From: an uncultured Alphaproteobacteria bacterium
GTDB lineage: Bacteria > Pseudomonadota > Alphaproteobacteria > HIMB59 > GCA-002718135
DNA: 64,000 bases
Reading direction: 5' to 3'
Assembly (NCBI GenBank): GCA_902567855.1
Contig: CACFOQ010000003.1
Coordinates: forward strand, 62,001-126,000
A program made the position numbers and the translations under genes. The notes beneath the pieces are model-generated. The model saw only the letters and a program-made list of their open reading frames with translations. It was not told where the DNA came from and did no database searches. Shown piece by piece: positions 1 to 64,000 of the stretch (position 1 is its first letter; each line of letters begins with the position of its first letter).

Positions 1-1168
1 TATGTGCATCATCTTGAGTAAAGGCTCTAACTCTCATTAACCCATGTAGCGCACCTGAAGGTTCATATCGATGAACTTTTCCAAATTCAGACATACGAAG
101 AGGAAGATCACGATAACTTTTTAAGCCTTGTTTATAAATTTCTACTGCACCTGGACAATTCATAGGTTTAATAGCAAATATTTTTTCTTCTTTGGCTTCT
201 GTTGTAAACATATTCTCACCAAATTTCTCCCAATGTCCTGATTTTTCCCATAAAGATTTATCCATCATATCTGGGGTGTTAGTTTCAACATAATTTTCTT
301 TGTCTTGTCTATCCCTCATATAGTTTATGAGTGATTGAAACAGCGACCATCCTTTGGGATGCCAAAAAACAGCCCCAGGCGCTTCCTCTTGAAAATGAAA
401 TAAATCCATTTCTCTACCTAATTTGCGATGGTCTCTTTTTTCTGCCTCTTCAAGTTGATGCAAATAATCTTTAAGTTCTTGGTCATTTCTCCATGCAGTA
501 CCATAAATTCTTGTTAACATAATATTACTTGAATCACCTCGCCAATAAGCCCCAGCAACTTTCATAAGTTTGAAACTTTTACCAATATGTTTTGTTGAAG
601 GCATATGAGGTCCTCTGCACAAATCCAACCACTCACCTTGTTTGTAAATTGTAATTACTTCATTTTTTGGCAAGTCATTAATAAGCTCAACTTTATAATT
701 CTCTCCCTTTTTTGTAAAAAATTTTATAGCCTTTTCTTTAGACCATTCTTCTCTTACAAAATTTTCATTTTTATTAATTATTTCAACCATCTTTTTTTCA
801 ATTTTTTTAAAATCATTTGTGGTAAAAGGTTCTTTTCTCGCAAAATCATAATAAAAACCATTTTCTATAGATGGTCCAATTGTAACTTGAGTACCTGGGA
901 ATAATATTTGTACTGCTTCTGCCATTACATGAGCGCAGTCATGTCGAATAATATCTAGAGCATCACTATTGTCTTTAGTTAAAATTTGAATTTCAGAGTC
1001 ATCTTCAATTGTTCTTGATAAATCTAATATTTCTCCATTAACTTTAAAAGCTATAGCTGCTTTAGATAGAGACATTGAAATTTGTTTAGCAATATCATGG
1101 CCATTTAATCCTTTCTCTATCTTGCTAGATTTTCCATCAGGAAATTTAATATTTATTAAATCAGCCAT
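1..1168 (-). CDS. thrS: Threonine--tRNA ligase, N-terminal part (cut by window edge)
   Basis: Charges tRNA-Thr in the cytoplasm. I translated the minus strand from the ATG at 1166-1168; the frame stays open to base 1, giving about 389 N-terminal residues of a protein usually near 640 aa. Visible parts are the TGS-like start ([15 protein letters not shown]), the second additional domain with [10 protein letters not shown] and [12 protein letters not shown], the YWRGDSSN segment, and the start of the class II catalytic core with the zinc-ligand motif MNCPGAV. The ATG overlaps the cysS stop by one base (TAATG), so the two synthetases are translationally coupled in one operon. The C-terminal core and anticodon-binding domain lie outside the window. 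Confidence 0.95.
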
Positions 1169-2559
1169 TATATACTTCTCCAAATAGTACCCTCGGAAGT
1201 GTCTTCAATTTCAACTCCTTCTTTTTTAAGTTTTTTTCTAATTTCATCTGCCGTATCAAAATTTTTGTTGCGTCTAGCTTCATTACGATCTTTTATCAAC
1301 CTTTCTATAGTATCTTGATTAATATTTTTTGATTGACCATAACCAAGCCAAGTATCTGGGTTTTTCTGGAGAATTCCAAATATTTTTCCTATCTCCAAAA
1401 GATTGAACTTAATTTTTTGTTTTGTTTTTACATCAGCATTATTAATACCATTAGTTAGCATATTGAGCTCAGCAATAACTTTAGGTGTATTGAGGTCATC
1501 ATATAGCCCGTTTATAATTCTTTCTTCTATTTCATTTTTTTCTGCATAGGCATCAACCTTTTCTAGATCCTTTAGGGTCCTATAAAATCTATCTAACATG
1601 GTACTATTTTGCTTAATGATATCTCTTGTCCAATTAAGAGGCTGGCGATAGTGAGCTGATAGCAGAGTTAATCTTAGCACTTCGCCTTTATATTCTTTTA
1701 CCAAGTCATGAACCAATTTAATATTACCAATGGATTTGGACATTTTTTCTCCCTCTACATTTACAAACCCATTGTGAAACCAATACTTTGCAAAGGATTT
1801 TAAATCATCATTATTTTTATGGGCCGCACATGTTTGCGCAATTTCGTTTTCATGATGAGGAAAAATTAAATCAGCTCCCCCACTGTGTATATCAAATGGT
1901 AAGCCCAAAGTTTTTTCTGACATAGCTGAACATTCTAAATGCCATCCTGGCCTTCCTAGTCCCCATGGAGACTCCCATCCCGGTAAGGGTGAAGGACTTG
2001 GTTTCCATAAAACGAAGTCTGTAGGATCTTTCTTATATGGTGCAACCTCAACTCTGCTTCCAGTAATTTGTTCATCTCTGTTTCGGCCAGATAACATGCC
2101 ATAATTTTTAAATGATGGAACATGAAATAAAACATGACCATCCTTTTCATAAGCAAAATTATTTTCAATTAATTTTTCAATAAGATTAATCATCTCTTTA
2201 ATATAATCAGTTGCTTTTGGTTGTATATCTGGTTGCTTCACACCTAGAACAGACATGTCTTCATTATAAATTTTAGTATATTTTTCAGTTAATTCTTTTA
2301 TTGGAATTTTATTTTTCTGAGATGCTGCAATTATCTTATCATCAATATCTGTGATATTAGAAACATAAGTAACTTTTGGATACAAAGTTTTCAAAAAGCG
2401 AATTAACAAATCATTTACTACTGCCATTCTGGCATTTCCAATATGAGCGTAATAATAAACTGTAGGCCCACATGCATATACCCGAACATTTAAAGGGTCT
2501 ATTGGCTTAAACTCCTCTAAATTATTACCTAGGGTATTATGAATTCTAAGTGTTTTCAT
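1168..2559 (-). CDS. cysS: Cysteine--tRNA ligase
   Basis: Class I aminoacyl-tRNA synthetase, about 463 aa, normal length. It shows the zinc/substrate region ACGPTVY, the HIGH-type signature AHIGNAR, the zinc-site segments GWHLECSAM and HHENEIAQ, and the KMSKS loop ([10 protein letters not shown]). I chose the ATG at 2559 ([11 protein letters not shown]), which matches the usual family N-terminus; a GTG at 2574 would add five residues but is followed by no better context. Transcribed with thrS, whose start overlaps its stop by one base. No unusual residues seen. Confidence 0.95.
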
Positions 2560-2609
2560 AAAATTAAAATTCACCTTATATTATCCATAAAGGTGTTTTA
2601 AACTTTTAT

Positions 2610-3053
2610 TTAAAAAAAAGGATTATATGCCCATTGTAGCAAAGCTTGCCGCTGTTTTTTTCTACAACTAAAATATTTTTTTGGACAGTTTTTTTTAATT
2701 CCACCAATATGTCTTGGCCCAAAAGCTTTCCATCGCATTATTTGTATTCTATCTATCTTGGGAATTCTTCTACCAATTGAAAAGCGACAGTACCACTGAA
2801 ACCACCCTCTAGGATCTTCTTTCATAATCCATCCTTTAGATTGCCATTCTTTTAAGCTTTGCCCAGACTTAATTTGAAAGTAGTTTAAATTTACATCAAA
2901 TGATTTGCTGATTTTAGCTTTTTTAAACCATGACTCTGGAAATTCATTAATTGTATTTCCTAAATATGAACCACCAAACACACCGTACTCTAACATTTTT
3001 TTTGGACTTAATTCTGGTTTGAATTCTAAATAAAAATCCTTTTGTTTCTTCAT
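2610..3053 (-). CDS. Conserved hypothetical protein, 147 aa, Trp/Lys-rich
   Basis: I do not recognise a named family with certainty. The 147-residue product has no signal peptide or membrane segment. It is basic and rich in aromatic residues, with motifs such as EYGVFGGSYLGNT, FPESWF, EDPRGWFQWYCRF, GRRIPKIDRIQIMRW and FGPRHIGGIKKNC, and three cysteines in its last half. The dense Trp/Arg/Gly motifs suggest a folded, conserved enzyme or nucleic-acid-associated protein rather than a spurious frame. It lies between cysS and the sigma factor on the same strand, with short gaps on both sides, so it may share their transcript. Confidence 0.7.
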   Translation of the reverse strand: MKKQKDFYLEFKPELSPKKMLEYGVFGGSYLGNTINEFPESWFKKAKISKSFDVNLNYFQIKSGQSLKEWQSKGWIMKEDPRGWFQWYCRFSIGRRIPKIDRIQIMRWKAFGPRHIGGIKKNCPKKYFSCRKKQRQALLQWAYNPFF

Positions 3054-3070
3054 ATAAGAAAACTAATTAA

Positions 3071-3892
3071 TTAATTTATAAAAAAATCTTTTGGCTGTTT
3101 TGAAATTTGAATAATATTTTTCTTTAATTTTTTTAAGGCAGCTGATTCTATTTGTCTCACTCTTTCTTTGCTAATATTTAATTTTTTTCCAATTAGATCA
3201 AGTGTTACTTTTTTATCATTTAAGTTTCTTGAAAGAATTATTTCTCTTTCTCTACTATTTAATAGTTCAATAGATTTTGCTAACCATTCATTTTTTAATT
3301 TATTATCATTATTTTTTTCTACAACTTCGTCAGGTGTAAGAGAATTAGCTTTTAATATAGATAATAAATCTGGACCATCTTCGTTATCTATAGTTTTGTT
3401 TAAAGATAGATCTCCTAAAGCAAGTTTATTTTCCATATGTTGAATTTGCAAAGGTTTAACATTTAAAAAATTAGATATTTTTTCCACTTCTTCTTGGCCC
3501 ATAAAATTGTGGGAGTCAAAATTGATTTGTTTTTTTAATTTATTTAAACCAAAGAATAATGTTTTTTGTGCAGCATTATTACCATTTTTTACAATTGACC
3601 AATTTTTTAGAATATAGTTTTGAATTGTTGCTCTTATCCACCACTGGGAATAAGTTGATAATCTAAAACCTTTTGATAAATCAAATTTTTCTAATGCATG
3701 CATAAAACCTATTGTACCTTCTTGCATTAAATCAAAGTGACTTAATCCATAGGAAGAATATTTTTTAGCTATGGAATTTATTAATTTATTGTAGGCCCCT
3801 ATTAATCTTAATAGAGATTTTTGATCATTATCATTTTGCCATTTTGTAATTAACTCATATTCTTCTTTTTTTTCTAATGATTTTTGATTCAT
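3071..3892 (-). CDS. rpoH: RNA polymerase sigma factor, RpoH (sigma-32) type
   Basis: Heat-shock type sigma-70 family protein. Region 2 is clear (SHFDLMQEGTIGFMHALEKF, then STYSQWWIRATIQNYIL), followed by a RpoH-box-like stretch QKTLFFGLNKLKK and a region 4 helix-turn-helix (LDLIGKKLNISKERVRQIE). The open frame extends to 3940, but that ATG lies inside a 21-base palindrome at 3937-3957; the ATG at 3892 (MNQKSLEKKEEYEL) leaves a family-typical N-terminus of about 273 aa, so I prefer it. A matching sigma-32 promoter is visible in front of hsp20 at 14042. Divergent from proteorhodopsin. Confidence 0.9.
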   Translation of the reverse strand: MNQKSLEKKEEYELITKWQNDNDQKSLLRLIGAYNKLINSIAKKYSSYGLSHFDLMQEGTIGFMHALEKFDLSKGFRLSTYSQWWIRATIQNYILKNWSIVKNGNNAAQKTLFFGLNKLKKQINFDSHNFMGQEEVEKISNFLNVKPLQIQHMENKLALGDLSLNKTIDNEDGPDLLSILKANSLTPDEVVEKNNDNKLKNEWLAKSIELLNSREREIILSRNLNDKKVTLDLIGKKLNISKERVRQIESAALKKLKKNIIQISKQPKDFFIN

Positions 3893-3936
3893 AAAATCCA
3901 ACCTACTATTTTTTTTTAATCTATTAACCTGTAATG

Positions 3937-3957
3937 ACATTAGAATGATTCTAATGT
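3937..3957. promoter_or_regulatory. 21-nt perfect palindrome resembling an Irr (iron control element) box
   Basis: ACATTAGAAT-G-ATTCTAATGT has two perfect 10-nt arms around a single base and contains TTAGAA-N3-TTCTAA, the core reported for the alphaproteobacterial iron response regulator Irr. It sits 45 nt upstream of the preferred rpoH start and about 147 nt upstream of the proteorhodopsin start, so it could act on either gene. A second near-identical core precedes the ferric transporter (17885). No Irr gene is visible in the window; the assignment rests on the motif. Confidence 0.55.
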
Positions 3958-4103
3958 ATTAGCCATTAAAAAGGGTCATATGTGACAATTTGGCAATAAC
4001 ACCTATTATTTTAAGTAGTAATTTTAAATAATATAAATTTACATATCTTGCTATTTGTTAATTACGCCCTAATTAGAAACCTAAACAAATTTTTATAAAA
4101 CTT

Positions 4104-4823
4104 ATGGAATATTTTTTACAATCGACGGATTATGTAGGGGTATCATTTTGGCTAGTTTCTGTAGCAATGGTAGCTGCTACTGTTTTCTTTTTATATGAAG
4201 GTATGCATGTGAAAGAATCATGGAGAGTCTCTATGCTGTTAATGGGATTAGTGACATTAATAGCAGGAATTCACTATTACTATATGAGAGATTATTGGAT
4301 AGCTTCTCAAGAGTCACCTATAGTCTATCGATATATAGATTGGCTACTTACTGTGCCACTTCAAATGATTGAATTTTATCTTATTTTGGTTGCTGCAGGC
4401 TTGGCTGCAAGATCAGGTATTTTTTGGAGATTATTAGTTGGCACTTTAGTGATGCTTCTTGGTGGATATGCAGGAGAAAATAATTGGATTCACCCAACAT
4501 TAGGTTTTGTTATTGGTATGGTTGGATGGATTTATATTGTTTATGAAGTATTTAGAGGAGAATCAAGTGTCATTGCGAGTAAAAAAGATTCAATTAATAA
4601 AGCATTTAAAGCTCTTGGATTAATAATTGTTTTTGGCTGGGCTATTTATCCTATTGGATATATTTTTGGTCTGTTAAGTCCAATGATAGGAATGGGCACA
4701 GTCAATATAAATTTTTTAAATGTCACATATAATCTAGCAGACTTTGTTAATAAAATATTATTTGGATTAATAATATGGGACGTGGCTAGAAAAGATTCTT
4801 CTAAAGATTTACAAGATGTCTAA
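4104..4823 (+). CDS. Proteorhodopsin, blue-absorbing type proton pump
   Basis: Seven-helix retinal protein of 239 aa in the inner membrane that uses light to export protons. Key residues by position: H57 (partner of the acceptor), the proton acceptor D79 in YRYIDWLLTVPL, T83, the proton donor E90, and the retinal-binding lysine K217 in NLADFVNKILFG. The D-T-E pattern is that of an outward proton pump. The spectral tuning position (105 in the reference green protein) is Q87, the blue-type residue. Start codon and length fit; no clear signal peptide. The SDR gene starts 8 nt before its stop. No retinal-producing blh or crt genes are in the window. Confidence 0.96.
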   Translation: MEYFLQSTDYVGVSFWLVSVAMVAATVFFLYEGMHVKESWRVSMLLMGLVTLIAGIHYYYMRDYWIASQESPIVYRYIDWLLTVPLQMIEFYLILVAAGLAARSGIFWRLLVGTLVMLLGGYAGENNWIHPTLGFVIGMVGWIYIVYEVFRGESSVIASKKDSINKAFKALGLIIVFGWAIYPIGYIFGLLSPMIGMGTVNINFLNVTYNLADFVNKILFGLIIWDVARKDSSKDLQDV

Positions 4824-5541
4824 AAAGAAAATAATAGTAATCGGTGGGTCAGGCTCAATAGGATCAGCTATAGCACGAGATTGTATAAATGATGGTTTTG
4901 ATGTTTGTCTTATAGGCAGAAACTATGCATCATTAGAAAAAGTATCAAAAGAACTTAATTGTACTTTTGAAAAAGCAGACGTTACTCAGAATGAAGAATT
5001 AAAAAAAGCTATTAGTAATTGTGGAGACAATATTTATGGACTGGCATACTGTGTTGGTTCAATAAATATGAAGACTTTATCTTCTGCTCATGAAAATGAT
5101 TATATAGATAGTTTTAAAATCAATGTTCTTGGAGCTATCATAGCTATTCAACAGTCTAAAGATATGATTCTAAATAACAAGGGATCAATATTATTGTTTT
5201 CCTCTGTAGCTGCTCAACAAGGTTTTATTAATCATACCGTGATATCAACTGCGAAAGCTGCGGTTGAAGGTTTAACTGTTTCATTAGCTGCAGAATTATC
5301 TCCTAAAGTGAGAGTAAATTGTATTGCTCCCAGTTTAACAGAATCAGGTATGTCTGAATCTATTCTATCTAATGAAAATATGAAGAATGCTATAGCTTCT
5401 TTACATGCTATACCAAAAATTGGCCAAGCTGATGATCACAGTAAGCTTGCATCTTTCCTGCTTGGAGAAAAGAATGCATGGATAACTGGGCAAATATTTC
5501 ACGTTGACGGAGGTCGATCTACCGTTAGAAAAAAAGGGTAG
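4816..5541 (+). CDS. SDR family NAD(P)-dependent oxidoreductase
   Basis: Classical short-chain dehydrogenase of 241 aa. The Rossmann nucleotide-binding motif GGSGSIGSAIA is at residues 9-19. The central part carries a serine-rich strand (LLFSSVAAQQG) and the catalytic lysine in STAKAAVEGL, where the usual active-site YxxxK reads TAKAA: the canonical Tyr four residues before Lys is replaced by Ser/Thr (VISTAKAA). The C-terminal end GQIFHVDGGRS is typical. Its ATG lies inside the proteorhodopsin gene (8-nt overlap), which implies co-translation. The substrate cannot be told from sequence; a role in retinal or carotenoid chemistry is possible but only suggested by position. Confidence 0.88.
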   Translation: MSKKKIIVIGGSGSIGSAIARDCINDGFDVCLIGRNYASLEKVSKELNCTFEKADVTQNEELKKAISNCGDNIYGLAYCVGSINMKTLSSAHENDYIDSFKINVLGAIIAIQQSKDMILNNKGSILLFSSVAAQQGFINHTVISTAKAAVEGLTVSLAAELSPKVRVNCIAPSLTESGMSESILSNENMKNAIASLHAIPKIGQADDHSKLASFLLGEKNAWITGQIFHVDGGRSTVRKKG

Positions 5542-5544
5542 TCT

Positions 5545-5949
5545 TTAGTAATTTAGCTCAATTGTAATTGGCTCACCATGAATAAGATTAATAGAAGCTT
5601 TAGAAAATTTTGGTGGACCTTTAGGTTGGTAGTTATTGCTAAAAGCAAAGCCCTCTTTAGGCCTCCAAAAAAGTCCAGTTTTTAGCTCATTATTTGAATC
5701 CTCATCATGATAAACTACTACTGCTATTTTTCCTTCGTGAATTTTTGTTAAGGGAATTATAGTTTGTCCTTTAACAGCTTTTTTTCTTACAGATTCAATT
5801 GCAAGATCTTCTTTTAAAAAATTTTCTTTATTATTATAAATCTTAAGGTCTATATATCCTTCATCATGTTCAACATTTGTAATAATTATTGTCCCATGAG
5901 CATATACTGTAGTAGGTAAAAAAAATATAAAGAGTATTAACAAACGCAC
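5545..5949 (-). CDS. Exported DUF2141-like protein
   Basis: About 134 aa, probably secreted to the periplasm. The open frame could start at 6045, but the GTG at 5947-5949 gives a clean signal peptide (MRLLILFIFFLPTTVYA, cleavage before HGTI) and has AAGG six bases upstream, so I chose it; it also removes a 53-nt overlap with pabB. The mature part has the family-like features VVVYHDEDSNNELKTG and PKEGFAFSNN. The family has no established function. It is divergent from pabB and convergent with the SDR gene. Confidence 0.75.
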   Translation of the reverse strand: MRLLILFIFFLPTTVYAHGTIIITNVEHDEGYIDLKIYNNKENFLKEDLAIESVRKKAVKGQTIIPLTKIHEGKIAVVVYHDEDSNNELKTGLFWRPKEGFAFSNNYQPKGPPKFSKASINLIHGEPITIELNY

Positions 5950-5992
5950 AAAAAACCTTTTCTTATTAAATTCAAAGATATAATACTTAACT

Positions 5993-7222
5993 TTGTTAAA
6001 TAATAAAGAATATTTAGAACGTCTTTTTGACTCCGATAAACCCATAGTTATATACAGGGTTACAAACGGATTTGATGTATATACTGATTTTTCAAAAAGA
6101 ATTAAACTGACAAAAAAAAATGCAAAACAGTTTTTTGAAAAAGAGGTAAGAAAAAAAAATCCTAAAAATAAATTTTTTGATGGTTATGTTGGTTTTTTAA
6201 GTTTCGAACTTCAGTGTAAGTTAATAAATGTTAATCTACCTAAACAGAAAACAAATGGTTTCAAAGACAGTATTTTTTATAAACCAAATACACTAATTAA
6301 AATTAGGAAAAATATACAAGTTTTTAAAACCACAATTTATAGTACAATTAGTAAAGCCGAAAGAGAGAAAAAAATTTCCATTTCTAAAAAAAAATTTTTT
6401 TATGATAAAAATTTTAATGTAAATATTTCTTTAGAAAAATATACAAAATTATTTAATCATTTTTCAAAAAAAATTCGTGAAGGCAAAACTTATCAAATAA
6501 AAATTTGTCAAAAATACAGAAATAAATCAAATATTGATGCGGTTCAATTTTTTTGGAAACTAATGAAAGTCAATACTTCACCGGAGTCATTTATGATTAG
6601 GGATAATAATTTTTCAATTATAAGTTGTTCCCCAGAAACGCTAATTGATAAAAAGAAAAATATAATTATCACCAAACCAATTGCAGGAACTTTAAAAAAA
6701 AATAAAAATACATCACTTAGATTTGCAAAGAAATTTTTTGCTAAAAATTTAAAAGAAAGCAAAGAACACAATATGATTGTGGATATGGAAAGAAATGATT
6801 TATCAAGAATTTGTAAAGTTGGAAGTGTTAAGATCAAAGATTTAAAATCTGTTGAGGAATATAAGGATTTATACCATTATGTAACTACTATTAAGGGAAT
6901 CTTAAAAAACAAAATTTCATCATTTGATATCATAAAAGCGATGATGCCTGGTGGATCAGTTATAGGTTGTCCTAAAATAAGTACTTTAAATTTATTAAAT
7001 TTTCAGGAAAAAGATAGTCGCAATATTTATACTGGAAGTTTTGGCTATGTTAAATCTAATGGAGATATGAGATTTAATATCATTATTAGATCTCTTTTAA
7101 ATTACAAAAATATATCAGAAATTGCTGTAGCAAGTGGTGTGATATTAGGCAGCACTGCAATTAAAGAATATAATGAAAACTTTATAAAAGCTAAGTCCTT
7201 ATTGGATATTTTTAAATCATGA
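5993..7222 (+). CDS. pabB: Aminodeoxychorismate synthase component I (chorismate-binding)
   Basis: Converts chorismate plus ammonia from PabA into 4-amino-4-deoxychorismate for folate. 409 aa. The chorismate-binding core is visible: SPETLI, KPIAGTLKKN, EHNMIVDMERNDLSRIC, MMPGGSVIGCPK and GSFGYVKSNGDMRFN. The position that is Lys in E. coli PabB (PIKGT) is Ala here (PIAGT), as in anthranilate synthase TrpE and some PabB proteins. Context decides: it is followed at 4-nt overlap by a PabA-type amidotransferase and then pabC-folP-folB-folK. The start is uncertain: TTG at 5993 with no clear ribosome-binding site; no ATG occurs near the expected N-terminus. Confidence 0.85.
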   Translation: MLNNKEYLERLFDSDKPIVIYRVTNGFDVYTDFSKRIKLTKKNAKQFFEKEVRKKNPKNKFFDGYVGFLSFELQCKLINVNLPKQKTNGFKDSIFYKPNTLIKIRKNIQVFKTTIYSTISKAEREKKISISKKKFFYDKNFNVNISLEKYTKLFNHFSKKIREGKTYQIKICQKYRNKSNIDAVQFFWKLMKVNTSPESFMIRDNNFSIISCSPETLIDKKKNIIITKPIAGTLKKNKNTSLRFAKKFFAKNLKESKEHNMIVDMERNDLSRICKVGSVKIKDLKSVEEYKDLYHYVTTIKGILKNKISSFDIIKAMMPGGSVIGCPKISTLNLLNFQEKDSRNIYTGSFGYVKSNGDMRFNIIIRSLLNYKNISEIAVASGVILGSTAIKEYNENFIKAKSLLDIFKS

Positions 7223-7776
7223 TTTATATTATAGATCACGAAGATTCATTTACATTTAATTTGGCTCATCTGCTTGGTGCTTATGATACTGTTCAAGTAT
7301 CTAATTTTTATGAAATTAATAAATCACAATTAAAAAAAGCTGATATGATTGTTTTATCTCCTGGGCCTGGGGAGCCTAAAAATTATCCAAGAACAACAAA
7401 AATATACCATGAATATAAAGGAAAGAAAAAAATTCTTGGAATTTGTTTAGGATTCCAGCAAATATTATTTGCAGAGGGTGGTCAAATTGTACAACAAAAA
7501 AATATTTATCATGGATACCAATCTACAATCAATGTTTTGCCAAAAAGTTATTTATATAAACATTATAAAAAATTATCAGTTGGAAGATATCATTCATTAA
7601 AATTAAAAGAACCTTTTCAATCGTCTTTAATAGATATAACAATGCGATGTCAAAAAACTAATGTAGCTATGGCCCTGGAGGATAAAAAAAATAAGATATT
7701 TGGATTTCAATTTCATCCTGATTCTTTTTTAACAAAAAATGGAAAAAGTATTATACAAAAAATCGTATCAGCTTAA
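7219..7776 (+). CDS. pabA: Aminodeoxychorismate synthase component II (glutamine amidotransferase)
   Basis: Class I glutamine amidotransferase of 185 aa that supplies ammonia to PabB. Seen: IDHEDSFTFNLAHLL at the N-terminus, the oxyanion loop SPGPGEPKNYP, the nucleophile Cys in GICLGFQQILFAEGG, the GRYHSL segment, and the catalytic His in FQFHPDSF. The third triad residue is Asp here (HPDS) instead of the usual Glu (HPES), a conservative change. Its ATG overlaps the pabB stop by 4 nt and its end overlaps pabC by about 38 nt, so subunits are produced together. Confidence 0.87.
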   Translation: MIYIIDHEDSFTFNLAHLLGAYDTVQVSNFYEINKSQLKKADMIVLSPGPGEPKNYPRTTKIYHEYKGKKKILGICLGFQQILFAEGGQIVQQKNIYHGYQSTINVLPKSYLYKHYKKLSVGRYHSLKLKEPFQSSLIDITMRCQKTNVAMALEDKKNKIFGFQFHPDSFLTKNGKSIIQKIVSA

Positions 7777-8491
7777 TTCTTTCGCACCAAAAAGATACGA
7801 TGATCTTTTGGGTAAGAGGGGTATTTTTTCAACTATTAGAGTTCTAGGAAAAAAACCTAAATTCATTTTAATAGATTATCATATAAAAAATATGAATATA
7901 GCTTTGAAAAAAATGAACATTAATTTTTATATTTCTAAAAAACTGATTTTAGATTCTTTGCAACCCGCATTTAATAAATTGAATAATAAAGATAGCTTAT
8001 TGAGAGTGGCTATTAATTCTAATACAATTTCTTTATCTTTAAGAGCTAGACCAAAATACTATAAAAATTTTATCGGTGTATTTTCTTTTTATAAACGTCC
8101 AATACCTCATGTAAAAAATTTATATTATAAAAAGGTCATGATGCTTATCAATTCAATTTATCCTAGAAAACAAGAGATAATTTTATGCAATAAAGGTCTT
8201 ATATTAGAGGGGTGCACAACAAATGTTATATGTATAAAGAATAAAAAAATCTATATTCCTAAAGAAAACTATTATAAGGGCTGTACTATTAGTTACCTAT
8301 TAAAAACTACTAAACGTCAAATACAAAAATCAAATATTGCCATTAATAACCTAAACAAATATGAAGAAATTTTGTTAGTAGGGTCAGGAAAAGGAGTTGT
8401 TAGTTTATCTGCAATACCTGAGATAAATTGGAAATCTAAATCTACTTTAATTTACAAAGAATTTATGAATTTATATAAAAAAATATTATGA
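7739..8491 (+). CDS. pabC: Class IV aminotransferase, likely aminodeoxychorismate lyase
   Basis: PLP enzyme of 250 aa expected to release pyruvate from aminodeoxychorismate to give 4-aminobenzoate. The class IV pattern is visible: an RGIFSTIRV N-terminal motif, the candidate PLP lysine in HVKNLYYKKVM, and the conserved Glu in GLILEGCTTNVICI, then a C-terminal GSGKGVVSLSAI loop. It is divergent and Lys/Ile-rich, so the assignment leans on its place between pabA and folP; a branched-chain or D-amino-acid aminotransferase is the alternative. The ATG at 7739 is inside pabA; a later in-frame start cannot be excluded. Confidence 0.78.
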   Translation: MEKVLYKKSYQLNSFAPKRYDDLLGKRGIFSTIRVLGKKPKFILIDYHIKNMNIALKKMNINFYISKKLILDSLQPAFNKLNNKDSLLRVAINSNTISLSLRARPKYYKNFIGVFSFYKRPIPHVKNLYYKKVMMLINSIYPRKQEIILCNKGLILEGCTTNVICIKNKKIYIPKENYYKGCTISYLLKTTKRQIQKSNIAINNLNKYEEILLVGSGKGVVSLSAIPEINWKSKSTLIYKEFMNLYKKIL

Positions 8492-9318
8492 AAACCATGA
8501 TTTTAAATAAAAATAAATTTAATTTTCAATCTCCTCTAATTATGGGAGTATGTAATGTAACAAAAGATTCTTTTAGTGATGGGGGAAAAAATTACAAAAC
8601 CTCAGATGCATTAACAAATATAAAAAAAATGTGGAAGGATGGAGCATCTATTATAGATATTGGCGCAGAAAGCACCAGACCAGGAAGTGAGCCAATAACA
8701 TATAAAAAAGAAATTAAAAAACTAGAACCTATTTTAAAAAAACTACCTAAAAATAAATTTATTATCTCTGTAGATAGCAATAAAATAGAAACACAAGAAT
8801 TTGCCTTACAACAAGGCGTTCATATAATTAATGATATATATGGAGGAAATGAAGATTTATTTTTTTTATCAAAAAAATATAAAAATGGTTTAATATTGAT
8901 GCATACGCCAGCTCCTCCAAAGTCTATGCAGCTAATGACAGGAAGTTACAAAAATATAATTAATGACATTAGAAAAATTTTCTTATCTAAATCAAAATTA
9001 TTAAAAAAATATAAAATTCCTCAATCTAAAGTTTCTTTTGACCCAGGAATAGGTTTTGGAAAAAATCTTAATCAAAACTTAGATATCATAAAAAATATTA
9101 ATAAATTTAAGATTGAAAAATATGGTTTATTAGTTGGTACCTCAAGGAAGAGCTGGATAAGTAAAATCGATAATTCTTTAATCAACCAAAGACTGGGAGG
9201 TTCGATTGCATCAGTTATATATTGTCTTGAAAAAGGAGTTGATATATTTCGAGTACACGATGTCCAAGAAACCAAACAGGCAATCAATATATATAAAAAA
9301 ATTTTATGTTCGAAGTAG
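8488..9318 (+). CDS. folP: Dihydropteroate synthase
   Basis: Joins 4-aminobenzoate to dihydropterin pyrophosphate; 276 aa TIM barrel. Signature stretches are MGVCNVTKDSFSDGGKN, DIGAESTRPGSEPI, the SVDS strand, the HIINDIYGG motif, FDPGIGFGKNLNQNL and GTSRKSWI near the C-terminus. The gene overlaps pabC by 4 nt and folB by 13 nt. The usual first motif reads GVCNVTKDSF rather than GILNVTPDSF, otherwise normal. Confidence 0.94.
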   Translation: MKTMILNKNKFNFQSPLIMGVCNVTKDSFSDGGKNYKTSDALTNIKKMWKDGASIIDIGAESTRPGSEPITYKKEIKKLEPILKKLPKNKFIISVDSNKIETQEFALQQGVHIINDIYGGNEDLFFLSKKYKNGLILMHTPAPPKSMQLMTGSYKNIINDIRKIFLSKSKLLKKYKIPQSKVSFDPGIGFGKNLNQNLDIIKNINKFKIEKYGLLVGTSRKSWISKIDNSLINQRLGGSIASVIYCLEKGVDIFRVHDVQETKQAINIYKKILCSK

Positions 9319-9650
9319 AAATAAAAAACTTAAAAACTAAAGCAAAAATAGGAATTAGCTCTAAAGAGAGAACAAAATTTCAAACATTGCTAATTACTTG
9401 CCGTTTTAAATATTCAATAATTAAAAAAGAAAAAATTGATGACATTAAATATCTAAAAGATTATTCTTCTATAGTTAAGTTTTTAAAAGAATTTGTCCAA
9501 AAATCTAAATATAAAAGCATAGAACGATTAACTTTTGAATGTGCTAATATTCTAGAAAAGAAATATAAATTAAAAAAAGTATTTATAAAAGTTAACAAAG
9601 TTGAAGTAGCAAAACGATATGGATGTGAGTCAATAAGTGTCTCAAAATAA
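9306..9650 (+). CDS. folB: Dihydroneopterin aldolase family protein
   Basis: 114 aa, the usual size for FolB, which removes glycolaldehyde from dihydroneopterin. The T-fold pattern is recognisable: KTKAKIGISSKER near the N-terminus, an acidic/tyrosine DYSSIVKFLKEFV middle, the helix ERLTFECANILEKKY and a KVFIKVNKVEVAKRYG strand. It is more divergent than folP and folK. It lies between them with 13-14-nt overlaps on each side, which supports the folate role. Confidence 0.83.
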   Translation: MFEVEIKNLKTKAKIGISSKERTKFQTLLITCRFKYSIIKKEKIDDIKYLKDYSSIVKFLKEFVQKSKYKSIERLTFECANILEKKYKLKKVFIKVNKVEVAKRYGCESISVSK

Positions 9651-10149
9651 GGTTTTTCTCGCACTTGGCTCAAATGTAGGAAATTGGAAAGTTAATTTTA
9701 ATTCTTGTCTAATGGAATTAAAAAAAATCTCCAAACTAAAAGCCATTGCAAATATTTATGTTTCAAAACCTTATGGCTATAAAAAACAAAATGATTTTTA
9801 TAATACAGTTGTTGAAGTGAAAACACGCAACAATCCATTTCAATTAATGAACCAAATTAAAATAATTGAAAAAAAACTTCACAAAAACAAAATATTGATC
9901 AATGGACCAAGGCGAATAGATATTGATATTATCTTTTTTAATTCCTTAAATATTTCTTATAAAAAATTAATTATTCCACACCCAAGAGTTAGTGAAAGAG
10001 ATTTTGTCTTATTGCCTTTGTTTGATATTGATCCTTTTTTTAAACATCCACAATCTAAAAAATCTATAAAAGCATTAACGACTGCACTAAAAACGACTTA
10101 TATCAAAAAAAGTATTAGGCAGCCGAAAGAGATGTTTGTAATTCATTAA
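9637..10149 (+). CDS. folK: 2-amino-4-hydroxy-6-hydroxymethyldihydropteridine pyrophosphokinase
   Basis: HPPK transfers pyrophosphate from ATP to the pterin just before DHPS. 170 aa with the family hallmarks ALGSNVGNW at residues 9-17, DFYNTVVEV, the catalytic segment GPRRIDIDIIFF and the substrate loop IPHPRVSERDFVLLPL. The start is a GTG inside folB (GTGTCTCAAAAT). It ends convergently with the TrpF-like gene, overlapping its 3' end by about 35 nt, so the last residues of both proteins share DNA. Confidence 0.94.
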   Translation: MSQNKVFLALGSNVGNWKVNFNSCLMELKKISKLKAIANIYVSKPYGYKKQNDFYNTVVEVKTRNNPFQLMNQIKIIEKKLHKNKILINGPRRIDIDIIFFNSLNISYKKLIIPHPRVSERDFVLLPLFDIDPFFKHPQSKKSIKALTTALKTTYIKKSIRQPKEMFVIH

Positions 10150-10762
10150 GTTTTAATAAAGATATATCATTATTTTCATCTTTAAGACTTCTTGAGACAT
10201 CTAATCCATTTGGTGAAGCTACCTTTACTATATTCTTAGCATTATTATTATTAATGCCGCCCCCAATAAATACAGGAATATTGAATGTCTTTAAAAATTG
10301 AATGTGATCTAAACAATCATTTAGCGGATATGTAATTATTTCATTATCTGTATAAACATTTAAATCATAATAATAAATATCAGTTAATGAGTGAATATCG
10401 CTAAGATAGTTTTTATCAAATTTTTTTGGATTAATAGCAATGCCTACTTTTAATTTTTTAAAAATAGATTTAAGTGATAACAAATCCTCTTTAGGAAAAA
10501 AATATGAACACGAAATAGTTTTAGGTTTAGTAAAATCTATTTGAGTAATTAATTCTTTAAGTGTTTGATGGCGTGTTAATAGAACTGACTCAATTTTATA
10601 ATAGTCACATTCTTCAATTAAATTTTTAATTTCTTCATCATTACATGTATTGGGACCAGGAAGGTTATTACTAGCGAAACCCAATAATTTCACATTATTT
10701 TCTGCAGCAATTTTTATTGATGAGACAGAAGTAATGCCGCAAATTTTTAAATTAATGTTCAT
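10115..10762 (-). CDS. TrpF-like (phosphoribosylanthranilate isomerase family) protein
   Basis: About 215 aa TIM-barrel protein. The N-terminal KICGIT with its catalytic-type Cys and the C-terminal phosphate-binding elements FIGGGINNNNAKNIV and PNGLDVSRSLKD match the TrpF family, and an Asp (YYYDLN) occupies the region of the second catalytic residue. However, the SPRxV motif that follows the first strand in TrpF (GFxxxxxSPR) is replaced by GFASNNLPGPNTC, so the anthranilate-contacting Arg is not evident. No other trp genes are adjacent. I used the ATG at 10762; an upstream TTG is less likely. It may be a divergent TrpF or a paralogue with another sugar-phosphate substrate. Confidence 0.68.
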   Translation of the reverse strand: MNINLKICGITSVSSIKIAAENNVKLLGFASNNLPGPNTCNDEEIKNLIEECDYYKIESVLLTRHQTLKELITQIDFTKPKTISCSYFFPKEDLLSLKSIFKKLKVGIAINPKKFDKNYLSDIHSLTDIYYYDLNVYTDNEIITYPLNDCLDHIQFLKTFNIPVFIGGGINNNNAKNIVKVASPNGLDVSRSLKDENNDISLLKLNELQTSLSAA

Positions 10763-10853
10763 ACTTACTAATATAGCAGATTTTGCCAAAAATTATTCAA
10801 GATTTAAATTATTTTTCTACATTCAATGTGTATTTTGATGTTAAATAGAACTA

Positions 10854-11255
10854 ATGATTTCAGAAAATTTTAATAAGTTATTTGAGGCTGCAAAAAAAGT
10901 CCGAGAAAGTGCACACGTCCCATATTCAAATTTTAAAGTTGGTGCTGCTTTATTGGTAGAAAATGACGCTATCGTTGTTGGGTGTAATGTTGAAAATGCC
11001 GCTTATCCTCAATCACAGTGCGCTGAAGCTAGTGCTATTGGAAATTTAGTTAGTCAGGGATTTTCTAAAATTAAAGAAGTAGTTGTAATAGGTTCAGGAT
11101 CTTTATTATGCTCACCTTGTGGTGGCTGTAGACAACGTTTAAGAGAATTTGCATCATTAGAAACACCAATTCATATGTGTAATAGTGACGGTCATTTAAA
11201 AACTTCTACACTTAAAGAATTATTGCCTGACTCTTTTGGTCCAGAAAATTTATAA
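10854..11255 (+). CDS. cdd: Cytidine deaminase
   Basis: Zinc enzyme of 133 aa (homotetramer type) that deaminates cytidine and deoxycytidine. Seen: VPYSNFKVGAALL, the first zinc/catalytic motif CAEASAIGNL (C-A-E) and the second zinc motif CSPCGGCRQRL (PCxxC). It begins a nucleoside-salvage operon: its stop abuts the PNP gene, which overlaps deoA, followed directly by an O-methyltransferase. Confidence 0.95.
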   Translation: MISENFNKLFEAAKKVRESAHVPYSNFKVGAALLVENDAIVVGCNVENAAYPQSQCAEASAIGNLVSQGFSKIKEVVVIGSGSLLCSPCGGCRQRLREFASLETPIHMCNSDGHLKTSTLKELLPDSFGPENL

Positions 11256-12085
11256 TGCATAACTCCGCTAAAATATTTTTAGAAAAAACAAATAATATTA
11301 ATCCAGACATAGCTGTTATTTTAGGAAGCGGTCTAACTAATTTTTTTGAAGATAAAAATATTATCAACTCAATTTCTTATGAAGACCTTCCAGATTTTCC
11401 AAAACCTACTGTTAAAGGTCACGCTGGTAAACTCGTTATAGGAAAAATTAGTGAAATGAATATTGTTTGTATGTATGGGCGCTCTCATATTTATGAAGGT
11501 CACGAACCACAAAGTTTAGCAAAACCCATTAGGGTATTGAAAGATATTGGATGTAAGTTATTAATTGTTACAAACGCTGCAGGAAGCCTTGATCAAAATA
11601 TGCCTGCTGGAAGTTTAATGGCCATTACTGATCATATTAATTGGAGTGGATTTAATCCTTTAATTGGTATTAATGCTGATGCTTATGGACCGCGCTTTAA
11701 TGATATGAGTGATGGCTATCATAAAAAGTATAGAGACCAATTAATTAAAACAGCAAACAAAATAGATCAAAAGGTATATGAAGGAATTTACTGTATGTAT
11801 TCTGGACCAAATTTTGAAACACCTGCTGAAATCAATGCTCTTAAAGTTATTGGAGGAAATGCAGTAGGAATGTCAACTATTCCAGAAGTCTTAGTGGCTA
11901 ATCATTGTGGTCTTCCAGTGATTGCGATTAGTGTAATTACAAATTTAGCAGCAGGAATGAATAAAACCAAACTAAGCCACCAAGAAACATTAGAAAATGC
12001 TGCACTAGCAGAAAACAATATAATAAATCTTATTAAAAACTTTATTCACGATGTAAAATTAGATGATTCCTCAGGAAATAATTAG
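11255..12085 (+). CDS. punA: Purine-nucleoside phosphorylase (trimeric, inosine/guanosine type)
   Basis: 276 aa; splits purine nucleosides with phosphate. Family signatures: AVILGSGLTNF phosphate loop, KGHAGKLVIG, YGRSHIYEGHEPQSL, TNAAGSLDQNMPAGSLM, the purine-site stretch YSGPNFETPAEINAL and GMSTIPEVLVANHCGLPV, with the base-contacting Asn in SVITNLAAGM. Shares one base with the cdd stop and overlaps deoA by 23 nt. Confidence 0.94.
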   Translation: MHNSAKIFLEKTNNINPDIAVILGSGLTNFFEDKNIINSISYEDLPDFPKPTVKGHAGKLVIGKISEMNIVCMYGRSHIYEGHEPQSLAKPIRVLKDIGCKLLIVTNAAGSLDQNMPAGSLMAITDHINWSGFNPLIGINADAYGPRFNDMSDGYHKKYRDQLIKTANKIDQKVYEGIYCMYSGPNFETPAEINALKVIGGNAVGMSTIPEVLVANHCGLPVIAISVITNLAAGMNKTKLSHQETLENAALAENNIINLIKNFIHDVKLDDSSGNN

Positions 12086-13376
12086 AAAAAAAAGAGAAGG
12101 CCATTCTTTAACAGAAGAAGAAATTAAATTTTTTGTTAATGGTCTAACGGACAAATCATTTTCCGATATACAGATTGCAGCTATGAGCATGGCAATCTTT
12201 TTAAATGATATGTCATCCGAAGAAACTGTATGGATGACGCATGCTATGAAAAATTCAGGCGATACTTTAGAGTGGGAAAAAATAGTAGATAGTGATTTAG
12301 TTTGTGATAAACATTCTACTGGAGGTGTTGGAGATAAAACAAGTCTTTTGTTAGCACCAATTTTAGCTGCCTGTGATTTATTTGTCCCTATGATTTCTGG
12401 AAGAGGACTTGGGCATACCGGAGGGACACTTGATAAGTTTGATGCAATACCAGGATATAATACTCAGCCAGATATTGAAACTTTTAAAAAAGTTGTCAGG
12501 GAAGTTGGGTGTGCAATTATTGGACAAACTTCCAACTTAGCTCCTGCTGATAAAAAATTATATTCTATAAGAGATGTTGTTGGGACGGTGGAGTCACTTC
12601 CACTTATCACCTCATCTATTTTGTCAAAAAAAATTGCATCCGGAGTTACATCTTTAGTTTTAGATGTAAAAGTAGGCAATGGAGCATTTAATTCTACAAT
12701 ACAAATTGCAGAAAAATTAGCAAAATCCTTAGTGAATGTTGCCAAAGGTGCTGATCTAAAGTGTGAAGCTCTTATTACTGATATGAATCAAGTTTTAGGA
12801 AAAAGTGCCGGTCACTCCTTAGAGGTTATTGAATGTATTGAATATTTAACAACAACAAAAAGAGACAAGAGACTAGAAATTATTACCAATGATTTAGCAT
12901 CTTCCCTTTTAATGATGATAAAAAATATTTCAAAAGAAGAAGCTTTAAAAAAAATAAATTCAGTTTTAGATAATGGATTAGCTGCAGAAAAATTTGAAAA
13001 AATGGTTCATGCATTAGGGGGTAGCAATTCTTTTTTAAGCACATATGAAAAACAATTAGCCGGCAATTCTTATTCTGAAGATATTTTTTTAAATAAAAGC
13101 GGCTGGATTAAAGAAATAGATACACGAAAACTTGGCTTAACCCTTATTCAGCTTGGGGGAGGAAGAAAAAAAGTAGATGATAAAATAAATTATCAAGTAG
13201 GTTATAATAATATTTTAGGAATAGGTGAGTATGTTGAAGAAAAAAAACCTGTATTAAAAGTTTTTGCTGATACTGAAGACTCTTTTAAACAAATTAAAGA
13301 TCAAATTATCAACTCTTTTGTTTTAACGAATCAAGAAGTAAAAAAACCTAAAAATATATATCAAGTGATAAATTAA
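12063..13376 (+). CDS. deoA: Thymidine phosphorylase
   Basis: 437 aa, normal length. Converts thymidine plus phosphate to thymine and deoxyribose 1-phosphate. N-terminal helical domain (MIPQEIIRKKREGHSLTEEE), then the phosphate/substrate motif DKHSTGGVGDKTSLLL, SGRGLGHTGGTLDKFDAIPG, the signature YSIRDVVGTVESLPLI and KVGNGAF. The start lies inside punA. In this strand cluster with cdd and punA it completes a salvage route that yields free bases and sugar phosphates. Confidence 0.95.
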   Translation: MIPQEIIRKKREGHSLTEEEIKFFVNGLTDKSFSDIQIAAMSMAIFLNDMSSEETVWMTHAMKNSGDTLEWEKIVDSDLVCDKHSTGGVGDKTSLLLAPILAACDLFVPMISGRGLGHTGGTLDKFDAIPGYNTQPDIETFKKVVREVGCAIIGQTSNLAPADKKLYSIRDVVGTVESLPLITSSILSKKIASGVTSLVLDVKVGNGAFNSTIQIAEKLAKSLVNVAKGADLKCEALITDMNQVLGKSAGHSLEVIECIEYLTTTKRDKRLEIITNDLASSLLMMIKNISKEEALKKINSVLDNGLAAEKFEKMVHALGGSNSFLSTYEKQLAGNSYSEDIFLNKSGWIKEIDTRKLGLTLIQLGGGRKKVDDKINYQVGYNNILGIGEYVEEKKPVLKVFADTEDSFKQIKDQIINSFVLTNQEVKKPKNIYQVIN

Positions 13377-14033
13377 ATGAGTACACAAATAGAAATAGAT
13401 AAAAAGCTTACAAAATATTTACAAGAGATAGGATATAGATCTGATAAGATAATTGATGAATTAGTTGCTGAAACACTTGCATTAGGAAATGTTGCACGTA
13501 TGCAAATTGCTCCGGAGCAAGGCCAATTTCTCGAAATCATTGTCAAAATTTCTCAAGCTAAAAATTGTTTAGAAATAGGAAGGTTTACTGGGTTAAGTTC
13601 TTTATGCATTGCAAAAGGTCTTCCTGAAAATGGGAAGTTGGTTGCCATAGATAATTCAGATGAATTTCTTTTAATGGCTGAGAAGTATTGGAAAATGGCA
13701 GAGGTAGATTCCAAAATAGAATCTATTATTGCTGATGGGGTAGAGGCAATGCAAAGTATGATTGACCGCAAGCATTTTTTTGATTTTATATTTATTGATG
13801 CTGATAAAAATAACTATCCTCACTACTATGAACTATCATTACAACTACTTAGTCCAAACGGAATTATCATTATAGATAACATGTTATGGCATGGTGATGT
13901 AGCTGATGATAAAAAACAAGATACGCAAACCAATACAATCAGAGAACTTAATCTAAAAATACAAAAAGATGACAGAATAAATTACTCACTTTTACCTTTA
14001 TCTGACGGTCTGTCTTTTATTCAAAAAAAATAG
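13377..14033 (+). CDS. SAM-dependent O-methyltransferase, CCoAOMT-like family
   Basis: 218 aa class I methyltransferase. Visible: the MQIAPEQGQFLEIIVK region typical of the family, the SAM-binding motif CLEIGRFTGLSSLCIAKGLP, acidic LVAIDNSDEF, the metal-binding type strand FDFIFIDADKNNYPHYYE and IIIDNMLWHGDVAD. The acceptor (often a catechol-like phenolic) cannot be deduced. It follows deoA with no gap, so it is cotranscribed with nucleoside salvage genes, but a functional link is not apparent. Confidence 0.88.
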   Translation: MSTQIEIDKKLTKYLQEIGYRSDKIIDELVAETLALGNVARMQIAPEQGQFLEIIVKISQAKNCLEIGRFTGLSSLCIAKGLPENGKLVAIDNSDEFLLMAEKYWKMAEVDSKIESIIADGVEAMQSMIDRKHFFDFIFIDADKNNYPHYYELSLQLLSPNGIIIIDNMLWHGDVADDKKQDTQTNTIRELNLKIQKDDRINYSLLPLSDGLSFIQKK

Positions 14034-14041
14034 TTCATCGT

Positions 14042-14070
14042 CTTGAAAATTATATAAAAACTCCCACATT
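14042..14070 (+). promoter_or_regulatory. Sigma-32 (RpoH) type promoter of hsp20
   Basis: CTTGAAA at 14042-14048 and CCCACATT at 14063-14070, 14 nt apart, match the RpoH consensus (CTTGAAA, 13-15 nt, CCCCATNT) at all but one or two positions. The predicted transcript would begin near 14077, exactly at the base of the first hairpin of the 5' leader. The cognate sigma factor is encoded at 3071-3892. Confidence 0.8.
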
Positions 14071-14076
14071 AGTAAT

Positions 14077-14133
14077 GTTGGTATGCCATTATGGGTGCTA
14101 ACAAATTAACTTGCTTATAAAGGAGTTTTTATG
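14077..14133 (+). promoter_or_regulatory. ROSE-like RNA thermometer in the hsp20 leader
   Basis: The leader folds into two hairpins. Hairpin I pairs 14077-14087 with 14093-14102 around the loop ATTAT. Hairpin II pairs TTGCT (14111-14115) with AGGAG (14121-14125), the Shine-Dalgarno sequence, leaving a G opposite G in the middle. A UUGCU strand facing the ribosome-binding site with an unpaired G is the hallmark of ROSE thermometers that control small heat-shock genes in Alphaproteobacteria. The folding is by eye. Confidence 0.72.
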
Positions 14134-14568
14134 ACTAGAAACCTATCCGTATGGAATTCGCTAAGACCATTTTCAGTAGGATTTGACTCTATTTTTGAAG
14201 AGTTTGATCGTATGTTAGAATCTACTGAGCGATATAATTCTAACTACCCACCTTATAACATTCGTAAAATAAATGAGAATGATTATAAAATTGAAGTTGC
14301 CCTTGCTGGTTATAGCAAAGACGACATAGAGTTAGAATTAAAAGACAGCACATTGACTGTTCGCAATAAACAAAAAGAAAAAGTTGTTAATGATGATTCT
14401 AATGGAGTAATCCATAAAGGAATTTCCACAAGACAATTTGAGCGAGCATTTACAATATCTGAAGATATTAAAGTAAAAAATGCTGAACTACAAAATGGTC
14501 TCTTAAATATTGATTTAGAGCGTATTATTCCAGAAGAAAAAAAAGCACGATTAATTAACATTAGTTAA
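14131..14568 (+). CDS. Small heat-shock protein, Hsp20/IbpA family
   Basis: 145 aa holdase chaperone that binds unfolding proteins in the cytoplasm. The N-terminal arm has SVGFDSIFEEFDRML, typical of IbpA-type proteins; the alpha-crystallin domain runs from about residue 45 (PPYNIRKINENDYKIEVALAGYSKDDIELEL) to GLLNIDLER near 130, followed by a C-terminal ARLINIS (I-x-I) tail. AAGGAG lies seven nt before the ATG. Heat control appears two-fold: a sigma-32 promoter and a ROSE-like leader. A strong terminator follows at 14580. Confidence 0.95.
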   Translation: MTRNLSVWNSLRPFSVGFDSIFEEFDRMLESTERYNSNYPPYNIRKINENDYKIEVALAGYSKDDIELELKDSTLTVRNKQKEKVVNDDSNGVIHKGISTRQFERAFTISEDIKVKNAELQNGLLNIDLERIIPEEKKARLINIS

Positions 14569-14579
14569 TTACATGGATA

Positions 14580-14604
14580 GGGGCCTTGAAGGCCCCTTTT
14601 TTTT
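14580..14604 (+). terminator. Intrinsic terminator after hsp20
   Basis: GGGGCC-TTGAA-GGCCCC hairpin followed by eight T residues, immediately downstream of the hsp20 stop codon. Confidence 0.9.
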
Positions 14605-14620
14605 ATTTATATAAAGCTAA

Positions 14621-15685
14621 ATGTTTTTTCGATTAATTATTATCATTTTTTTTTATTCGAGTTCTCTCTATTCATTAACCTTAGAAAAATTTAATGTTGA
14701 TCTAAGCTATCCCTGGGGAATGACGTGGGTGGATTCAACCAAGCTTTTGATTACACAAAAAAAATCTGCAGAAATAGTTTTAATTGACCTTACAAAAAAC
14801 ACATCAACAATTATTGATCATCAAATTCCTGTAGCGGCCTTTGGACAAGGTGGATTGCTTGATATTATAAGTGAAGGTAATGATATTTGGATTTCCTGCT
14901 CAATTTTAAAAGAACGCCATCTGACAACAGCTATATTTAAATCTAGATTAGAAAATAATACTTTAGTTGATTCAAAATTAATTTTTGAAGCTGAACCATA
15001 TTTTATGAATGCTAAACATTTTGGATCAAGATTAGTTCTAAAAGATGATTATCTATTTGCTAGTATTGGTGAGAGAGGTGAAGGGATGATTGCGCAAGAT
15101 CCAAGCAACGCTATAGGAAGTATTATTCGTATTCACAAAGATGGAAATCCTCCAAGTGATAATCCCTACGTTGAAAATTCCAATTGGTTACCAGAAGTGT
15201 TTCAAGTAGGAGTTCGAAATCCGCAAGGAATGAGCTTAGACCCTTTAACTAACACAGTGTATATTTCTAATCATGGTCCAAAGGGGGGAGATTTTATAGG
15301 TCCTGTTTTAAAAGGTACAAATTATGGATGGAAGCGAGTTGCTTGGGGTGGAACAAATTATTCAGGAACGAAAGTTGGAGATGGTAATGCATGGGAACCG
15401 GGGTTACTTAAACCAGATTATATCTGGGTTCCTTCTATTGGTGTAGGAGGTATAAAATTTTATGAAGGTGATTTATTTCCTGAATGGCAAAACTCCTTAT
15501 TAGTTGGTTCTTTAAAATTTAAATATTTATCTATTTTACACAGATCAGAAGATGGCTTTACAGAGGAAGAAATTATTTTTAAAAATAAAATTGGCCGAAT
15601 AAGGGATATTGAAATTAATCAAAAAGGAGAAATATTTTTATTAGCTGACGAACCTAAAACTAGTTTATATAAACTTACGCCTTAA
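14621..15685 (+). CDS. Exported PQQ-dependent sugar dehydrogenase-like protein (GSDH/YliI family)
   Basis: 354 aa with an N-terminal signal peptide (FRLIIIIFFYSSSLYSL) followed by a six-bladed beta-propeller. Family motifs: YPWGMTWVDSTKLLITQ, the GQGGLLDI loop, HFGSRLVLKDDYLFASIGERG, IGSIIRIHKDGNPPSDNPY, VRNPQGMSLDP, SNHGPKGGDF and NYGWKRVAWG. Such proteins oxidise aldose sugars in the periplasm using PQQ. No PQQ synthesis genes are in the window, so the cofactor may be scavenged. The next gene begins five bases after its stop. Confidence 0.88.
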   Translation: MFFRLIIIIFFYSSSLYSLTLEKFNVDLSYPWGMTWVDSTKLLITQKKSAEIVLIDLTKNTSTIIDHQIPVAAFGQGGLLDIISEGNDIWISCSILKERHLTTAIFKSRLENNTLVDSKLIFEAEPYFMNAKHFGSRLVLKDDYLFASIGERGEGMIAQDPSNAIGSIIRIHKDGNPPSDNPYVENSNWLPEVFQVGVRNPQGMSLDPLTNTVYISNHGPKGGDFIGPVLKGTNYGWKRVAWGGTNYSGTKVGDGNAWEPGLLKPDYIWVPSIGVGGIKFYEGDLFPEWQNSLLVGSLKFKYLSILHRSEDGFTEEEIIFKNKIGRIRDIEINQKGEIFLLADEPKTSLYKLTP

Positions 15686-15690
15686 ATAAA

Positions 15691-16044
15691 ATGTGGTATT
15701 TATTGATTAAAACAATACTTACAGCAGTTGTTGTAGTTCTAGTTGCTGAAATAGCTAAAAGGTCATCGCTTCTGGCAGGATTACTTGTTTCTATTCCTCT
15801 TACATCTTTCTTAGCTTTAATGTGGTTGTACTTTGATACAAAGGATAATCAAAAAATAATTGATCTATCTAACGCAACATTTCTAATGATTATTCCTTCT
15901 TTGGCTTTTTTTATTTTTCTACCTATTTTAATAAAGCTTAATCTACCTTTTTTTCTATCTATGGCAGCCTCAGTTTTATTAACAGCTGGGTGTTATTGGC
16001 TTTATGTAACGATTTTAAGCAAATTGGGGTATGCTGGATTTTAG
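15691..16044 (+). CDS. DUF3147-like membrane protein
   Basis: 117 aa with about four hydrophobic segments. The pattern KTILTAVVVVLVAEIAKRSS, LAGLLVSIPLTSFLALMWLY, and DTKDNQKIIDLSN matches my memory of the DUF3147 family (inner-membrane, no established function). It starts five bases after the sugar-dehydrogenase-like gene, so is likely cotranscribed. No catalytic motif is visible. Confidence 0.75.
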   Translation: MWYLLIKTILTAVVVVLVAEIAKRSSLLAGLLVSIPLTSFLALMWLYFDTKDNQKIIDLSNATFLMIIPSLAFFIFLPILIKLNLPFFLSMAASVLLTAGCYWLYVTILSKLGYAGF

Positions 16045-16092
16045 TATTGTTATCTATAAAAATTACTGTTAATTTTCTTCTTTAAAAGTAAC

Positions 16093-16779
16093 ATGAAACT
16101 GCTGCTATTTATTTTATTTTTATTCTGTATGCCTTTGCAGGCACACCAACCAAAGTTAATTAATTATTCTCCAACAATTGATAATCCTCATGCTGTTATT
16201 TTTCCTGAAATATCAAAAGCTTATTACAGCAAACTAACTGGTCAGCCACATTATTATGTCATTAATAGCGAAGATGATTTTTTATTTTATACAAGTATCT
16301 TAAGTCCAAAAATTAATGAAGAGCCCTCGAGGTTTTCTCTAGAGGTTTCAGATGGAAATCAGAATATTGTTTATAAAGTTGATGGATCAAATTTTGAATG
16401 GACAGCCTGGTATGAACCTTATGCCCGTGATTGGTATTGGAAGGGACCAGAGATTGGTGTTGAAAGTGGAAAAGAATTTCAAACAAGTTTTACTATAGAC
16501 GCTGGCACCTATTACATAAAAGTTTTTAATGAAAATAATATAGGACATTATTCACTGGCTGTTGGTGAAGCAGAATTTTTTGGATCAAATTTATGGGAAC
16601 AAATATTAACATGGACACCTATTATTTTATATATCGGTCCATATATGGATATAGTTCATTGGCAAAAATTTGATATTAGAGCATTTATTCCACATATTGC
16701 ATTATTGGTTTTAATTTTTATAATTTATTTTTTAATAAAAAGAATATTTTTTAGAAAAAGAAGATACTTTGCCAGTTAA
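16093..16779 (+). CDS. Exported protein with C-terminal membrane anchor, function unknown
   Basis: 228 aa. It begins with a signal peptide (KLLLFILFLFCMPLQAHQ), has a soluble beta-rich region of about 160 residues with conserved-looking NPHAVIFPEISKAYY, WYEPYARDWYWKGPEIG and GTYYIKVFNENN, and ends with a membrane helix (IPHIALLVLIFIIYFLIKR) and a basic tail. I do not recognise the family. The HupE-like gene starts 11 nt before its end, and both proteins begin with His after signal cleavage; the pair could form a metal-handling unit, which is inference. Confidence 0.7.
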   Translation: MKLLLFILFLFCMPLQAHQPKLINYSPTIDNPHAVIFPEISKAYYSKLTGQPHYYVINSEDDFLFYTSILSPKINEEPSRFSLEVSDGNQNIVYKVDGSNFEWTAWYEPYARDWYWKGPEIGVESGKEFQTSFTIDAGTYYIKVFNENNIGHYSLAVGEAEFFGSNLWEQILTWTPIILYIGPYMDIVHWQKFDIRAFIPHIALLVLIFIIYFLIKRIFFRKRRYFAS

Positions 16780-17362
16780 AATTTTTTTATTTTTATTTTT
16801 ACTATCGTTTCCTGTAAACGCTCATACTTTCACTGGGATGATTGGTTTTTATGATGGACTCTCCCATCCTGTTTTAGGCATTGATCATTTTTTAGCCATG
16901 GTAAGTGTTGGTATTGTTAGTGCACAAATAGGCGGAAGAGCTATTTGGACGGTTCCTAGCACTTTTGTTGTCATGATGATTATTGGTGGAATATTAGGGA
17001 TGGTTGCAGAAATATTTTTATTAAATATTACTGAATTGTTTATTGTAATAGTTGAGATTGGAATTGTCTTATCAGTTATTCTACTTGGATTAGCAATCGC
17101 TATTGGAAGAAAATTATCGTTAACTATAATGATGTTTTTTGTCAGCATATTTGGATTATGTCATGGGGCAGCACACGGGATGGAAATGCCATGGGCAGCT
17201 AACCCAATACTTTTTGCACTTGGTTTTTCTTCAGGTACCGCAACTCTTCATTTATTTGGTGTCATTATAGGTAGTCTTTTAATTAAAAATAATTACTCAT
17301 TATTCCTATTGCGCTTTATTGGTATTGCTTCTGCTTGCTATGGAGCTTATCTTTTTATTTAG
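16769..17362 (+). CDS. HupE/UreJ family membrane protein
   Basis: 197 aa with a signal-like first helix (FLFLFLLSFPVNAHTF) and five to six further membrane helices. The family signature HPVLGIDHFLAMVSVGI (H-x4-DH) is present, as are CHGAAHGMEMP and GTATLHLFGVIIG. HupE/UreJ proteins import nickel or related metals for hydrogenase or urease. Neither enzyme is encoded here, so the metal and its user are unknown. The start is a TTG overlapping the previous gene by 11 nt; no other start fits the signal peptide. Confidence 0.85.
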   Translation: MPVKIFLFLFLLSFPVNAHTFTGMIGFYDGLSHPVLGIDHFLAMVSVGIVSAQIGGRAIWTVPSTFVVMMIIGGILGMVAEIFLLNITELFIVIVEIGIVLSVILLGLAIAIGRKLSLTIMMFFVSIFGLCHGAAHGMEMPWAANPILFALGFSSGTATLHLFGVIIGSLLIKNNYSLFLLRFIGIASACYGAYLFI

Positions 17363-17811
17363 ATATTTATTTTTACGTCAACTTCATCAGATAAAGAATT
17401 AGCAACAAAACAGTATCGGTGTGAACGATCTTGCATTTTTATCATTTCTTCCTTTGATACTTCAAAATTATTTGCAAAAGTGATTTGAGGATTTAATTCA
17501 ATTTTAGTTACACACATCTTACCTTTTGAGTTTTTGCCAAGAAAGGCAACAGCTTTATCTTTATAATTTATAACGGGCCACTTCATTTTAGCGGCCAGAG
17601 CTAAAAAAGTCATCATGTGACAACTGCTAATAGAGGCTGCTAGTCCTTGTTCAGGATTTAAGCTATTTTTATTTCCACCATAATCAGGAGCTGCACTAGA
17701 TGGCATAGATATATCATCGTTTACAAAGATCATATGATCTGGAGAGTACTTGCCTGGCTCAAAATCTTTACCTGCTAAATCCCAGTTTAAATTAATTGAT
17801 AATTCTTCCAT
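17359..17811 (-). CDS. OsmC family peroxide-reductase-like protein
   Basis: 150 aa. The two redox cysteines of the OsmC/Ohr fold are present in ISSCHMMTFLALAAK and SHRYCFVANSL, spaced as usual, with the central PEQGLAASISSCH helix. Such proteins reduce organic hydroperoxides with thiols. The C-terminal half resembles the OsmC branch used for general stress. Convergent with the HupE-like gene by 4 nt and divergent from the iron transporter operon. Confidence 0.87.
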   Translation of the reverse strand: MEELSINLNWDLAGKDFEPGKYSPDHMIFVNDDISMPSSAAPDYGGNKNSLNPEQGLAASISSCHMMTFLALAAKMKWPVINYKDKAVAFLGKNSKGKMCVTKIELNPQITFANNFEVSKEEMIKMQDRSHRYCFVANSLSDEVDVKINI

Positions 17812-17884
17812 AAAAAAATCTCATAATCATATTTTTAAAATATTACAATAAACATTTATAAATTAATTTTTCGCTAAATTTATA

Positions 17885-17903
17885 TTTAGAATAATTCTAA
17901 TAA
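17885..17903. promoter_or_regulatory. Irr-box-like palindrome upstream of the ferric transporter
   Basis: TTTAGAATAATTCTAATAA contains the TTAGAA-N3-TTCTAA core, the same as at 3937. It lies 107 nt upstream of the iron-binding protein gene and 74 nt upstream of osmC, in a 198-nt AT-rich spacer. Placement before an iron-uptake gene is what Irr control predicts. Confidence 0.6.
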
Positions 17904-18009
17904 ACTTCATATTGTCATTTACGTACTGTTTTTTTTTAAAATAGTATTTTTTTTTAAATTTTTTTATTAAAAATCATTAATTTTTTTAACTAATGCGAGG
18001 ACCTAATTT

Positions 18010-19017
18010 ATGAAATTATTAACTTTATTACTAATTACAATTATTGGATTTACAAATATATCTATTGCGAAAGAGGTAAATGTTTACTCATATAGGCAAC
18101 CAATACTTATAGACCCTTTTTTTGAAGAGTTTACAAAAACTACTGGAATAAAAGTAAATGTTCTTCATGCAAAAAAAGGCCTGTTAGAAAGAGTAGTTGC
18201 AGAAGGAGCTAATACACCTGCAGATTTGGTGTTGACAGTTGATATTGCAAGATTGAGCCAATTTGTACAAAAAGATTTATTGATGGAAGTGAATTCTGTT
18301 ATTCTTAATAAAAATATACCTCCACATCTCAGAGACAGTAATAATAAATGGTTTGCGTTATCAAAGAGAGCAAGGATATTAGCAGTTTCAAAAGACAGAG
18401 TTTCTAATAATTCTATTAAAAATATAGAAGATCTTGCTGATCCAAGATGGAGAGGGAAAATTTGTACAAGACCCGGTAGCCATGACTATAACAGATCTTT
18501 ATTAGCATCAATTATTGCTGCTAATGGAGAAGAAAAAGCAGAAGAGTGGGCATCAAATTTAGTTTTAAATTTAGCAAGAAAACCAGAAGGAAATGACAGA
18601 GCGCAAGCTAAGGCAGTTCACGAAGGAGTTTGTGATATTGCTGTGATGAATACTTATTATTTTGGTAAAATGAAATTTAATGAAAAGAATCCAGAACAAA
18701 AAGAATGGGCAAAATCCATTAACTTAATATTTACTAATCAAGATAACAGAGGAAATCATATAAACGTTGCAGGTGGGGGTGTTGTAAAATATTCAAAGAA
18801 CAGGGATAATGCTATTGCTCTACTTGAGTTTTTGACTCAACCTGAAGCACAAATATTATATTCAAAAATGAACTATGAATATCCAGTTAATCCAAATGTT
18901 GAGCCATCTGAAGAGCTAAGTTCCTGGGGAGTTTTTATAGAAGATCAATTACCTGTTGAGCGACTTGCAGAACTTGCTCCTACTGCTCAAAAAATTATTG
19001 ATAGAGTTGGTTGGTAG
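18010..19017 (+). CDS. Ferric-iron ABC transporter, periplasmic binding protein (FutA/FbpA type)
   Basis: 335 aa with signal peptide (KLLTLLLITIIGFTNISIA, cleavage before KEVNVYSYRQP). The family opening NVYSYRQPILIDPFFEEFTKTTGI, the ADLVLTVDIARL segment, PRWRGKICTRPGSHDYNRSL, and an Fe-ligand-type tyrosine pair in VMNTYYFGKM identify a class II iron-binding protein. It captures Fe(III) in the periplasm for the downstream permease. An Irr-like box lies upstream. The permease follows after 19 nt. Confidence 0.93.
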   Translation: MKLLTLLLITIIGFTNISIAKEVNVYSYRQPILIDPFFEEFTKTTGIKVNVLHAKKGLLERVVAEGANTPADLVLTVDIARLSQFVQKDLLMEVNSVILNKNIPPHLRDSNNKWFALSKRARILAVSKDRVSNNSIKNIEDLADPRWRGKICTRPGSHDYNRSLLASIIAANGEEKAEEWASNLVLNLARKPEGNDRAQAKAVHEGVCDIAVMNTYYFGKMKFNEKNPEQKEWAKSINLIFTNQDNRGNHINVAGGGVVKYSKNRDNAIALLEFLTQPEAQILYSKMNYEYPVNPNVEPSEELSSWGVFIEDQLPVERLAELAPTAQKIIDRVGW

Positions 19018-19036
19018 CCTATAAGTAGATCTTATT

Positions 19037-20638
19037 GTGTCTAGTTGGAATATTTGGTCAGTACCGGTTGGAATTATTTCTTTATTTATAATTTCACCAG
19101 TACTGGCTATTTTTTATTCTGCACTTTTGGGAGATACAACGTTATGGCCACATCTTTTTTCAACAGTCTTACCAAGATATCTTGTAAATACTTTATTATT
19201 AATGCTAGGTGTTGGAAGTTTAAGTTTGCTCTTTGGCATATCTACTGCATGGTTGGTATCGAGATATGAATTTCCAGGAAGATCTATTTTTGAATGGGCT
19301 CTCTTATTACCTGCTGCAGTTCCAGCTTATATAATTGCTTATACTTATACAGATCTCCTAGAATATGCTGGTCCTGTTCAAGGATATTTAAGAGAAGTTT
19401 TTAATTGGCAAAATTCACAAGATTATTGGTTTCCTAATATAAGGTCAATGGAAGGTGCTATTCTAGTTATGTCATCAGTTTTGTATCCATATATTTATTT
19501 ATTAACTCGGGCATCATTCATAACTCTTCCTATTTCATATTTTCAAACTAGCGCAATCTATGGGCGAAAGCCTTTTTTTGCAGTTGCTCTTCCATTAGCA
19601 AGACCTGCAATAATTGCTGGTTTAGCTCTTGTCTTGATGGAAACAATTTCTGATTTTGGCACAGTAGATTATTTTGCAATAGAAACTCTAACACTAGGCG
19701 TATTTAACGTGTGGCTTGGAATGAATAGTCTCTCTGGCGCTGCTCAAATATCTTCAATATTATTTTTTATAGTAGTAATACTTTTAACATTAGAATTAAT
19801 AGCAAGGCGAAATCAGAGATTTTATGAAAAACATAGCAGGCAAGAAACAATAGATTTAGACAAGATTTCAAATTATCAAAAAATATTATTTTTTATAACT
19901 TGCTTAATCCCACTAATACTTGGCTTTATTATTCCAGTATCTGTATTATTAAACTTTGTTTTAAAAGGGTATTCCGTTGTTAATATAAGTGAAGTTGTAG
20001 ATACGGCTATTACAAGTATCACTATTTCATTTGTTGCATCTACAACGATTATGCTTTTATCTTTTCTTATGGTAGTTGTTGCAACTTACAAGTCTAACAC
20101 TTTTCAGAAATCACTAATTTTTTTAGCATCTTGTGGATACGCATTTCCTGGAACAATTTTAGCGGTTGGAGTTGTTGTTTTTGTAGGATGGTTAAATGAG
20201 ATTTTCTATTTCCACATAAATTATTTTATTGGTGGATTTATAGTATTAATTTTTGCTTATACATTGCGTTTTTTAGCAATTGGTAATGGATCAATCAGAT
20301 CAGGCATTATGAGAATTAATCCTAATCTTATTGATGCTTCGAGAACAATGGGCAGAAGTTTTTTAACAACAATGAAAAAAGTTATATTACCTTTGACTTA
20401 TACAAATATATTGGTGGGGGGAATTTTAGTTTTTGTAGATATTTTAAAAGAACTCCCAATTACTCTTTTATTAAGACCTTTTAATTTTGAAACACTTGCT
20501 ACATATGTCTATCAGTATGCATCAGATGAAATGTTGGAAGAATCATCTTTTGCAGCTCTAATAATTGTAGTAGCGGGTCTGGGCCCTGTTATTTTTTTAA
20601 GCAGAACAATAAAAAAATATTCTAATAAAACAAATTAA
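19037..20638 (+). CDS. Ferric-iron ABC transporter permease (FbpB type)
   Basis: 533 aa inner-membrane protein with two fused permease halves and about twelve membrane helices, typical of iron(III) permeases. Each half carries an EAA-type loop (SAIYGRKPFFAVALPLARPAI and DASRTMGRSFLTTMKKVILPL). GTG start at 19037 shortly after the binding-protein gene. The cognate ATPase lies convergently on the other strand and overlaps its end by 4 nt, so the transporter is assembled from two transcripts. Confidence 0.92.
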   Translation: MSSWNIWSVPVGIISLFIISPVLAIFYSALLGDTTLWPHLFSTVLPRYLVNTLLLMLGVGSLSLLFGISTAWLVSRYEFPGRSIFEWALLLPAAVPAYIIAYTYTDLLEYAGPVQGYLREVFNWQNSQDYWFPNIRSMEGAILVMSSVLYPYIYLLTRASFITLPISYFQTSAIYGRKPFFAVALPLARPAIIAGLALVLMETISDFGTVDYFAIETLTLGVFNVWLGMNSLSGAAQISSILFFIVVILLTLELIARRNQRFYEKHSRQETIDLDKISNYQKILFFITCLIPLILGFIIPVSVLLNFVLKGYSVVNISEVVDTAITSITISFVASTTIMLLSFLMVVVATYKSNTFQKSLIFLASCGYAFPGTILAVGVVVFVGWLNEIFYFHINYFIGGFIVLIFAYTLRFLAIGNGSIRSGIMRINPNLIDASRTMGRSFLTTMKKVILPLTYTNILVGGILVFVDILKELPITLLLRPFNFETLATYVYQYASDEMLEESSFAALIIVVAGLGPVIFLSRTIKKYSNKTN

Positions 20639-21684
20639 TTAGCAGGAAAAATAAAAGTCTTCTCTGTATCAATCTCTATGCCTACTGCACTGGATTGGTT
20701 GGGTAAAAAATTTGGGGGCATATGACTATGAACGTGAACAATTTCATTATCATTATTTAATACTGATAAATGAATAAAACTATAACCCCCCATTAATTTT
20801 GATGCCATCACCGTTCCTTTAATTCCATTAACAGGAGTTTGTTCTTGATTTAATTTAACTGCCTCAGGTCTAATGTATACATTTACATTTTTAGACTCTA
20901 GGCTTTCATCGACTTTAAATTCTCCGACAGGTGTTTCAACAGTTTTGTTTTTTACCATTCCACTAAATTTATTTGTTTCTCCAAAAAAATTTGCAACGTA
21001 TGATGAGTTTGGCAGATTATATAATTCTTTTGGAGATCCAGATTGTACTATTCTACCTTCTTTATTCATAATATAAATTTTATTAGAAATAAACATAGCT
21101 TCAAATGGATCATGTGTTACAACTAAAACTGAAATATTAGACTTTTGAAGCAAGTGTAAAGTATCATCCCTAACTTCTTCTCTTAAATTTAAATCTAGAC
21201 TTGAAAAAGGTTCATCAAGTAATAAAATATCTGGTTTTGCAATAATTGAACGTGCCAAAGCTACTCTTTGTTGCTCCCCACCACTTAATTCGTGCGGATA
21301 CTTATCTAAAGAATCAGATAGTTTAATTACGTCTAATATTTCCTTAATTGTATGAGAGATAGATTTATTTTTAATAGCAAATTGCAAGTTTTCTTTAACT
21401 GTTTGGTGAGGAAACAAAGCGTAGTCTTGAAATAAAAAACCTATTTTTCTTTTTTCTGTTTTTAAATGAATATTATTTGAGCTTACCAGATTGTTATTTA
21501 AATAAATTTCTCCATCTTGGACATGTGATAAGCCTGCAATAAGTTTTAACAAAGTTGTTTTTCCACACCCTGAGGGACCAAGAATGCAAGCAATTTTATC
21601 TTTCTCTAATTCTAAATTAATTTTATTTAATATCTTTTTATCTTTTATTGAGTAACTTAAGTCTTTTATATTAACTGATAACAT
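20635..21684 (-). CDS. Ferric-iron ABC transporter ATP-binding protein (FbpC type)
   Basis: 349 aa. ABC motifs: Walker A LGPSGCGKTTLL near residue 37, Q-loop LFQDYALFPHQTV, signature LSGGEQQRVALARS, Walker B ILLLDEPFSSLD and H-loop VVTHDPFEAMF. The last 100 residues form a TOBE-type regulatory domain (VYIRPEAVKLN). It faces the permease gene tail-to-tail. It is separated from the iron-binding/permease operon by strand, but no other orphan transporter of this class is nearby. Confidence 0.9.
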   Translation of the reverse strand: MLSVNIKDLSYSIKDKKILNKINLELEKDKIACILGPSGCGKTTLLKLIAGLSHVQDGEIYLNNNLVSSNNIHLKTEKRKIGFLFQDYALFPHQTVKENLQFAIKNKSISHTIKEILDVIKLSDSLDKYPHELSGGEQQRVALARSIIAKPDILLLDEPFSSLDLNLREEVRDDTLHLLQKSNISVLVVTHDPFEAMFISNKIYIMNKEGRIVQSGSPKELYNLPNSSYVANFFGETNKFSGMVKNKTVETPVGEFKVDESLESKNVNVYIRPEAVKLNQEQTPVNGIKGTVMASKLMGGYSFIHLSVLNNDNEIVHVHSHMPPNFLPNQSSAVGIEIDTEKTFIFPAN

Positions 21685-21687
21685 GAG

Positions 21688-22509
21688 CTATCCTATAACA
21701 GGATATAGTTTTGAAACAATTGGTATCCACTCTTTTAATTTTTTTATTCTATTATCAGGAGATGGGTGAGTACTAAAAAATTCTGAAGGTCCAGACCCCC
21801 CCATATCTTCTTTCATTCTTTCCCAAACTTTATATGACTCGTTAATATCATAACCAGCTAAACTTGAAAAAATTAAACCTAAGTAGTCTGCTTCGGACTC
21901 TTGTCTTCTATTAAAGGGTAGATCTAATCCAAATTGTCTTACATATCCAGCAGCCTGTGGTAGTCTCTGTCCTAACACTAATTGTTCTAATGCCATAATT
22001 CCAAGATCAGTTACCATGGCAGTGCTTGCTCTTTCTGCAGAATGTCTTGCTACAGCATGAGCTATTTCATGTCCCATAACAGATGCTATTCCATCTTGGT
22101 TTTTTAGAATTGGTAATATACCTGAATAAAATGCAATTTTACCACCAGGCATACACCATGCGTTTTTTGTTTGATCATCATCAACAAGAATAAATTCCCA
22201 TTGAAAATTAGAAGTAGGATTTTTTTGTGAATTAGTTTCATAATAAACATTAATAGCATCACGAGTTTTAAAACCAATATCAACAATTTGATTGTATTCG
22301 GAAGTACCAGTTATAAGTTTGGATTGTGATTTAAAATTATTATAGGCAGGAAAGGTTCTTGAATATAAAAAATCATCTGACATAATATTTAATTGTTTTC
22401 GTTCTGAAAGTGCAACTTCAGTACATGAAGATAACAATAGTGAAGCTCCGCACATGCAGCCCCCACCAATAATAAATTTTCTTCTGGATAAATTATTTAT
22501 TTGTGTCAT
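21688..22509 (-). CDS. M48 family metalloprotease lipoprotein
   Basis: 273 aa. The N-terminus has a twin-arginine-like SRRKFIIGGG followed by a lipobox-like LLLSSC, so the protein is probably exported and lipid-anchored. The zinc site is HEIAHAVARHSAE (HExxH), with the third ligand Glu in ESEADYLGL. Family relatives (BepA/LoiP/HtpX-like) degrade or help assemble envelope proteins. It starts 3 nt after the next deaminase gene's region on the opposite strand; it is immediately upstream of the iron ATPase gene on the same strand. Confidence 0.88.
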   Translation of the reverse strand: MTQINNLSRRKFIIGGGCMCGASLLLSSCTEVALSERKQLNIMSDDFLYSRTFPAYNNFKSQSKLITGTSEYNQIVDIGFKTRDAINVYYETNSQKNPTSNFQWEFILVDDDQTKNAWCMPGGKIAFYSGILPILKNQDGIASVMGHEIAHAVARHSAERASTAMVTDLGIMALEQLVLGQRLPQAAGYVRQFGLDLPFNRRQESEADYLGLIFSSLAGYDINESYKVWERMKEDMGGSGPSEFFSTHPSPDNRIKKLKEWIPIVSKLYPVIG

Positions 22510-22536
22510 TTAATATATAAATATAAAAAAAATCAC

Positions 22537-23517
22537 ATGAACTCAACAGAACAAATATTTAAATCTGAAATACACGTTCATTTAGAGGCGACAATTACCC
22601 CAGATTTGTGTCGTAAATTTGCTAAGCGAAATAATGTCAACTTATCAGAGGATCTTTTTGGTACAAAATATGCTTATGAATGGGATGATTTTTATGATTT
22701 TATTAAAAAATATGATTTGATCACCTCTGTTATTCATACACCAGAAGACTACAGAGAATTAACATATCAATACTTAAAAGATTGTGCTGCTAGTGACACA
22801 ATCTATGTTGAAGCAATGGTCTCTTCTACCCATGCTAAGAAAAAGGGTATGACTTATCACTCCTTTTTAGATGGTGTCCATGAAGCTTCTTTACAGGCTG
22901 AAAAAGATTTTGGAATAGTTTCTAGATTTATAATGAATGGCATAAGGCACTTAGGTCCTGAATCTGTTCAAGATACTGCCTATGAAGTTTTGAAAAATCC
23001 TCACCCTTGTCTTGTTGGGTTTGGTTTAGCAGGAGATGAATTGCATTTCCCACCCAATCTATTTGTTAAAACATTTGATATGCTTAAAGAAGCAAATTTT
23101 CCTATTACTGTTCATGCAGGAGAATGGGATGGTCCAGAAAATATTAGAAATGCTATAAAGCTATTACATCCCACAAGATTAGGACATGGAGTTCGGTCTA
23201 TTGAAGATGCAAATTTAGTTCAAGAAATTATTGAACAAGAAATTATTTTAGAAACTTGTCCAACAAGCAATATTGCTACAAAAATTTATGATAGTTATGA
23301 AAATCATCCTGTTAAAAAATTATATGACGCCGGTGTTAAAATAACAGTTAATTCGGATGACCCACCTTTTTTTAATGCAACAATTCAAGGTGAATACGAC
23401 GTAATGTCTAAGTTAGGATTATCGAATGATGAGTTAAGATCTTTAACGTTTAATTCAATACAATCATCTTTTTGCGAAGATCAAATAAAAGAAAAATTAT
23501 TAATTAAATTAAGCTAG
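22537..23517 (+). CDS. Adenosine/adenine deaminase family protein
   Basis: About 326 aa amidohydrolase; I used ATG 22537 (MNSTEQIF). The zinc site motifs are present: EIHVHLEATI (HxH), TVHAGEWDGPENIRN (catalytic HAGE), RLGHGVRSIED, and NSDDPPFFNA (the DDP zinc ligand). The SDDPPFF ending of the last motif is closer to the adenine-deaminase branch than to classical adenosine deaminase, which usually reads NTDDP. The neighbouring adenosine kinase on the other strand overlaps the 3' end by 14 nt, consistent with purine salvage. Confidence 0.85.
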   Translation: MNSTEQIFKSEIHVHLEATITPDLCRKFAKRNNVNLSEDLFGTKYAYEWDDFYDFIKKYDLITSVIHTPEDYRELTYQYLKDCAASDTIYVEAMVSSTHAKKKGMTYHSFLDGVHEASLQAEKDFGIVSRFIMNGIRHLGPESVQDTAYEVLKNPHPCLVGFGLAGDELHFPPNLFVKTFDMLKEANFPITVHAGEWDGPENIRNAIKLLHPTRLGHGVRSIEDANLVQEIIEQEIILETCPTSNIATKIYDSYENHPVKKLYDAGVKITVNSDDPPFFNATIQGEYDVMSKLGLSNDELRSLTFNSIQSSFCEDQIKEKLLIKLS

Positions 23518-24478
23518 ATAATTTTACCAAAGGTCTGGCACCATAATGTGATATTACTTCTGCTGAAGCAACAGATGCTAAATGACCACATTCTTTAAGT
23601 TCTTTTTTTCTCGACATACCAAATAAAAATCCTGAAGCAAAAAGATCGCCTGCTCCTGTTGTATCTACTACTTTATCAACTTTTATAGGTTCTATTTCTA
23701 TAACATCATTATTATTGACAATTACTGATCCTTTATCACCAAGAGTAATTGCACAAATAATTTTTAATGATTTAGCATATTCTATCCCTTCTTCGATAGT
23801 TGAAGATTGAGACATAGAACAAATCTCATCACTATTGCCAAATAGAATATCAATGTCATTATGAATTAATTCTGAAAAAGAATCACGATGGCGATCAACA
23901 CAAAATAAGTCTGACAAAGTAAATGCAACTTTCTGATCATCTGCCTTACATATATCTACCATTTTTTTCATTGCCTTTTTTGCGTTTTCATTATCCCATA
24001 GATAGCCTTCTAAATAAGCCATTTTATGATTAACAATTTGATTCTCTTTTATATCTTCGGGACTAATTAAAGTTCCTGCCCCAAGAAATGTGCACATTGT
24101 TCTTGTGCCATCTTCTTCCACAAAAATAGTACAACAACCAGTAGAAATATCAGGAGAAGTAAAGCCTAGAGGAAATTGCAAACCCTCACGTATCATATCT
24201 TTTTGTAAAAAATCTCCAATATTATCATCTTTAATTTTGCCAATAAAACTTCCATTACCTCCAAAAGAAGTAATGCCAAACATTGAATTTCCTAAGGATC
24301 CGCCCCCAATCATTTCTTTGATTTTGTATTCTTGATGTAGATTATTTTTTAAATCTTCATCAATTAGATTCATGGAATCACGATTAATATTATGTTTTTC
24401 AATCTCATTTTGATTTGAAGGAATGATTGCATCAACCATTGCATTTCCTATACCTACGACGTCTAGTCTTTCACTCAT
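23504..24478 (-). CDS. Adenosine kinase-like PfkB family sugar kinase
   Basis: 324 aa ribokinase-family enzyme. N-terminal VGIGNAMVDAII, GGGSLGNSMFGITSFGG substrate lid, IGKIKDDNIGDFLQ, and the PfkB signature VDTTGAGDLFASGFLFG with the anion hole and catalytic Asp. The first motif and the TGCCTIFVEEDGTRTM stretch resemble alphaproteobacterial adenosine kinases. Converges with the deaminase gene, so both purine genes could be coordinated. An alternative substrate such as ribose cannot be excluded. Confidence 0.85.
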   Translation of the reverse strand: MSERLDVVGIGNAMVDAIIPSNQNEIEKHNINRDSMNLIDEDLKNNLHQEYKIKEMIGGGSLGNSMFGITSFGGNGSFIGKIKDDNIGDFLQKDMIREGLQFPLGFTSPDISTGCCTIFVEEDGTRTMCTFLGAGTLISPEDIKENQIVNHKMAYLEGYLWDNENAKKAMKKMVDICKADDQKVAFTLSDLFCVDRHRDSFSELIHNDIDILFGNSDEICSMSQSSTIEEGIEYAKSLKIICAITLGDKGSVIVNNNDVIEIEPIKVDKVVDTTGAGDLFASGFLFGMSRKKELKECGHLASVASAEVISHYGARPLVKLSSLI

Positions 24479-24479
24479 C

Positions 24480-25364
24480 TTATTTTTTATTTGTATAAAT
24501 TGGAATTAGCTGCACTATAATCACTCCTATAAAAATTGCAATACAACCGAGTATTTTATTTGTATCTAAAACCTGGTTTATTAAAATCCATCCTGCTATT
24601 GTTCCAAATACTGACTCCATTGATAAAATAATAGCAGCAGGGGCAGGACTAGCTTTGCTTTGAGCAATGATTTGAAGTGTGTATCCTATCCCAGCAGAAG
24701 CTACGCCTGTATAAATAAGCTCAAACCATTCTAATTTTATATTTGCTAGTGTAGGAGTTTCAAATGAGAAGGCCAAAATCGTAGAACACAAAAAAACAAC
24801 TGCATACTGTATAAATCCAAACGTAAAAGGGCTATAAAATTGTTTCATAAATACATCGATCAAGATTATATGAATTGCAAAACATACTGCTGCGATAAAC
24901 AATAAACTATCAGACCTTTGTATTTCTAGTGCTTGATTAGAAGATAGCAAATAGGAACCATAGATACATAACAAAACAGCTATCCAAACAATCCAATGCA
25001 ATCTGGATTTAAAAATAAACCGTGAAATTAAACTTACTATTGGCACATAAAGAGTACTTAAAAATGAAGCATTAGCAATTTGAGATTTTAGCAATGCATA
25101 TTGCTGAAGTCCCATTCCACCAAACAAAGCAAGGCCAGCAAATAAACTTAAATAAATAAAATTTTTATTTTTAAAAAAAATTTCAAAATTCTGTTTTTCA
25201 AAATACAAAGCCAAAGGCAAAACAGTTAAAGCTGCCAAAAAAAAACGTGCAAAACTAAATGTGAAGGGTCCAATAAAACCCATACCAGTTGTTTGACTAA
25301 CAAAGGCCGTTCCCCATATTAAGGAAGCGATTAACATTAAAAAATTTGCCTTCATGTGGCTCAT
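24480..25364 (-). CDS. EamA/DMT family transporter
   Basis: 294 aa inner-membrane protein with ten predicted helices in two EamA repeats. It begins KANFLMLIASLIWGTAFVSQTTGM and has the second-repeat signature YTGVASAGIGYTLQIIAQSKASPAPAA split across helices 8-9. AAGGA seven nt before the ATG at 25364 supports this start. Substrate unknown; families of this type export amino acids, nucleosides or other metabolites. Directly follows the YejA-like gene on the same strand. Confidence 0.88.
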   Translation of the reverse strand: MSHMKANFLMLIASLIWGTAFVSQTTGMGFIGPFTFSFARFFLAALTVLPLALYFEKQNFEIFFKNKNFIYLSLFAGLALFGGMGLQQYALLKSQIANASFLSTLYVPIVSLISRFIFKSRLHWIVWIAVLLCIYGSYLLSSNQALEIQRSDSLLFIAAVCFAIHIILIDVFMKQFYSPFTFGFIQYAVVFLCSTILAFSFETPTLANIKLEWFELIYTGVASAGIGYTLQIIAQSKASPAPAAIILSMESVFGTIAGWILINQVLDTNKILGCIAIFIGVIIVQLIPIYTNKK

Positions 25365-25382
25365 ATAAATAATCCTTATTTG

Positions 25383-27188
25383 TTATCTTTGAAGTTTTGA
25401 GGCTTTTTCTGAATTAGCCCACCATGACTCTATAACTAAGCCATACAAGGGAATCTCATCCGGAAATTCCAAAAAATTCCAATAGGCTATACGGTCTGTA
25501 TTACTATGATACAAGGGAATAACATAGTGCCCCCATAATAAAACTCTGTCTAATGCATGGATAGCCGTTGTTAATTCTTCTCTAGTTTTTGCTCCTATCA
25601 AAGTTTCAATTAAGCTATCCACTACTGGACTATTAACCCCAGCATAATTTTTACTTCCATCTTTTTTACCAACTTCAGATCCCCAATAAAATTGTTGCTC
25701 ATTTCCTGGACTCAAGCTTACATTCCAAGAAGCTTTAATCATATCAAAATCATAATTTAGCATTCTTGCTTGATATTGAGAAGAATCTACAGTTCGCACG
25801 GACATAGTAATACCTAAAACCTCCAAAGTTTTTTGAAAAGCCAATGCTATTTTTTCTACAGAAGGACTTACGATTAAAAATTCAAAGACAAATTCTTTTC
25901 CATCTTTCATTAATTTTCCATCTTCAACAAACCAACCTTCACCTTCAAGAATTTTTTTTGCTATACGCAAATTATCACGAGGCATACCTGATCCATCAGA
26001 AACAGGTGGTTGGTAGGTTTGATTAAATATTTCTTTAGGTAATTGATTCTTCCAAGGATTAAGAAGTTTTAATTCATTTTCAGATGGTAGTCCTGAGGAT
26101 GCCAGTGGAGAATTATCAAAATAACTATCTGTACGAGTATAAGCATTATTATATAAAGCTTTATTGATCCATTCATGATCATAGGCATAGCTTAATGCAA
26201 GCCTTACCTGAGGATTGTTGAAAATTTCTTTTCTTGAGTTCATAACAAGAGCATTCATTCCAGTTGGCCGATCATTTTTCATTTCCTGTAAAATGACATC
26301 CCCTCTATCTACTGCATCAAAAACATAATTACTTTGCCATCGTTTAGCATTGTACTCTCTTCTATAATCATATTCCCCAACCTTAAATGCTTCTAGTAGT
26401 ACATTCGAGTCTTTGTAGTAATCATAAATTAACGTATCAAAATTATATTGACCCTTATTTGCTAATAAATCTTTTGCCCAATAATCTTTGACTCTTTGAT
26501 ATTTAATTTGTCTACCAGGCTCTAAACTTTCTATAGTATACGGACCACTGCCGAGAGGAATATCAAGAAAAGTTTTAGTTACATCAATATTTTCATAATA
26601 TTTTTTTGGAACAATTGGCAGGAAGCCAGCTATGATTAATGGTAATTCTTTATCTTCATTGTTAACAAAGATCATTTTAATTCCATTTTGATCTACGAGT
26701 TCTGTTTTAATAACTTTGCCGTATGTTTTCTTTTGATTAGGGGTTCCTTTATTTTGAAAAGTTTCAAGACTAAACAAAACATCTTCTCTAGTAATAGGAG
26801 AGCCATCATGAAATTTAGCTTTAGGATTTATATAAAATGTTATGGAAGAGCGGTCTTCTGGCATTTCTGCATATTCCGCTATTAAACCATATAATGAAAA
26901 AGCCTCATCCCATACTCTTCGCATTAAGGTATCATTTATATAGCCCAACCCTGCTGCTCTCGATCCCTTGAAAGCTATACGATTTAAATTATCAAAAGAA
27001 CCATAAACACCTATGCGTAAAACACCCCCTTTGGGTGCATCTGGATTGACATAAGGAAGATGCTTTTCATCTGAACTATGCATTGGTAATCCATGCATAG
27101 CGATCCCATGCATTTTATTTGCTAGACCAGACTGAGAAAATAAAAAAACAAATAAAAGTATAATAAATTTATGACATATAAATTTCAT
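25383..27188 (-). CDS. Extracellular solute-binding protein family 5, YejA-like
   Basis: 601 aa with a signal peptide (KFICHKFIILLFVFLFSQSGLA). The mature start carries HGIAMHGLPMHSS and YVNPDAPKGGVLRIGVYGSFDN, the typical YejA/oligopeptide-binding opening, followed by FYINPKAKFHDGSPITREDV and VRLALSYAYDHEWINKALY. YejA-type proteins bind peptides or microcin-like compounds. No cognate yejB/yejE/yejF permease or ATPase genes are next to it, which is unusual for this family and suggests a partner elsewhere. Confidence 0.88.
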   Translation of the reverse strand: MKFICHKFIILLFVFLFSQSGLANKMHGIAMHGLPMHSSDEKHLPYVNPDAPKGGVLRIGVYGSFDNLNRIAFKGSRAAGLGYINDTLMRRVWDEAFSLYGLIAEYAEMPEDRSSITFYINPKAKFHDGSPITREDVLFSLETFQNKGTPNQKKTYGKVIKTELVDQNGIKMIFVNNEDKELPLIIAGFLPIVPKKYYENIDVTKTFLDIPLGSGPYTIESLEPGRQIKYQRVKDYWAKDLLANKGQYNFDTLIYDYYKDSNVLLEAFKVGEYDYRREYNAKRWQSNYVFDAVDRGDVILQEMKNDRPTGMNALVMNSRKEIFNNPQVRLALSYAYDHEWINKALYNNAYTRTDSYFDNSPLASSGLPSENELKLLNPWKNQLPKEIFNQTYQPPVSDGSGMPRDNLRIAKKILEGEGWFVEDGKLMKDGKEFVFEFLIVSPSVEKIALAFQKTLEVLGITMSVRTVDSSQYQARMLNYDFDMIKASWNVSLSPGNEQQFYWGSEVGKKDGSKNYAGVNSPVVDSLIETLIGAKTREELTTAIHALDRVLLWGHYVIPLYHSNTDRIAYWNFLEFPDEIPLYGLVIESWWANSEKASKLQR

Positions 27189-27278
27189 ATTTGTTATCTT
27201 ATCAATAGTTACTATATAAATGAAGTAACTTTATGATAATTTATCAAAGTTAATATTTTAGTATATAGTTTTATTTTA

Positions 27279-28199
27279 ATGAAAAAAATTTTACCTTCAG
27301 AAATTACCCCATATTCAACATATTTGAATAGAAGAAAATTTGTCAAAACTGCAAGCGCCTTTTCTATAGCTGCATCTCTATCTCTTTCGGCAAAAGCTTT
27401 GCATAATAACGATTCATCTAAATACATTTCAAAATTAGATGAAAATGATGAGTTGAATACGTATGAAGAAATAACAACCTATAATAATTTTTATGAATTT
27501 GGGATGGGCAAATCTGATCCATCAAATAACTCAAGCTTGTTTAATCCTAAACCTTGGACTATCAAAATTGAAGGCTTAGTAGAAAAACCATTAGAGATAA
27601 ATTTAGAAGATCTGTTAAAAAAAATTGAGATTGAAGATCGTATATATAGACTTAGATGTGTCGAAGCGTGGTCAATGGTCATTCCTTGGCAAGGTTTTCC
27701 TTTATCAGAGTTAATTAAAATTGCTTCTCCCCTCAGTAACGCAAAGTATATTCAATTTGTCACTATCTTTCGACCTGAAGAAATGCCAGGACAAAAAAGA
27801 CGTCTATTGCCATGGCCTTATGTTGAAGGTCTAAGAATGGATGAGGCAATGAACTCACTAACAATTTTATCAACTGGTTTATACGGCCATGATTTATTAA
27901 ATCAAAACGGCGCTCCCCTTAGACTTGTAGTGCCGTGGAAATATGGTTTTAAATCAATTAAATCCATTGAAACTATTCGTTTTGTTGAAGAACAACCTAG
28001 TGCAACATGGTCAATGGTAGCTCCAAATGAGTATGGTTTTTATTCAAATGTAAATAATACTGTAGACCATCCAAGATGGAGTCAAGCAACTGAAAGAAGA
28101 ATTGGTGAATTTATGCGCCGTCCCACTCTCATGTTTAACGGATATGAAGAAGAAGTTGCTCATTTGTATAAAGATATGGATCTTCAAACATATTATTAA
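27279..28199 (+). CDS. msrP: Protein-methionine-sulfoxide reductase catalytic subunit MsrP
   Basis: 306 aa molybdopterin enzyme (YedY) that repairs oxidised methionines in periplasmic proteins. It has a twin-arginine signal (NRRKFVKTASAFSIAASL), the molybdenum-ligating Cys in YRLRCVEAWSMVIPWQGFPL, and LRLVVPWKYGFKSIKSI. The start gives an N-terminal extension before the Tat motif, as in E. coli. The MsrQ gene begins three bases after its stop. Confidence 0.94.
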   Translation: MKKILPSEITPYSTYLNRRKFVKTASAFSIAASLSLSAKALHNNDSSKYISKLDENDELNTYEEITTYNNFYEFGMGKSDPSNNSSLFNPKPWTIKIEGLVEKPLEINLEDLLKKIEIEDRIYRLRCVEAWSMVIPWQGFPLSELIKIASPLSNAKYIQFVTIFRPEEMPGQKRRLLPWPYVEGLRMDEAMNSLTILSTGLYGHDLLNQNGAPLRLVVPWKYGFKSIKSIETIRFVEEQPSATWSMVAPNEYGFYSNVNNTVDHPRWSQATERRIGEFMRRPTLMFNGYEEEVAHLYKDMDLQTYY

Positions 28200-28202
28200 A
28201 AT

Positions 28203-28799
28203 ATGCTTTCGACCAACAGGGTTAAAAAAACAAAACCCCCAATTATAATATTGTTATTTCTTCCAAGTTTTTATTGGATTTATTTATTATTGATAGGAAA
28301 TTTAGGAGTAAACCCTATTGAAAAATTAATGGATAATTTGGGCGAGATGGCTTTAAGATTAATTATTCTAACACTTATTATTTCTTCTCTTTCCGATTTA
28401 AGATTTTTTCGATCCTTAGTTACGCTGCGTCGTACAATTGGTTTATTTGCTTTTTATTATGTATGTTTACATTTTTCGACTTATATTTTTTTAGATCATT
28501 TTTTTAATTTTCAGTTCATCATCAAGGATATTATTAAAAGACCATTTATTACTTTTGGATTTATTAGTTTTTTGTGTTTAATACCTATGGCCATCACTTC
28601 ATTTGATGGCATGATAAAAAAATTAGGATTTAATTTATGGAAAAAAATTCATTACTTAATCTACCCAGCTGCTATTCTTTCAAGTTTTCATTTTTTTATG
28701 TTGGTTAGGGCTAATAAAACAGAGCCTATAATTTATATAGGTATAATTATTTTATTATTAAGTTATCGTTTCTATAAAAAAATATTTATTCGTCGATAG
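28203..28799 (+). CDS. msrQ: Protein-methionine-sulfoxide reductase heme-binding subunit MsrQ
   Basis: 198 aa inner-membrane heme protein (YedZ) that feeds electrons from the quinone pool or flavin reductase to MsrP. Six membrane helices are visible with the family stretch RRTIGLFAFYYVCLHFSTYIF and LWKKIHYLIYPAAILSSFHFFM, which hold the heme-ligand histidines. Paired with msrP. Converges with the MFS gene by 14 nt. Confidence 0.92.
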   Translation: MLSTNRVKKTKPPIIILLFLPSFYWIYLLLIGNLGVNPIEKLMDNLGEMALRLIILTLIISSLSDLRFFRSLVTLRRTIGLFAFYYVCLHFSTYIFLDHFFNFQFIIKDIIKRPFITFGFISFLCLIPMAITSFDGMIKKLGFNLWKKIHYLIYPAAILSSFHFFMLVRANKTEPIIYIGIIILLLSYRFYKKIFIRR

Positions 28800-30021
28800 G
28801 ATCAGTAACAGGATTTAATTCCATACCAGCAGCAGTAATATTTCGAGGCAATGGTGTATATTGTGATTCCAAATCTACTGGCTTTGCTCTTTTTGCCATT
28901 CTGTATAATCCAAATAGACCAAGCATTGCATGCCCTATTAATAAATAAATAAAAAACCCATTAGCTCCAATCAAACTCATAAAACTAGAAACCAATATTG
29001 GTCCCATTACCGCCCCTATTCCAACAAGAATAGCAAAAGAAGAACTTGCCGCAACTATTTCATCAGGTTTTAAAAAATCATTCACATGTGCTACAGCCAA
29101 GGAATACATTGGTAAACAAACAGCTGAATAAAAAGCGACAAAAATAAAAAACATAATTAATGAAAGATAAGAGGAGCCTACAATAAGTAAGCATAATCCA
29201 GAGGCTATAAAAGTAGTCCCTATTAATATGATTCTTCGATCAATTCTGTCAGACAAATATCCAATAGGCCACTGGGAAAGTGCCCCAAAAGAACTAATTA
29301 TGACCATAAACATAGAAATTTCAAATAGCCCCAGTTCTTTAGAAGCGGCATACACTGCTCCATATCCAAAAACGGCACTATGAATTAGTCCTGTAAACAA
29401 AGCGCCAATAAATCCAAGTGGTGATATGATATAAAACTCTTTTAAGGATAAAGATTTTGGGTTTGAAAAATTTGGTTGCTCTGTAGTTGATAATAATATT
29501 GGCAAAAGTGCAAAAGATAATAATACTGAAACTAATATAAACAAATCTACTTTAGCAGGATCACTAATGTTTAAGAGAAATTGACCGCATCCAAGAAATG
29601 CAAAAGTTATAATCATATAAACTGATAAAAGTTGGCCACGCGTTTCATTGGTTGATTTGTCATTTAACCAACTTTCCATAATAACAAAAATGCCCGATAA
29701 ACTTATTCCAGTTAATATTCTAATACAAAACCAAGAATAAGGATCTAATAACACTGAGTGAAGAAGAATTGCAATTGATGCCAAAGAAGCCAAAGCAGCA
29801 AATACACGTATATGACCTACTCGCCTTAATAGTATCGGAATTAATAATGATCCTGATAAATAGCCAACATAGTATCCTGCCACTATGACACCTGTAGAAA
29901 AAAAACCAAAACCTTCTATTACAGATCTGACTCCTATTAATGTTCCTTGCAGTCCATGTGCTAGACAAATTATTGCAAATCCAAAAAAAAGGGCCCACGT
30001 TTTAGATAGTATAGTAGTCAT
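28786..30021 (-). CDS. MFS transporter, YcaD-like
   Basis: 411 aa with twelve membrane helices. The first-half pattern (VSRxxG-type cytoplasmic loop: LSGSLLIPILLRRVGHIRVFA) and second-half GYLSDRIDRRIILIG loop are MFS hallmarks; the order and the MESWLND motif after helix 4 resemble the YcaD/sugar-permease branch. Substrate cannot be deduced. Ends convergently with msrQ. Confidence 0.85.
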   Translation of the reverse strand: MTTILSKTWALFFGFAIICLAHGLQGTLIGVRSVIEGFGFFSTGVIVAGYYVGYLSGSLLIPILLRRVGHIRVFAALASLASIAILLHSVLLDPYSWFCIRILTGISLSGIFVIMESWLNDKSTNETRGQLLSVYMIITFAFLGCGQFLLNISDPAKVDLFILVSVLLSFALLPILLSTTEQPNFSNPKSLSLKEFYIISPLGFIGALFTGLIHSAVFGYGAVYAASKELGLFEISMFMVIISSFGALSQWPIGYLSDRIDRRIILIGTTFIASGLCLLIVGSSYLSLIMFFIFVAFYSAVCLPMYSLAVAHVNDFLKPDEIVAASSSFAILVGIGAVMGPILVSSFMSLIGANGFFIYLLIGHAMLGLFGLYRMAKRAKPVDLESQYTPLPRNITAAGMELNPVTDPIDE

Positions 30022-30063
30022 ATAAATGAATGTAATTAGTTAATAGTTGGTGTTTTATTTAAT

Positions 30064-30420
30064 CTAGTATTCTTCTTCGCCTTCTTCAGTTGGTTTAATA
30101 CCAACGTCGACAGCTGGATCGACATCTGTTTCATCTTCAAGAAGTACTGTATCATCTTCTACTTGATCTTCAGTATTATCTAAATCCAAATTCTCTATGT
30201 CTAGATCGTCTTCTTTTTCTTTTGGTTTAGGAGGTATTGGGTTTGTTAAAGGTGCAGCATTTGTTGTGCCAGGTTTACGACCTCTTCGTGGACGAGACAT
30301 TGTTGTAACTTCAATTTCTTTTCCACACTCAGGACATTCCAATTCAGTCCTTCCTAAATCGTAGTATTGTTTGCTACACATAGGACAAATTCTTTTTAAA
30401 CCCCAGGATTCTTTGTACAT
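30064..30420 (-). CDS. FYDLN-type acidic zinc-ribbon protein (TIGR02300 family)
   Basis: 118 aa. The N-terminus KESWGLKRICPMCSKQYYDLGR matches the alphaproteobacterial FYDLN family, with two CxxC pairs (CPMC and CPEC) that form a zinc ribbon. The rest is a very acidic, low-complexity tail (EDDLDIENLDLDNTEDQVED). I chose the ATG at 30420; a longer frame reaching 30486 overlaps the upstream small zinc protein. Function is unknown. This family is a useful marker that the host is an alphaproteobacterium. Confidence 0.85.
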   Translation of the reverse strand: MYKESWGLKRICPMCSKQYYDLGRTELECPECGKEIEVTTMSRPRRGRKPGTTNAAPLTNPIPPKPKEKEDDLDIENLDLDNTEDQVEDDTVLLEDETDVDPAVDVGIKPTEEGEEEY

Positions 30421-30421
30421 A

Positions 30422-30583
30422 TTATTCTTGATCTCTCTCGTATATTTTTCCGCAGTAACTACAAACAATTTTATTTGTTGAACCAAATGTATAGTAAACT
30501 GCGGGATGTCCTAAACCATCTTGTCCCCCATCGCAACAAATAGTTTCAATATCTGCAGGAACTTTTGTCACTTCTTCATCCAT
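30422..30583 (-). CDS. Small zf-CHCC zinc-finger protein (NDUFS6-like), 53 aa
   Basis: A 53-residue frame from the ATG at 30583 to the TAA at 30424, one nucleotide upstream of the FYDLN gene. It reads MDEEVTKVPADIETICCDGG, then GLGHPAVYYTFGSTNKIVCS and ends YCGKIYERDQE. The C-x8-H and C-x2-C spacing (CDGGQDGLGHP and CSYCGK) matches the zf-CHCC domain, which is related to the zinc subunit NDUFS6 of respiratory complex I and is found near FYDLN genes in Alphaproteobacteria. It is easy to miss because of its length. Confidence 0.8.
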   Translation of the reverse strand: MDEEVTKVPADIETICCDGGQDGLGHPAVYYTFGSTNKIVCSYCGKIYERDQE

Positions 30584-30654
30584 ATGAAAATGCTATAGAA
30601 AAAAAAATTAATAATGTCTACGATAATTGTATAGAATTGATAAATCTAAAACTT

Positions 30655-31494
30655 CTATAACTGGAAATAAACAATACTAATTCCCATGACTATTAATATG
30701 GAAGGGATAATTCTCTTTTTTGCCTCTTTTTCAGCTAAAAATAATAATCCAATAATTGCTGCAATAACTATACTTATTTCTCTAATACTAGACACATAGG
30801 CAATTTCAATAAACTGCATTCCCCACACAACCAACGCATAACTACTCGTTGCAAAAAATCCAGCCGCAATTCCAGATTTAATGGTATATGAATTCCTATC
30901 TCTAAGACCTTTTTTTGAAAAAATTGAAATGATTAAAAGAGGTACTCCGTTTAAGGCAAATAACCAGAATATATATGTAAAACCATTTTCAGCTTTTCTT
31001 ACTCCAATACCATCCACTAAAGTATATAGTGTGATTAATACAGCTGTAGATAATGCTAAAAAAAAAGCTGCTCTATTAAATTTTATTTTTGAAGAAAATG
31101 AAATCAAAAACAAACCTAGGCAAACTATTATTATGCCTCCAAAACCGTATGTATTTATAGAGGTTGATAAAAATATAATACTAAAGAGAGCAATTAAAAG
31201 TGAAGAGCCTCCTCTAGCTATAGGATAAACAAATGATAAATCTCCATATTTATAAGAATAAATAACATTCAATCTATAGAGTACGTGAATGATTACTGTT
31301 GCTAATAAAAAAAACCAAATTTCTAAAGTAGGAAAAGGAACATAAAAAGTGAGAGGAATAAAAATTATAATTTCCATCAAAGAAGTTATGCCCATTAAAG
31401 ATAAAGGATTAGAACTTGATTTTATAATAGCACTCCATGTTGCATGAAATAGAGCTGATAAAAGAATTAATAAGAAAATAAAATTTATTGTCAA
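30655..31494 (-). CDS. EamA/DMT family transporter
   Basis: 279 aa, ten hydrophobic helices, two EamA repeats (ATWSAIIKSSSNPLSLMG near the start; the second repeat holds AAGFFATSSYALVVWGMQF and EISIVIAAIIGLLFLAEKE). It is distinct from the transporter at 24480. It lies divergent to the phosphonate gene phnA, with a 76-nt AT-rich spacer between start codons. A phosphonate-related role is possible from position only. Confidence 0.85.
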   Translation of the reverse strand: MTINFIFLLILLSALFHATWSAIIKSSSNPLSLMGITSLMEIIIFIPLTFYVPFPTLEIWFFLLATVIIHVLYRLNVIYSYKYGDLSFVYPIARGGSSLLIALFSIIFLSTSINTYGFGGIIIVCLGLFLISFSSKIKFNRAAFFLALSTAVLITLYTLVDGIGVRKAENGFTYIFWLFALNGVPLLIISIFSKKGLRDRNSYTIKSGIAAGFFATSSYALVVWGMQFIEIAYVSSIREISIVIAAIIGLLFLAEKEAKKRIIPSILIVMGISIVYFQL

Positions 31495-31570
31495 AGTTAT
31501 GCTTTCATTAATTAAGTATTATTTATAATCTATTGATTTTTATTGTCGTATCAATATATAAAGCAAAAAA

Positions 31571-32815
31571 ATGACCAACACTCTTTCTATTAATAATAGA
31601 GAATATCCTAGTATTCTAAATCAAACATCCATTGTTATATGTCTTGATGGTAGTCAAAAAGAATACATAGATGAAGCATCAAAGTTAAATCTTACACCAA
31701 ACCTTGATGATATTATACAAAAGGGAGAGAATCTTATGGCCCATAGTGCCATTCCAAGTTTTACAAATCCAAATAATATTTCAATTGTTACAGGTCAGCC
31801 AAGTTCTGTACACGGTATTTGTGGAAATTTTTTTTATACACCTGAAACTGGCAAAGAAGTGATGATGAATGATCCTCAGTATCTAAGGGCTCCAACAATA
31901 TTTGAAAAATTTTATCAAGCAGGTGCAAAAATTGCACTTGTAACAGCTAAAGACAAATTACGCACACTTCTTGGTAATGGTTTAAAATTTAATGAAGGTA
32001 GAACAATATGTTTCTCTGCTGAAAAATCAGATCAAGCAACAAAAATAGAAAACGGAATTGAAAATGTTAATGAATGGTTAGGCATGCCAGTTCCAGAAGT
32101 TTACTCTCAGGATTTATCAGAGTTTGTAATGGCTGCTGGCGTTAAACTCATGGAAGAATTTAAACCAGATATTATGTATCTATCAACAACTGATTATATT
32201 CAGCACAAGTATGCCCCAGGACACGAAGTTGCTAACAAATTTTATTCCATGTTTGATAAATATATTGGTCAACTAGATGAATTAGGTGCAACAATTATTA
32301 TTACAGCCGATCATGGCATGAAGCCAAAATCAAAAGAAGATGGCTCTCCCAATGCAATTTTTTTACAAGACCATCTTGATGATAAATTTAATAAAAATAA
32401 AACAAAAGTCATTCTTCCTATTACAGATCCCTATGTTGTACACCATGGCGCTTTAGGTTCTTTCGCTACAATTTATTTAGAAGATAAAAATGATTTAGAA
32501 GATGTAATGATGGAGATAAAAAAGATCAAAGATATTGAAGTAGTTTTAAATAAGGAAGAAGGCTGTTCCCAATACAATCTACCTAAAGATAGAATGGGGG
32601 ATATTATTTGTATGTCCTCTGAATTTATGACTATTGGTTCTTCTAAAGATAAGCACAATCTAAGCGGTTTAAATGAACCACTTCGCTCACATGGTGGGTT
32701 GCATGAGAGGGAAGTACCCTTTATTGTAAATAAAAAAATGCCTCAAATTGATTCTAATAAACAATTATATAACTATGATGCATTTTATTATGCAATCTCT
32801 GGAACAAATTCATGA
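31571..32815 (+). CDS. phnA: Phosphonoacetate hydrolase
   Basis: 414 aa alkaline-phosphatase-superfamily enzyme that cleaves phosphonoacetate into acetate and phosphate. The two-metal active site is complete: D26 in [10 protein letters not shown], nucleophile T65 in [11 protein letters not shown]208/H212 in [14 protein letters not shown]247/H248 in [10 protein letters not shown], and a C-terminal His in [13 protein letters not shown]. These correspond, with a constant offset of three, to the D29/T68/D211/H215/D250/H251 set known from Sinorhizobium PhnA. It overlaps phnY by 4 nt. It ends a three-enzyme AEP route with PhnW (35809) and PhnY. Confidence 0.94.
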
Positions 32816-34251
32816 ACAATAAAATCATAAATGAATCAATGCGTATAGCTGGTAAAAAGGTTAATGCAGAAAAAGTTATAGAAGTTGAATATCCTTTCAC
32901 TGGAGATGTTATAGGAACTGTTCCTGCAGGAAATGCAGAACATGCTAAACAAGCTTTAGATATTGCTGCAAACTTTACACCAAAATTAACAAGATATGAG
33001 AGGCAAAAAATTTTACAAAATACTGCGGAATTATTAGTTAAAAGAAAAGATGAAATTTCAGATATGATCACAATGGAACTTGGTTTATCAAAACAAGATT
33101 CGTTATATGAAGTAGGAAGAGCATTTGATGTTTTTTCTCTTACCGCTCAATTATGTATTTATGATGATGGTGAGATATTTTCGTGTGATTTAACACCACA
33201 TGGAAAGGCTAGAAAAATTTTTACTATACGAGAACCTCTAACAGCTATTTCAGCTATTACACCTTTTAACCACCCTTTAAATATGGTTGCACATAAAATT
33301 GCTCCTTCTATAGCAACTAATAACTGCACTGTTTGCAAACAAACTGAGTTAACGCCAATGACAGCTATGTTGTTAGCAGATATATTATATGAGGCAGGCT
33401 TACCACCTGAGATGTTCTCAGTAGTTACTGGCTGGCCTGATGATATTGGATTAGAAATGATTCAAAATCCTAATATTGATTTAATAACATTTACTGGAAG
33501 TGTAGGTGTTGGAAAATATATTGCAGAACAAGCTGGATACAAAAGAACTGTTTTAGAATTAGGAGGTAACGATCCTCTAATTGTTTTAAATGATTTAGAT
33601 GATGACGATCTAAAGAAAGCAGTTGAACTTGCTGTTACTGGCGCTACAAAAAATTCTGGCCAACGTTGCACAGCTGTTAAAAGAATATTATGTCAAAACA
33701 AAATAGCTGATCGATTTGTTGAAATGGCCTTAGAGAGAGCAAAGAAAATTAAATTTGGTGACCCAATGGATTCAAAAACGGATTTAGGTACGGTTGTAAA
33801 TGCCGAAGCAGCACAATTATTTGATAAACGTGTCTCTATGGCAGCTGAAGATGGTGCTAAAATATTATATCATCCTGGACTTGAAGGCGCTTTGTTGCCT
33901 CCTATTGTAATTGATCATGTTAATCCAAAAAGTGAACTAGTAATGGAAGAAACATTTGGTCCTGTCATTCCTATCATTAGAGTTCCTGATGAAGATGATG
34001 AAGTTATAACAATTTCTAATTCCACTGCTTTTGGATTATCTTCTGGAGTTTGTACGAATAATTTTATGAGGGCAAAAAAATATATTCAAAATTTAAATGT
34101 TGGTACAGTTAACATATGGGAAGTTCCTGGATACAGAATAGAGATGTCTCCTTTTGGGGGAATTAAAGACTCAGGCCTGGGTTATAAAGAGGGAGTTATC
34201 GAAGCAATGAAAAGTTTTACTAATGTAAAAACATTTTCACTTCCTTGGTAG
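32812..34251 (+). CDS. phnY: Phosphonoacetaldehyde dehydrogenase
   Basis: 479 aa aldehyde dehydrogenase. General-base E249 lies in [14 protein letters not shown] and the catalytic C286 in [11 protein letters not shown]; the NAD-binding [15 protein letters not shown] loop is intact. Family members with this name oxidise phosphonoacetaldehyde to phosphonoacetate. Chosen over a generic ALDH because it overlaps phnA by 4 nt and the transaminase phnW is close. A weak hairpin plus T-run follows at 34298. Confidence 0.9.
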
Positions 34252-34297
34252 ATTTTTAATAAACTTAAATATTTTTGTTAATAAAGATGCTTTTGAA

Positions 34298-34322
34298 AAA
34301 GTAGTAATTACTTTAAATTTTT
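34298..34322 (+). terminator. Weak terminator-like hairpin after phnY
   Basis: AAAGTA-GTAAT-TACTTT hairpin followed by AAATTTTT between the convergent phnY and phosphodiesterase genes. Only six A/T-rich pairs, so this is a tentative call. Confidence 0.35.
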
Positions 34323-34327
34323 ACAAA

Positions 34328-35140
34328 TTAAAATTTTTTAGTTGTCTCAAACCAATTGATATTATCTTTTAAAAAATCTTCAGTATGGACTACCAGTGAG
34401 TTTTTATTAATTAATATTACATTATAATTTGGATCAGTATTAGCCGTTCCCAATCTATAGTTTTTTGAAAAATTGGGCACTAATGGAGACCAAGTACTTC
34501 TCGGCGCACTAAAAGGTATATTTAAATAATTTCCTGATACCGTAATATGTTGATGACCAAAAAAAATATGTTGAATAATTTTTTTAAATTTAATTAATAT
34601 ATCTTTAAATTCATCTCCTTGTTGTAAACCAATATAATCACTAGTGGGTTCTCCTAGGGGTAAAGGATTATGATGCATAAAAAGATAAACTTGTTTATTA
34701 TTATCTGAAGCATTTTCTAAAGTATTGATAAGCCAACTTTGTCTGTTGTTGCAAAAATGTCCTTGATGGGTATTTGATAAATTTGTATCTAAAAAAATAA
34801 AACGTTTATCTTCAATGTCTTCAAAATATTGAACAAAACCATTTTCATCTAAAGATATTTTTGTAAATATTTGTTTAAATTGTTCCCTATCATCATGATT
34901 ACCCATAAGTAATTTTGGAAACAAATGTTTTGGTATTTTGGAATTTAATAATATTTCATTTAATTTATTATAAGATTCACTATCCCCGTCATGCGTTAAA
35001 TCTCCTGATATAACAAATAGCTTTGAGTCTAAATGATTGTTGCAAATATGTTGAAGAGCGAGTGAAAATCTCTCTTTAGCATCATGTTCAAAAAGTTTAT
35101 CTGGAGAAATATGAGGATCTGATAAATGGATTATTTTCAT
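34328..35140 (-). CDS. Class III phosphodiesterase-like metallophosphoesterase (GpdQ/CpdA-like)
   Basis: 270 aa calcineurin-like enzyme. Metal ligands in order: SDPHIS, SGDLTHDG, MGNHDDREQF, MHHNPLPLGEP and FGHQHITVSG. The order and the NHDDR motif resemble the GpdQ/Rv0805 group, which hydrolyses glycerophosphodiesters, cyclic nucleotides or other phosphodiesters. It is the third gene in a minus-strand cluster after phnW and the cupin, with gaps of 11 and 27 nt. In this setting it may release phosphate from a phosphonate ester or lipid headgroup; that is inference. Confidence 0.85.
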   Translation of the reverse strand: MKIIHLSDPHISPDKLFEHDAKERFSLALQHICNNHLDSKLFVISGDLTHDGDSESYNKLNEILLNSKIPKHLFPKLLMGNHDDREQFKQIFTKISLDENGFVQYFEDIEDKRFIFLDTNLSNTHQGHFCNNRQSWLINTLENASDNNKQVYLFMHHNPLPLGEPTSDYIGLQQGDEFKDILIKFKKIIQHIFFGHQHITVSGNYLNIPFSAPRSTWSPLVPNFSKNYRLGTANTDPNYNVILINKNSLVVHTEDFLKDNINWFETTKKF

Positions 35141-35167
35141 ATTTAAAAAAATATTTTAAATGAATAA

Positions 35168-35797
35168 TTAAAGTTTTGTTTTAAAAAAAAGATACTTATT
35201 AAATTCTTTTTTTAAATCGATGCTAACACGGGCATGTACTTTCCCTTGTTTGCCCATAAAAGAACTTTTCTTTTGAACAGGGAAAACACCCTCATGCCAA
35301 ATATTGGGATGAATATATAAACCTTTTGATCCATCAAAATAAAATGCCTTAAAATCTTCTGCTTGAATATCATCGCCAGGTAACGCAAGAGGTGAAATAA
35401 ATGGACCTCTTTCAGAGGGAAAAAATAACTGTCCTCCATCTGGGTGGTAATTAACATGCCATATATAAATCTCTTCTGGCTCACTATATTCTGTATTATT
35501 TTCAATATTTTCTGGAGGGGCAGAATAGCCTAAAATATATTTTCCATCTATTTCATACTCACTATTATGTTGCACAGCATTATTTTGCCCATAAAGAGTT
35601 GAGCCTTCCCACCAAGTATCAAACGAACCTTCGGTATAGCCCGCTTCATTACCTGTTCCTTCATCAATTTCTCGCCAACCTTGTTTTGGCCAAGTTACAA
35701 TTTCAACATCACTGTTTTCAAATGAGTCTATTAAATAACCATATCCTTTAAGAGTTTCATTTGTAGCTTTGACTAAGGGGATTTCAATGGCCTGCAT
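35168..35797 (-). CDS. Cupin-fold protein related to ureidoglycolate lyase (AllA)
   Basis: 209 aa. The C-terminal 120 residues follow the AllA pattern: WHVNYHPDGGQLFFPSERG, then PLALPGDDIQAEDFKAFYF and GLYIHPNIWHEGVFPV, with candidate metal-ligand histidines in the first and last segments. There is an extra N-terminal region of about 80 residues (KGYGYLIDSFENSDVEIVTW). AllA releases urea from ureidoglycolate, but no purine-degradation genes are here. Its position between phnW (11 nt away) and a phosphodiesterase suggests a role with aminoethylphosphonate-derived compounds. Function unknown. Confidence 0.75.
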   Translation of the reverse strand: MQAIEIPLVKATNETLKGYGYLIDSFENSDVEIVTWPKQGWREIDEGTGNEAGYTEGSFDTWWEGSTLYGQNNAVQHNSEYEIDGKYILGYSAPPENIENNTEYSEPEEIYIWHVNYHPDGGQLFFPSERGPFISPLALPGDDIQAEDFKAFYFDGSKGLYIHPNIWHEGVFPVQKKSSFMGKQGKVHARVSIDLKKEFNKYLFFKTKL

Positions 35798-35808
35798 AAA
35801 TATTACTT

Positions 35809-36909
35809 TTAATTAATTTTAATTTGTAATTCATTAACAACTTCTTTTATGGCCTTAATGGTATCATGCATATCATTTTCATCTAAATTTCCAATACATC
35901 CAATACGAAAAGTATCAGCAACAGTAAGCTTGCCTGGATAAATCAAAAAATCTTTATTACTTAAAGCATCATAAAATTCTTCAAAATTAAAATTTGAATT
36001 TTGAGGCTGCATAAATGTTATAATTATTGGTGCTTGTAATTCATTTGATAGTAATTGTTTAAAACCTATTTCTTTCATACCATCACAAATTATTTTGCAA
36101 TTATTTGAATACCTTTTATGTCTTCCTTCAACCCCCCCTTCTTTTGAATGTTCATTTATAGCTTGTTGAAAGGCAGCTAAAACATGTGTGGGAGGAGTAA
36201 AACGCCACTGTTTATTTTTTTCCATCGCCTGCCACTGATCATATAGATCTAAACTTAAAGAATGTGCATTTCCTTTTGCTTTTTCGATAATATTATTTTT
36301 AACTAAAATAAAGCCTACTCCTGGAACTCCTTCTAAACATTTGTTGGAAGAAGCAGCAACAGCATCAAATACAATTGTTTTACTACTAAGAGGAAGAGCG
36401 CCAAAAGCACTCATAGCATCAATAAATAATGATAAATTTTTTTTTGCTACTAAGTCAGATATTTTTTGAATAGGATTTAATATTCCTGAGGTTGTTTCGC
36501 AGTAAACAGCAAACACATGAGTTAAATCAGTATTAGAATCTATAATGTTTTCAATTTCACCTAAATCATGTTGTTCATGTTCCGCAACTTCATAAGCAAT
36601 ACATTCTCTACCAACATAGTCACACATTTTTTTCATACGGTGACCATATGCTCCATTAATTAATATTAATATTTTTGCATCTTTAGATGTGAGAGAGCCA
36701 ACCATTGATTCTACTGCAAATGTTCCGCTACCTTGCATTGGAACACATTGGTAATTATTTTCACCATCAATAAGTTTTACAAGAGATTCACGAATAGAAT
36801 GGTTCAGATCAATAAATTTTTGATCTCGCGAACCCCAATCATGAAGCATGGCTTCTTTGGTTGTCATGGAGGTAGTAAGTGGTCCAGGTGTAAGAAGTTT
36901 TTTATCCAT
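35809..36909 (-). CDS. phnW: 2-aminoethylphosphonate--pyruvate transaminase
   Basis: 366 aa PLP enzyme; converts 2-aminoethylphosphonate and pyruvate to phosphonoacetaldehyde and alanine. It opens with LLTPGPLTTSMTTKEAMLHDWG, a family signature; the pyridoxal lysine is K190 in AASSNKCLEGVPGVGF, preceded by the cofactor Asp in LFIDAMSAFGAL. The protein has the usual length. It leads a three-gene cluster on the minus strand and is divergent from the PhnZ-like gene. Its product is the substrate of PhnY (32812), and PhnA (31571) completes the path. Confidence 0.95.
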   Translation of the reverse strand: MDKKLLTPGPLTTSMTTKEAMLHDWGSRDQKFIDLNHSIRESLVKLIDGENNYQCVPMQGSGTFAVESMVGSLTSKDAKILILINGAYGHRMKKMCDYVGRECIAYEVAEHEQHDLGEIENIIDSNTDLTHVFAVYCETTSGILNPIQKISDLVAKKNLSLFIDAMSAFGALPLSSKTIVFDAVAASSNKCLEGVPGVGFILVKNNIIEKAKGNAHSLSLDLYDQWQAMEKNKQWRFTPPTHVLAAFQQAINEHSKEGGVEGRHKRYSNNCKIICDGMKEIGFKQLLSNELQAPIIITFMQPQNSNFNFEEFYDALSNKDFLIYPGKLTVADTFRIGCIGNLDENDMHDTIKAIKEVVNELQIKIN

Positions 36910-37007
36910 ATTCTTAATTGAGTTAACTATTTAATTCTTAATTAGCTCACTAGCAATTAAATAAAAAATTGATTTGCAATTTTTTCTTAAAGTTGTATTT
37001 TTTCTGT

Positions 37008-37568
37008 GTGGAAAATATTGTTAATCATCTATTAAATCTTTTGGCAACCAAAGGAGCTGATCTACAGTATGGAAATGAAGATGTAACACAATTAGAACAT
37101 GCCTTACAATGTGCTGAATTAGCAGAAAATAATAATTTACCTAATCCTACTATAGCGGCCGCTTTGCTACATGATATAGGGCACTTATTATATGATGGTG
37201 ACGACCCCATTCATGAAGGCAAAGATGGTCATCACGAAAATATAGGAGCAAATTATCTAGCTGAATATTTTGGAGCAGAAGTTATTCGCCCAATACAAGC
37301 ACATGTTGATTCTAAGAGATATTTGTCTGCTGTAGAAGAAGGATATTATGACCTTCTATCTGAAGCATCAAAACTATCTTTAGAAGCTCAAGGTGGTCCT
37401 TTTACAAAGGAGGAAGCCAAAATTTTTGTTGAAAAACCTTTCATGAAAGAAGCTATAGAATTAAGACGTTTTGATGATCAAGCCAAAATCTTAAATAAAA
37501 AAACGCCTTCTCTTGATTATTTTAAACATTATGTTGAAGAGGCTCATAATTTATTTTTAAATAATTAA
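37008..37568 (+). CDS. PhnZ-like HD-domain (phosphonate-associated) oxygenase family protein
   Basis: 186 aa from the GTG at 37008 (MENIVNHLLNLLATKGADLQ), which fits family N-termini better than an upstream TTG. Residues match the diiron PhnZ set by count: Y21 and E24 (YGNE), H31, H55/D56 (LLHDIGHL), H59, H75 or H76, H99, K103, S124, Q128 and D156 or D157. PhnZ cleaves 2-amino-1-hydroxyethylphosphonate to glycine and phosphate; TmpB is a close relative. The hydroxylating partner PhnY*/TmpA (a 2-oxoglutarate dioxygenase) is absent from the window. Divergent from phnW and followed after 3 nt by a tyrosine phosphatase. Confidence 0.85.
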   Translation: MENIVNHLLNLLATKGADLQYGNEDVTQLEHALQCAELAENNNLPNPTIAAALLHDIGHLLYDGDDPIHEGKDGHHENIGANYLAEYFGAEVIRPIQAHVDSKRYLSAVEEGYYDLLSEASKLSLEAQGGPFTKEEAKIFVEKPFMKEAIELRRFDDQAKILNKKTPSLDYFKHYVEEAHNLFLNN

Positions 37569-37571
37569 TTT

Positions 37572-38090
37572 ATGAATTTTGACAATTATGATTTTTTAGA
37601 TACCTCTAAATTTGCTGGAAAAATTATTCTTACATCCTTCCCCGGTTTAATCGAAAATACGCGTTTTGATATTTCATTTTTTTTAAAAGAATTAAAAATA
37701 TTTAAGGATAATAATTGTTCTTCAATTACATCTTTTGTAGAAGATAGTGAGTTTGAAAAAATCTGTAATAAAAAAAACTTCGTTGAACAAATCTATCATA
37801 ATAAGTTAAAGTGGTACCATCTACCCATTAGAGATTTAGGTGCTCCTAATACTGAATTTAAATTTAAGTGGGAAACAACAAAAGTTTTATTAAAAAATGA
37901 ATTGATCGAAGGCAAAAATATAGTTTTGCATTGTCGTGGAGGAAAAGGACGGGCAGGAACAGTCGCCGCATTATTATTAATTGATTTTGGAGTTAAAAAA
38001 GAAGAGGCTATTCAGCTCGTGCGATCAAGAAGAAAAGGTGCTATTGAAACAAAAAAACAAGAAGAATTTATTTTTTCTTATAGACCATAA
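37572..38090 (+). CDS. Dual-specificity/tyrosine phosphatase-like protein
   Basis: 172 aa. The P-loop HCRGGKGRAGTVAALLLI contains the CX5R nucleophile loop of protein tyrosine phosphatases, preceded by a WYHLPIRDLGAPNTEF WPD-loop-like region where the general acid Asp is D in RDLG. The arrangement resembles CDKN3-type phosphatases. It begins three bases after the PhnZ-like gene, so the pair is cotranscribed. Its substrate may be a phosphoprotein or a small phosphorylated metabolite. Confidence 0.83.
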   Translation: MNFDNYDFLDTSKFAGKIILTSFPGLIENTRFDISFFLKELKIFKDNNCSSITSFVEDSEFEKICNKKNFVEQIYHNKLKWYHLPIRDLGAPNTEFKFKWETTKVLLKNELIEGKNIVLHCRGGKGRAGTVAALLLIDFGVKKEEAIQLVRSRRKGAIETKKQEEFIFSYRP

Positions 38091-38218
38091 AAATATTTCT
38101 AATTCTCAATTCTTTTGAAGAATTAATTTCTGTTTTAAAAATTAAAACAAAAAAATTTTATTAATTCAACTTAAATCTATATCAAAATTTCTGTTAATAA
38201 TATTTTGAAGATCTAATT

Positions 38219-39112
38219 ATGTTTTTAAAAAAAAAATATATATTTGACGGAGGAATGGGACAAACCTTAATTGAAAGAGGAATGATTACTTCTGGAACAT
38301 TATGGTCTGCAACAGCACTTGTTGATGAAAATCTAAATCATCTTGTTGTAAATGCTCATCTAGAATTTATAAACTCTGGAGCAGAAATTATAGTAACTAA
38401 TAATTTTAAAGTTAGAAAAAATACATTTACAGAAAATGGAATAATTGAGAAATTTAATTTTGCCAATAAAAGAGCTGGTGAACTAGCAATTATAGCTCGT
38501 AATAAATCTAATAAAAATATCTTAATTGCTGGATCAATTCCTACACGGGGTATTACCTATCAACCTCATGTTAACTATGATGAAAATGAAGTTTTTGATG
38601 AATTTTTTCAAACTGCTAAAGAGCTTAACCCATTTGTAGATTTTTTTTATTTAGACGCAATTTGTTCCATAAGAGAGATGATAACAGCGTTGAATGCAAT
38701 TAAAGATTTTAACAAACCTATACTGATTGGATTACATTTTAGAAAAAACCTATTACTTCCTTCGGGTGAATCAATAAAAGAAATTTCTAGTGCAATAAAA
38801 AACTTCGATTGTGCTGGATTAATATCATCTTGTGTATCCCCAGAAATTTATAATGGTGTTTCGTCCAATTTGAAAAAACAAAATTTACCCTTTGGTTTTG
38901 CTATTAATGCTTTTATAGATATTCCAGATAAATTTGAATTAGATGAAAAATTTTCAGCACAACCAAATACGTATTTAGGTTTAAGAAAAGATATAACTCC
39001 AATAAAATTTTCTAACTTTGCAATCAATTCCTTTAACAATGGTGCTAAATTTTTAAAAGGTTGCTGCAATATAATGCCTGCTCATATTAGTGCTTTAAGT
39101 AAGTTAATATAA
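38219..39112 (+). CDS. Homocysteine S-methyltransferase family protein
   Basis: 297 aa (BHMT/MmuM-type barrel). N-terminal FDGGMGQTLIERG, the NNFKVRKNTF motif, and zinc-ligand cysteines in ISSCVSPEIY and FLKGCCNIMPAHIS are visible. It transfers a methyl group to homocysteine; the donor is unknown. A second, unrelated-looking member of this family is at 39381 on the other strand and is under a SAM riboswitch. No riboswitch is visible in the 128-nt leader here. Confidence 0.85.
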   Translation: MFLKKKYIFDGGMGQTLIERGMITSGTLWSATALVDENLNHLVVNAHLEFINSGAEIIVTNNFKVRKNTFTENGIIEKFNFANKRAGELAIIARNKSNKNILIAGSIPTRGITYQPHVNYDENEVFDEFFQTAKELNPFVDFFYLDAICSIREMITALNAIKDFNKPILIGLHFRKNLLLPSGESIKEISSAIKNFDCAGLISSCVSPEIYNGVSSNLKKQNLPFGFAINAFIDIPDKFELDEKFSAQPNTYLGLRKDITPIKFSNFAINSFNNGAKFLKGCCNIMPAHISALSKLI

Positions 39113-39185
39113 CTTTGTTCAAAAGAACAATCACATAATCACGACGATTACGCCAAATCCATAAGATGAAAAAACTTTTTAAAAC

Positions 39186-39220
39186 AAAAAAAGGGAAGTG
39201 ATAGGCCTTACCACTCCCCC
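39186..39220 (-). terminator. Intrinsic terminator downstream of bhmT-like gene
   Basis: On the minus strand, GGGAGTGGTAAGG/CCTATCACTTCCC forms a long stem (one bulge, about 11 pairs) followed by a run of seven T. It lies about 160 nt past the homocysteine methyltransferase stop codon at 39381 and may also end a small RNA. Confidence 0.8.
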
Positions 39221-39255
39221 AATGTTGTTCCTTAGAAGAACAACAGGTTCCCTAT
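39186..39255 (-). ncRNA. Candidate small RNA or structured 3' UTR
   Basis: In the gap after the minus-strand methyltransferase, the RNA would read GGGAACCTGTTGTTCTTCTA and then a perfect 7-bp hairpin (GTTGTTC/GAACAAC at 39224-39243), then the terminator stem and T7. Two strong GC-containing hairpins in an AT-rich spacer suggest a structured transcript. A third hairpin with the same arm (TTGTTC-AAAA-GAACAA at 39115-39130) follows the plus-strand gene. I do not recognise a known family. Confidence 0.4.
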
Positions 39256-39380
39256 AAAGATATTAAAAGAAATACCAAATGATTATATAAACTTTTTAAC
39301 ATCAACTAAATGTGAATTACTTTCTTTTCATAATTTCTCAAAACACTCTTGCGAAGATATGTTTTGAATAGTCTTTATTA

Positions 39381-40442
39381 TTAAGCTTTATCTCCATACC
39401 CACTTATATGCTCAGGTATTCTTTCATTTGTTCCATACATAAAGTGATTAGACATTTTCTCGCTATATCTGCTAGCGGGTACTTTTCTACCTATTGCCTC
39501 AGCTACTTCACGAATATGCATTGGAGCAGCACCGCAACATACACCTATATATTTTATATCTAGTGCATGAACTTTTTTTGCAAAATCTCTTATTTCATAT
39601 CTATTACAATATAAGGGATCAAGCGCGGTTGGGAATGTTCTGCCGTGAGGTGCTGGACATGTGCAGCCATTATTATCATCTAGATTAAAGAATGTGGGTT
39701 GAGCTTTAGTTGTTCTAAAAGGGATAGGTAGTGCTGCCATATGACATTTAACTACTTTACGAATTTTTTCTAAATAAGGAATCATTGTATTAGGTCCTCT
39801 AAAACAATTCATTCCTACAACATCTGCACCTCGCTGTTCTAATTCCTTACATGTATCAATAACTGATACTCCATCGCGCATAATATTTTCTCCCATAGGA
39901 GAAATTGTTAAAACAGCTGGAAGTCCTGATTTTTTAATTTCTTCAAGCGCTGTATAGGCTTCTTCAGCATAATAAAATGTTTCACCAACAACAAAATCAG
40001 CTCCTTCATCAACAGACCAACCTATCATTTCAGCAAACATCGACCTTACTTCATTTTGTTTATTTTTATCTTTTGGATCCCAAATATTGGTATTAGAAAT
40101 ATTGCCAGCAAGAAGATTCTTTTCTTTTCCTTCACCAGGATCATTAGCAACAGCTTTAGCAATTTTGAGAGCAGCTCTATTAAGGGGCTCTAGAAGTTCT
40201 TCTTTCCCAATAACACGCATTTTTTCACGGTGACCATTATATGTAAATGCTTCAACAATATCTGAACCAGCATGTTGAAAATCCTTATGAATATTCATCA
40301 GTGCTTCTGGATTTTCTAATGCTAATTCTGGAACAAACTCTCCCGAAGCAAGATAACCCCTTCTTTCTGCCTCAAAGAGAAATCCTTCTGCACATATTAC
40401 TGAATCATTTTTAAGTCTTTCTAATAATCCTCTTTTGTTCAT
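39381..40442 (-). CDS. bhmT: Homocysteine S-methyltransferase (betaine-type) BhmT-like
   Basis: 353 aa. Start chosen at ATG 40442 (MNKRGLLERLKNDSV) because GGAG lies seven bases upstream; in-frame starts at 40454 and 40469 are upstream. Signature parts: CAEGFLFEAERRGYLASGEF, VEAFTYNGHREKM, VGETFYYAEEAY, a middle Cys (GADVVGMNCFRGPN) and the C-terminal zinc CC in IGVCCGAAPMHIREVA. It should methylate homocysteine to methionine, probably from glycine betaine. A SAM-responsive riboswitch and terminator sit directly upstream, so expression should fall or rise with SAM. Confidence 0.9.
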   Translation of the reverse strand: MNKRGLLERLKNDSVICAEGFLFEAERRGYLASGEFVPELALENPEALMNIHKDFQHAGSDIVEAFTYNGHREKMRVIGKEELLEPLNRAALKIAKAVANDPGEGKEKNLLAGNISNTNIWDPKDKNKQNEVRSMFAEMIGWSVDEGADFVVGETFYYAEEAYTALEEIKKSGLPAVLTISPMGENIMRDGVSVIDTCKELEQRGADVVGMNCFRGPNTMIPYLEKIRKVVKCHMAALPIPFRTTKAQPTFFNLDDNNGCTCPAPHGRTFPTALDPLYCNRYEIRDFAKKVHALDIKYIGVCCGAAPMHIREVAEAIGRKVPASRYSEKMSNHFMYGTNERIPEHISGYGDKA

Positions 40443-40473
40443 TTTTTTCTCCATTAACTTCAACAACACTTAT

Positions 40474-40508
40474 AAAAAGAGATATAGATTTTTAAGGTAT
40501 ATCTCTTT
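40474..40508 (-). terminator. Leader terminator between riboswitch and bhmT
   Basis: On the minus strand AAAGAGATATA (40508-40498) pairs perfectly with TATATCTCTTT (40486-40476) around an 11-nt loop, followed by TT. Its 5' arm overlaps the conserved GCTAAAG end of the riboswitch core, so ligand binding and hairpin formation should compete. It lies 32 nt before the bhmT start codon. Confidence 0.7.
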
Positions 40509-40556
40509 AGCTGTATTTATAAATCGCCCGCAATCTGACTATCAAATTAGCGATAT
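40502..40556 (-). promoter_or_regulatory. SAM-II/SAM-V class riboswitch upstream of bhmT
   Basis: Minus-strand RNA holds stem ATCGC (40554-40550) with GCGAT (40527-40523), an internal TAATTTGATAGTCAGATTGC segment and the 3' core AAATACAGCTAAAG. Stem placement, ATTTGA, TTGC and the AGCTAAA end agree with the shared pseudoknot core of SAM-II and SAM-V riboswitches, which are known before bhmT and metY in SAR11. By eye I cannot separate the two classes. It precedes a terminator hairpin. Confidence 0.7.
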
Positions 40557-40730
40557 GTTTCATTTAATATTAATATCTAATATTTATATCAAATTAGAAA
40601 ATTAAAAAAAAAATTAAAAAAAAGGTATTTTTCTTTCCAGAGTAAAAGAAGTAGAAAAATATTCTAACAAAAATGATTTTTCAACAAAAGTATGTTTTGT
40701 CCATATGCGTCTCAATCAAGAGCTAGTTGT

Positions 40731-41783
40731 CTAATAATTTACGGCTAAATTAAAAATATTTTGTAAAACAAATAAAATTATAAAAGATATTAATGCCGCA
40801 AGGATTGGTAACAAAACCCAACCCAGAGAAATTTTCCTTGCAATTGTCCATTGTACTTCTTTTCCACCTTTTAATAATCCTATACCAATTACTCCACCCA
40901 CGACTGCTTGAGAGCTTGATACTGGAACAAGAGGAATTGAGGGTAAATTAATTGACTGAAGAAAATTACTAATACCTTGAGAAGCAAATAAAAATAAAAC
41001 GATAGAATGCGCTAGCACAACAATGAAAGCGGCTACAGGGGACATTTTTAATAAATCATTTCCAACAGTAAACATTACTTTTTTAGAATAAGTAAAAACA
41101 CCAACTGCTATAGCAATACCACCTAATAGAAAAAGTTGCTCTTTGGACGAGAAATTAAAATCATTTAAAATATTAATATCAGTAAAAGGTGAGATAGGGA
41201 CAAAAACCCCCATTACATTAGCAATGTTATTAGCTCCTAGACTGTACGCTCCAAAAGCACCGGCTAATAAAAGAGCCGTTCTCGTATATGCGTCTAATCG
41301 CAGAATATGTAATTTTGCTTTTTGTAGAAAATTTTTTGTTATTACAAAAAAAAGCATGGAAAGCAAACCAGCAATAATAGGACATAAAACCCAAGTACCT
41401 AAAATCGTAATTAAAACTTGAATATTAGTTGAAGATCCAGTGTATAAATTCCATCCTATAATAGCGCCTACAATTGCCTGCGTTGTTGAAACAGGAAGAC
41501 CAGATTTTGTCATTATATATACTGAGAGTCCCGCAGCAATACATGCGGCAAAAGCTCCAGGCAATGCATTAATTGATCCGAGCTTGCCCAGAGTTTCGGT
41601 TGTTCCAGATCCACTAATAATAGCTCCTAGAATAACAAAGATACTACAAACAATTGCAGCAGTTTTAAATTGTACCATGCGCGTGCCAACCGCAGTTCCA
41701 AAAACATTAGCTGCATCATTGGCTCCTAAAGACCATCCTAGAAATAATCCTCCTAAGAGAAAAATAATAATTGTTAATTCCAT
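40731..41783 (-). CDS. pit: Low-affinity inorganic phosphate transporter, PiT family
   Basis: 350 aa with about ten membrane helices. Both inverted PiT repeats have their signature: GWSLGANDAANVFGTAVG (near residue 17) and AYSLGANNIANVMGVFV (about 180). Further motifs are STTQAIVGAIIGWN and SSQAVVGGVIGIGL. PiT imports metal-phosphate by proton or sodium coupling. It follows the DUF47 gene by 7 nt on the minus strand, and a Pho-box-like repeat lies upstream (42493), so this Pit may be phosphate-regulated. Confidence 0.94.
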   Translation of the reverse strand: MELTIIIFLLGGLFLGWSLGANDAANVFGTAVGTRMVQFKTAAIVCSIFVILGAIISGSGTTETLGKLGSINALPGAFAACIAAGLSVYIMTKSGLPVSTTQAIVGAIIGWNLYTGSSTNIQVLITILGTWVLCPIIAGLLSMLFFVITKNFLQKAKLHILRLDAYTRTALLLAGAFGAYSLGANNIANVMGVFVPISPFTDINILNDFNFSSKEQLFLLGGIAIAVGVFTYSKKVMFTVGNDLLKMSPVAAFIVVLAHSIVLFLFASQGISNFLQSINLPSIPLVPVSSSQAVVGGVIGIGLLKGGKEVQWTIARKISLGWVLLPILAALISFIILFVLQNIFNLAVNY

Positions 41784-41790
41784 AAATTAA

Positions 41791-42453
41791 TTAAACTGAT
41801 CTTTTGATAGCGTAGATCTGAATTTCATCTGAAATATCTTCTGCTTGATCACAAATACGATCAATTTTTTCAACAAAATAACGTAGATGCATTTTTTGAT
41901 CCAAAGAAAGATTAGAATCAAAAATTTTTCTCGCTAAAGAACTAAATTTTATATCAGATTCTTTTTCATAAAATGTCACTTTGTGTGCATTGTCTCTAAC
42001 AGATTTAATATTTCTAAAAAACGATCTTACTGTTAAACATAGTGCCTCTACACAATTTACTACAGTCTCTGTTAAATCAATTAAATCGTCATGAAACTCT
42101 TTTGGAAAATTTGGTTTTTGAATAGAGAAATGATAACAATTACCTTGATACATTCCAATAACTTCATCAAGATGTTCAAGAACTCTTAATACATCACTTC
42201 GAGCATCGGGAATTAATGTTTCTTCATATAAGGTGTGTTCAACATCTTTGGTAATTTTATCTGCCTTACTTTCCATTTCTTTTACTTTTTCAACCATTTC
42301 TTCAAATTTACCGTTTGCTGAATAATTGAGATAAGTTGGAACGATAGACTTAAATACCAAGCCTACTTCAGAGACAATATCGACAAATTCATCAATTTCT
42401 CTCTCAAGTTTTTTGGTATCACCAAATAAAGATGCGCTTTTTAATCCAAACAT
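41791..42453 (-). CDS. DUF47 family PhoU-like Pit accessory protein
   Basis: 220 aa, mostly helical. PhoU-like helices with acidic metal-binding repeats: EMESKADKITKDVEHTLYEE, LRVLEHLDEVIGMYQGN and VEKIDRICDQAEDISDEIQ. In many bacteria this family is encoded immediately upstream of pit and modulates the transporter. Gap to pit is 7 nt. A Pho-box-like element precedes it by about 40 nt. Confidence 0.9.
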   Translation of the reverse strand: MFGLKSASLFGDTKKLEREIDEFVDIVSEVGLVFKSIVPTYLNYSANGKFEEMVEKVKEMESKADKITKDVEHTLYEETLIPDARSDVLRVLEHLDEVIGMYQGNCYHFSIQKPNFPKEFHDDLIDLTETVVNCVEALCLTVRSFFRNIKSVRDNAHKVTFYEKESDIKFSSLARKIFDSNLSLDQKMHLRYFVEKIDRICDQAEDISDEIQIYAIKRSV

Positions 42454-42492
42454 GAGGGGCTTATATAACTTTTCAAAAAAAAAGAAATAAAT

Positions 42493-42510
42493 GTTAAATT
42501 TTTGTTACAA
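42493..42510 (-). promoter_or_regulatory. Pho-box-like direct repeat upstream of DUF47-pit
   Basis: Minus-strand TTGTAAC-AAAA-ATTTAAC: two 7-nt repeats with 11-nt period. The second repeat matches at five of seven positions. The same period and TTGTAA-type repeat is found before pstS, pstC and phoB. Confidence 0.55.
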
Positions 42511-42576
42511 TTTGATTAATATCTTTATCTTTAAGTAAAGTGTAATATTCTCAATATATGGAATTTAGGAGAAAAT

Positions 42577-42804
42577 ATGACAGATTTATCAATTAATAGA
42601 ATTAAGTGGTTTAGCACTGCGTTAATATTATCAGGAATATTATTAACCAATTTAAATGCCTATCCGATTAATATAATTATTCACGGTACAGGTGCTGTTG
42701 GTTGGTCATTTGTTGGTTATATGACAAAAGATAGAGCTTTGCTCACAAACTTTGGTTTACAACTCCCACTATTTATTTTTGGATATATTTATTTGATGGC
42801 ATGA
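42577..42804 (+). CDS. Small two-helix membrane protein
   Basis: 75 aa with a good ribosome-binding site (TAGGAG) six bases before the ATG. Hydrophobic stretches FSTALILSGILLTNLNAYPI and the last 25 residues (FGLQLPLFIFGYIYLMA) look like membrane helices, with GTGAVGWSFVGYMTKDR between. No family recognised with confidence. Its stop overlaps the start of the ArsC-like gene by 4 nt, implying a shared transcript. Confidence 0.7.
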   Translation: MTDLSINRIKWFSTALILSGILLTNLNAYPINIIIHGTGAVGWSFVGYMTKDRALLTNFGLQLPLFIFGYIYLMA

Positions 42805-43220
42805 AAAATACAAATATCCTTTTTATGTGTGTTGCTAATTCAGCAAGAAGTCAAATGGCTGAAGGAATTGCAAAAAAATTATATCCAAATTGCACAATTC
42901 AAAGTGCAGGATCAGTGCCCAAAGAAGTTAATCCTAATGCTATCCTAGTTATGAGTGAAATCGATATTGATATATCAAAACATTATTCAAAAGATTTTGA
43001 AAGTTTAGACAACAAATTTAGAGATGAATTAAAAACTGTTTTTACACTTTGTAAGGAAGAAGTATGTCCAGTTTTAAATTCTAAAGCTCAGATACTTTCA
43101 ATTCCATTTGATGATCCGGCATCAGATCATTTTAGTTCAAACCAATTAGATAAATTTAGAGAAGTAAGAGATTCAATTTTTAATAAATTGAAAGAACTAA
43201 AAAATTTATTTGAGAACTAA
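42801..43220 (+). CDS. Arsenate reductase / low-molecular-weight phosphatase-like (ArsC, thioredoxin type)
   Basis: 139 aa. The P-loop CVANSARSQMAEG (CX5R with N-S-x-R-S) near residue 10 and the Cys pair in FTLCKEEVCPVLN match the three-cysteine thioredoxin-coupled arsenate reductase plan, while the P-loop is shared with low-molecular-weight tyrosine phosphatases. It would reduce arsenate, an analogue imported by phosphate transporters such as the Pit next door. The three-cysteine layout makes ArsC the better guess than a phosphatase. Confidence 0.82.
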   Translation: MKNTNILFMCVANSARSQMAEGIAKKLYPNCTIQSAGSVPKEVNPNAILVMSEIDIDISKHYSKDFESLDNKFRDELKTVFTLCKEEVCPVLNSKAQILSIPFDDPASDHFSSNQLDKFREVRDSIFNKLKELKNLFEN

Positions 43221-43303
43221 TGAAATTTAAAAATTAGTTTAATTTATTAAAATTTAATATTCTATTAATACGTCTGTAAAAAATAAAATTTAAATGCTTT
43301 TTA

Positions 43304-43352
43304 CCACTCACAGTATTAATTCCTCCTGAATATGTCCAATAGTTGTGAGTGG
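43304..43352. repeat. 9-bp perfect inverted repeat with 31-nt loop, possible RNA element
   Basis: CCACTCACA (43304-43312) and TGTGAGTGG (43344-43352) enclose TATTAATTCCTCCTGAATAT and more. On the minus strand the loop contains AGGAGG. It lies in the 215-nt gap before the acyltransferase gene and has unusually high GC for the gap. No recognised RNA family. Confidence 0.45.
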
Positions 43353-43385
43353 GATTAAGTTCTTATTTCTCATTTTTTATCAACC

Positions 43386-43403
43386 CTTTAACAATATTTT
43401 AAC
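43386..43403 (+). promoter_or_regulatory. Pho-box-like direct repeat upstream of acyltransferase
   Basis: CTTTAAC-AATA-TTTTAAC, 11-nt period, 33 nt before the ATG of the acyltransferase gene. It differs from the TTGTAA repeats at one position in each half but equals the degenerate half-site seen before DUF47-pit (ATTTAAC). Confidence 0.4.
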
Positions 43404-43435
43404 ATTTTAATATTAAGAAATCTAAAGTAGATTTT

Positions 43436-44278
43436 ATGAAAATTGATAAACCAGCATTTTCCTTTTCTAACTCCGAAGTTAATCCTATTGGAAAGATTAT
43501 AATTCAATTAACCGAATTGGGAACGGGTAAAATTAAGTTACGTAAGTTATATGACCAATATTTAAGAGAAAATTTACCTCCAGAGAATTTTTGGCATGAT
43601 GCAATTGATAGATTAGATCTCCGTGTTCAGGCCCATTATCATTCTAAAAGTAATATTCCTGAAAATGGCAGGCTTGTAGTAATCGCTAACCATGCATTTG
43701 GTATTGCAGACGGGCTTACGATATGTTCTTTAATTAGTAAAATCAGACAAGATTATAAAATTATTACGCATAAAGTTTTACAAGGAGCAGATTTTATTAA
43801 GGAAAATATTATTCCTCTTGATTTTTCAAAAAATAAAAATGCTTTAATAAATAATATCGCTGCACGTAAAGAAAGTGAAGAACACTTAAGAAATAATGGA
43901 GTACTTATTATTTTTCCATCAGGATCAGTTTCAACTAAACCAAAATTAAAAAAAGGAATCAAAGCAATAGATGGTGATTGGAAACAATTTACTTCTAAAA
44001 TAATAATGAAAACTCAATCACCTGCCCTCCCCATTTTTTTTGAAGGACAAAATAGTGAACTTTTTCATTTTGCTGATAAACTTGGGCAAGTTTTTCGATA
44101 TTCTTTAATGATGTATGAACTTAAAAGAAGAATCGGAAAAAAAATTGATGTTCATATTGGAAAAAAAATACCTTTTGAAACTATAAAAGAAATTGGCAAT
44201 CTTATTGAGATTACAAAATTTTTAAGAGATAGTACTTATAGATTAGATCCTAGTAATAAAAACTCAATATTCAATTAA
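43436..44278 (+). CDS. Lysophospholipid acyltransferase-like protein (NHxFG family)
   Basis: 280 aa. The acyltransferase motif is VVIANHAFGIADGL (the NHPFG...D variant with five residues between His and Asp), with IIFPSGSVST as the second block. This subfamily includes OlsA-like enzymes that add the second acyl chain in ornithine or other non-phosphorus lipids as well as 1-acylglycerol-phosphate acyltransferases. A Pho-box-like repeat upstream and the plcP-agt genes nearby suggest lipid remodelling, but the acceptor is unproven. Confidence 0.8.
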   Translation: MKIDKPAFSFSNSEVNPIGKIIIQLTELGTGKIKLRKLYDQYLRENLPPENFWHDAIDRLDLRVQAHYHSKSNIPENGRLVVIANHAFGIADGLTICSLISKIRQDYKIITHKVLQGADFIKENIIPLDFSKNKNALINNIAARKESEEHLRNNGVLIIFPSGSVSTKPKLKKGIKAIDGDWKQFTSKIIMKTQSPALPIFFEGQNSELFHFADKLGQVFRYSLMMYELKRRIGKKIDVHIGKKIPFETIKEIGNLIEITKFLRDSTYRLDPSNKNSIFN

Positions 44279-44381
44279 ATAGTCAGATCTATTTCTTCAA
44301 GTATCACAGATGGATTTGATATAGAAGGCGTTGAGTCGATTAATAAAAAATTAAATTCTTGAAGCTGGATATATTCCAGCC

Positions 44382-46482
44382 TCAAATTTTTAAATTAGAC
44401 TTAGCTCTAGATTTGAGTTTTGCTGAACCCCTTCCAGATAAGCTTGGATTTTTGATAAAAAAATTGTGAGAAGAAAACTTTTTCTCTTTGCTTGATATTT
44501 CTTTTCTCTGATAATTGCCATTACTTAACATTTGCCAAGAATTGGTATTATCTGTCATACTGGCAATTAAGATCTGATTTAATATTTGTTCATGCACAGT
44601 TTCATTTTCGATAGGAATAAATGTTTCAACCCGCCTATCTAGATTTCTTTGCATTAAATCCGCAGAAGAAATAAACAAGATATTTTTTTTATGAGGAAAT
44701 TTATGACCATTATAAAAACAATATATTCTCGTATGTTCTAAAAAACGACCGATTATACTTTTAACAACTATATTTTCTGATAGATTTTCTTTACCAGGAA
44801 TTAGAGAGCAAATTCCTCTAATTAACAATTCAATTTTTACATTTTTTTGAGATGCTTTATAAAATTCATCAATAATTTGTTTATCAACAAGAGAATTACA
44901 TTTACACACTATTCCAGATGGCTTATTTTTTCCGGCATTTGTAATTTCATTTCTGATTAGTTCATTTAATTTGTTTCTTGCTGTTATTGGAGAATATACT
45001 ACTTTTTTTATTGTTGTTGGTTCTGAATAACTAGTTAAATAATTAAACATTTTTGCTGCATCATTTGTTAATGTTTTATCACAGGTGAAATAAGATAAAT
45101 CCATATAAATTTTTGCATTTCTCGGGTGATAATTACCTGTCCCATAGTGTGCGTAATTTATAACAGAATTCATTTGCTTCCTTGTTACAAGTGTAATTTT
45201 TGCATGAGTTTTCATATTGATATTACCAAAAATTACTTGCGCCCCAGCTAATTCTAATTCTTTTGCCCATTTTAAGTTACGCTCTTCATCAAAACGTGCT
45301 TGCAACTCTATAATGACAGTTACCAATTTCCCTTTTTGTGCTGCTCGAACTAAACTAGTTTCTATCGGTGAGTCATCAGTAGTTCGATATAAAGTATGTT
45401 TTATTGATAAAACTTTTGGATCATCTGCAGCTTGATCAATAAACTGAGTTACTACTTCAAAAGATTCAAAAGGGTGATGAATAACAATATCTTTATTTGT
45501 TATAGCTTTAAAATAATCACTTTTAAAATCTTTAATTCTTTCAGGAAATCGTACCTTAAATTTTGGAAAAAATAATTTCTTAAAATCTTTTAAAAAAATT
45601 GACTCTATACTAGAAAGATTAATGGGTATTGGAAGTTTATATGTATTTACATCCTTATAGTTAAGTTTTTTATTTATGAATTTAATTAAGTGACTAGATA
45701 TATTTTCATCAAAATCAATTCTTATTACCTCTTGCCTTCTTCTCTCAAAAATTGCTTTCTGAAATACTAAAAATAAATCCTCTCCTTCACCCCCTAACTC
45801 TAATTCACTATTCCTAATTGGTCTAAAAACACCTTTATCTAAAACTCTATCACACTGGAAAATTTTTTTTAAAGAAATAAGTAAGGCTGTCTCCATAGAT
45901 ACAAAACGTGTTTTTTTACTTGGTAATTTAATAAATTTTTCTAATCCTTCTGGCACTCTCAGTATTCCATAAAAAGTTTTTTTATTATTTATTAAACGAC
46001 ATACCAAAGTTGTTTCTTTGTTTGGTATAAAAGGAAATGGGTGAGATGGATCAATAATAATCGGCGTTAAAACCCCCCCAATTATTTTCTTCTAAATAAT
46101 TTTTAATAAATGTTTTATCTTTTATTTTAAGCGTTTTTTCTACATCTATATGAATCTTATTTTCTGAGAGCTCTCTTAGTAAATCTATCCATATTGATTT
46201 TATATTTGAAATCATCTTCGATGTTTCTTTATCTATGAGTTTGAGTTGTTGTTGTGGTGTTAATCCATCAAAACTTTTAATTCGTGAAAATTTTTGAACA
46301 TTTAATCCTGCCACTCTAACCATAAAAAATTCATCTAAATTAGAGAATGCTATTGATAAAAACCTAACTCTTTCTAATAGTGGAATTTTACTATCAGTTG
46401 CTTGGCTTAAGACTCTTTCATTGAATTTTAGCCAAGATAATTCTCTGTTTACATAGTTATAAGAGATATTTTTCTTTAACAT
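44382..46482 (-). pseudogene. ppk1: Polyphosphate kinase 1, split by a frameshift at a G7 tract
   Basis: PPK1 polymerises phosphate from ATP into polyphosphate. The gene is in two frames: 46051-46482 (143 aa, N-terminal domain ending NNWGGFNADYY) and 44382-46007 (541 aa by its first start). The missing link (VLTPIIIDPSHPFPFIPN) is fully readable in the second frame. The break is at a run of seven G on the minus strand (46073-46079). The whole span is 2101 nt, so deleting one G gives 699 codons, the normal PPK1 length. Catalytic regions are intact: MKTHAKITLV (autophosphorylated His), YAHYGTGNYHPRNAK, DLMQRNLDRRVE. Confidence 0.9.
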
Positions 46483-46542
46483 AATTTTTTTTTATATTTT
46501 TTAGATATAAAAAAAACTCTTTCATAAAAAATTCATATTTCT

Positions 46543-47001
46543 TTAATAATTTTTATTTTTTGGTTTTAAAATTTCATTAATAATCCAGCTATTTTTAAAG
46601 GATATTATGGCAAAAGCACAAGTTGGAAAATGTTCAATATTTGAATTACATAAAACATTAATTGATTCTATTAAACCAGGGTTATGACCAATGATAAGCG
46701 TATTTTTTTTTAATTTTTTAATTTTTCTTACAAGTAAATTTGGCGGACATTCATAAATACCGTTATCAACTGTAAACTTTACTGAGCGATCAAAAGAACC
46801 AGAAATTATATCATATGTGCTTGTTGTTCTTTTAGAAGGAGAACATATTATCTGACTAATTTGAAATTTTCTTTTATCTAATATTTTAGAAAATTGTTTT
46901 GCATTTCTCATACCTCTTTTATTCAGAGGCCTATCAATGTCATCAAGTTCTAAATTATCCCAACTGGATTTGGCGTGACGTAATAAATAGACTTGTAGCA
47001 T
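46543..47001 (-). CDS. sixA: Phosphohistidine phosphatase SixA-like
   Basis: 152 aa histidine phosphatase (phosphoglycerate-mutase fold). RHG-type motif LLRHAKSSWD at residue 7 with partner residues in RPLNKRG, CSPSKRTTSTYD and the second catalytic His in LIIGHNPGLIE. SixA removes phosphate from phosphohistidine proteins. It lies between the frameshifted ppk and the divergent ppx, in a polyphosphate/phosphate neighbourhood. Confidence 0.9.
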   Translation of the reverse strand: MLQVYLLRHAKSSWDNLELDDIDRPLNKRGMRNAKQFSKILDKRKFQISQIICSPSKRTTSTYDIISGSFDRSVKFTVDNGIYECPPNLLVRKIKKLKKNTLIIGHNPGLIESINVLCNSNIEHFPTCAFAIISFKNSWIINEILKPKNKNY

Positions 47002-47033
47002 ACGAGTTTAATACTTTAGATGTATACATTACC

Positions 47034-47939
47034 ATGGTTAAAAAAAAAAATATAAATCCCATAACAGTGATTGATCTAGGCTCTAATACATTTAGACTAG
47101 TTATATATGAGCAAGCTATTTATCCTTTTCCAATACTTTATCAAAAAAGAGAATTTTTAAAATTAGGTGAAAGTATTAAAACAGGTAAAATCCCATCGAT
47201 GAAAATAAAAGAAGCTATAAAATGCTTAAAAGAATATATTAAGATTGCAAAAGATTATGAGTCTTTAGATATTCATATGATTGCTACTGCAGCAATTCGT
47301 GAAACAATAAATGGAAAAGAAATTATTGAACCCTTCAAGAAAAAAAAGTCAGTTAGAGTAAAAGTGCTCTTACCAAAAAATGAGGCTAAATGCGGATGCC
47401 TAGGTGTAATTAGTTCAATTAAAAATCCAATAGGTTTAGTCGCTGACTTGGGAGGTGGAAGTTTAGAACTTAGTACTATAAAAAATAAGAACATACTTGA
47501 AACTAAAAGTTTAAAAATTGGCATCTTAAGAAGTGAATCTGATATGTACAAAACTACTAAAATTAAATTTGATAATTTTTTATTTTCGAAATTCAAAAAC
47601 CAATCTCTTAAATTTTCTAAAAACGCAGGAAATATTTATGTTATTGGAGGTATGTGGCGCAATCTTGCAAAACTTCATTTACATCTAAATGGCATCAAGA
47701 AAAAAAAACTACATGGCTACCTGATACCATTTTCAGAGCTAGAAATATTTTACCACAAATTATACTCTATGGAAAAAAAACAAATTCAAAAATTGAATGT
47801 TGTTCAACCCAATCGATTAGATAAATTAAAATTATCTACATGTATTTTATTTAGCCTTGCATCATTTTATGAAATTAAAAATATTATTTTTGTAAGATAT
47901 GGAATTCGAGAAGGCTACTTATATGATAAGTTGAACTAA
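47034..47939 (+). CDS. ppx: Exopolyphosphatase (Ppx/GppA family)
   Basis: About 301 aa from ATG 47034 (MVKKKNINPITVIDLGSNTF). The ASKHA phosphate-binding motifs are IDLGSNTFRLVIYEQ, AAIRETING, VADLGGGSLELST and the adenosine region SRxx. The protein is shorter than E. coli Ppx (513 aa) and lacks its C-terminal HD-like regions, like short Ppx/GppA proteins from SAR11. Starts 32 nt from the sixA start on the opposite strand; probably shares a bidirectional promoter region. Confidence 0.88.
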   Translation: MVKKKNINPITVIDLGSNTFRLVIYEQAIYPFPILYQKREFLKLGESIKTGKIPSMKIKEAIKCLKEYIKIAKDYESLDIHMIATAAIRETINGKEIIEPFKKKKSVRVKVLLPKNEAKCGCLGVISSIKNPIGLVADLGGGSLELSTIKNKNILETKSLKIGILRSESDMYKTTKIKFDNFLFSKFKNQSLKFSKNAGNIYVIGGMWRNLAKLHLHLNGIKKKKLHGYLIPFSELEIFYHKLYSMEKKQIQKLNVVQPNRLDKLKLSTCILFSLASFYEIKNIIFVRYGIREGYLYDKLN

Positions 47940-48589
47940 TTTTTATAAAACAATCTAACAATAATTGTAGCAATAAGAGCACCAATAATTTGTGCTAAAA
48001 TAAAATATATAACGCTTCCTGGATGTATGCCTGTAAAAGTATCAGTAAACATTCTAGATATAGTTACTGCTGGGTTAGCAAAACTTGTAGAAGATGTGAA
48101 CCAATAACCTGCTGTTATATACAGAGCTACAGCAATTGATATTTTTTCTTTACTAATTGATCCAATAATTATTATTACCAAAACTAGACCAAAAGTTGCA
48201 ATTATCTCTGAGATAAAAGTTAATGTACTGTATCGCTGGTTAGAAGAAAATTCTACTAACTCATTTCCAAAATATAAGTTAGCAATAACACAACCTAATA
48301 TGCCTCCAGATACCTGAGCAATAATAAAACCAAATGACAATGCTATGTCTATCTTTTTGTTAATTAAATCACTTAGCACTACTATTGGATTAAAATACGC
48401 CCCAGAAATATTAATAAACATACTAATGATTACATATAAAATTGCACCAGTTGCTAATGAATTAGCAAGAAGAGTAATAGCATTATTATTAGATAAGTTT
48501 TCTCCCATTATTCCGCTTCCAACAATAGTTAAAACAAGAAAAAAAGTTCCTATAAATTCTGATAAAATTTTTGTATAATTGTTACTCAT
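47936..48589 (-). CDS. Aquaporin/MIP-family channel, AqpS-like
   Basis: About 217 aa from the ATG at 48589 (MSNNYTKILSEFIGTFFLVL), which overlaps the upstream glycosyltransferase stop by one base. Six membrane helices with two NPA-type boxes: FNPIVVL (Ala replaced by Ile) and FANPAVTISRMFTDTF. AqpS-type channels in alphaproteobacteria carry arsenite or other small solutes. It is the last gene of the plcP-agt operon and converges with ppx. Solute inferred only. Confidence 0.85.
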   Translation of the reverse strand: MSNNYTKILSEFIGTFFLVLTIVGSGIMGENLSNNNAITLLANSLATGAILYVIISMFINISGAYFNPIVVLSDLINKKIDIALSFGFIIAQVSGGILGCVIANLYFGNELVEFSSNQRYSTLTFISEIIATFGLVLVIIIIGSISKEKISIAVALYITAGYWFTSSTSFANPAVTISRMFTDTFTGIHPGSVIYFILAQIIGALIATIIVRLFYKN

Positions 48590-49587
48590 TACTCTTTTGC
48601 CATTACCATATGTGAGATAAAATCTTGAGAACATTGTTTCCAAGTAAACTGCATGGCAAAATCTCTACAATCACTTCTTTTTATTTTTAGAGCTTTTTCT
48701 AGGGATTTTTCCAAATTTTCATCAAGTGCATCAACTTTTGTATCTTTCATAATATCCAGAGGTCCTACTACTGGAAAAGCCGCAACTGGTGTTCCTGATG
48801 AAAGAGCTTCTAATATAACATTTCCAAAAGTATCAGTCTTGGAAGGAAATACAAACACATCTGCATTAGCATAGAATTGTGCCAGCTCATCCCCTTTTTT
48901 TAGCCCTACAAATTTTACACCTGGATATTTTTTTTTAAGTTTTTGTAACTCTGGTCCATCCCCGACAACAGTTTTTTTCATTGTAGTTTTTAGTTCTAAA
49001 AAAGCTTTGATATTCTTTTCAATTGAAACTCTTCCAATATAGGTAATGTTTGTTTCATTATCTTTCCTTGTCCTTTTAGAAGGGTTAAATAAATTTGTGT
49101 TAACGCCTCTTGACCAAACATATAAATTTTGAAACTTGTATCCTGATAATTCATTTATCATTGACTGAGTTGGTACTAACACTTTTTTGGCGTTTTTATG
49201 AAAATTTCTTAAGTACCAATACGTAAACTTTCTTGGAACATAAACTCTTTTTTCAATATACTCAGGAAAGCGAGTATGAAATGATGTTGTATATTTCCAT
49301 TTATTTTGATTGCAAAATTTTATTCCTGCTTTGCCAACTGGTCCCTCTGTCAAGATGTGAACAATGTCAGGGTTTAAAGAATTAAAAAAAGAATTTGTAA
49401 TTTTTTTTGTATTATAGGCAATTTTTATTTCTTTATACCACGGATAAGAGAAATTTTTAAACATGCCTGGATGCAAAACTTTAACAATATATTCTTTTTC
49501 AATATGGGGAATTATACTTTGAAAAGTGTTCACCACTCCATTTATTTGAGGCAACCAAGCATCTGTAATTAAAGCAATTTTTTTCAT
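48589..49587 (-). CDS. agt: GT4 glycosyltransferase for glycolipid synthesis (Agt-like)
   Basis: 332 aa. GT4 features are an N-terminal ITDAWLPQINGVVNTFQ, HTRFPEYIEKRVYVP, VWSRGVNTNLF, ITYIGRVSIEKN, and the donor-site motif FPSKTDTFGNVILEALSSGTPV. In SAR11 and related marine bacteria, Agt lies beside PlcP and makes glycosyl-diacylglycerol that replaces phospholipids under phosphate starvation. The same arrangement is here (PlcP stop directly abuts this ATG). Assignment rests on the pair plus the domain, since GT4 family membership alone is broad. Confidence 0.82.
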   Translation of the reverse strand: MKKIALITDAWLPQINGVVNTFQSIIPHIEKEYIVKVLHPGMFKNFSYPWYKEIKIAYNTKKITNSFFNSLNPDIVHILTEGPVGKAGIKFCNQNKWKYTTSFHTRFPEYIEKRVYVPRKFTYWYLRNFHKNAKKVLVPTQSMINELSGYKFQNLYVWSRGVNTNLFNPSKRTRKDNETNITYIGRVSIEKNIKAFLELKTTMKKTVVGDGPELQKLKKKYPGVKFVGLKKGDELAQFYANADVFVFPSKTDTFGNVILEALSSGTPVAAFPVVGPLDIMKDTKVDALDENLEKSLEKALKIKRSDCRDFAMQFTWKQCSQDFISHMVMAKE

Positions 49588-50373
49588 TTAATGCTCTAAT
49601 TTTGCTGTTAGTAATTTTTCTCGCTCATCAGGCCAATTTATCAAAGATAGTTTCCCAAAGTCATCTTCAACCAAAGCTGTGCAACTTTCTACCCAGTCAC
49701 CATCATTACAGTATAGAACCCCATTAAGCGTTTTTATTACTGGACGGTGAATATGCCCACATATTACAACATCTACTTTAGCTTTTTTAGCGCTGACAGT
49801 AACTGCAAATTCAAAATTACTTATAAAGTTAGTAGCTTTTTTTGTTTGGCCTTTAATATACTGAGATAAAGACCAATAAGATAAACCTAACTTTCTTCTA
49901 CAGTAGTTTACGACGTTGTTCACTTTTAATATTAATTCATAGAGCGCTGAACCGAACTTTGCTAACCATTTTGCATTTAAAATTACAGCGTCAAATTCAT
50001 CTCCATGGATTATAAGCGCTTTTCTGCCATCAGCTAGATTATGCTTATATTTTGTTTTAAATGATATTTTACCAAATGAAAAGTCTGCAAAGTCTTTCAA
50101 AAACTCATCATGATTACCAGGAATAAATACAACCTTGGTTCCCTTTCGTGCTTTTCTTAATATTTTTTGAATAATATCATTATGTTCTTGGCTCCAATAT
50201 AATTTTTTTTTCATACGCCAACCATCAATGATATCACCTACTAAATATAAATATCTAGACTCTGTGTGCTTGAGAAATTCTAAGAGCATTTCACTTTTAT
50301 TTCCATCTGTACCAAGATGAAGGTCAGATATCCAAATAGATCTATAATTTTTATGAAAATTAATTTTTGACAT
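49588..50373 (-). CDS. plcP: PlcP-like phospholipase C (metallophosphoesterase)
   Basis: 261 aa calcineurin-like enzyme related to LpxH. Metal-site motifs: ISDLHLGTDGNK, VGDIIDGWR, PGNHDEFLKDFAD, IHGDEFDAVILN and CGHIHRPVIKT. The DEFD and long helical segment after it resemble the PlcP family of Sinorhizobium and SAR11, which removes phosphorylated headgroups from phospholipids. The following agt and aquaporin genes abut or overlap. A Pho-box-like repeat lies 44 nt upstream, between this gene and the SET gene. Confidence 0.85.
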   Translation of the reverse strand: MSKINFHKNYRSIWISDLHLGTDGNKSEMLLEFLKHTESRYLYLVGDIIDGWRMKKKLYWSQEHNDIIQKILRKARKGTKVVFIPGNHDEFLKDFADFSFGKISFKTKYKHNLADGRKALIIHGDEFDAVILNAKWLAKFGSALYELILKVNNVVNYCRRKLGLSYWSLSQYIKGQTKKATNFISNFEFAVTVSAKKAKVDVVICGHIHRPVIKTLNGVLYCNDGDWVESCTALVEDDFGKLSLINWPDEREKLLTAKLEH

Positions 50374-50416
50374 TTACTCTTCATACATAAAAAAAAATTA
50401 TGAAATATTTATTTCA

Positions 50417-50434
50417 ATGTAAAAAAAATGTAAT
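50417..50434. promoter_or_regulatory. Pho-box-like direct repeat between plcP and SET-phoR
   Basis: ATGTAAA-AAAA-ATGTAAT on the plus strand, two 7-nt repeats with 11-nt period, in the 122-nt spacer between divergent plcP (start 50373) and the SET gene (start 50496). It could serve one or both promoters. Confidence 0.55.
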
Positions 50435-50495
50435 ATTAGGGTTATGACTATTAAAGTCCTTGATAAAGGTATAAATATAATTAAAAAAAACTCTT

Positions 50496-50993
50496 ATGAA
50501 AAAATTATGGTTCAAAAAAAAGTCTTCTCTTCATGGATCGGGACTATTCGCTCTAAGTAATATTAAAAAGGGTGAACAAGTAATTGAATATATAGGTGAC
50601 AAAGTAACTAAAAAAGAGGGTGATAAAAGAGCCGATAAACAAATAAAAAAAGCTGAAAAAAATAAAAAAAATGGAATGGTTTATGTTTTTGAGCTCAATA
50701 AAAAATATGACATTGATGGGGGGGTAGCTCGAAATTATGCACGTTTTATCAATCACTCCTGTGATCCAAATTGTGAAGTAGAAATAACCAATAATCATAT
50801 ATGGATATCATCGATTAAAAAAATTAAAAAAGGAGCAGAATTAACATATAATTACGGCTATCCCTTTGATAGTGATTTTGAAGATCATATTTGTAAATGT
50901 GGATCTAAAAAATGTGTAGGGTATATTTTAAGTGACGATGATTGGCCCAAGCTAAAAAAATATGAAAAAAAACATAAAAAAGGCTCTAGATAA
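50496..50993 (+). CDS. SET-domain protein (predicted lysine methyltransferase)
   Basis: 165 aa, a SET domain with a post-SET motif. Seen: GSGLFALSNIKKGEQVIEY (SAM-site start), YARFINHSCDPNCEVE (catalytic NHSC), GAELTYNYGYPFDSDFEDH, and zinc-type cysteines CKCGSKKCVGYIL. Such enzymes methylate protein lysines in bacteria and eukaryotes; targets here are unknown. It is the first gene of the SET-phoR pair and overlaps phoR by 32 nt. A run of seven G at 50718-50724 is in frame here. Confidence 0.88.
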   Translation: MKKLWFKKKSSLHGSGLFALSNIKKGEQVIEYIGDKVTKKEGDKRADKQIKKAEKNKKNGMVYVFELNKKYDIDGGVARNYARFINHSCDPNCEVEITNNHIWISSIKKIKKGAELTYNYGYPFDSDFEDHICKCGSKKCVGYILSDDDWPKLKKYEKKHKKGSR

Positions 50994-51999
50994 AGTACCC
51001 CTTATAACTATAGCTATCAGTGTTGATAGAAATATAACTTATTATAATAACTTTGCTAAGCAAAAATTTCTTTTTATTGAAGAAGGAAGAGATATTAATG
51101 CTGTTATTCGATCAATGGAATTAAACAGTTTTATTGATAAGGCTTTTAGAGAAAAAATAGATTTTAAAGTAGAGTTCCAACCTTCTAATTATGAAGATTG
51201 GTATTTTATTGCCGACCTTGTTTTTTTCCCTGAAAGCGAAGGTTCACATAAAGAGCTCATTGTTATTCTAACTGATCAAACAATGCTTTATAACTATGAA
51301 AAAATGCGAACTGATTTTGTTGCTAATGTCAGTCATGAATTGCGCACACCTCTCTCATCAATAGTTGGTTATATTGAAACTATTAAAAATGATATTAATC
51401 TAGGTAAAATAACCACAAACAAATTTTTAGATATTATGGAGGATCAAGCTTGGCGTATGACAAGATTAGTCGAAGATTTATTGATGTTAAGCAAATATGA
51501 GGCAGGAGATAAGCCTTTAGAATTAAAAGAAACAGAGATTGCAAACATTCTTCAAAAAGCAATAGATAATTTAAATAAAAAAATTGAAGATAAAAAATTA
51601 AAAGTAAATTTAAATGATCTTTTTACTAAAAAATTGATTTCTCTTAACAGTGATTCTATCATTCAAGTATTCATAAATATTATAGATAACGCAATTAAGT
51701 ATTCAGATGAGGGAAGTGAGATAAACATCGTTCTAAAGCAGGCTATCCTAGATGATAATGCTTATGTTCAAGTTCAAATTAAAGATCAAGGCGAAGGAAT
51801 CTCCAATGAACATCTTAATCGCTTAACAGAAAGATTTTATAGAATTGATAAAAACCGATCTAGGGACTTAGGTGGTACAGGACTAGGATTATCTATCGTA
51901 AAACATATTATAAACCGCCATAATGGCAAATTTACAATTGAGAGTGAGATTAATCAGGGAAGTACTTTTACTGTTTATTTACCTTTTGAATTTAATTAA
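50962..51999 (+). CDS. phoR: Phosphate regulon sensor histidine kinase PhoR, without membrane segments
   Basis: 345 aa. The N-terminal 110 residues look PAS-like (KVPLITIAISVDRNITYYNN opening). The dimerisation domain carries the phosphorylated H125 in FVANVSHELRTP, and the ATPase domain has NIIDNAIKYSDEGSE (N box), KDQGEGISNE (G1), RFYRIDKNRSRD and GGTGLGLSIVKHII (G2). No transmembrane helix is seen, unlike typical E. coli PhoR, so this kinase must sense phosphate via cytoplasmic partners such as PhoU. Starts inside the SET gene; pstS follows 76 nt later. Confidence 0.9.
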   Translation: MKKNIKKALDKVPLITIAISVDRNITYYNNFAKQKFLFIEEGRDINAVIRSMELNSFIDKAFREKIDFKVEFQPSNYEDWYFIADLVFFPESEGSHKELIVILTDQTMLYNYEKMRTDFVANVSHELRTPLSSIVGYIETIKNDINLGKITTNKFLDIMEDQAWRMTRLVEDLLMLSKYEAGDKPLELKETEIANILQKAIDNLNKKIEDKKLKVNLNDLFTKKLISLNSDSIIQVFINIIDNAIKYSDEGSEINIVLKQAILDDNAYVQVQIKDQGEGISNEHLNRLTERFYRIDKNRSRDLGGTGLGLSIVKHIINRHNGKFTIESEINQGSTFTVYLPFEFN

Positions 52000-52013
52000 T
52001 AAAAAAACAAATA

Positions 52014-52031
52014 TGTAATATTTCTGTAATA
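52014..52031 (+). promoter_or_regulatory. Pho box upstream of pstS
   Basis: TGTAATA-TTTC-TGTAATA, identical 7-nt direct repeats with 11-nt period, 45 nt before the pstS ATG. Fits the two-half-site layout of PhoB operators. Confidence 0.75.
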
Positions 52032-52075
52032 TTATAGATCTATTTCTACCTTAAATTTATTTAAAGAGGTTTAAA

Positions 52076-53071
52076 ATGAAAAAATTAATTCTTAGTTTAA
52101 TTATTGTAACTTTTGCAATTACAAACTCAGTTTCTGCAAGAGATTATATATCTATCGTTGGATCTTCCACTGTTTATCCATTTGCAACACTAGTTGCTGA
52201 AAAAATGGCTTCTGAAGGAATGAAAGCACCAGTTATTGAAAGCACTGGTTCTGGGGGAGGACATAAATTATTTTGTGCTGGTGTTGGAGTTGAACATCCT
52301 GATATTACAAATTCATCAAGAGCACAAAAAGATAAAGAGTTTAAATTATGCCAAGATGGCGGTGTAATGGATATCGTAGAAGTACGTGTTGGTAATGACG
52401 GTATTGCATTTGCTTACTCTTCTGATTATGAGTGGAAGTACACAAATGGTGCAGCTATGAAAGGTGGAATAGATCTTTCAAAGGAAGAAATTTGGCAAGC
52501 TATGGCGAGAGACAATAAAGATGCACCAAGCACTTGGTTTGAAATTGATAAGCGATTACCAAAAGTAGAAATTTCTATTATGGCACCCCCTCCTTCTTCT
52601 GGAACAAGAGATGCGTTTGATTCACTCGTAATGAAAAAAGGTTGTGTCAAAGATATGCTGGTTGCTGATGGCGACTGTAAAGCTTACCGTGAAGATGGCC
52701 ATGTTATTGAGGGTGGTGAAAATGATGAACTTTATGTTGAACACATTACAAAAGAGCAAGGTGCATTCGGTATTTTCGGATATAGTTTCTTAGCAAATAA
52801 TGAAGATAAAATTTCTGCTTCTAAAATTAATGGGGTAGAAATCTCTCAAGAAGGTATTCAAGATTATTCATATCCTATTGCAAGACCTTTATTCTTTTAT
52901 ATCAAAAAAGCGCATGTAGGTGTAATCCCTGGGTTAATGGATTATGTTAATGAGTTTGTAAGTGAGGAAGCAACAGAAGGTTATTTATTGGATGCGGGGT
53001 TGGTCCAGTTAAGTCCAGCTGATAGAAGCAAGGTTCTTGATGACATTGCTAATTTGACAAATTACAAATAG
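52076..53071 (+). CDS. pstS: Phosphate ABC transporter, phosphate-binding protein PstS
   Basis: 331 aa with signal peptide (KLILSLIIVTFAITNSVSA, cleavage before RDYIS). Phosphate-binding features: SIVGSSTVYPFATLV, ESTGSGGGHKLFCAG and PPPSSGTRDAFDSLV. It follows the long-form PstS type seen in marine Alphaproteobacteria. A Pho box lies 45 nt upstream and a strong terminator follows before pstC, so it can be expressed at higher level than the rest of the transporter. Confidence 0.95.
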   Translation: MKKLILSLIIVTFAITNSVSARDYISIVGSSTVYPFATLVAEKMASEGMKAPVIESTGSGGGHKLFCAGVGVEHPDITNSSRAQKDKEFKLCQDGGVMDIVEVRVGNDGIAFAYSSDYEWKYTNGAAMKGGIDLSKEEIWQAMARDNKDAPSTWFEIDKRLPKVEISIMAPPPSSGTRDAFDSLVMKKGCVKDMLVADGDCKAYREDGHVIEGGENDELYVEHITKEQGAFGIFGYSFLANNEDKISASKINGVEISQEGIQDYSYPIARPLFFYIKKAHVGVIPGLMDYVNEFVSEEATEGYLLDAGLVQLSPADRSKVLDDIANLTNYK

Positions 53072-53091
53072 CCTTAATCTAATTGAATAAA

Positions 53092-53120
53092 AAGAGGGGA
53101 TTTTCCCCTCTTTTTTTTTA
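53092..53120 (+). terminator. Intrinsic terminator between pstS and pstC
   Basis: AGAGGGGA-TTT-TCCCCTCT hairpin followed by at least eight T. Together with the Pho box downstream of it, this separates pstS from pstCAB-phoU transcription. Confidence 0.9.
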
Positions 53121-53133
53121 TTAACTCATATTA

Positions 53134-53151
53134 TTGTAATATAATTGTAAC
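53134..53151 (+). promoter_or_regulatory. Pho box upstream of pstC
   Basis: TTGTAAT-ATAA-TTGTAAC, near-identical 7-nt direct repeats with 11-nt period, 30 nt before the pstC ATG. Located just after the pstS terminator. Confidence 0.72.
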
Positions 53152-53180
53152 AAAAGTTTAGTATTATTTCTGAATATCTA

Positions 53181-54554
53181 ATGTTTTATTGGTCTCTAAT
53201 TATTATAGTTCTTGGTATTTATTCCGCATATATTTTTGGAAAATCACGAATTAAATCAAACGCTAAGCAGTTAGATATCAAAACAGTTTCTCTTCCTACA
53301 TATTATGCGCAATACATGATGGTCTGGTGTTTGCTACCTGCTCTTATTGTTTATTTTGGGTGGATCATTTTTGAAAATCAAATAATTCAAAATCTTGTCC
53401 TTGCAAACTTTGATTTTGAATTAAACCCCACTCTTAATCCTGGGCTATTAATTGCGGAGATAAAAAATGTTGCTTCAAACATTTCTTTTGCTGAGGGAAA
53501 ATCAATAGAAATATTTAATGCTGCGGAACATTACTCTTCACTTAAATTTACAAGTACAGTTGCTTTTTATTTAAGTATTTTAATTTTTATGATTTTAGGA
53601 GTTATGATTGCCTCTAGAAAATTGCAACCCACTTTTCGTGCACAGAAATCAATTGAAAATTATATAAAATATTTTCTATTTTTTTGTTCTACAGTAGCAG
53701 TTTTAACAACTGTTGGAATTGTCTTCTCGTTATTATTTGAAAGTTTACGTTTTTTTTCTGAAGTATCTATTTTTGAATTCTTATTTGGAACTAAGTGGTA
53801 TCCTTATATTCCTATACGAGAAGGTCAGTCAGGATCCCAAGGATCATTTGGAGCTATTCCAATATTTGCTGGAACATTTTTGATTATGATTGTTGCAATG
53901 AGCGTTGCTACACCTATTGGATTATTTACAGCAATTTATTTATCTGAATATGCTTCACCAAAAATAAGAAGTATAGTGAAGCCTCTTTTAGAAATTTTAG
54001 CTGGCGTCCCTACTATAGTTTATGGTTTCTTTGCTTTTGTTACTGTTGCCCCATTTGTCAAAACATTTGGCCAGTCCTTGGGAATAGATGCTTCGCCTAC
54101 AAGTGCTCTTGCTGCAGGCTTGGTGATGGGCATTATGATTATACCTTTTATATCTTCGTTATCAGATGATGTAATAAATTCTGTCCCTCAAAGTTTGAGA
54201 GAAGGGTCTTTAGGTGTTGGCGCTAATAAAGCCGAAACAATTAAAAAGGTCATTCTACCAGCTGCCCTTCCTGGTATTGTGGGTGCCTTTTTACTAGGTG
54301 TTTCAAGGGCTATTGGGGAAACCATGATTGTCGTTGTGGCTGCAGGTACTGCGCCCAATTTAACTGCAAATCCTTTTGAAAATGTTACCACTGTTACAGT
54401 ACAAATTGTTATTGCTTTGATTGGTGATCAAGAATTTGATGACCCACGAACCTTATCAGCTTTTGCATTAGGATTAGTTTTATTTGTTATTACATTAATT
54501 CTTAATATTTTTGCTTTAAGAATTGTTAAAAAATATAGAGAACGATATGAGTAA
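53181..54554 (+). CDS. pstC: Phosphate ABC transporter permease PstC
   Basis: 457 aa; the long N-terminal extension with two to three helices and a periplasmic region is typical of alphaproteobacterial PstC. The core carries the TM signature GQSGSQGSFGAIPIFAGTFL and the EAA-type loop SLREGSLGVGANKAETIKKV. Its stop overlaps the pstA start by 8 nt (ATGAGTAA). Preceded by its own Pho box. Confidence 0.94.
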   Translation: MFYWSLIIIVLGIYSAYIFGKSRIKSNAKQLDIKTVSLPTYYAQYMMVWCLLPALIVYFGWIIFENQIIQNLVLANFDFELNPTLNPGLLIAEIKNVASNISFAEGKSIEIFNAAEHYSSLKFTSTVAFYLSILIFMILGVMIASRKLQPTFRAQKSIENYIKYFLFFCSTVAVLTTVGIVFSLLFESLRFFSEVSIFEFLFGTKWYPYIPIREGQSGSQGSFGAIPIFAGTFLIMIVAMSVATPIGLFTAIYLSEYASPKIRSIVKPLLEILAGVPTIVYGFFAFVTVAPFVKTFGQSLGIDASPTSALAAGLVMGIMIIPFISSLSDDVINSVPQSLREGSLGVGANKAETIKKVILPAALPGIVGAFLLGVSRAIGETMIVVVAAGTAPNLTANPFENVTTVTVQIVIALIGDQEFDDPRTLSAFALGLVLFVITLILNIFALRIVKKYRERYE

Positions 54555-55827
54555 TCAATATTCACACGAAAAAATTATTCAATTAAGAAAAAAAAGAAGT
54601 GCAGCTGATCGCCGATTCAAAACTTATGGCTTAATTGCTACCTTAATGGGAATGGCGATTTTATTTTTTTTATTATTTACTATTTTCTCTAAAGGATATT
54701 CTTCCTTTCAAAAATCTGTAATTGAATTAGAGGTGTCGTATGATCAAGAAACTTTAAAAATTACTTCTGACTCAACTTATGAAGAACAAGTAAAAGCAAA
54801 ATTTTTTAGAGTGAAAAAAAATGCCATTGCCAAAGCGCTACCTGACTTAAGTAAAAAAGATATTAAGTTGATAAATAAGATGTTTTCAATAAATGTTGAT
54901 AAAGAAATTAAGGAGTATTTTTTAAATAATCCAAATATTTTAAATACTACTCAGAAGATTTTTGTTACTGCTCATAGTGATGTTGATCAACTGTTAAAAG
55001 GAAATGCTAGACGTAATATTGAAGAGAAAAAAAGAAAATTAAATGATAGGCAATTAGAATTTTTTGATGAATTTGTTTCAAGCGGCAGATTAAAAACTAA
55101 ATTTAATAATTTCTTTTTTAAGAATGCTGATTCAAGACATCCTGAATTGGCTGGTATAGCTGGATCTTTTGTAGGATCATTATTTACTTTGATGACTGTT
55201 TTTTTATTAGCGTTTCCAATTGGTATTGGCGCATCAATATATTTAGAAGAATTTGCACCAAAAAATAAATTTACAGAATTAATTGAAGTTAATATTGCCA
55301 ACTTAGCAGCTGTTCCTTCTATAGTATTTGGTTTGTTAGGACTGGGTATTTTGTTAAATGTTTTTGGATTTCCAAGAAGTACACCTTTGGTTGGAGGAAC
55401 TGTTTTAGCGTTAATGACGCTACCCACGATTATTATAGCTTGTCGTGCCTCTCTTAAAGCCGTCCCACCATCTATAAAAGAAGGTGCTTTAGCGATGGGG
55501 GCATCAAAAATGCAAGCGGTATTTCATCATCAGGTACCATTAGCATTACCAGGCACTTTAACTGGTACTATTATTGGTTTAGCGCAAGCTTTAGGGGAAA
55601 CAGCTCCTTTGATTATGATAGGAATGATTGCTTTTATCCCAAATATTCCAACCGGTTTCACAGAGCCATCTGCAGCTTTACCTGTACAAATCTATCTTTG
55701 GGTAGAAAGTTCAGAGAGAGGGTTTCAAGAAAAAACTGCTGCAGCAATAGTGATGATATTAATATTTTTATTTTTAATGAATGCTTTAGCAGTATTCTTA
55801 AGAAGTAAGTTTGAGAGAAAATGGTAA
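54547..55827 (+). CDS. pstA: Phosphate ABC transporter permease PstA
   Basis: 426 aa from the ATG at 54547 ([16 protein letters not shown]). Long N-terminal soluble domain of about 170 residues between the first helix and the core, as in alphaproteobacterial PstA. Core signatures are [35 protein letters not shown], and the EAA loop [20 protein letters not shown]. Overlaps pstC by 8 nt. Confidence 0.94.
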
Positions 55828-55828
55828 T

Positions 55829-56590
55829 ATGAAAAATATAAAAATATCTTCAAAAAATGTAAATGTTCATTATGGTGCAAAACAAGCACTTCATTCAGTG
55901 TCATTAAATATTAATGAAAATGAAGTTACTTCACTAATTGGACCTTCTGGTTGTGGAAAATCTACTTTTCTAAGATGTATCAATAGAATGAATGATTTAA
56001 TTGATATTTGTAAAGTTGATGGATCTATTACAGTAGATAATGAGGAAATTATTTCGGATGAAGTTGATGTAGTAAGTCTTCGTTCAAAAATTGGAATGGT
56101 TTTTCAAAAACCAAACCCTTTTCCTAAATCTATTTTTGATAATGTTGCTTATGGGCCAACTATTCATGGTATAGCTGAAAGCAAAACAGACTTAGAAGAA
56201 ATAGTTCATTCATCATTAAAGAGAGCAGGACTTTTAAAAGAGGTAAAGGATCGTTTGCATGAACCTGGCACAAGCTTATCTGGTGGACAACAACAACGCT
56301 TATGTATTGCACGAGCAATAGCTGTTAATCCAGATATTATTTTAATGGATGAACCATGTTCAGCATTAGATCCAATTGCAACAGCAATAATTGAAGAATT
56401 AATTGATGAGCTTAAAGCAAATTACACTATTGTGATAGTGACTCACTCTATGCAGCAAGCAGCTAGAGTATCACAACGAACTGGGTTTTTTCATTTAGGG
56501 GAACTAATTGAAACAGGTGATACACAAAAAATTTTTACTAATCCTGATAATGAAAAAACACAGGGTTATATAACGGGAAGGTTTGGATAA
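55829..56590 (+). CDS. pstB: Phosphate ABC transporter ATP-binding protein PstB
   Basis: 253 aa from ATG 55829. Walker [21 protein letters not shown]-loop [20 protein letters not shown] (PstB-specific), signature [14 protein letters not shown], Walker [13 protein letters not shown] and [12 protein letters not shown]. It powers phosphate import and, with PhoU and PhoR, signals phosphate status. Two nt after the pstA stop. Confidence 0.96.
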
Positions 56591-57307
56591 ATGGAACAAG
56601 ATACACATATAGTTAAATCCTATGATGAGGAGATGAAAGAAATTAATAACAGCATCTTAGACATAGGAAGTTTAGTGGAAAATCAATTAAAAGAAGCTTT
56701 GGGTGCCTTAAAAAATCAAGATACAGAATTAGCTGACAAAGTAATTCAAGCAGATGATTTAATTGATGAAAAATTCAGGGAACTTGATCAAAAACTAGTT
56801 CTTATATTGGGAAAAAGACAACCAATGGCAACAGATTTAAGAACAATTTTCTCCGCAATTAAAATGAACAAAGATCTTGAAAGATTAGGAGATCATTCAA
56901 CAAATATTGCAAAACGTACTGCTATGATTGAACTTGTTTTACCAGAAAAGCCTGTACGAGATATATTAAGAATGGGAGAGCATGTTCGAGTTATGATAGC
57001 AAAAGTTATTCAATCATTTGTAAACTTTTCTGCAGAGGAAGCAAAAATTGTTTGGGAAATGGATGAAGAAATTGATGATGAATATCTTGGTATTCTTCGA
57101 CAACTTTTAACTTATATGATGGAAGATCCTAAAAGAATATCAGCATGCACAAATTTACTTTATATGGTTAAGGATCTAGAGAGGGCTGGAGATTATGTTC
57201 AAAATATTGCCGAAGACATATATTATGCAGTATCAGGAGAGCCTTTGTATAATGATGGACCAGATAGGGAGTGGGAAGCAATCAAACCTCTTAAAAAAAA
57301 GAAATAA
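56591..57307 (+). CDS. phoU: Phosphate signalling complex protein PhoU
   Basis: 238 aa, two PhoU helical repeats (SLVENQLKEALGALKNQDTE and VRVMIAKVIQSFVNFSAEEA). Conserved metal-site motifs: MNKDLERLGDHSTNIAKR and VKDLERAGDYVQNIAED. Negative regulator that links PstB and PhoR. Starts directly at the pstB stop; phoB follows after 41 nt with its own Pho box. Confidence 0.95.
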   Translation: MEQDTHIVKSYDEEMKEINNSILDIGSLVENQLKEALGALKNQDTELADKVIQADDLIDEKFRELDQKLVLILGKRQPMATDLRTIFSAIKMNKDLERLGDHSTNIAKRTAMIELVLPEKPVRDILRMGEHVRVMIAKVIQSFVNFSAEEAKIVWEMDEEIDDEYLGILRQLLTYMMEDPKRISACTNLLYMVKDLERAGDYVQNIAEDIYYAVSGEPLYNDGPDREWEAIKPLKKKK

Positions 57308-57325
57308 CTGTAATCAAATTGTAAT
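57308..57325 (+). promoter_or_regulatory. Pho box upstream of phoB
   Basis: CTGTAAT-CAAA-TTGTAAT starts at the base after the phoU stop codon. Two 7-nt repeats with 11-nt period, 23 nt before the phoB ATG, consistent with autoregulation. Confidence 0.75.
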
Positions 57326-57348
57326 AAAAATTTATTAAAAAATAAACA

Positions 57349-58032
57349 ATGAAATTAAAAACTTTAATTGTAGAAGATGAGAGTTCACTACTTGAATTAT
57401 TAAAATTTAATTTTATTAAAGATGGATTTAAAGTTGATACAGCAACTGATGGTGAAATGGCTCTTGAAAAAATTTTGAATAAAGCACCTGATCTTTTAAT
57501 TTTAGATTGGATGTTACCAAAATTGTCTGGAATTGAACTTTGTAGACGTATTAGAAAAAATAAAGAACTAAAAAATCTTCCAATTATAATGTTAACTGCA
57601 AGGGGTGAAGAAGAAGATAGACTTCGAGGTTTAGAAACTGGAGCAGATGATTATGTCACTAAACCTTTTTCTGTAAATGAATTAATGGCAAGAGTTAAAG
57701 CAGTATTAAGAAGAATTAGACCGATGTTCACTGAAGAAGTTTTGTCATATAAGGGGATCGTAGTTGACCTCGTATCTCATAAGGTAACAAGAGACAGCGA
57801 AACACTCCATCTTGGTCCCACAGAATTTAATCTATTAGTTTTTTTTATGGAAAATATCGGCAGAGTTTTTTCAAGAGAACAACTTTTGAATCATGTGTGG
57901 AAAGATGAAGCATATGTGGAACCTCGCACTGTTGATGTACACATAAGAAGATTAAGAAAATCTATCAATAATGACGTAAAAGAAGATTTTATAAGAACAG
58001 TAAGAAGTGCTGGCTACTGTTTTGGCTCCTAA
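57349..58032 (+). CDS. phoB: Phosphate regulon response regulator PhoB
   Basis: 227 aa OmpR-type regulator. Receiver with acidic pocket VEDE, phosphoacceptor D53 in LLILDWMLPKLSG, T in MLTARGEEED and K in VTKPFSVNEL. The winged-helix DNA-binding half has GPTEFNLLVFFMENIGRVFS and RTVDVHIRRLRKSIN. Partner of PhoR at 50962. Preceded by a Pho box. Confidence 0.96.
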   Translation: MKLKTLIVEDESSLLELLKFNFIKDGFKVDTATDGEMALEKILNKAPDLLILDWMLPKLSGIELCRRIRKNKELKNLPIIMLTARGEEEDRLRGLETGADDYVTKPFSVNELMARVKAVLRRIRPMFTEEVLSYKGIVVDLVSHKVTRDSETLHLGPTEFNLLVFFMENIGRVFSREQLLNHVWKDEAYVEPRTVDVHIRRLRKSINNDVKEDFIRTVRSAGYCFGS

Positions 58033-58086
58033 TTAAGCCATAAATTAATTTTATACAAATCACTTATCACAATGTAAAATTGTCTT

Positions 58087-59640
58087 ATGCAGGGGTTTTT
58101 CAGATCTTTTTTTACTGTTAGTTTTTATACTTTTCTAAGTCGTATATTGGGTTTTGTCAGAGACATATTAATAGCGAGATTCCTTGGATCCACCGTAACA
58201 TCTGATGCCTTCTTTGTTGCCTTTAGAATTCCTAATTTCTTTAGACGTGTTTTAGCAGAAGGTGCTTATAGCGCCGCACTAATCCCAGTTTTTTCAGGTG
58301 TTGTTATTGATTCAAAAAATGATCATGAAGCTGCAGACTTTGTGGAAAATACAATGTCATTGTTACTATTTGTTACGGTAATTTTGACCTTCATTTTCTT
58401 TTTTGGCATGCCGTATATTATTCAAATTTTAGCTCCTGGATTTTCGGCAAACAAAGAAGCATTTGATTTAGCTGTTCATTTTGGAAAAATTATTTTTCCG
58501 TATTTAATTTTTATTTCCCTCGTTGCCCATTTTGCCTCTATTAATAATGTTCACGGAAAATTTGTAGCAGGTGCTTTCGCTCCCGCTATTTTAAATATTA
58601 GTCTTATTCTTTCTCTTTTTATTTTAACCCCTCAACTCTCTACAGCTGGTCATGCTTTATCATATGGTGTTTTGATTGGAGGGTTATTCCAATTTATTTA
58701 TTTATATAAAGCGGTATTAAAATTTTATCGTCCTCGTATTCGTATCCCGCACTTTGATAAAAAATTAAAAAAATTTTTACGTTTATTTTTTCCAGGGTTA
58801 ATTGGTTCAGGTGTCATACAATTAAATATTGTTATTGGAACAATTATAGCATCCTTTCTTCCAATAGGAGCTATTAGTCATATTTATTATGCAGACCGGT
58901 TAAATCAATTACCACTAGCCATTTTTGGTATTGCCATGGGCATTGTTCTTTTACCAAGTTTATCAAAGGCGATTAAACAAAATAACAAAGATGAAATTAC
59001 TACAACACAAAATAGATCCTTAGAATTTTGTTTGTTAATAGCCTTACCTTCAGCAGCTGGGTTATATATTTTATCTTCTCCTATTATTTATATTTTATTT
59101 GAGCGAGGTGCTTTTTTGCCGGAAGATACTTTTTATACTGCCAAGGTGCTATCGATATTTGCCCTTGGGCTGCCTGCTTATATTTTAATTAAAGTGTTAG
59201 TTACTTGTTTTTTTGCAAGAGAAGATACCAAAACGCCTCTTTATATTTCGGTTATCAGTGTCATAATTAATATTGTTTTATCTCTCTTATTAATAGGAAC
59301 AATGCGAGAAATGGGCATTGCCCTTGCAACAGCAATTAGTTCCTGGGTTAATGCTGTACTGCTTTTTTTCATCTTGCGGATAAAAAATAATATTTTGTTA
59401 GATAGTCGATTTATCAATAGTAGTTTTAAGATTATTATTTCAGCTATTGTGATGAGTGTTGGATGTTATTTCATTAATCAAATGATATTTTCCAATCTTC
59501 AAGATTTTAATTCATTATTACAAATAGTCAGTCTCATATTCGTTATTATATGTTGTAAAATAATTTATCTGGCTATGATTTTTATGTTAAAAGTACTCAC
59601 AGTTCAGGAATTAAAAGGATATATACAAAATAAAGTATGA
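58087..59640 (+). CDS. murJ: Lipid II flippase MurJ
   Basis: 517 aa polytopic protein with about 14 helices of the MOP superfamily. N-terminal [20 protein letters not shown], the [28 protein letters not shown] stretch (split) and the central [19 protein letters not shown] match MurJ. It flips the peptidoglycan precursor lipid II across the inner membrane. The trpS start overlaps its end by 4 nt. Confidence 0.93.
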
Positions 59641-60641
59641 CAAAAAATAGGATTTTATCAGGGGTTCAACCATCAGGCGATTTGCATCTTGGTAATTACT
59701 TGGGAGCAATTAAAAATTTTGTGTCTCTTCAAAAAGATTATGAATGTTTTTTTTGTGTTGTTGATTTACATGCAATCACGGTATGGCAAGATCCAAAAGA
59801 ATTAGCACAAAAAACAAGAGAAGTAACTGCAGCGTTTATAGCTAGCGGCATTGATCCTGATGAAAATATTTTATTTGCACAATCACAAGTACCACAACAT
59901 TCTCAATTAGCTTGGGTATTTAATTGTGTTGCTCGCATGGGGTGGTTAAATCGTATGACACAGTTTAAGGATAAAGCTGGAAAAGACAGAGAAAATGTTT
60001 CAGTAGGTTTATTTTCTTATCCAAATTTAATGGCAGCCGATATATTAATTTATTTAGCAACACATGTTCCTGTAGGCGAAGATCAGAAACAACATTTAGA
60101 GTTAACACGTGATATTGCCCAAAAATTTAATAATGATTTTTCAACTGACTTATTTCCTATTCCTGAGCCTTTAATCTTTGGTGAAGCAACTCGTGTTATG
60201 AGTTTAAGAGACGGAATAAAAAAAATGAGTAAATCCGATCCCTCAGATTATTCACGCATTATGTTGAGTGATAATGTTGATTCAATTGTTCAAAAAATTA
60301 AAAAAGCTAAAACCGATCCTCATCCGCTTCCAGCAACAAAAGAAGAAGCAGAGAAAAGACCTGAGGCTTTAAATCTAATTACCATATTTGCGGCTCTAAG
60401 TGATCAGTCTACAGATAAAGTTTTAAAACAATATTCTGGAAAAGAGTTTTCTCTTTTTAAGAAAGATCTTGCTGATTTAGCTGCTGAAAAATTACAACCT
60501 ATTTCTAAAGAAGTGACAAAATTAATGAGTGATCAAGACTATTTAGATCAAATTATGAAAACAGGTAAAGACAAAGCTATTGCAGTTGCAGAACCAGTAT
60601 TGACCAAAGTGTATGATATTGTGGGTTTTGCCAACACATAA
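59637..60641 (+). CDS. trpS: Tryptophan--tRNA ligase
   Basis: 334 aa class I synthetase of normal length. HIGH-type site [17 protein letters not shown] near residue 12 and KMSKS loop [27 protein letters not shown] and [20 protein letters not shown] are typical. Overlaps murJ by 4 nt. Confidence 0.95.
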
Positions 60642-60722
60642 TCCCTGAATTTCCCCTAAAAATACACAAAATGTCCTATTTTTTTCATACGAAAGACATA
60701 TTAATCACTATATAATAAGTGC

Positions 60723-61289
60723 ATGTTTATACAAACGGAACAAACACCTAATCCAGAAACACTAAAATTCTTACCCGGTCGCGTTGTTATGACAGAAGGG
60801 ACGGCTTTTTTTCAGAATATTGAGGAAGCCTCAAACTCTCCTTTTGCTAAAAGATTGTTTAATGTTGATGGTATAAAAGGAGTGTTTTTTGGAAGTGATT
60901 TTATTACCATTACTAAATCTGAAAATACTACTTGGGAAATTTTAAAACCGATTGCTCTTGGCGCAATTATGGATCACTATAATTCTGATGATGAAACTTT
61001 AATTTCTGAAGAAAAAACTAAGGGTAAAGAATCTTTAAAATCAGACTCTTCAGACTCCGATATTGTTAAACAAATAAAAGAATTACTTGATACAAGAGTT
61101 CGACCAGCCGTAGCAATGGATGGTGGTGATATTGTATATCAAAATTTTGAGGACGGTATAGTATATTTACATATGCAAGGAGCATGCTCAGGGTGTCCTA
61201 GTTCTACAGCAACTTTAAAAATGGGTATTGAAAATATGTTAAAACATTATGTGCCTGAAGTAAAAGAGGTGAGACCAATAGATGTATAA
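60723..61289 (+). CDS. NifU-like iron-sulfur scaffold protein (Scaffold-N plus NifU)
   Basis: 188 aa. Scaffold/NfuA N-terminal domain (MFIQTEQTPNPETLKFLPGR) and C-terminal NifU domain with the cluster-binding CSGCPSS. These proteins carry Fe-S clusters to target proteins. A TATAAT at 60711-60716 lies seven bases before the ATG, so the transcript may be almost leaderless. It overlaps the glucosaminidase gene by 8 nt. Confidence 0.93.
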   Translation: MFIQTEQTPNPETLKFLPGRVVMTEGTAFFQNIEEASNSPFAKRLFNVDGIKGVFFGSDFITITKSENTTWEILKPIALGAIMDHYNSDDETLISEEKTKGKESLKSDSSDSDIVKQIKELLDTRVRPAVAMDGGDIVYQNFEDGIVYLHMQGACSGCPSSTATLKMGIENMLKHYVPEVKEVRPIDV

Positions 61290-62322
61290 GAACTTTGAGG
61301 AATATCAAAAAAGATATTTTGAAAAATATTATAAACAAGTTTCAAAAATTGAAACTAATAAAAAATATTCCTTTTCTCTTTTTGCTAAACAATTTTCTTT
61401 CTTAAGCTTTGTTTTAGTTTTTTCTTATTTTGTTTTATTTTATGATGCGAATGTAAATTCTAAATATAATTCAGAAGAAGTTAATATGATGTATTCACAA
61501 AAATTTATTGATAATGAGGATATTTATTATAATTCTATACATTTAAATAAAATCTCTTTACCAAAAAAAATAAAAATAGATCCTTATCTATCTAGTGAAA
61601 ATCATAAAATAAACTTGTCTTCTTTGAATGCGACTTTACCTAAAAACTCACTTCCTTTAGATTGGCAAAAAAGCTTTTCATTAAAAAAAGTTGAATTTAT
61701 AGAAACTTTGTTACCTCTAATAGCCTATCAAAATCAGCAAATACTTGTTGAAAGAGAAAGATTATTTAAAATTCAAAATTACTTATTAGATAACAAAACT
61801 CTTAATCAAAACGACCTAGAATATCTCTCAGCTATTGCTGATAAATATTTAATAGAGACAAACAACAAACATAAAATAGATATTGTTGATAAATTACTTC
61901 TATCGGTAAATACCATCCCTACATCTATTGTGCTTGCGCAAGCCGCTACTGAAAGTGGTTGGGGTACTTCAAGATTTGCTAAAGAATATAACGCGTTATT
62001 TGGCCAATATACCTACAATGAAAAAAAAGGAGTTATTCCTTATGAAAGAGAGATTGGTAAAAAACATTTAATTAGGCATTTTTCATCATTAGATAAGAGT
62101 GTTGAATCATATTTTAAAAATATTAATACGCATTACGCTTATGAAAAATTTAGAAGCATAAGAAATGCGATGCATGAAAATAATTTTGATATAAAATTAT
62201 TAACGAATGCACTTGATGTTTATGCAGAAGATAAATCGTATGTTGATACTATTAATTCTATTATAGATACCAATGAATTTACTCAGTTTGACTTAAGATC
62301 GTATATCTTTACCAGTTCGTAA
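61282..62322 (+). CDS. Glucosaminidase-domain protein (Bax-like)
   Basis: 346 aa. One N-terminal membrane helix near residues 36-50 (FSFLSFVLVFSYFVLFYDAN) and a periplasmic domain. The glucosaminidase region shows IPTSIVLAQAATESGWGTSR with the catalytic Glu, NALFGQYTY, and HFSSLDKSVESYFKNINTH. It probably trims peptidoglycan. Overlaps the NifU-like gene by 8 nt. Confidence 0.85.
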   Translation: MYKNFEEYQKRYFEKYYKQVSKIETNKKYSFSLFAKQFSFLSFVLVFSYFVLFYDANVNSKYNSEEVNMMYSQKFIDNEDIYYNSIHLNKISLPKKIKIDPYLSSENHKINLSSLNATLPKNSLPLDWQKSFSLKKVEFIETLLPLIAYQNQQILVERERLFKIQNYLLDNKTLNQNDLEYLSAIADKYLIETNNKHKIDIVDKLLLSVNTIPTSIVLAQAATESGWGTSRFAKEYNALFGQYTYNEKKGVIPYEREIGKKHLIRHFSSLDKSVESYFKNINTHYAYEKFRSIRNAMHENNFDIKLLTNALDVYAEDKSYVDTINSIIDTNEFTQFDLRSYIFTSS

Positions 62323-62326
62323 AATA

Positions 62327-63346
62327 TTATAGATAAAATTGGTGCCCAAACCATCTCCAATTATTATTTTTATCTTTAGCTGTACAATTTAATCGCGACC
62401 GACCGATCGTTAGTTTTCTTTTTAATCTAATTTCAATTCTTTCATTAAATTTAAAGATCTCACTTTCAACTTGTCCCTTACTATCAAAAACAAAACAATC
62501 TATTGAAGGTGCTAGTTTTTGATCTAATAAAGAGAATCCAATAAATGGAGGATTTTCTTCAATCGATGGATTGGAGGGAATAAAATCATATATACCTAAC
62601 CCTTTTGTATTAGCTGCAAATCTGACTCTGTCAATTTCTCCGTATCTTTCATTTAAAGAGAATCTAGGAAGGTAATACAAATTAGAAGTATCATTTATTA
62701 CACCTGAATGTTGTCCAAAGGCAACTTTATACTTATATTCTTTTAATATATTAATAATTTTTTCATCAGCTTCACCATATGGATAAGCAAATAATGATGG
62801 AATTTTTCCTATCTCTTTTAAAAAAATTTTATTCGATTTTTCTATTTCATTTTTAATTTCTTCCATAGATAGATTGGGCATATGTTCATGAGTATGAGAA
62901 TGTCCCCCAATGGTCACTCCTTCTTCTACTAATTTCCTAATTTGGTTCCAACTTAGATAATTTTTATTATTTTCAACAATTGTTGAAGTATTGACAAAAA
63001 GAGTTACTGGGAAATTTTTTTCTTTTAATTTTGGCCACGCATAAGTTAAAAAAGATTTATCAGCATCGTCTACAGTTAATCCTATAGTATTGTCTGGAAG
63101 ATCACCATCATTGATAATAGTATCTATAATATATTCTAGCGGTAAGACATTATATTTAGTTTTAGAAAATTCATTTAAATGTTCTGCAAATTGTTCTGGT
63201 CTAATATTAGTTGAGGGATATTTTGGTACATCAAATTTATGATACATAAAAACAACTGCAGAATTTTTTACATTATTCGCATGACTTATGTTAGAATAAG
63301 TTAGTATGATAAAAATTAACGCAATATAAAATTTTAGTATACTCAT
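62327..63346 (-). CDS. Polysaccharide deacetylase family protein
   Basis: About 339 aa with signal peptide (SILKFYIALIFIILTYSNISHA). The NodB-type domain has MYHKFDVPKYPSTN, LTVDDADKSFLTYAWP (the D-D pair), GGHSHTHEHMPN (zinc HSHTH) and FAYPYGEADEKII. It removes acetyl groups from cell-wall or exopolysaccharide sugars. I used ATG 63346; the tsaB ATG on the other strand is at 63348, one base away, so their promoters overlap the opposite gene. Confidence 0.87.
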   Translation of the reverse strand: MSILKFYIALIFIILTYSNISHANNVKNSAVVFMYHKFDVPKYPSTNIRPEQFAEHLNEFSKTKYNVLPLEYIIDTIINDGDLPDNTIGLTVDDADKSFLTYAWPKLKEKNFPVTLFVNTSTIVENNKNYLSWNQIRKLVEEGVTIGGHSHTHEHMPNLSMEEIKNEIEKSNKIFLKEIGKIPSLFAYPYGEADEKIINILKEYKYKVAFGQHSGVINDTSNLYYLPRFSLNERYGEIDRVRFAANTKGLGIYDFIPSNPSIEENPPFIGFSLLDQKLAPSIDCFVFDSKGQVESEIFKFNERIEIRLKRKLTIGRSRLNCTAKDKNNNWRWFGHQFYL

Positions 63347-63347
63347 A

Positions 63348-63977
63348 ATGATCTTGTTTCTTGATACAGTCTCTCCTTTACCAGAATTTTCTCTTATTGG
63401 AGATAACAAAATTATATTTTCTAAAAAGATAATTAATAATCATCATGAAAAAATGAGTGACTACTTGATAAAAAGTTATACTGATCTCGAAAAAAAATTT
63501 TCTCTAGATCAAAAACTAGAAAACCTAATCATTAATATTGGACCTGGATCCTATACTTCCCTAAGAATAGGCATAGCTTTTTTTTCAGGTTTAAGCATGT
63601 CTTATCAAATTGATTTGAAAGGTATTCCATGTGTAGATTTTTATAAGTATGTAATATCTAAAGATGATTTGCTACTTACAGGAATCTATATTCATTCTGC
63701 TAATAATCAAAAATTTATATGTATATATGATGAAAAAAAAGAATATTATAATATTCACAAAATTGAAAGTTTTAATGAAATAGAAAATTTTAAAATAAAA
63801 AAAATTATTAGCAATACTGAATTGAATAAAAATAACTCAAATTTTTTTAAGAATATTCAATATCAAAGCACTAGTTTTAAAGAAATAATCATTAAAAATT
63901 TAGATACTATAATGAAGATAGAAAACTCTAAAATAATTGAGCCAATATATATTTCAAATAACAAAATTTTAAATTAA
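63348..63977 (+). CDS. tsaB: TsaB-like tRNA N6-threonylcarbamoyladenosine biosynthesis protein
   Basis: 209 aa ASKHA-fold protein. The opening FLDTVSPLPEFSLIG and INIGPGSYTSLRIGIAFFSGLS match TsaB. It dimerises with TsaD to make t6A37 in tRNAs reading ANN codons. The C-terminal half is divergent and lysine/asparagine-rich. Divergent from the deacetylase, starts one base apart. Ends 23 nt before the window end; downstream genes are outside. Confidence 0.85.
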   Translation: MILFLDTVSPLPEFSLIGDNKIIFSKKIINNHHEKMSDYLIKSYTDLEKKFSLDQKLENLIINIGPGSYTSLRIGIAFFSGLSMSYQIDLKGIPCVDFYKYVISKDDLLLTGIYIHSANNQKFICIYDEKKEYYNIHKIESFNEIENFKIKKIISNTELNKNNSNFFKNIQYQSTSFKEIIIKNLDTIMKIENSKIIEPIYISNNKILN

Positions 63978-64000
63978 TCTTTTGTATAATATTGATAAAT

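Follow-up and report, generated by a model that had tools for sequence, protein, structure and literature searches.

We identified, in the leader of the bhmT gene carried by the analyzed stretch of DNA (64,000 nucleotides; hereafter the window), a probable SAM-II riboswitch, which is not a curated member of this family. We regard it as somewhat likely that the element is an OFF switch of the ordinary kind, repressed by SAM, with the decision falling while the RNA is being transcribed. A hairpin overlapping the aptamer is likely to be the unbound shape of the RNA and not a terminator, so that no switch working backwards is needed.

The bhmT gene (39381..40442, minus strand) encodes a homocysteine S-methyltransferase (Pfam S-methyl_trans, 5.7e-37), which shares 70-75% identity with many BhmT proteins of SAR11 and SAR86, and up to 96% with those of near relatives. 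Its similarity to SAR11 BhmT suggests that it is of the betaine type. The ATG (40442) is preceded by a ribosome-binding site, GGAGA (40448..40452, minus strand). An intrinsic terminator of the gene's own (39192..39220, minus strand; score +46.7) served as the yardstick for terminators of this genome. The SAM-II element is located directly upstream of bhmT, where the earlier note had placed it.

The Rfam SAM_alpha (SAM-II, RF00521) covariance model matched the minus strand from end to end (window 40563-40486; model 1-79) with a score of 29.8 bits. The E value was 7e-5 in a local scan (501 bases, all families) and 4.6e-5 across the whole 1.35 Mb genome, where the next-best match had an E value of 0.067. 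The score is below the curated gathering score of 36 bits, and a default Rfam scan of the window gave no entry for SAM-II or SAM-V at the bhmT leader. The P1 stem, UUGC and the GCUAAA core occur in the SAM-II order, as judged from the sequence and the alignment. P1 is formed by AUCGCU (40549..40554) and GGCGAU (40523..40528; all parts of the aptamer are on the minus strand), both present in the MFE fold. The 5′ strand of P2b, GUC, which we take by analogy with the SAM-II structure 2QWY to be located at 40537..40539, would pair with GAU (40503-40501) through C-G, U-A and G.U. P2b of the window comprises these 3 bp only, one of them G.U, and its strands co-vary across bhmT leaders (e.g. AUC/GAU, GUC/GAU, GUU/GAC). 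The SAM-binding core and the 3′ strand of P2, GCUAAAGAGAU (40501..40511), are the same in five related elements, and the conserved GCUAAAG (40511-40505) is intact. In L1, the usual G (GAUUUG) is replaced by A in the window element and in the copy of genome G089.

The earlier note had described the element as SAM-II/SAM-V-like. Of these two Rfam families, the former matched, albeit below the 36-bit cut-off, and the latter (RF01826) gave no match at the bhmT leader. The aptamer core lies 69 nt upstream of the ATG, whereas in SAM-V the ribosome site is contained in P2, near the start codon. The tandem of the SAR11 type (SAM-II, terminator and SAM-V in series) is absent from the window bhmT leader, which contains SAM-II alone. 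In the window's own genome, metY is immediately preceded by a SAM-V-like element (L001 1501-1564; G000:C4:23833-23896), with a sub-threshold score of 27.7 bits (E 0.013). Like SAR11, this genome seems to use both SAM-II and SAM-V, although the two do not form a tandem at bhmT. Genome G007, of the window's own family, does contain a SAR11-type tandem at bhmT, acquired by transfer or placed there by mis-binning.

A search for the core pattern in 162 genomes of the order (HIMB59-like) revealed four further elements: in the bhmT leaders of G089 and G005 (the BhmT of the latter with 84% protein identity), and in one rhodanese leader of each of these genomes, where a sulphur-transport gene is next downstream. 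The weak points of the window element, i.e. its sub-threshold score, short P2b and the A for G in L1, might indicate a degenerate or inactive SAM-II remnant, whose leader owes its conservation to other causes or to recent recombination. On the side of this reading, the stretch identical to G089 extends 42 nt into the gene. In favor of a working switch, the leaders of the window and G089 are identical over 112 nt, although the two bhmT genes have 57 differences in 1062 positions (41 at third positions). Moreover, the core is identical in five elements, before two kinds of sulphur gene and in three genomes, and the conserved GCUAAAG is unimpaired, which makes a remnant quite improbable.

SAM-II elements precede rhodanese genes at L146, L150 and L022; a YeeE-type sulphur-transport gene follows in L146 and L150, which suggests that sulphur uptake is under SAM control. 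At L014, L023 and L013, in other genomes of the order, the genes preceded by SAM-II are, as named by eye from similarity, an OsmC-like gene, metX and one for a homocysteine methyltransferase.

The aptamer overlaps an 11-bp hairpin (-8.8 kcal/mol), composed of the 5′ arm AAAGAGAUAUA (40498..40508, minus strand) and the 3′ arm UAUAUCUCUUU (40476..40486, minus strand), an anti-aptamer strand followed by UUAUAAG. The GCUAAAG 3′ end of the aptamer shares a strand with this stem, as the earlier note had observed. Because the hairpin uses both the core and the P2b strand, it and the aptamer are mutually exclusive, and on this point too the note was correct. The fold of the 83-nt element has a z value of -2.8. 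Shuffling of the downstream sequence gave P = 0.003 when pairing of the P2b strand was scored, P = 0.017 when energy was scored, and P = 0.054-0.069 for a broader statistic (the whole core plus tail paired). The hairpin of L149 was not significant. For eight leaders of the order combined, core sequestration gave P = 0.0035 with a stretch of 40 nt and 0.017 with one of 50 nt. It is probable, though not certain, that the hairpin is under selection, its significance varying with the statistic.

The hairpin begins in the 3′ strand of the aptamer, directly after the core, in all related elements, which differ in their 3′ arms and loops. It is kept in four leaders (loops of ~3-11 nt), with diverged forms AAAGA..UAGG/CCUA..UCUUU, GAUGA/UCAUC and GAUGAA/UUCAUC. 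About 20 SAR86 bhmT leaders also carry a SAM-II-like element; in most of them, GGA(A) of the P2b strand pairs with UUCC to form a small hairpin. Tests of single leaders against shuffles gave P values of 0.003-0.48, most of them not significant. The SAM-II-like elements of SAR86 and gammaproteobacterial bhmT leaders (L039-L062, L085) have a conserved tail, CGGAAnnnnUUCCCAGGAUUUAA, whose AGGAUU is also able to pair with GAUCCU of the aptamer.

According to the earlier note, the hairpin is a terminator whose formation is prevented by SAM, which would thus turn bhmT on. In favor of this reading, the stem has five U's after its G-C core, and aptamer and hairpin cannot form together. We scored candidate terminators with a simplified version of our own of the d'Aubenton Carafa formula, in which positive values are terminator-like. 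The window hairpin, with two G-C pairs and an 11-nt loop, scored -8.7, compared with +46.7 for the terminator of bhmT and +22.7 to +42.9 for the SAM-II terminators in 31 SAR11 bhmT leaders. It ranked 7th of 185 sites in 16 kb, within the range of intragenic sites, and a standard terminator scan did not list it. Moreover, none of the three diverged relatives has a U-tract after the hairpin. The assignment as an intrinsic terminator is poorly supported, even if some termination may occur there, given the five U's. The reversed logic rests on this assignment and is not favored. It is also contrary to feedback and to the increase in bhmT transcripts of Ca. Pelagibacter ubique under sulphur limitation (PMC5069961), and we judge it highly doubtful.

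The bhmT leaders of the SAR11 type offer a different model for core sequestration. In 43 such leaders (L055-L115), the core CUAAAGCG is complementary to CGCUUUAG, which consists of the last bases of the terminator 5′ arm and the terminator loop; complementarity is perfect in 23. Among 13 distinct combinations, 86.5% of cells are paired, against 77.3% after shuffling. In nine cells both partners have changed (C-G to A-U and others at pair 7; G-C to A-U or U-A at pair 6). Covariation was 0.207, compared with 0.057 in shuffles (0/500), and was lower when the partner was slid. Since core-loop pairing would prevent formation of the terminator, the sequences indicate an antiterminator at low SAM and a terminator at high SAM, i.e. 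normal feedback. As SAR11 shows, the ON state can be one in which the core is sequestered. In full-length P. ubique RNA, the SAM-II domain is unresponsive to SAM because of the linker (PMC11508383); a linker that sequesters the core would account for this. The sequence of the P. ubique linker, taken from the published primers, was not found among the loci compared.

By analogy, the window hairpin would take the place of the SAR11 antiterminator pairing by sequestering the core. At low SAM, the nascent RNA would fold the hairpin (40508-40498/40486-40476), with the core out of use, and bhmT would be expressed. At high SAM, the ligand would presumably bind before the 3′ arm emerges, and the pseudoknot would keep GCUAAAGAGAU. 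This would leave unpaired both the 3′ arm and the AU-rich leader as far as the ribosome-binding site. The free (apo) fold has an energy of -23.1 kcal/mol, compared with -12.2 kcal/mol when the aptamer is held, with the gain from P2 and SAM uncounted. At a cost of ~11 kcal/mol, a finished transcript is unlikely to switch, so the decision must be kinetic, falling presumably after the core has been made and before the 3′ arm is complete. Kinetic switching fits the published insensitivity of the SAR11 SAM-II with its linker present (PMC11508383), and bhmT induction in sulphur-limited P. ubique (PMC5069961) supports repression by SAM, the probable direction of control, as the expected sign.

For the SAM-bound state, we found no structure that could serve as the output. 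A separate terminator forming in that state was sought between aptamer and gene: none is present in the window, L149 or L150, and L146 has one poor site (-39). Translational control, in which SAM frees the 3′ arm to pair with the ribosome-binding site or the first codons, is conceivable from the possible pairings UCUCU/GGAGA in the window and UAUCU/AGAUA in L149, and from low P values in some SAR86 leaders. However, the fold model predicts GGAGA to be open in both states, with an opening cost raised by only 0.15 kcal/mol (0.3-0.8 in relatives), not above shuffles. In the four leaders tested, pairing of the released arm with the start region was no better than that of shuffled arms (P 0.07-0.89), and we consider this mode unlikely. 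As the tests gave no support for sequestration of the ribosome site, we favor, tentatively and at less than even confidence, an output of the SAM-repressed switch in which the transcript is terminated prematurely (e.g. by Rho) or its exposed strand is cut by RNase. It is possible, although rather doubtful, that the elements of the HIMB59-like order and SAR86 constitute a marine SAM-II sub-type, with a platform that lacks both a terminator and ribosome-site sequestration and consists of the core-sequestering hairpin alone, the output being e.g. Rho loading or RNase exposure.

The window element resembles SAM-II (RF00521) in (i) P1, (ii) the GAUUU-like L1, (iii) UUGC, (iv) the GCUAAA core, (v) a putative pseudoknot P2 and (vi) its location upstream of a methionine gene. 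It differs in its score below gathering, its 3-bp P2b, and the lack of a strong terminator and of a ribosome-binding site in P2. It shares the aptamer class and the gene with the SAM-II/SAM-V tandem of Ca. P. ubique (PMC2704228, PMC5069961, PMC11508383), and in both the core is complementary to a strand just downstream, but the window lacks SAM-V. In SAR11, the arm and loop of a strong CCACC/GGUGG-U9 terminator pair with the core, whereas the window has a plain hairpin. As in the SAM-II leaders of S. meliloti metA and metZ, there is further structure between aptamer and start codon; in that species, however, a terminator is predicted to form upon SAM binding (metZ) or the Shine-Dalgarno sequence lies within the aptamer (metA) (PMC9373788), and both differ from the window. 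A ribosome-binding site inside the aptamer serving a nearby start codon was likewise considered and rejected, no ATG, GTG or TTG being at a usable distance in the window or L149. Compact translational SAM-II elements (Sargasso metX; L021, L025, L026, L029, L034) belong to the same aptamer class, but there the ribosome-site GGAG is itself the P2 strand, 15 nt before the ATG. The compact SAM-II-like elements of same-family genomes (L021, L025, L026, L029, L034, L018), with GGAG in P2, lie 14-15 nt before ORFs of 61-65 aa; the one such ORF tested had no Pfam match. The window element is thus a probable member of a known riboswitch class and precedes a gene of a known kind; its expression platform differs from those described.

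Two further loci of the window were noted. A second homocysteine S-methyltransferase gene (38219-39112, plus strand) is oriented convergently to bhmT, and a search upstream of it (38219) for a second riboswitch found none. Its relative in G005 is located after bhmT and on the same strand. At 35809-37568, a gene for 2-aminoethylphosphonate transaminase (PhnW) adjoins one for a phosphonate HD-domain oxygenase.

With these results, control of bhmT by SAM-II would no longer be confined to SAR11 but would include other ocean bacteria, in which betaine demethylation feeds methionine synthesis. They also offer a testable account of why the SAR11 SAM-II ignores SAM when its linker is present, namely that the linker pairs with the SAM-binding core.
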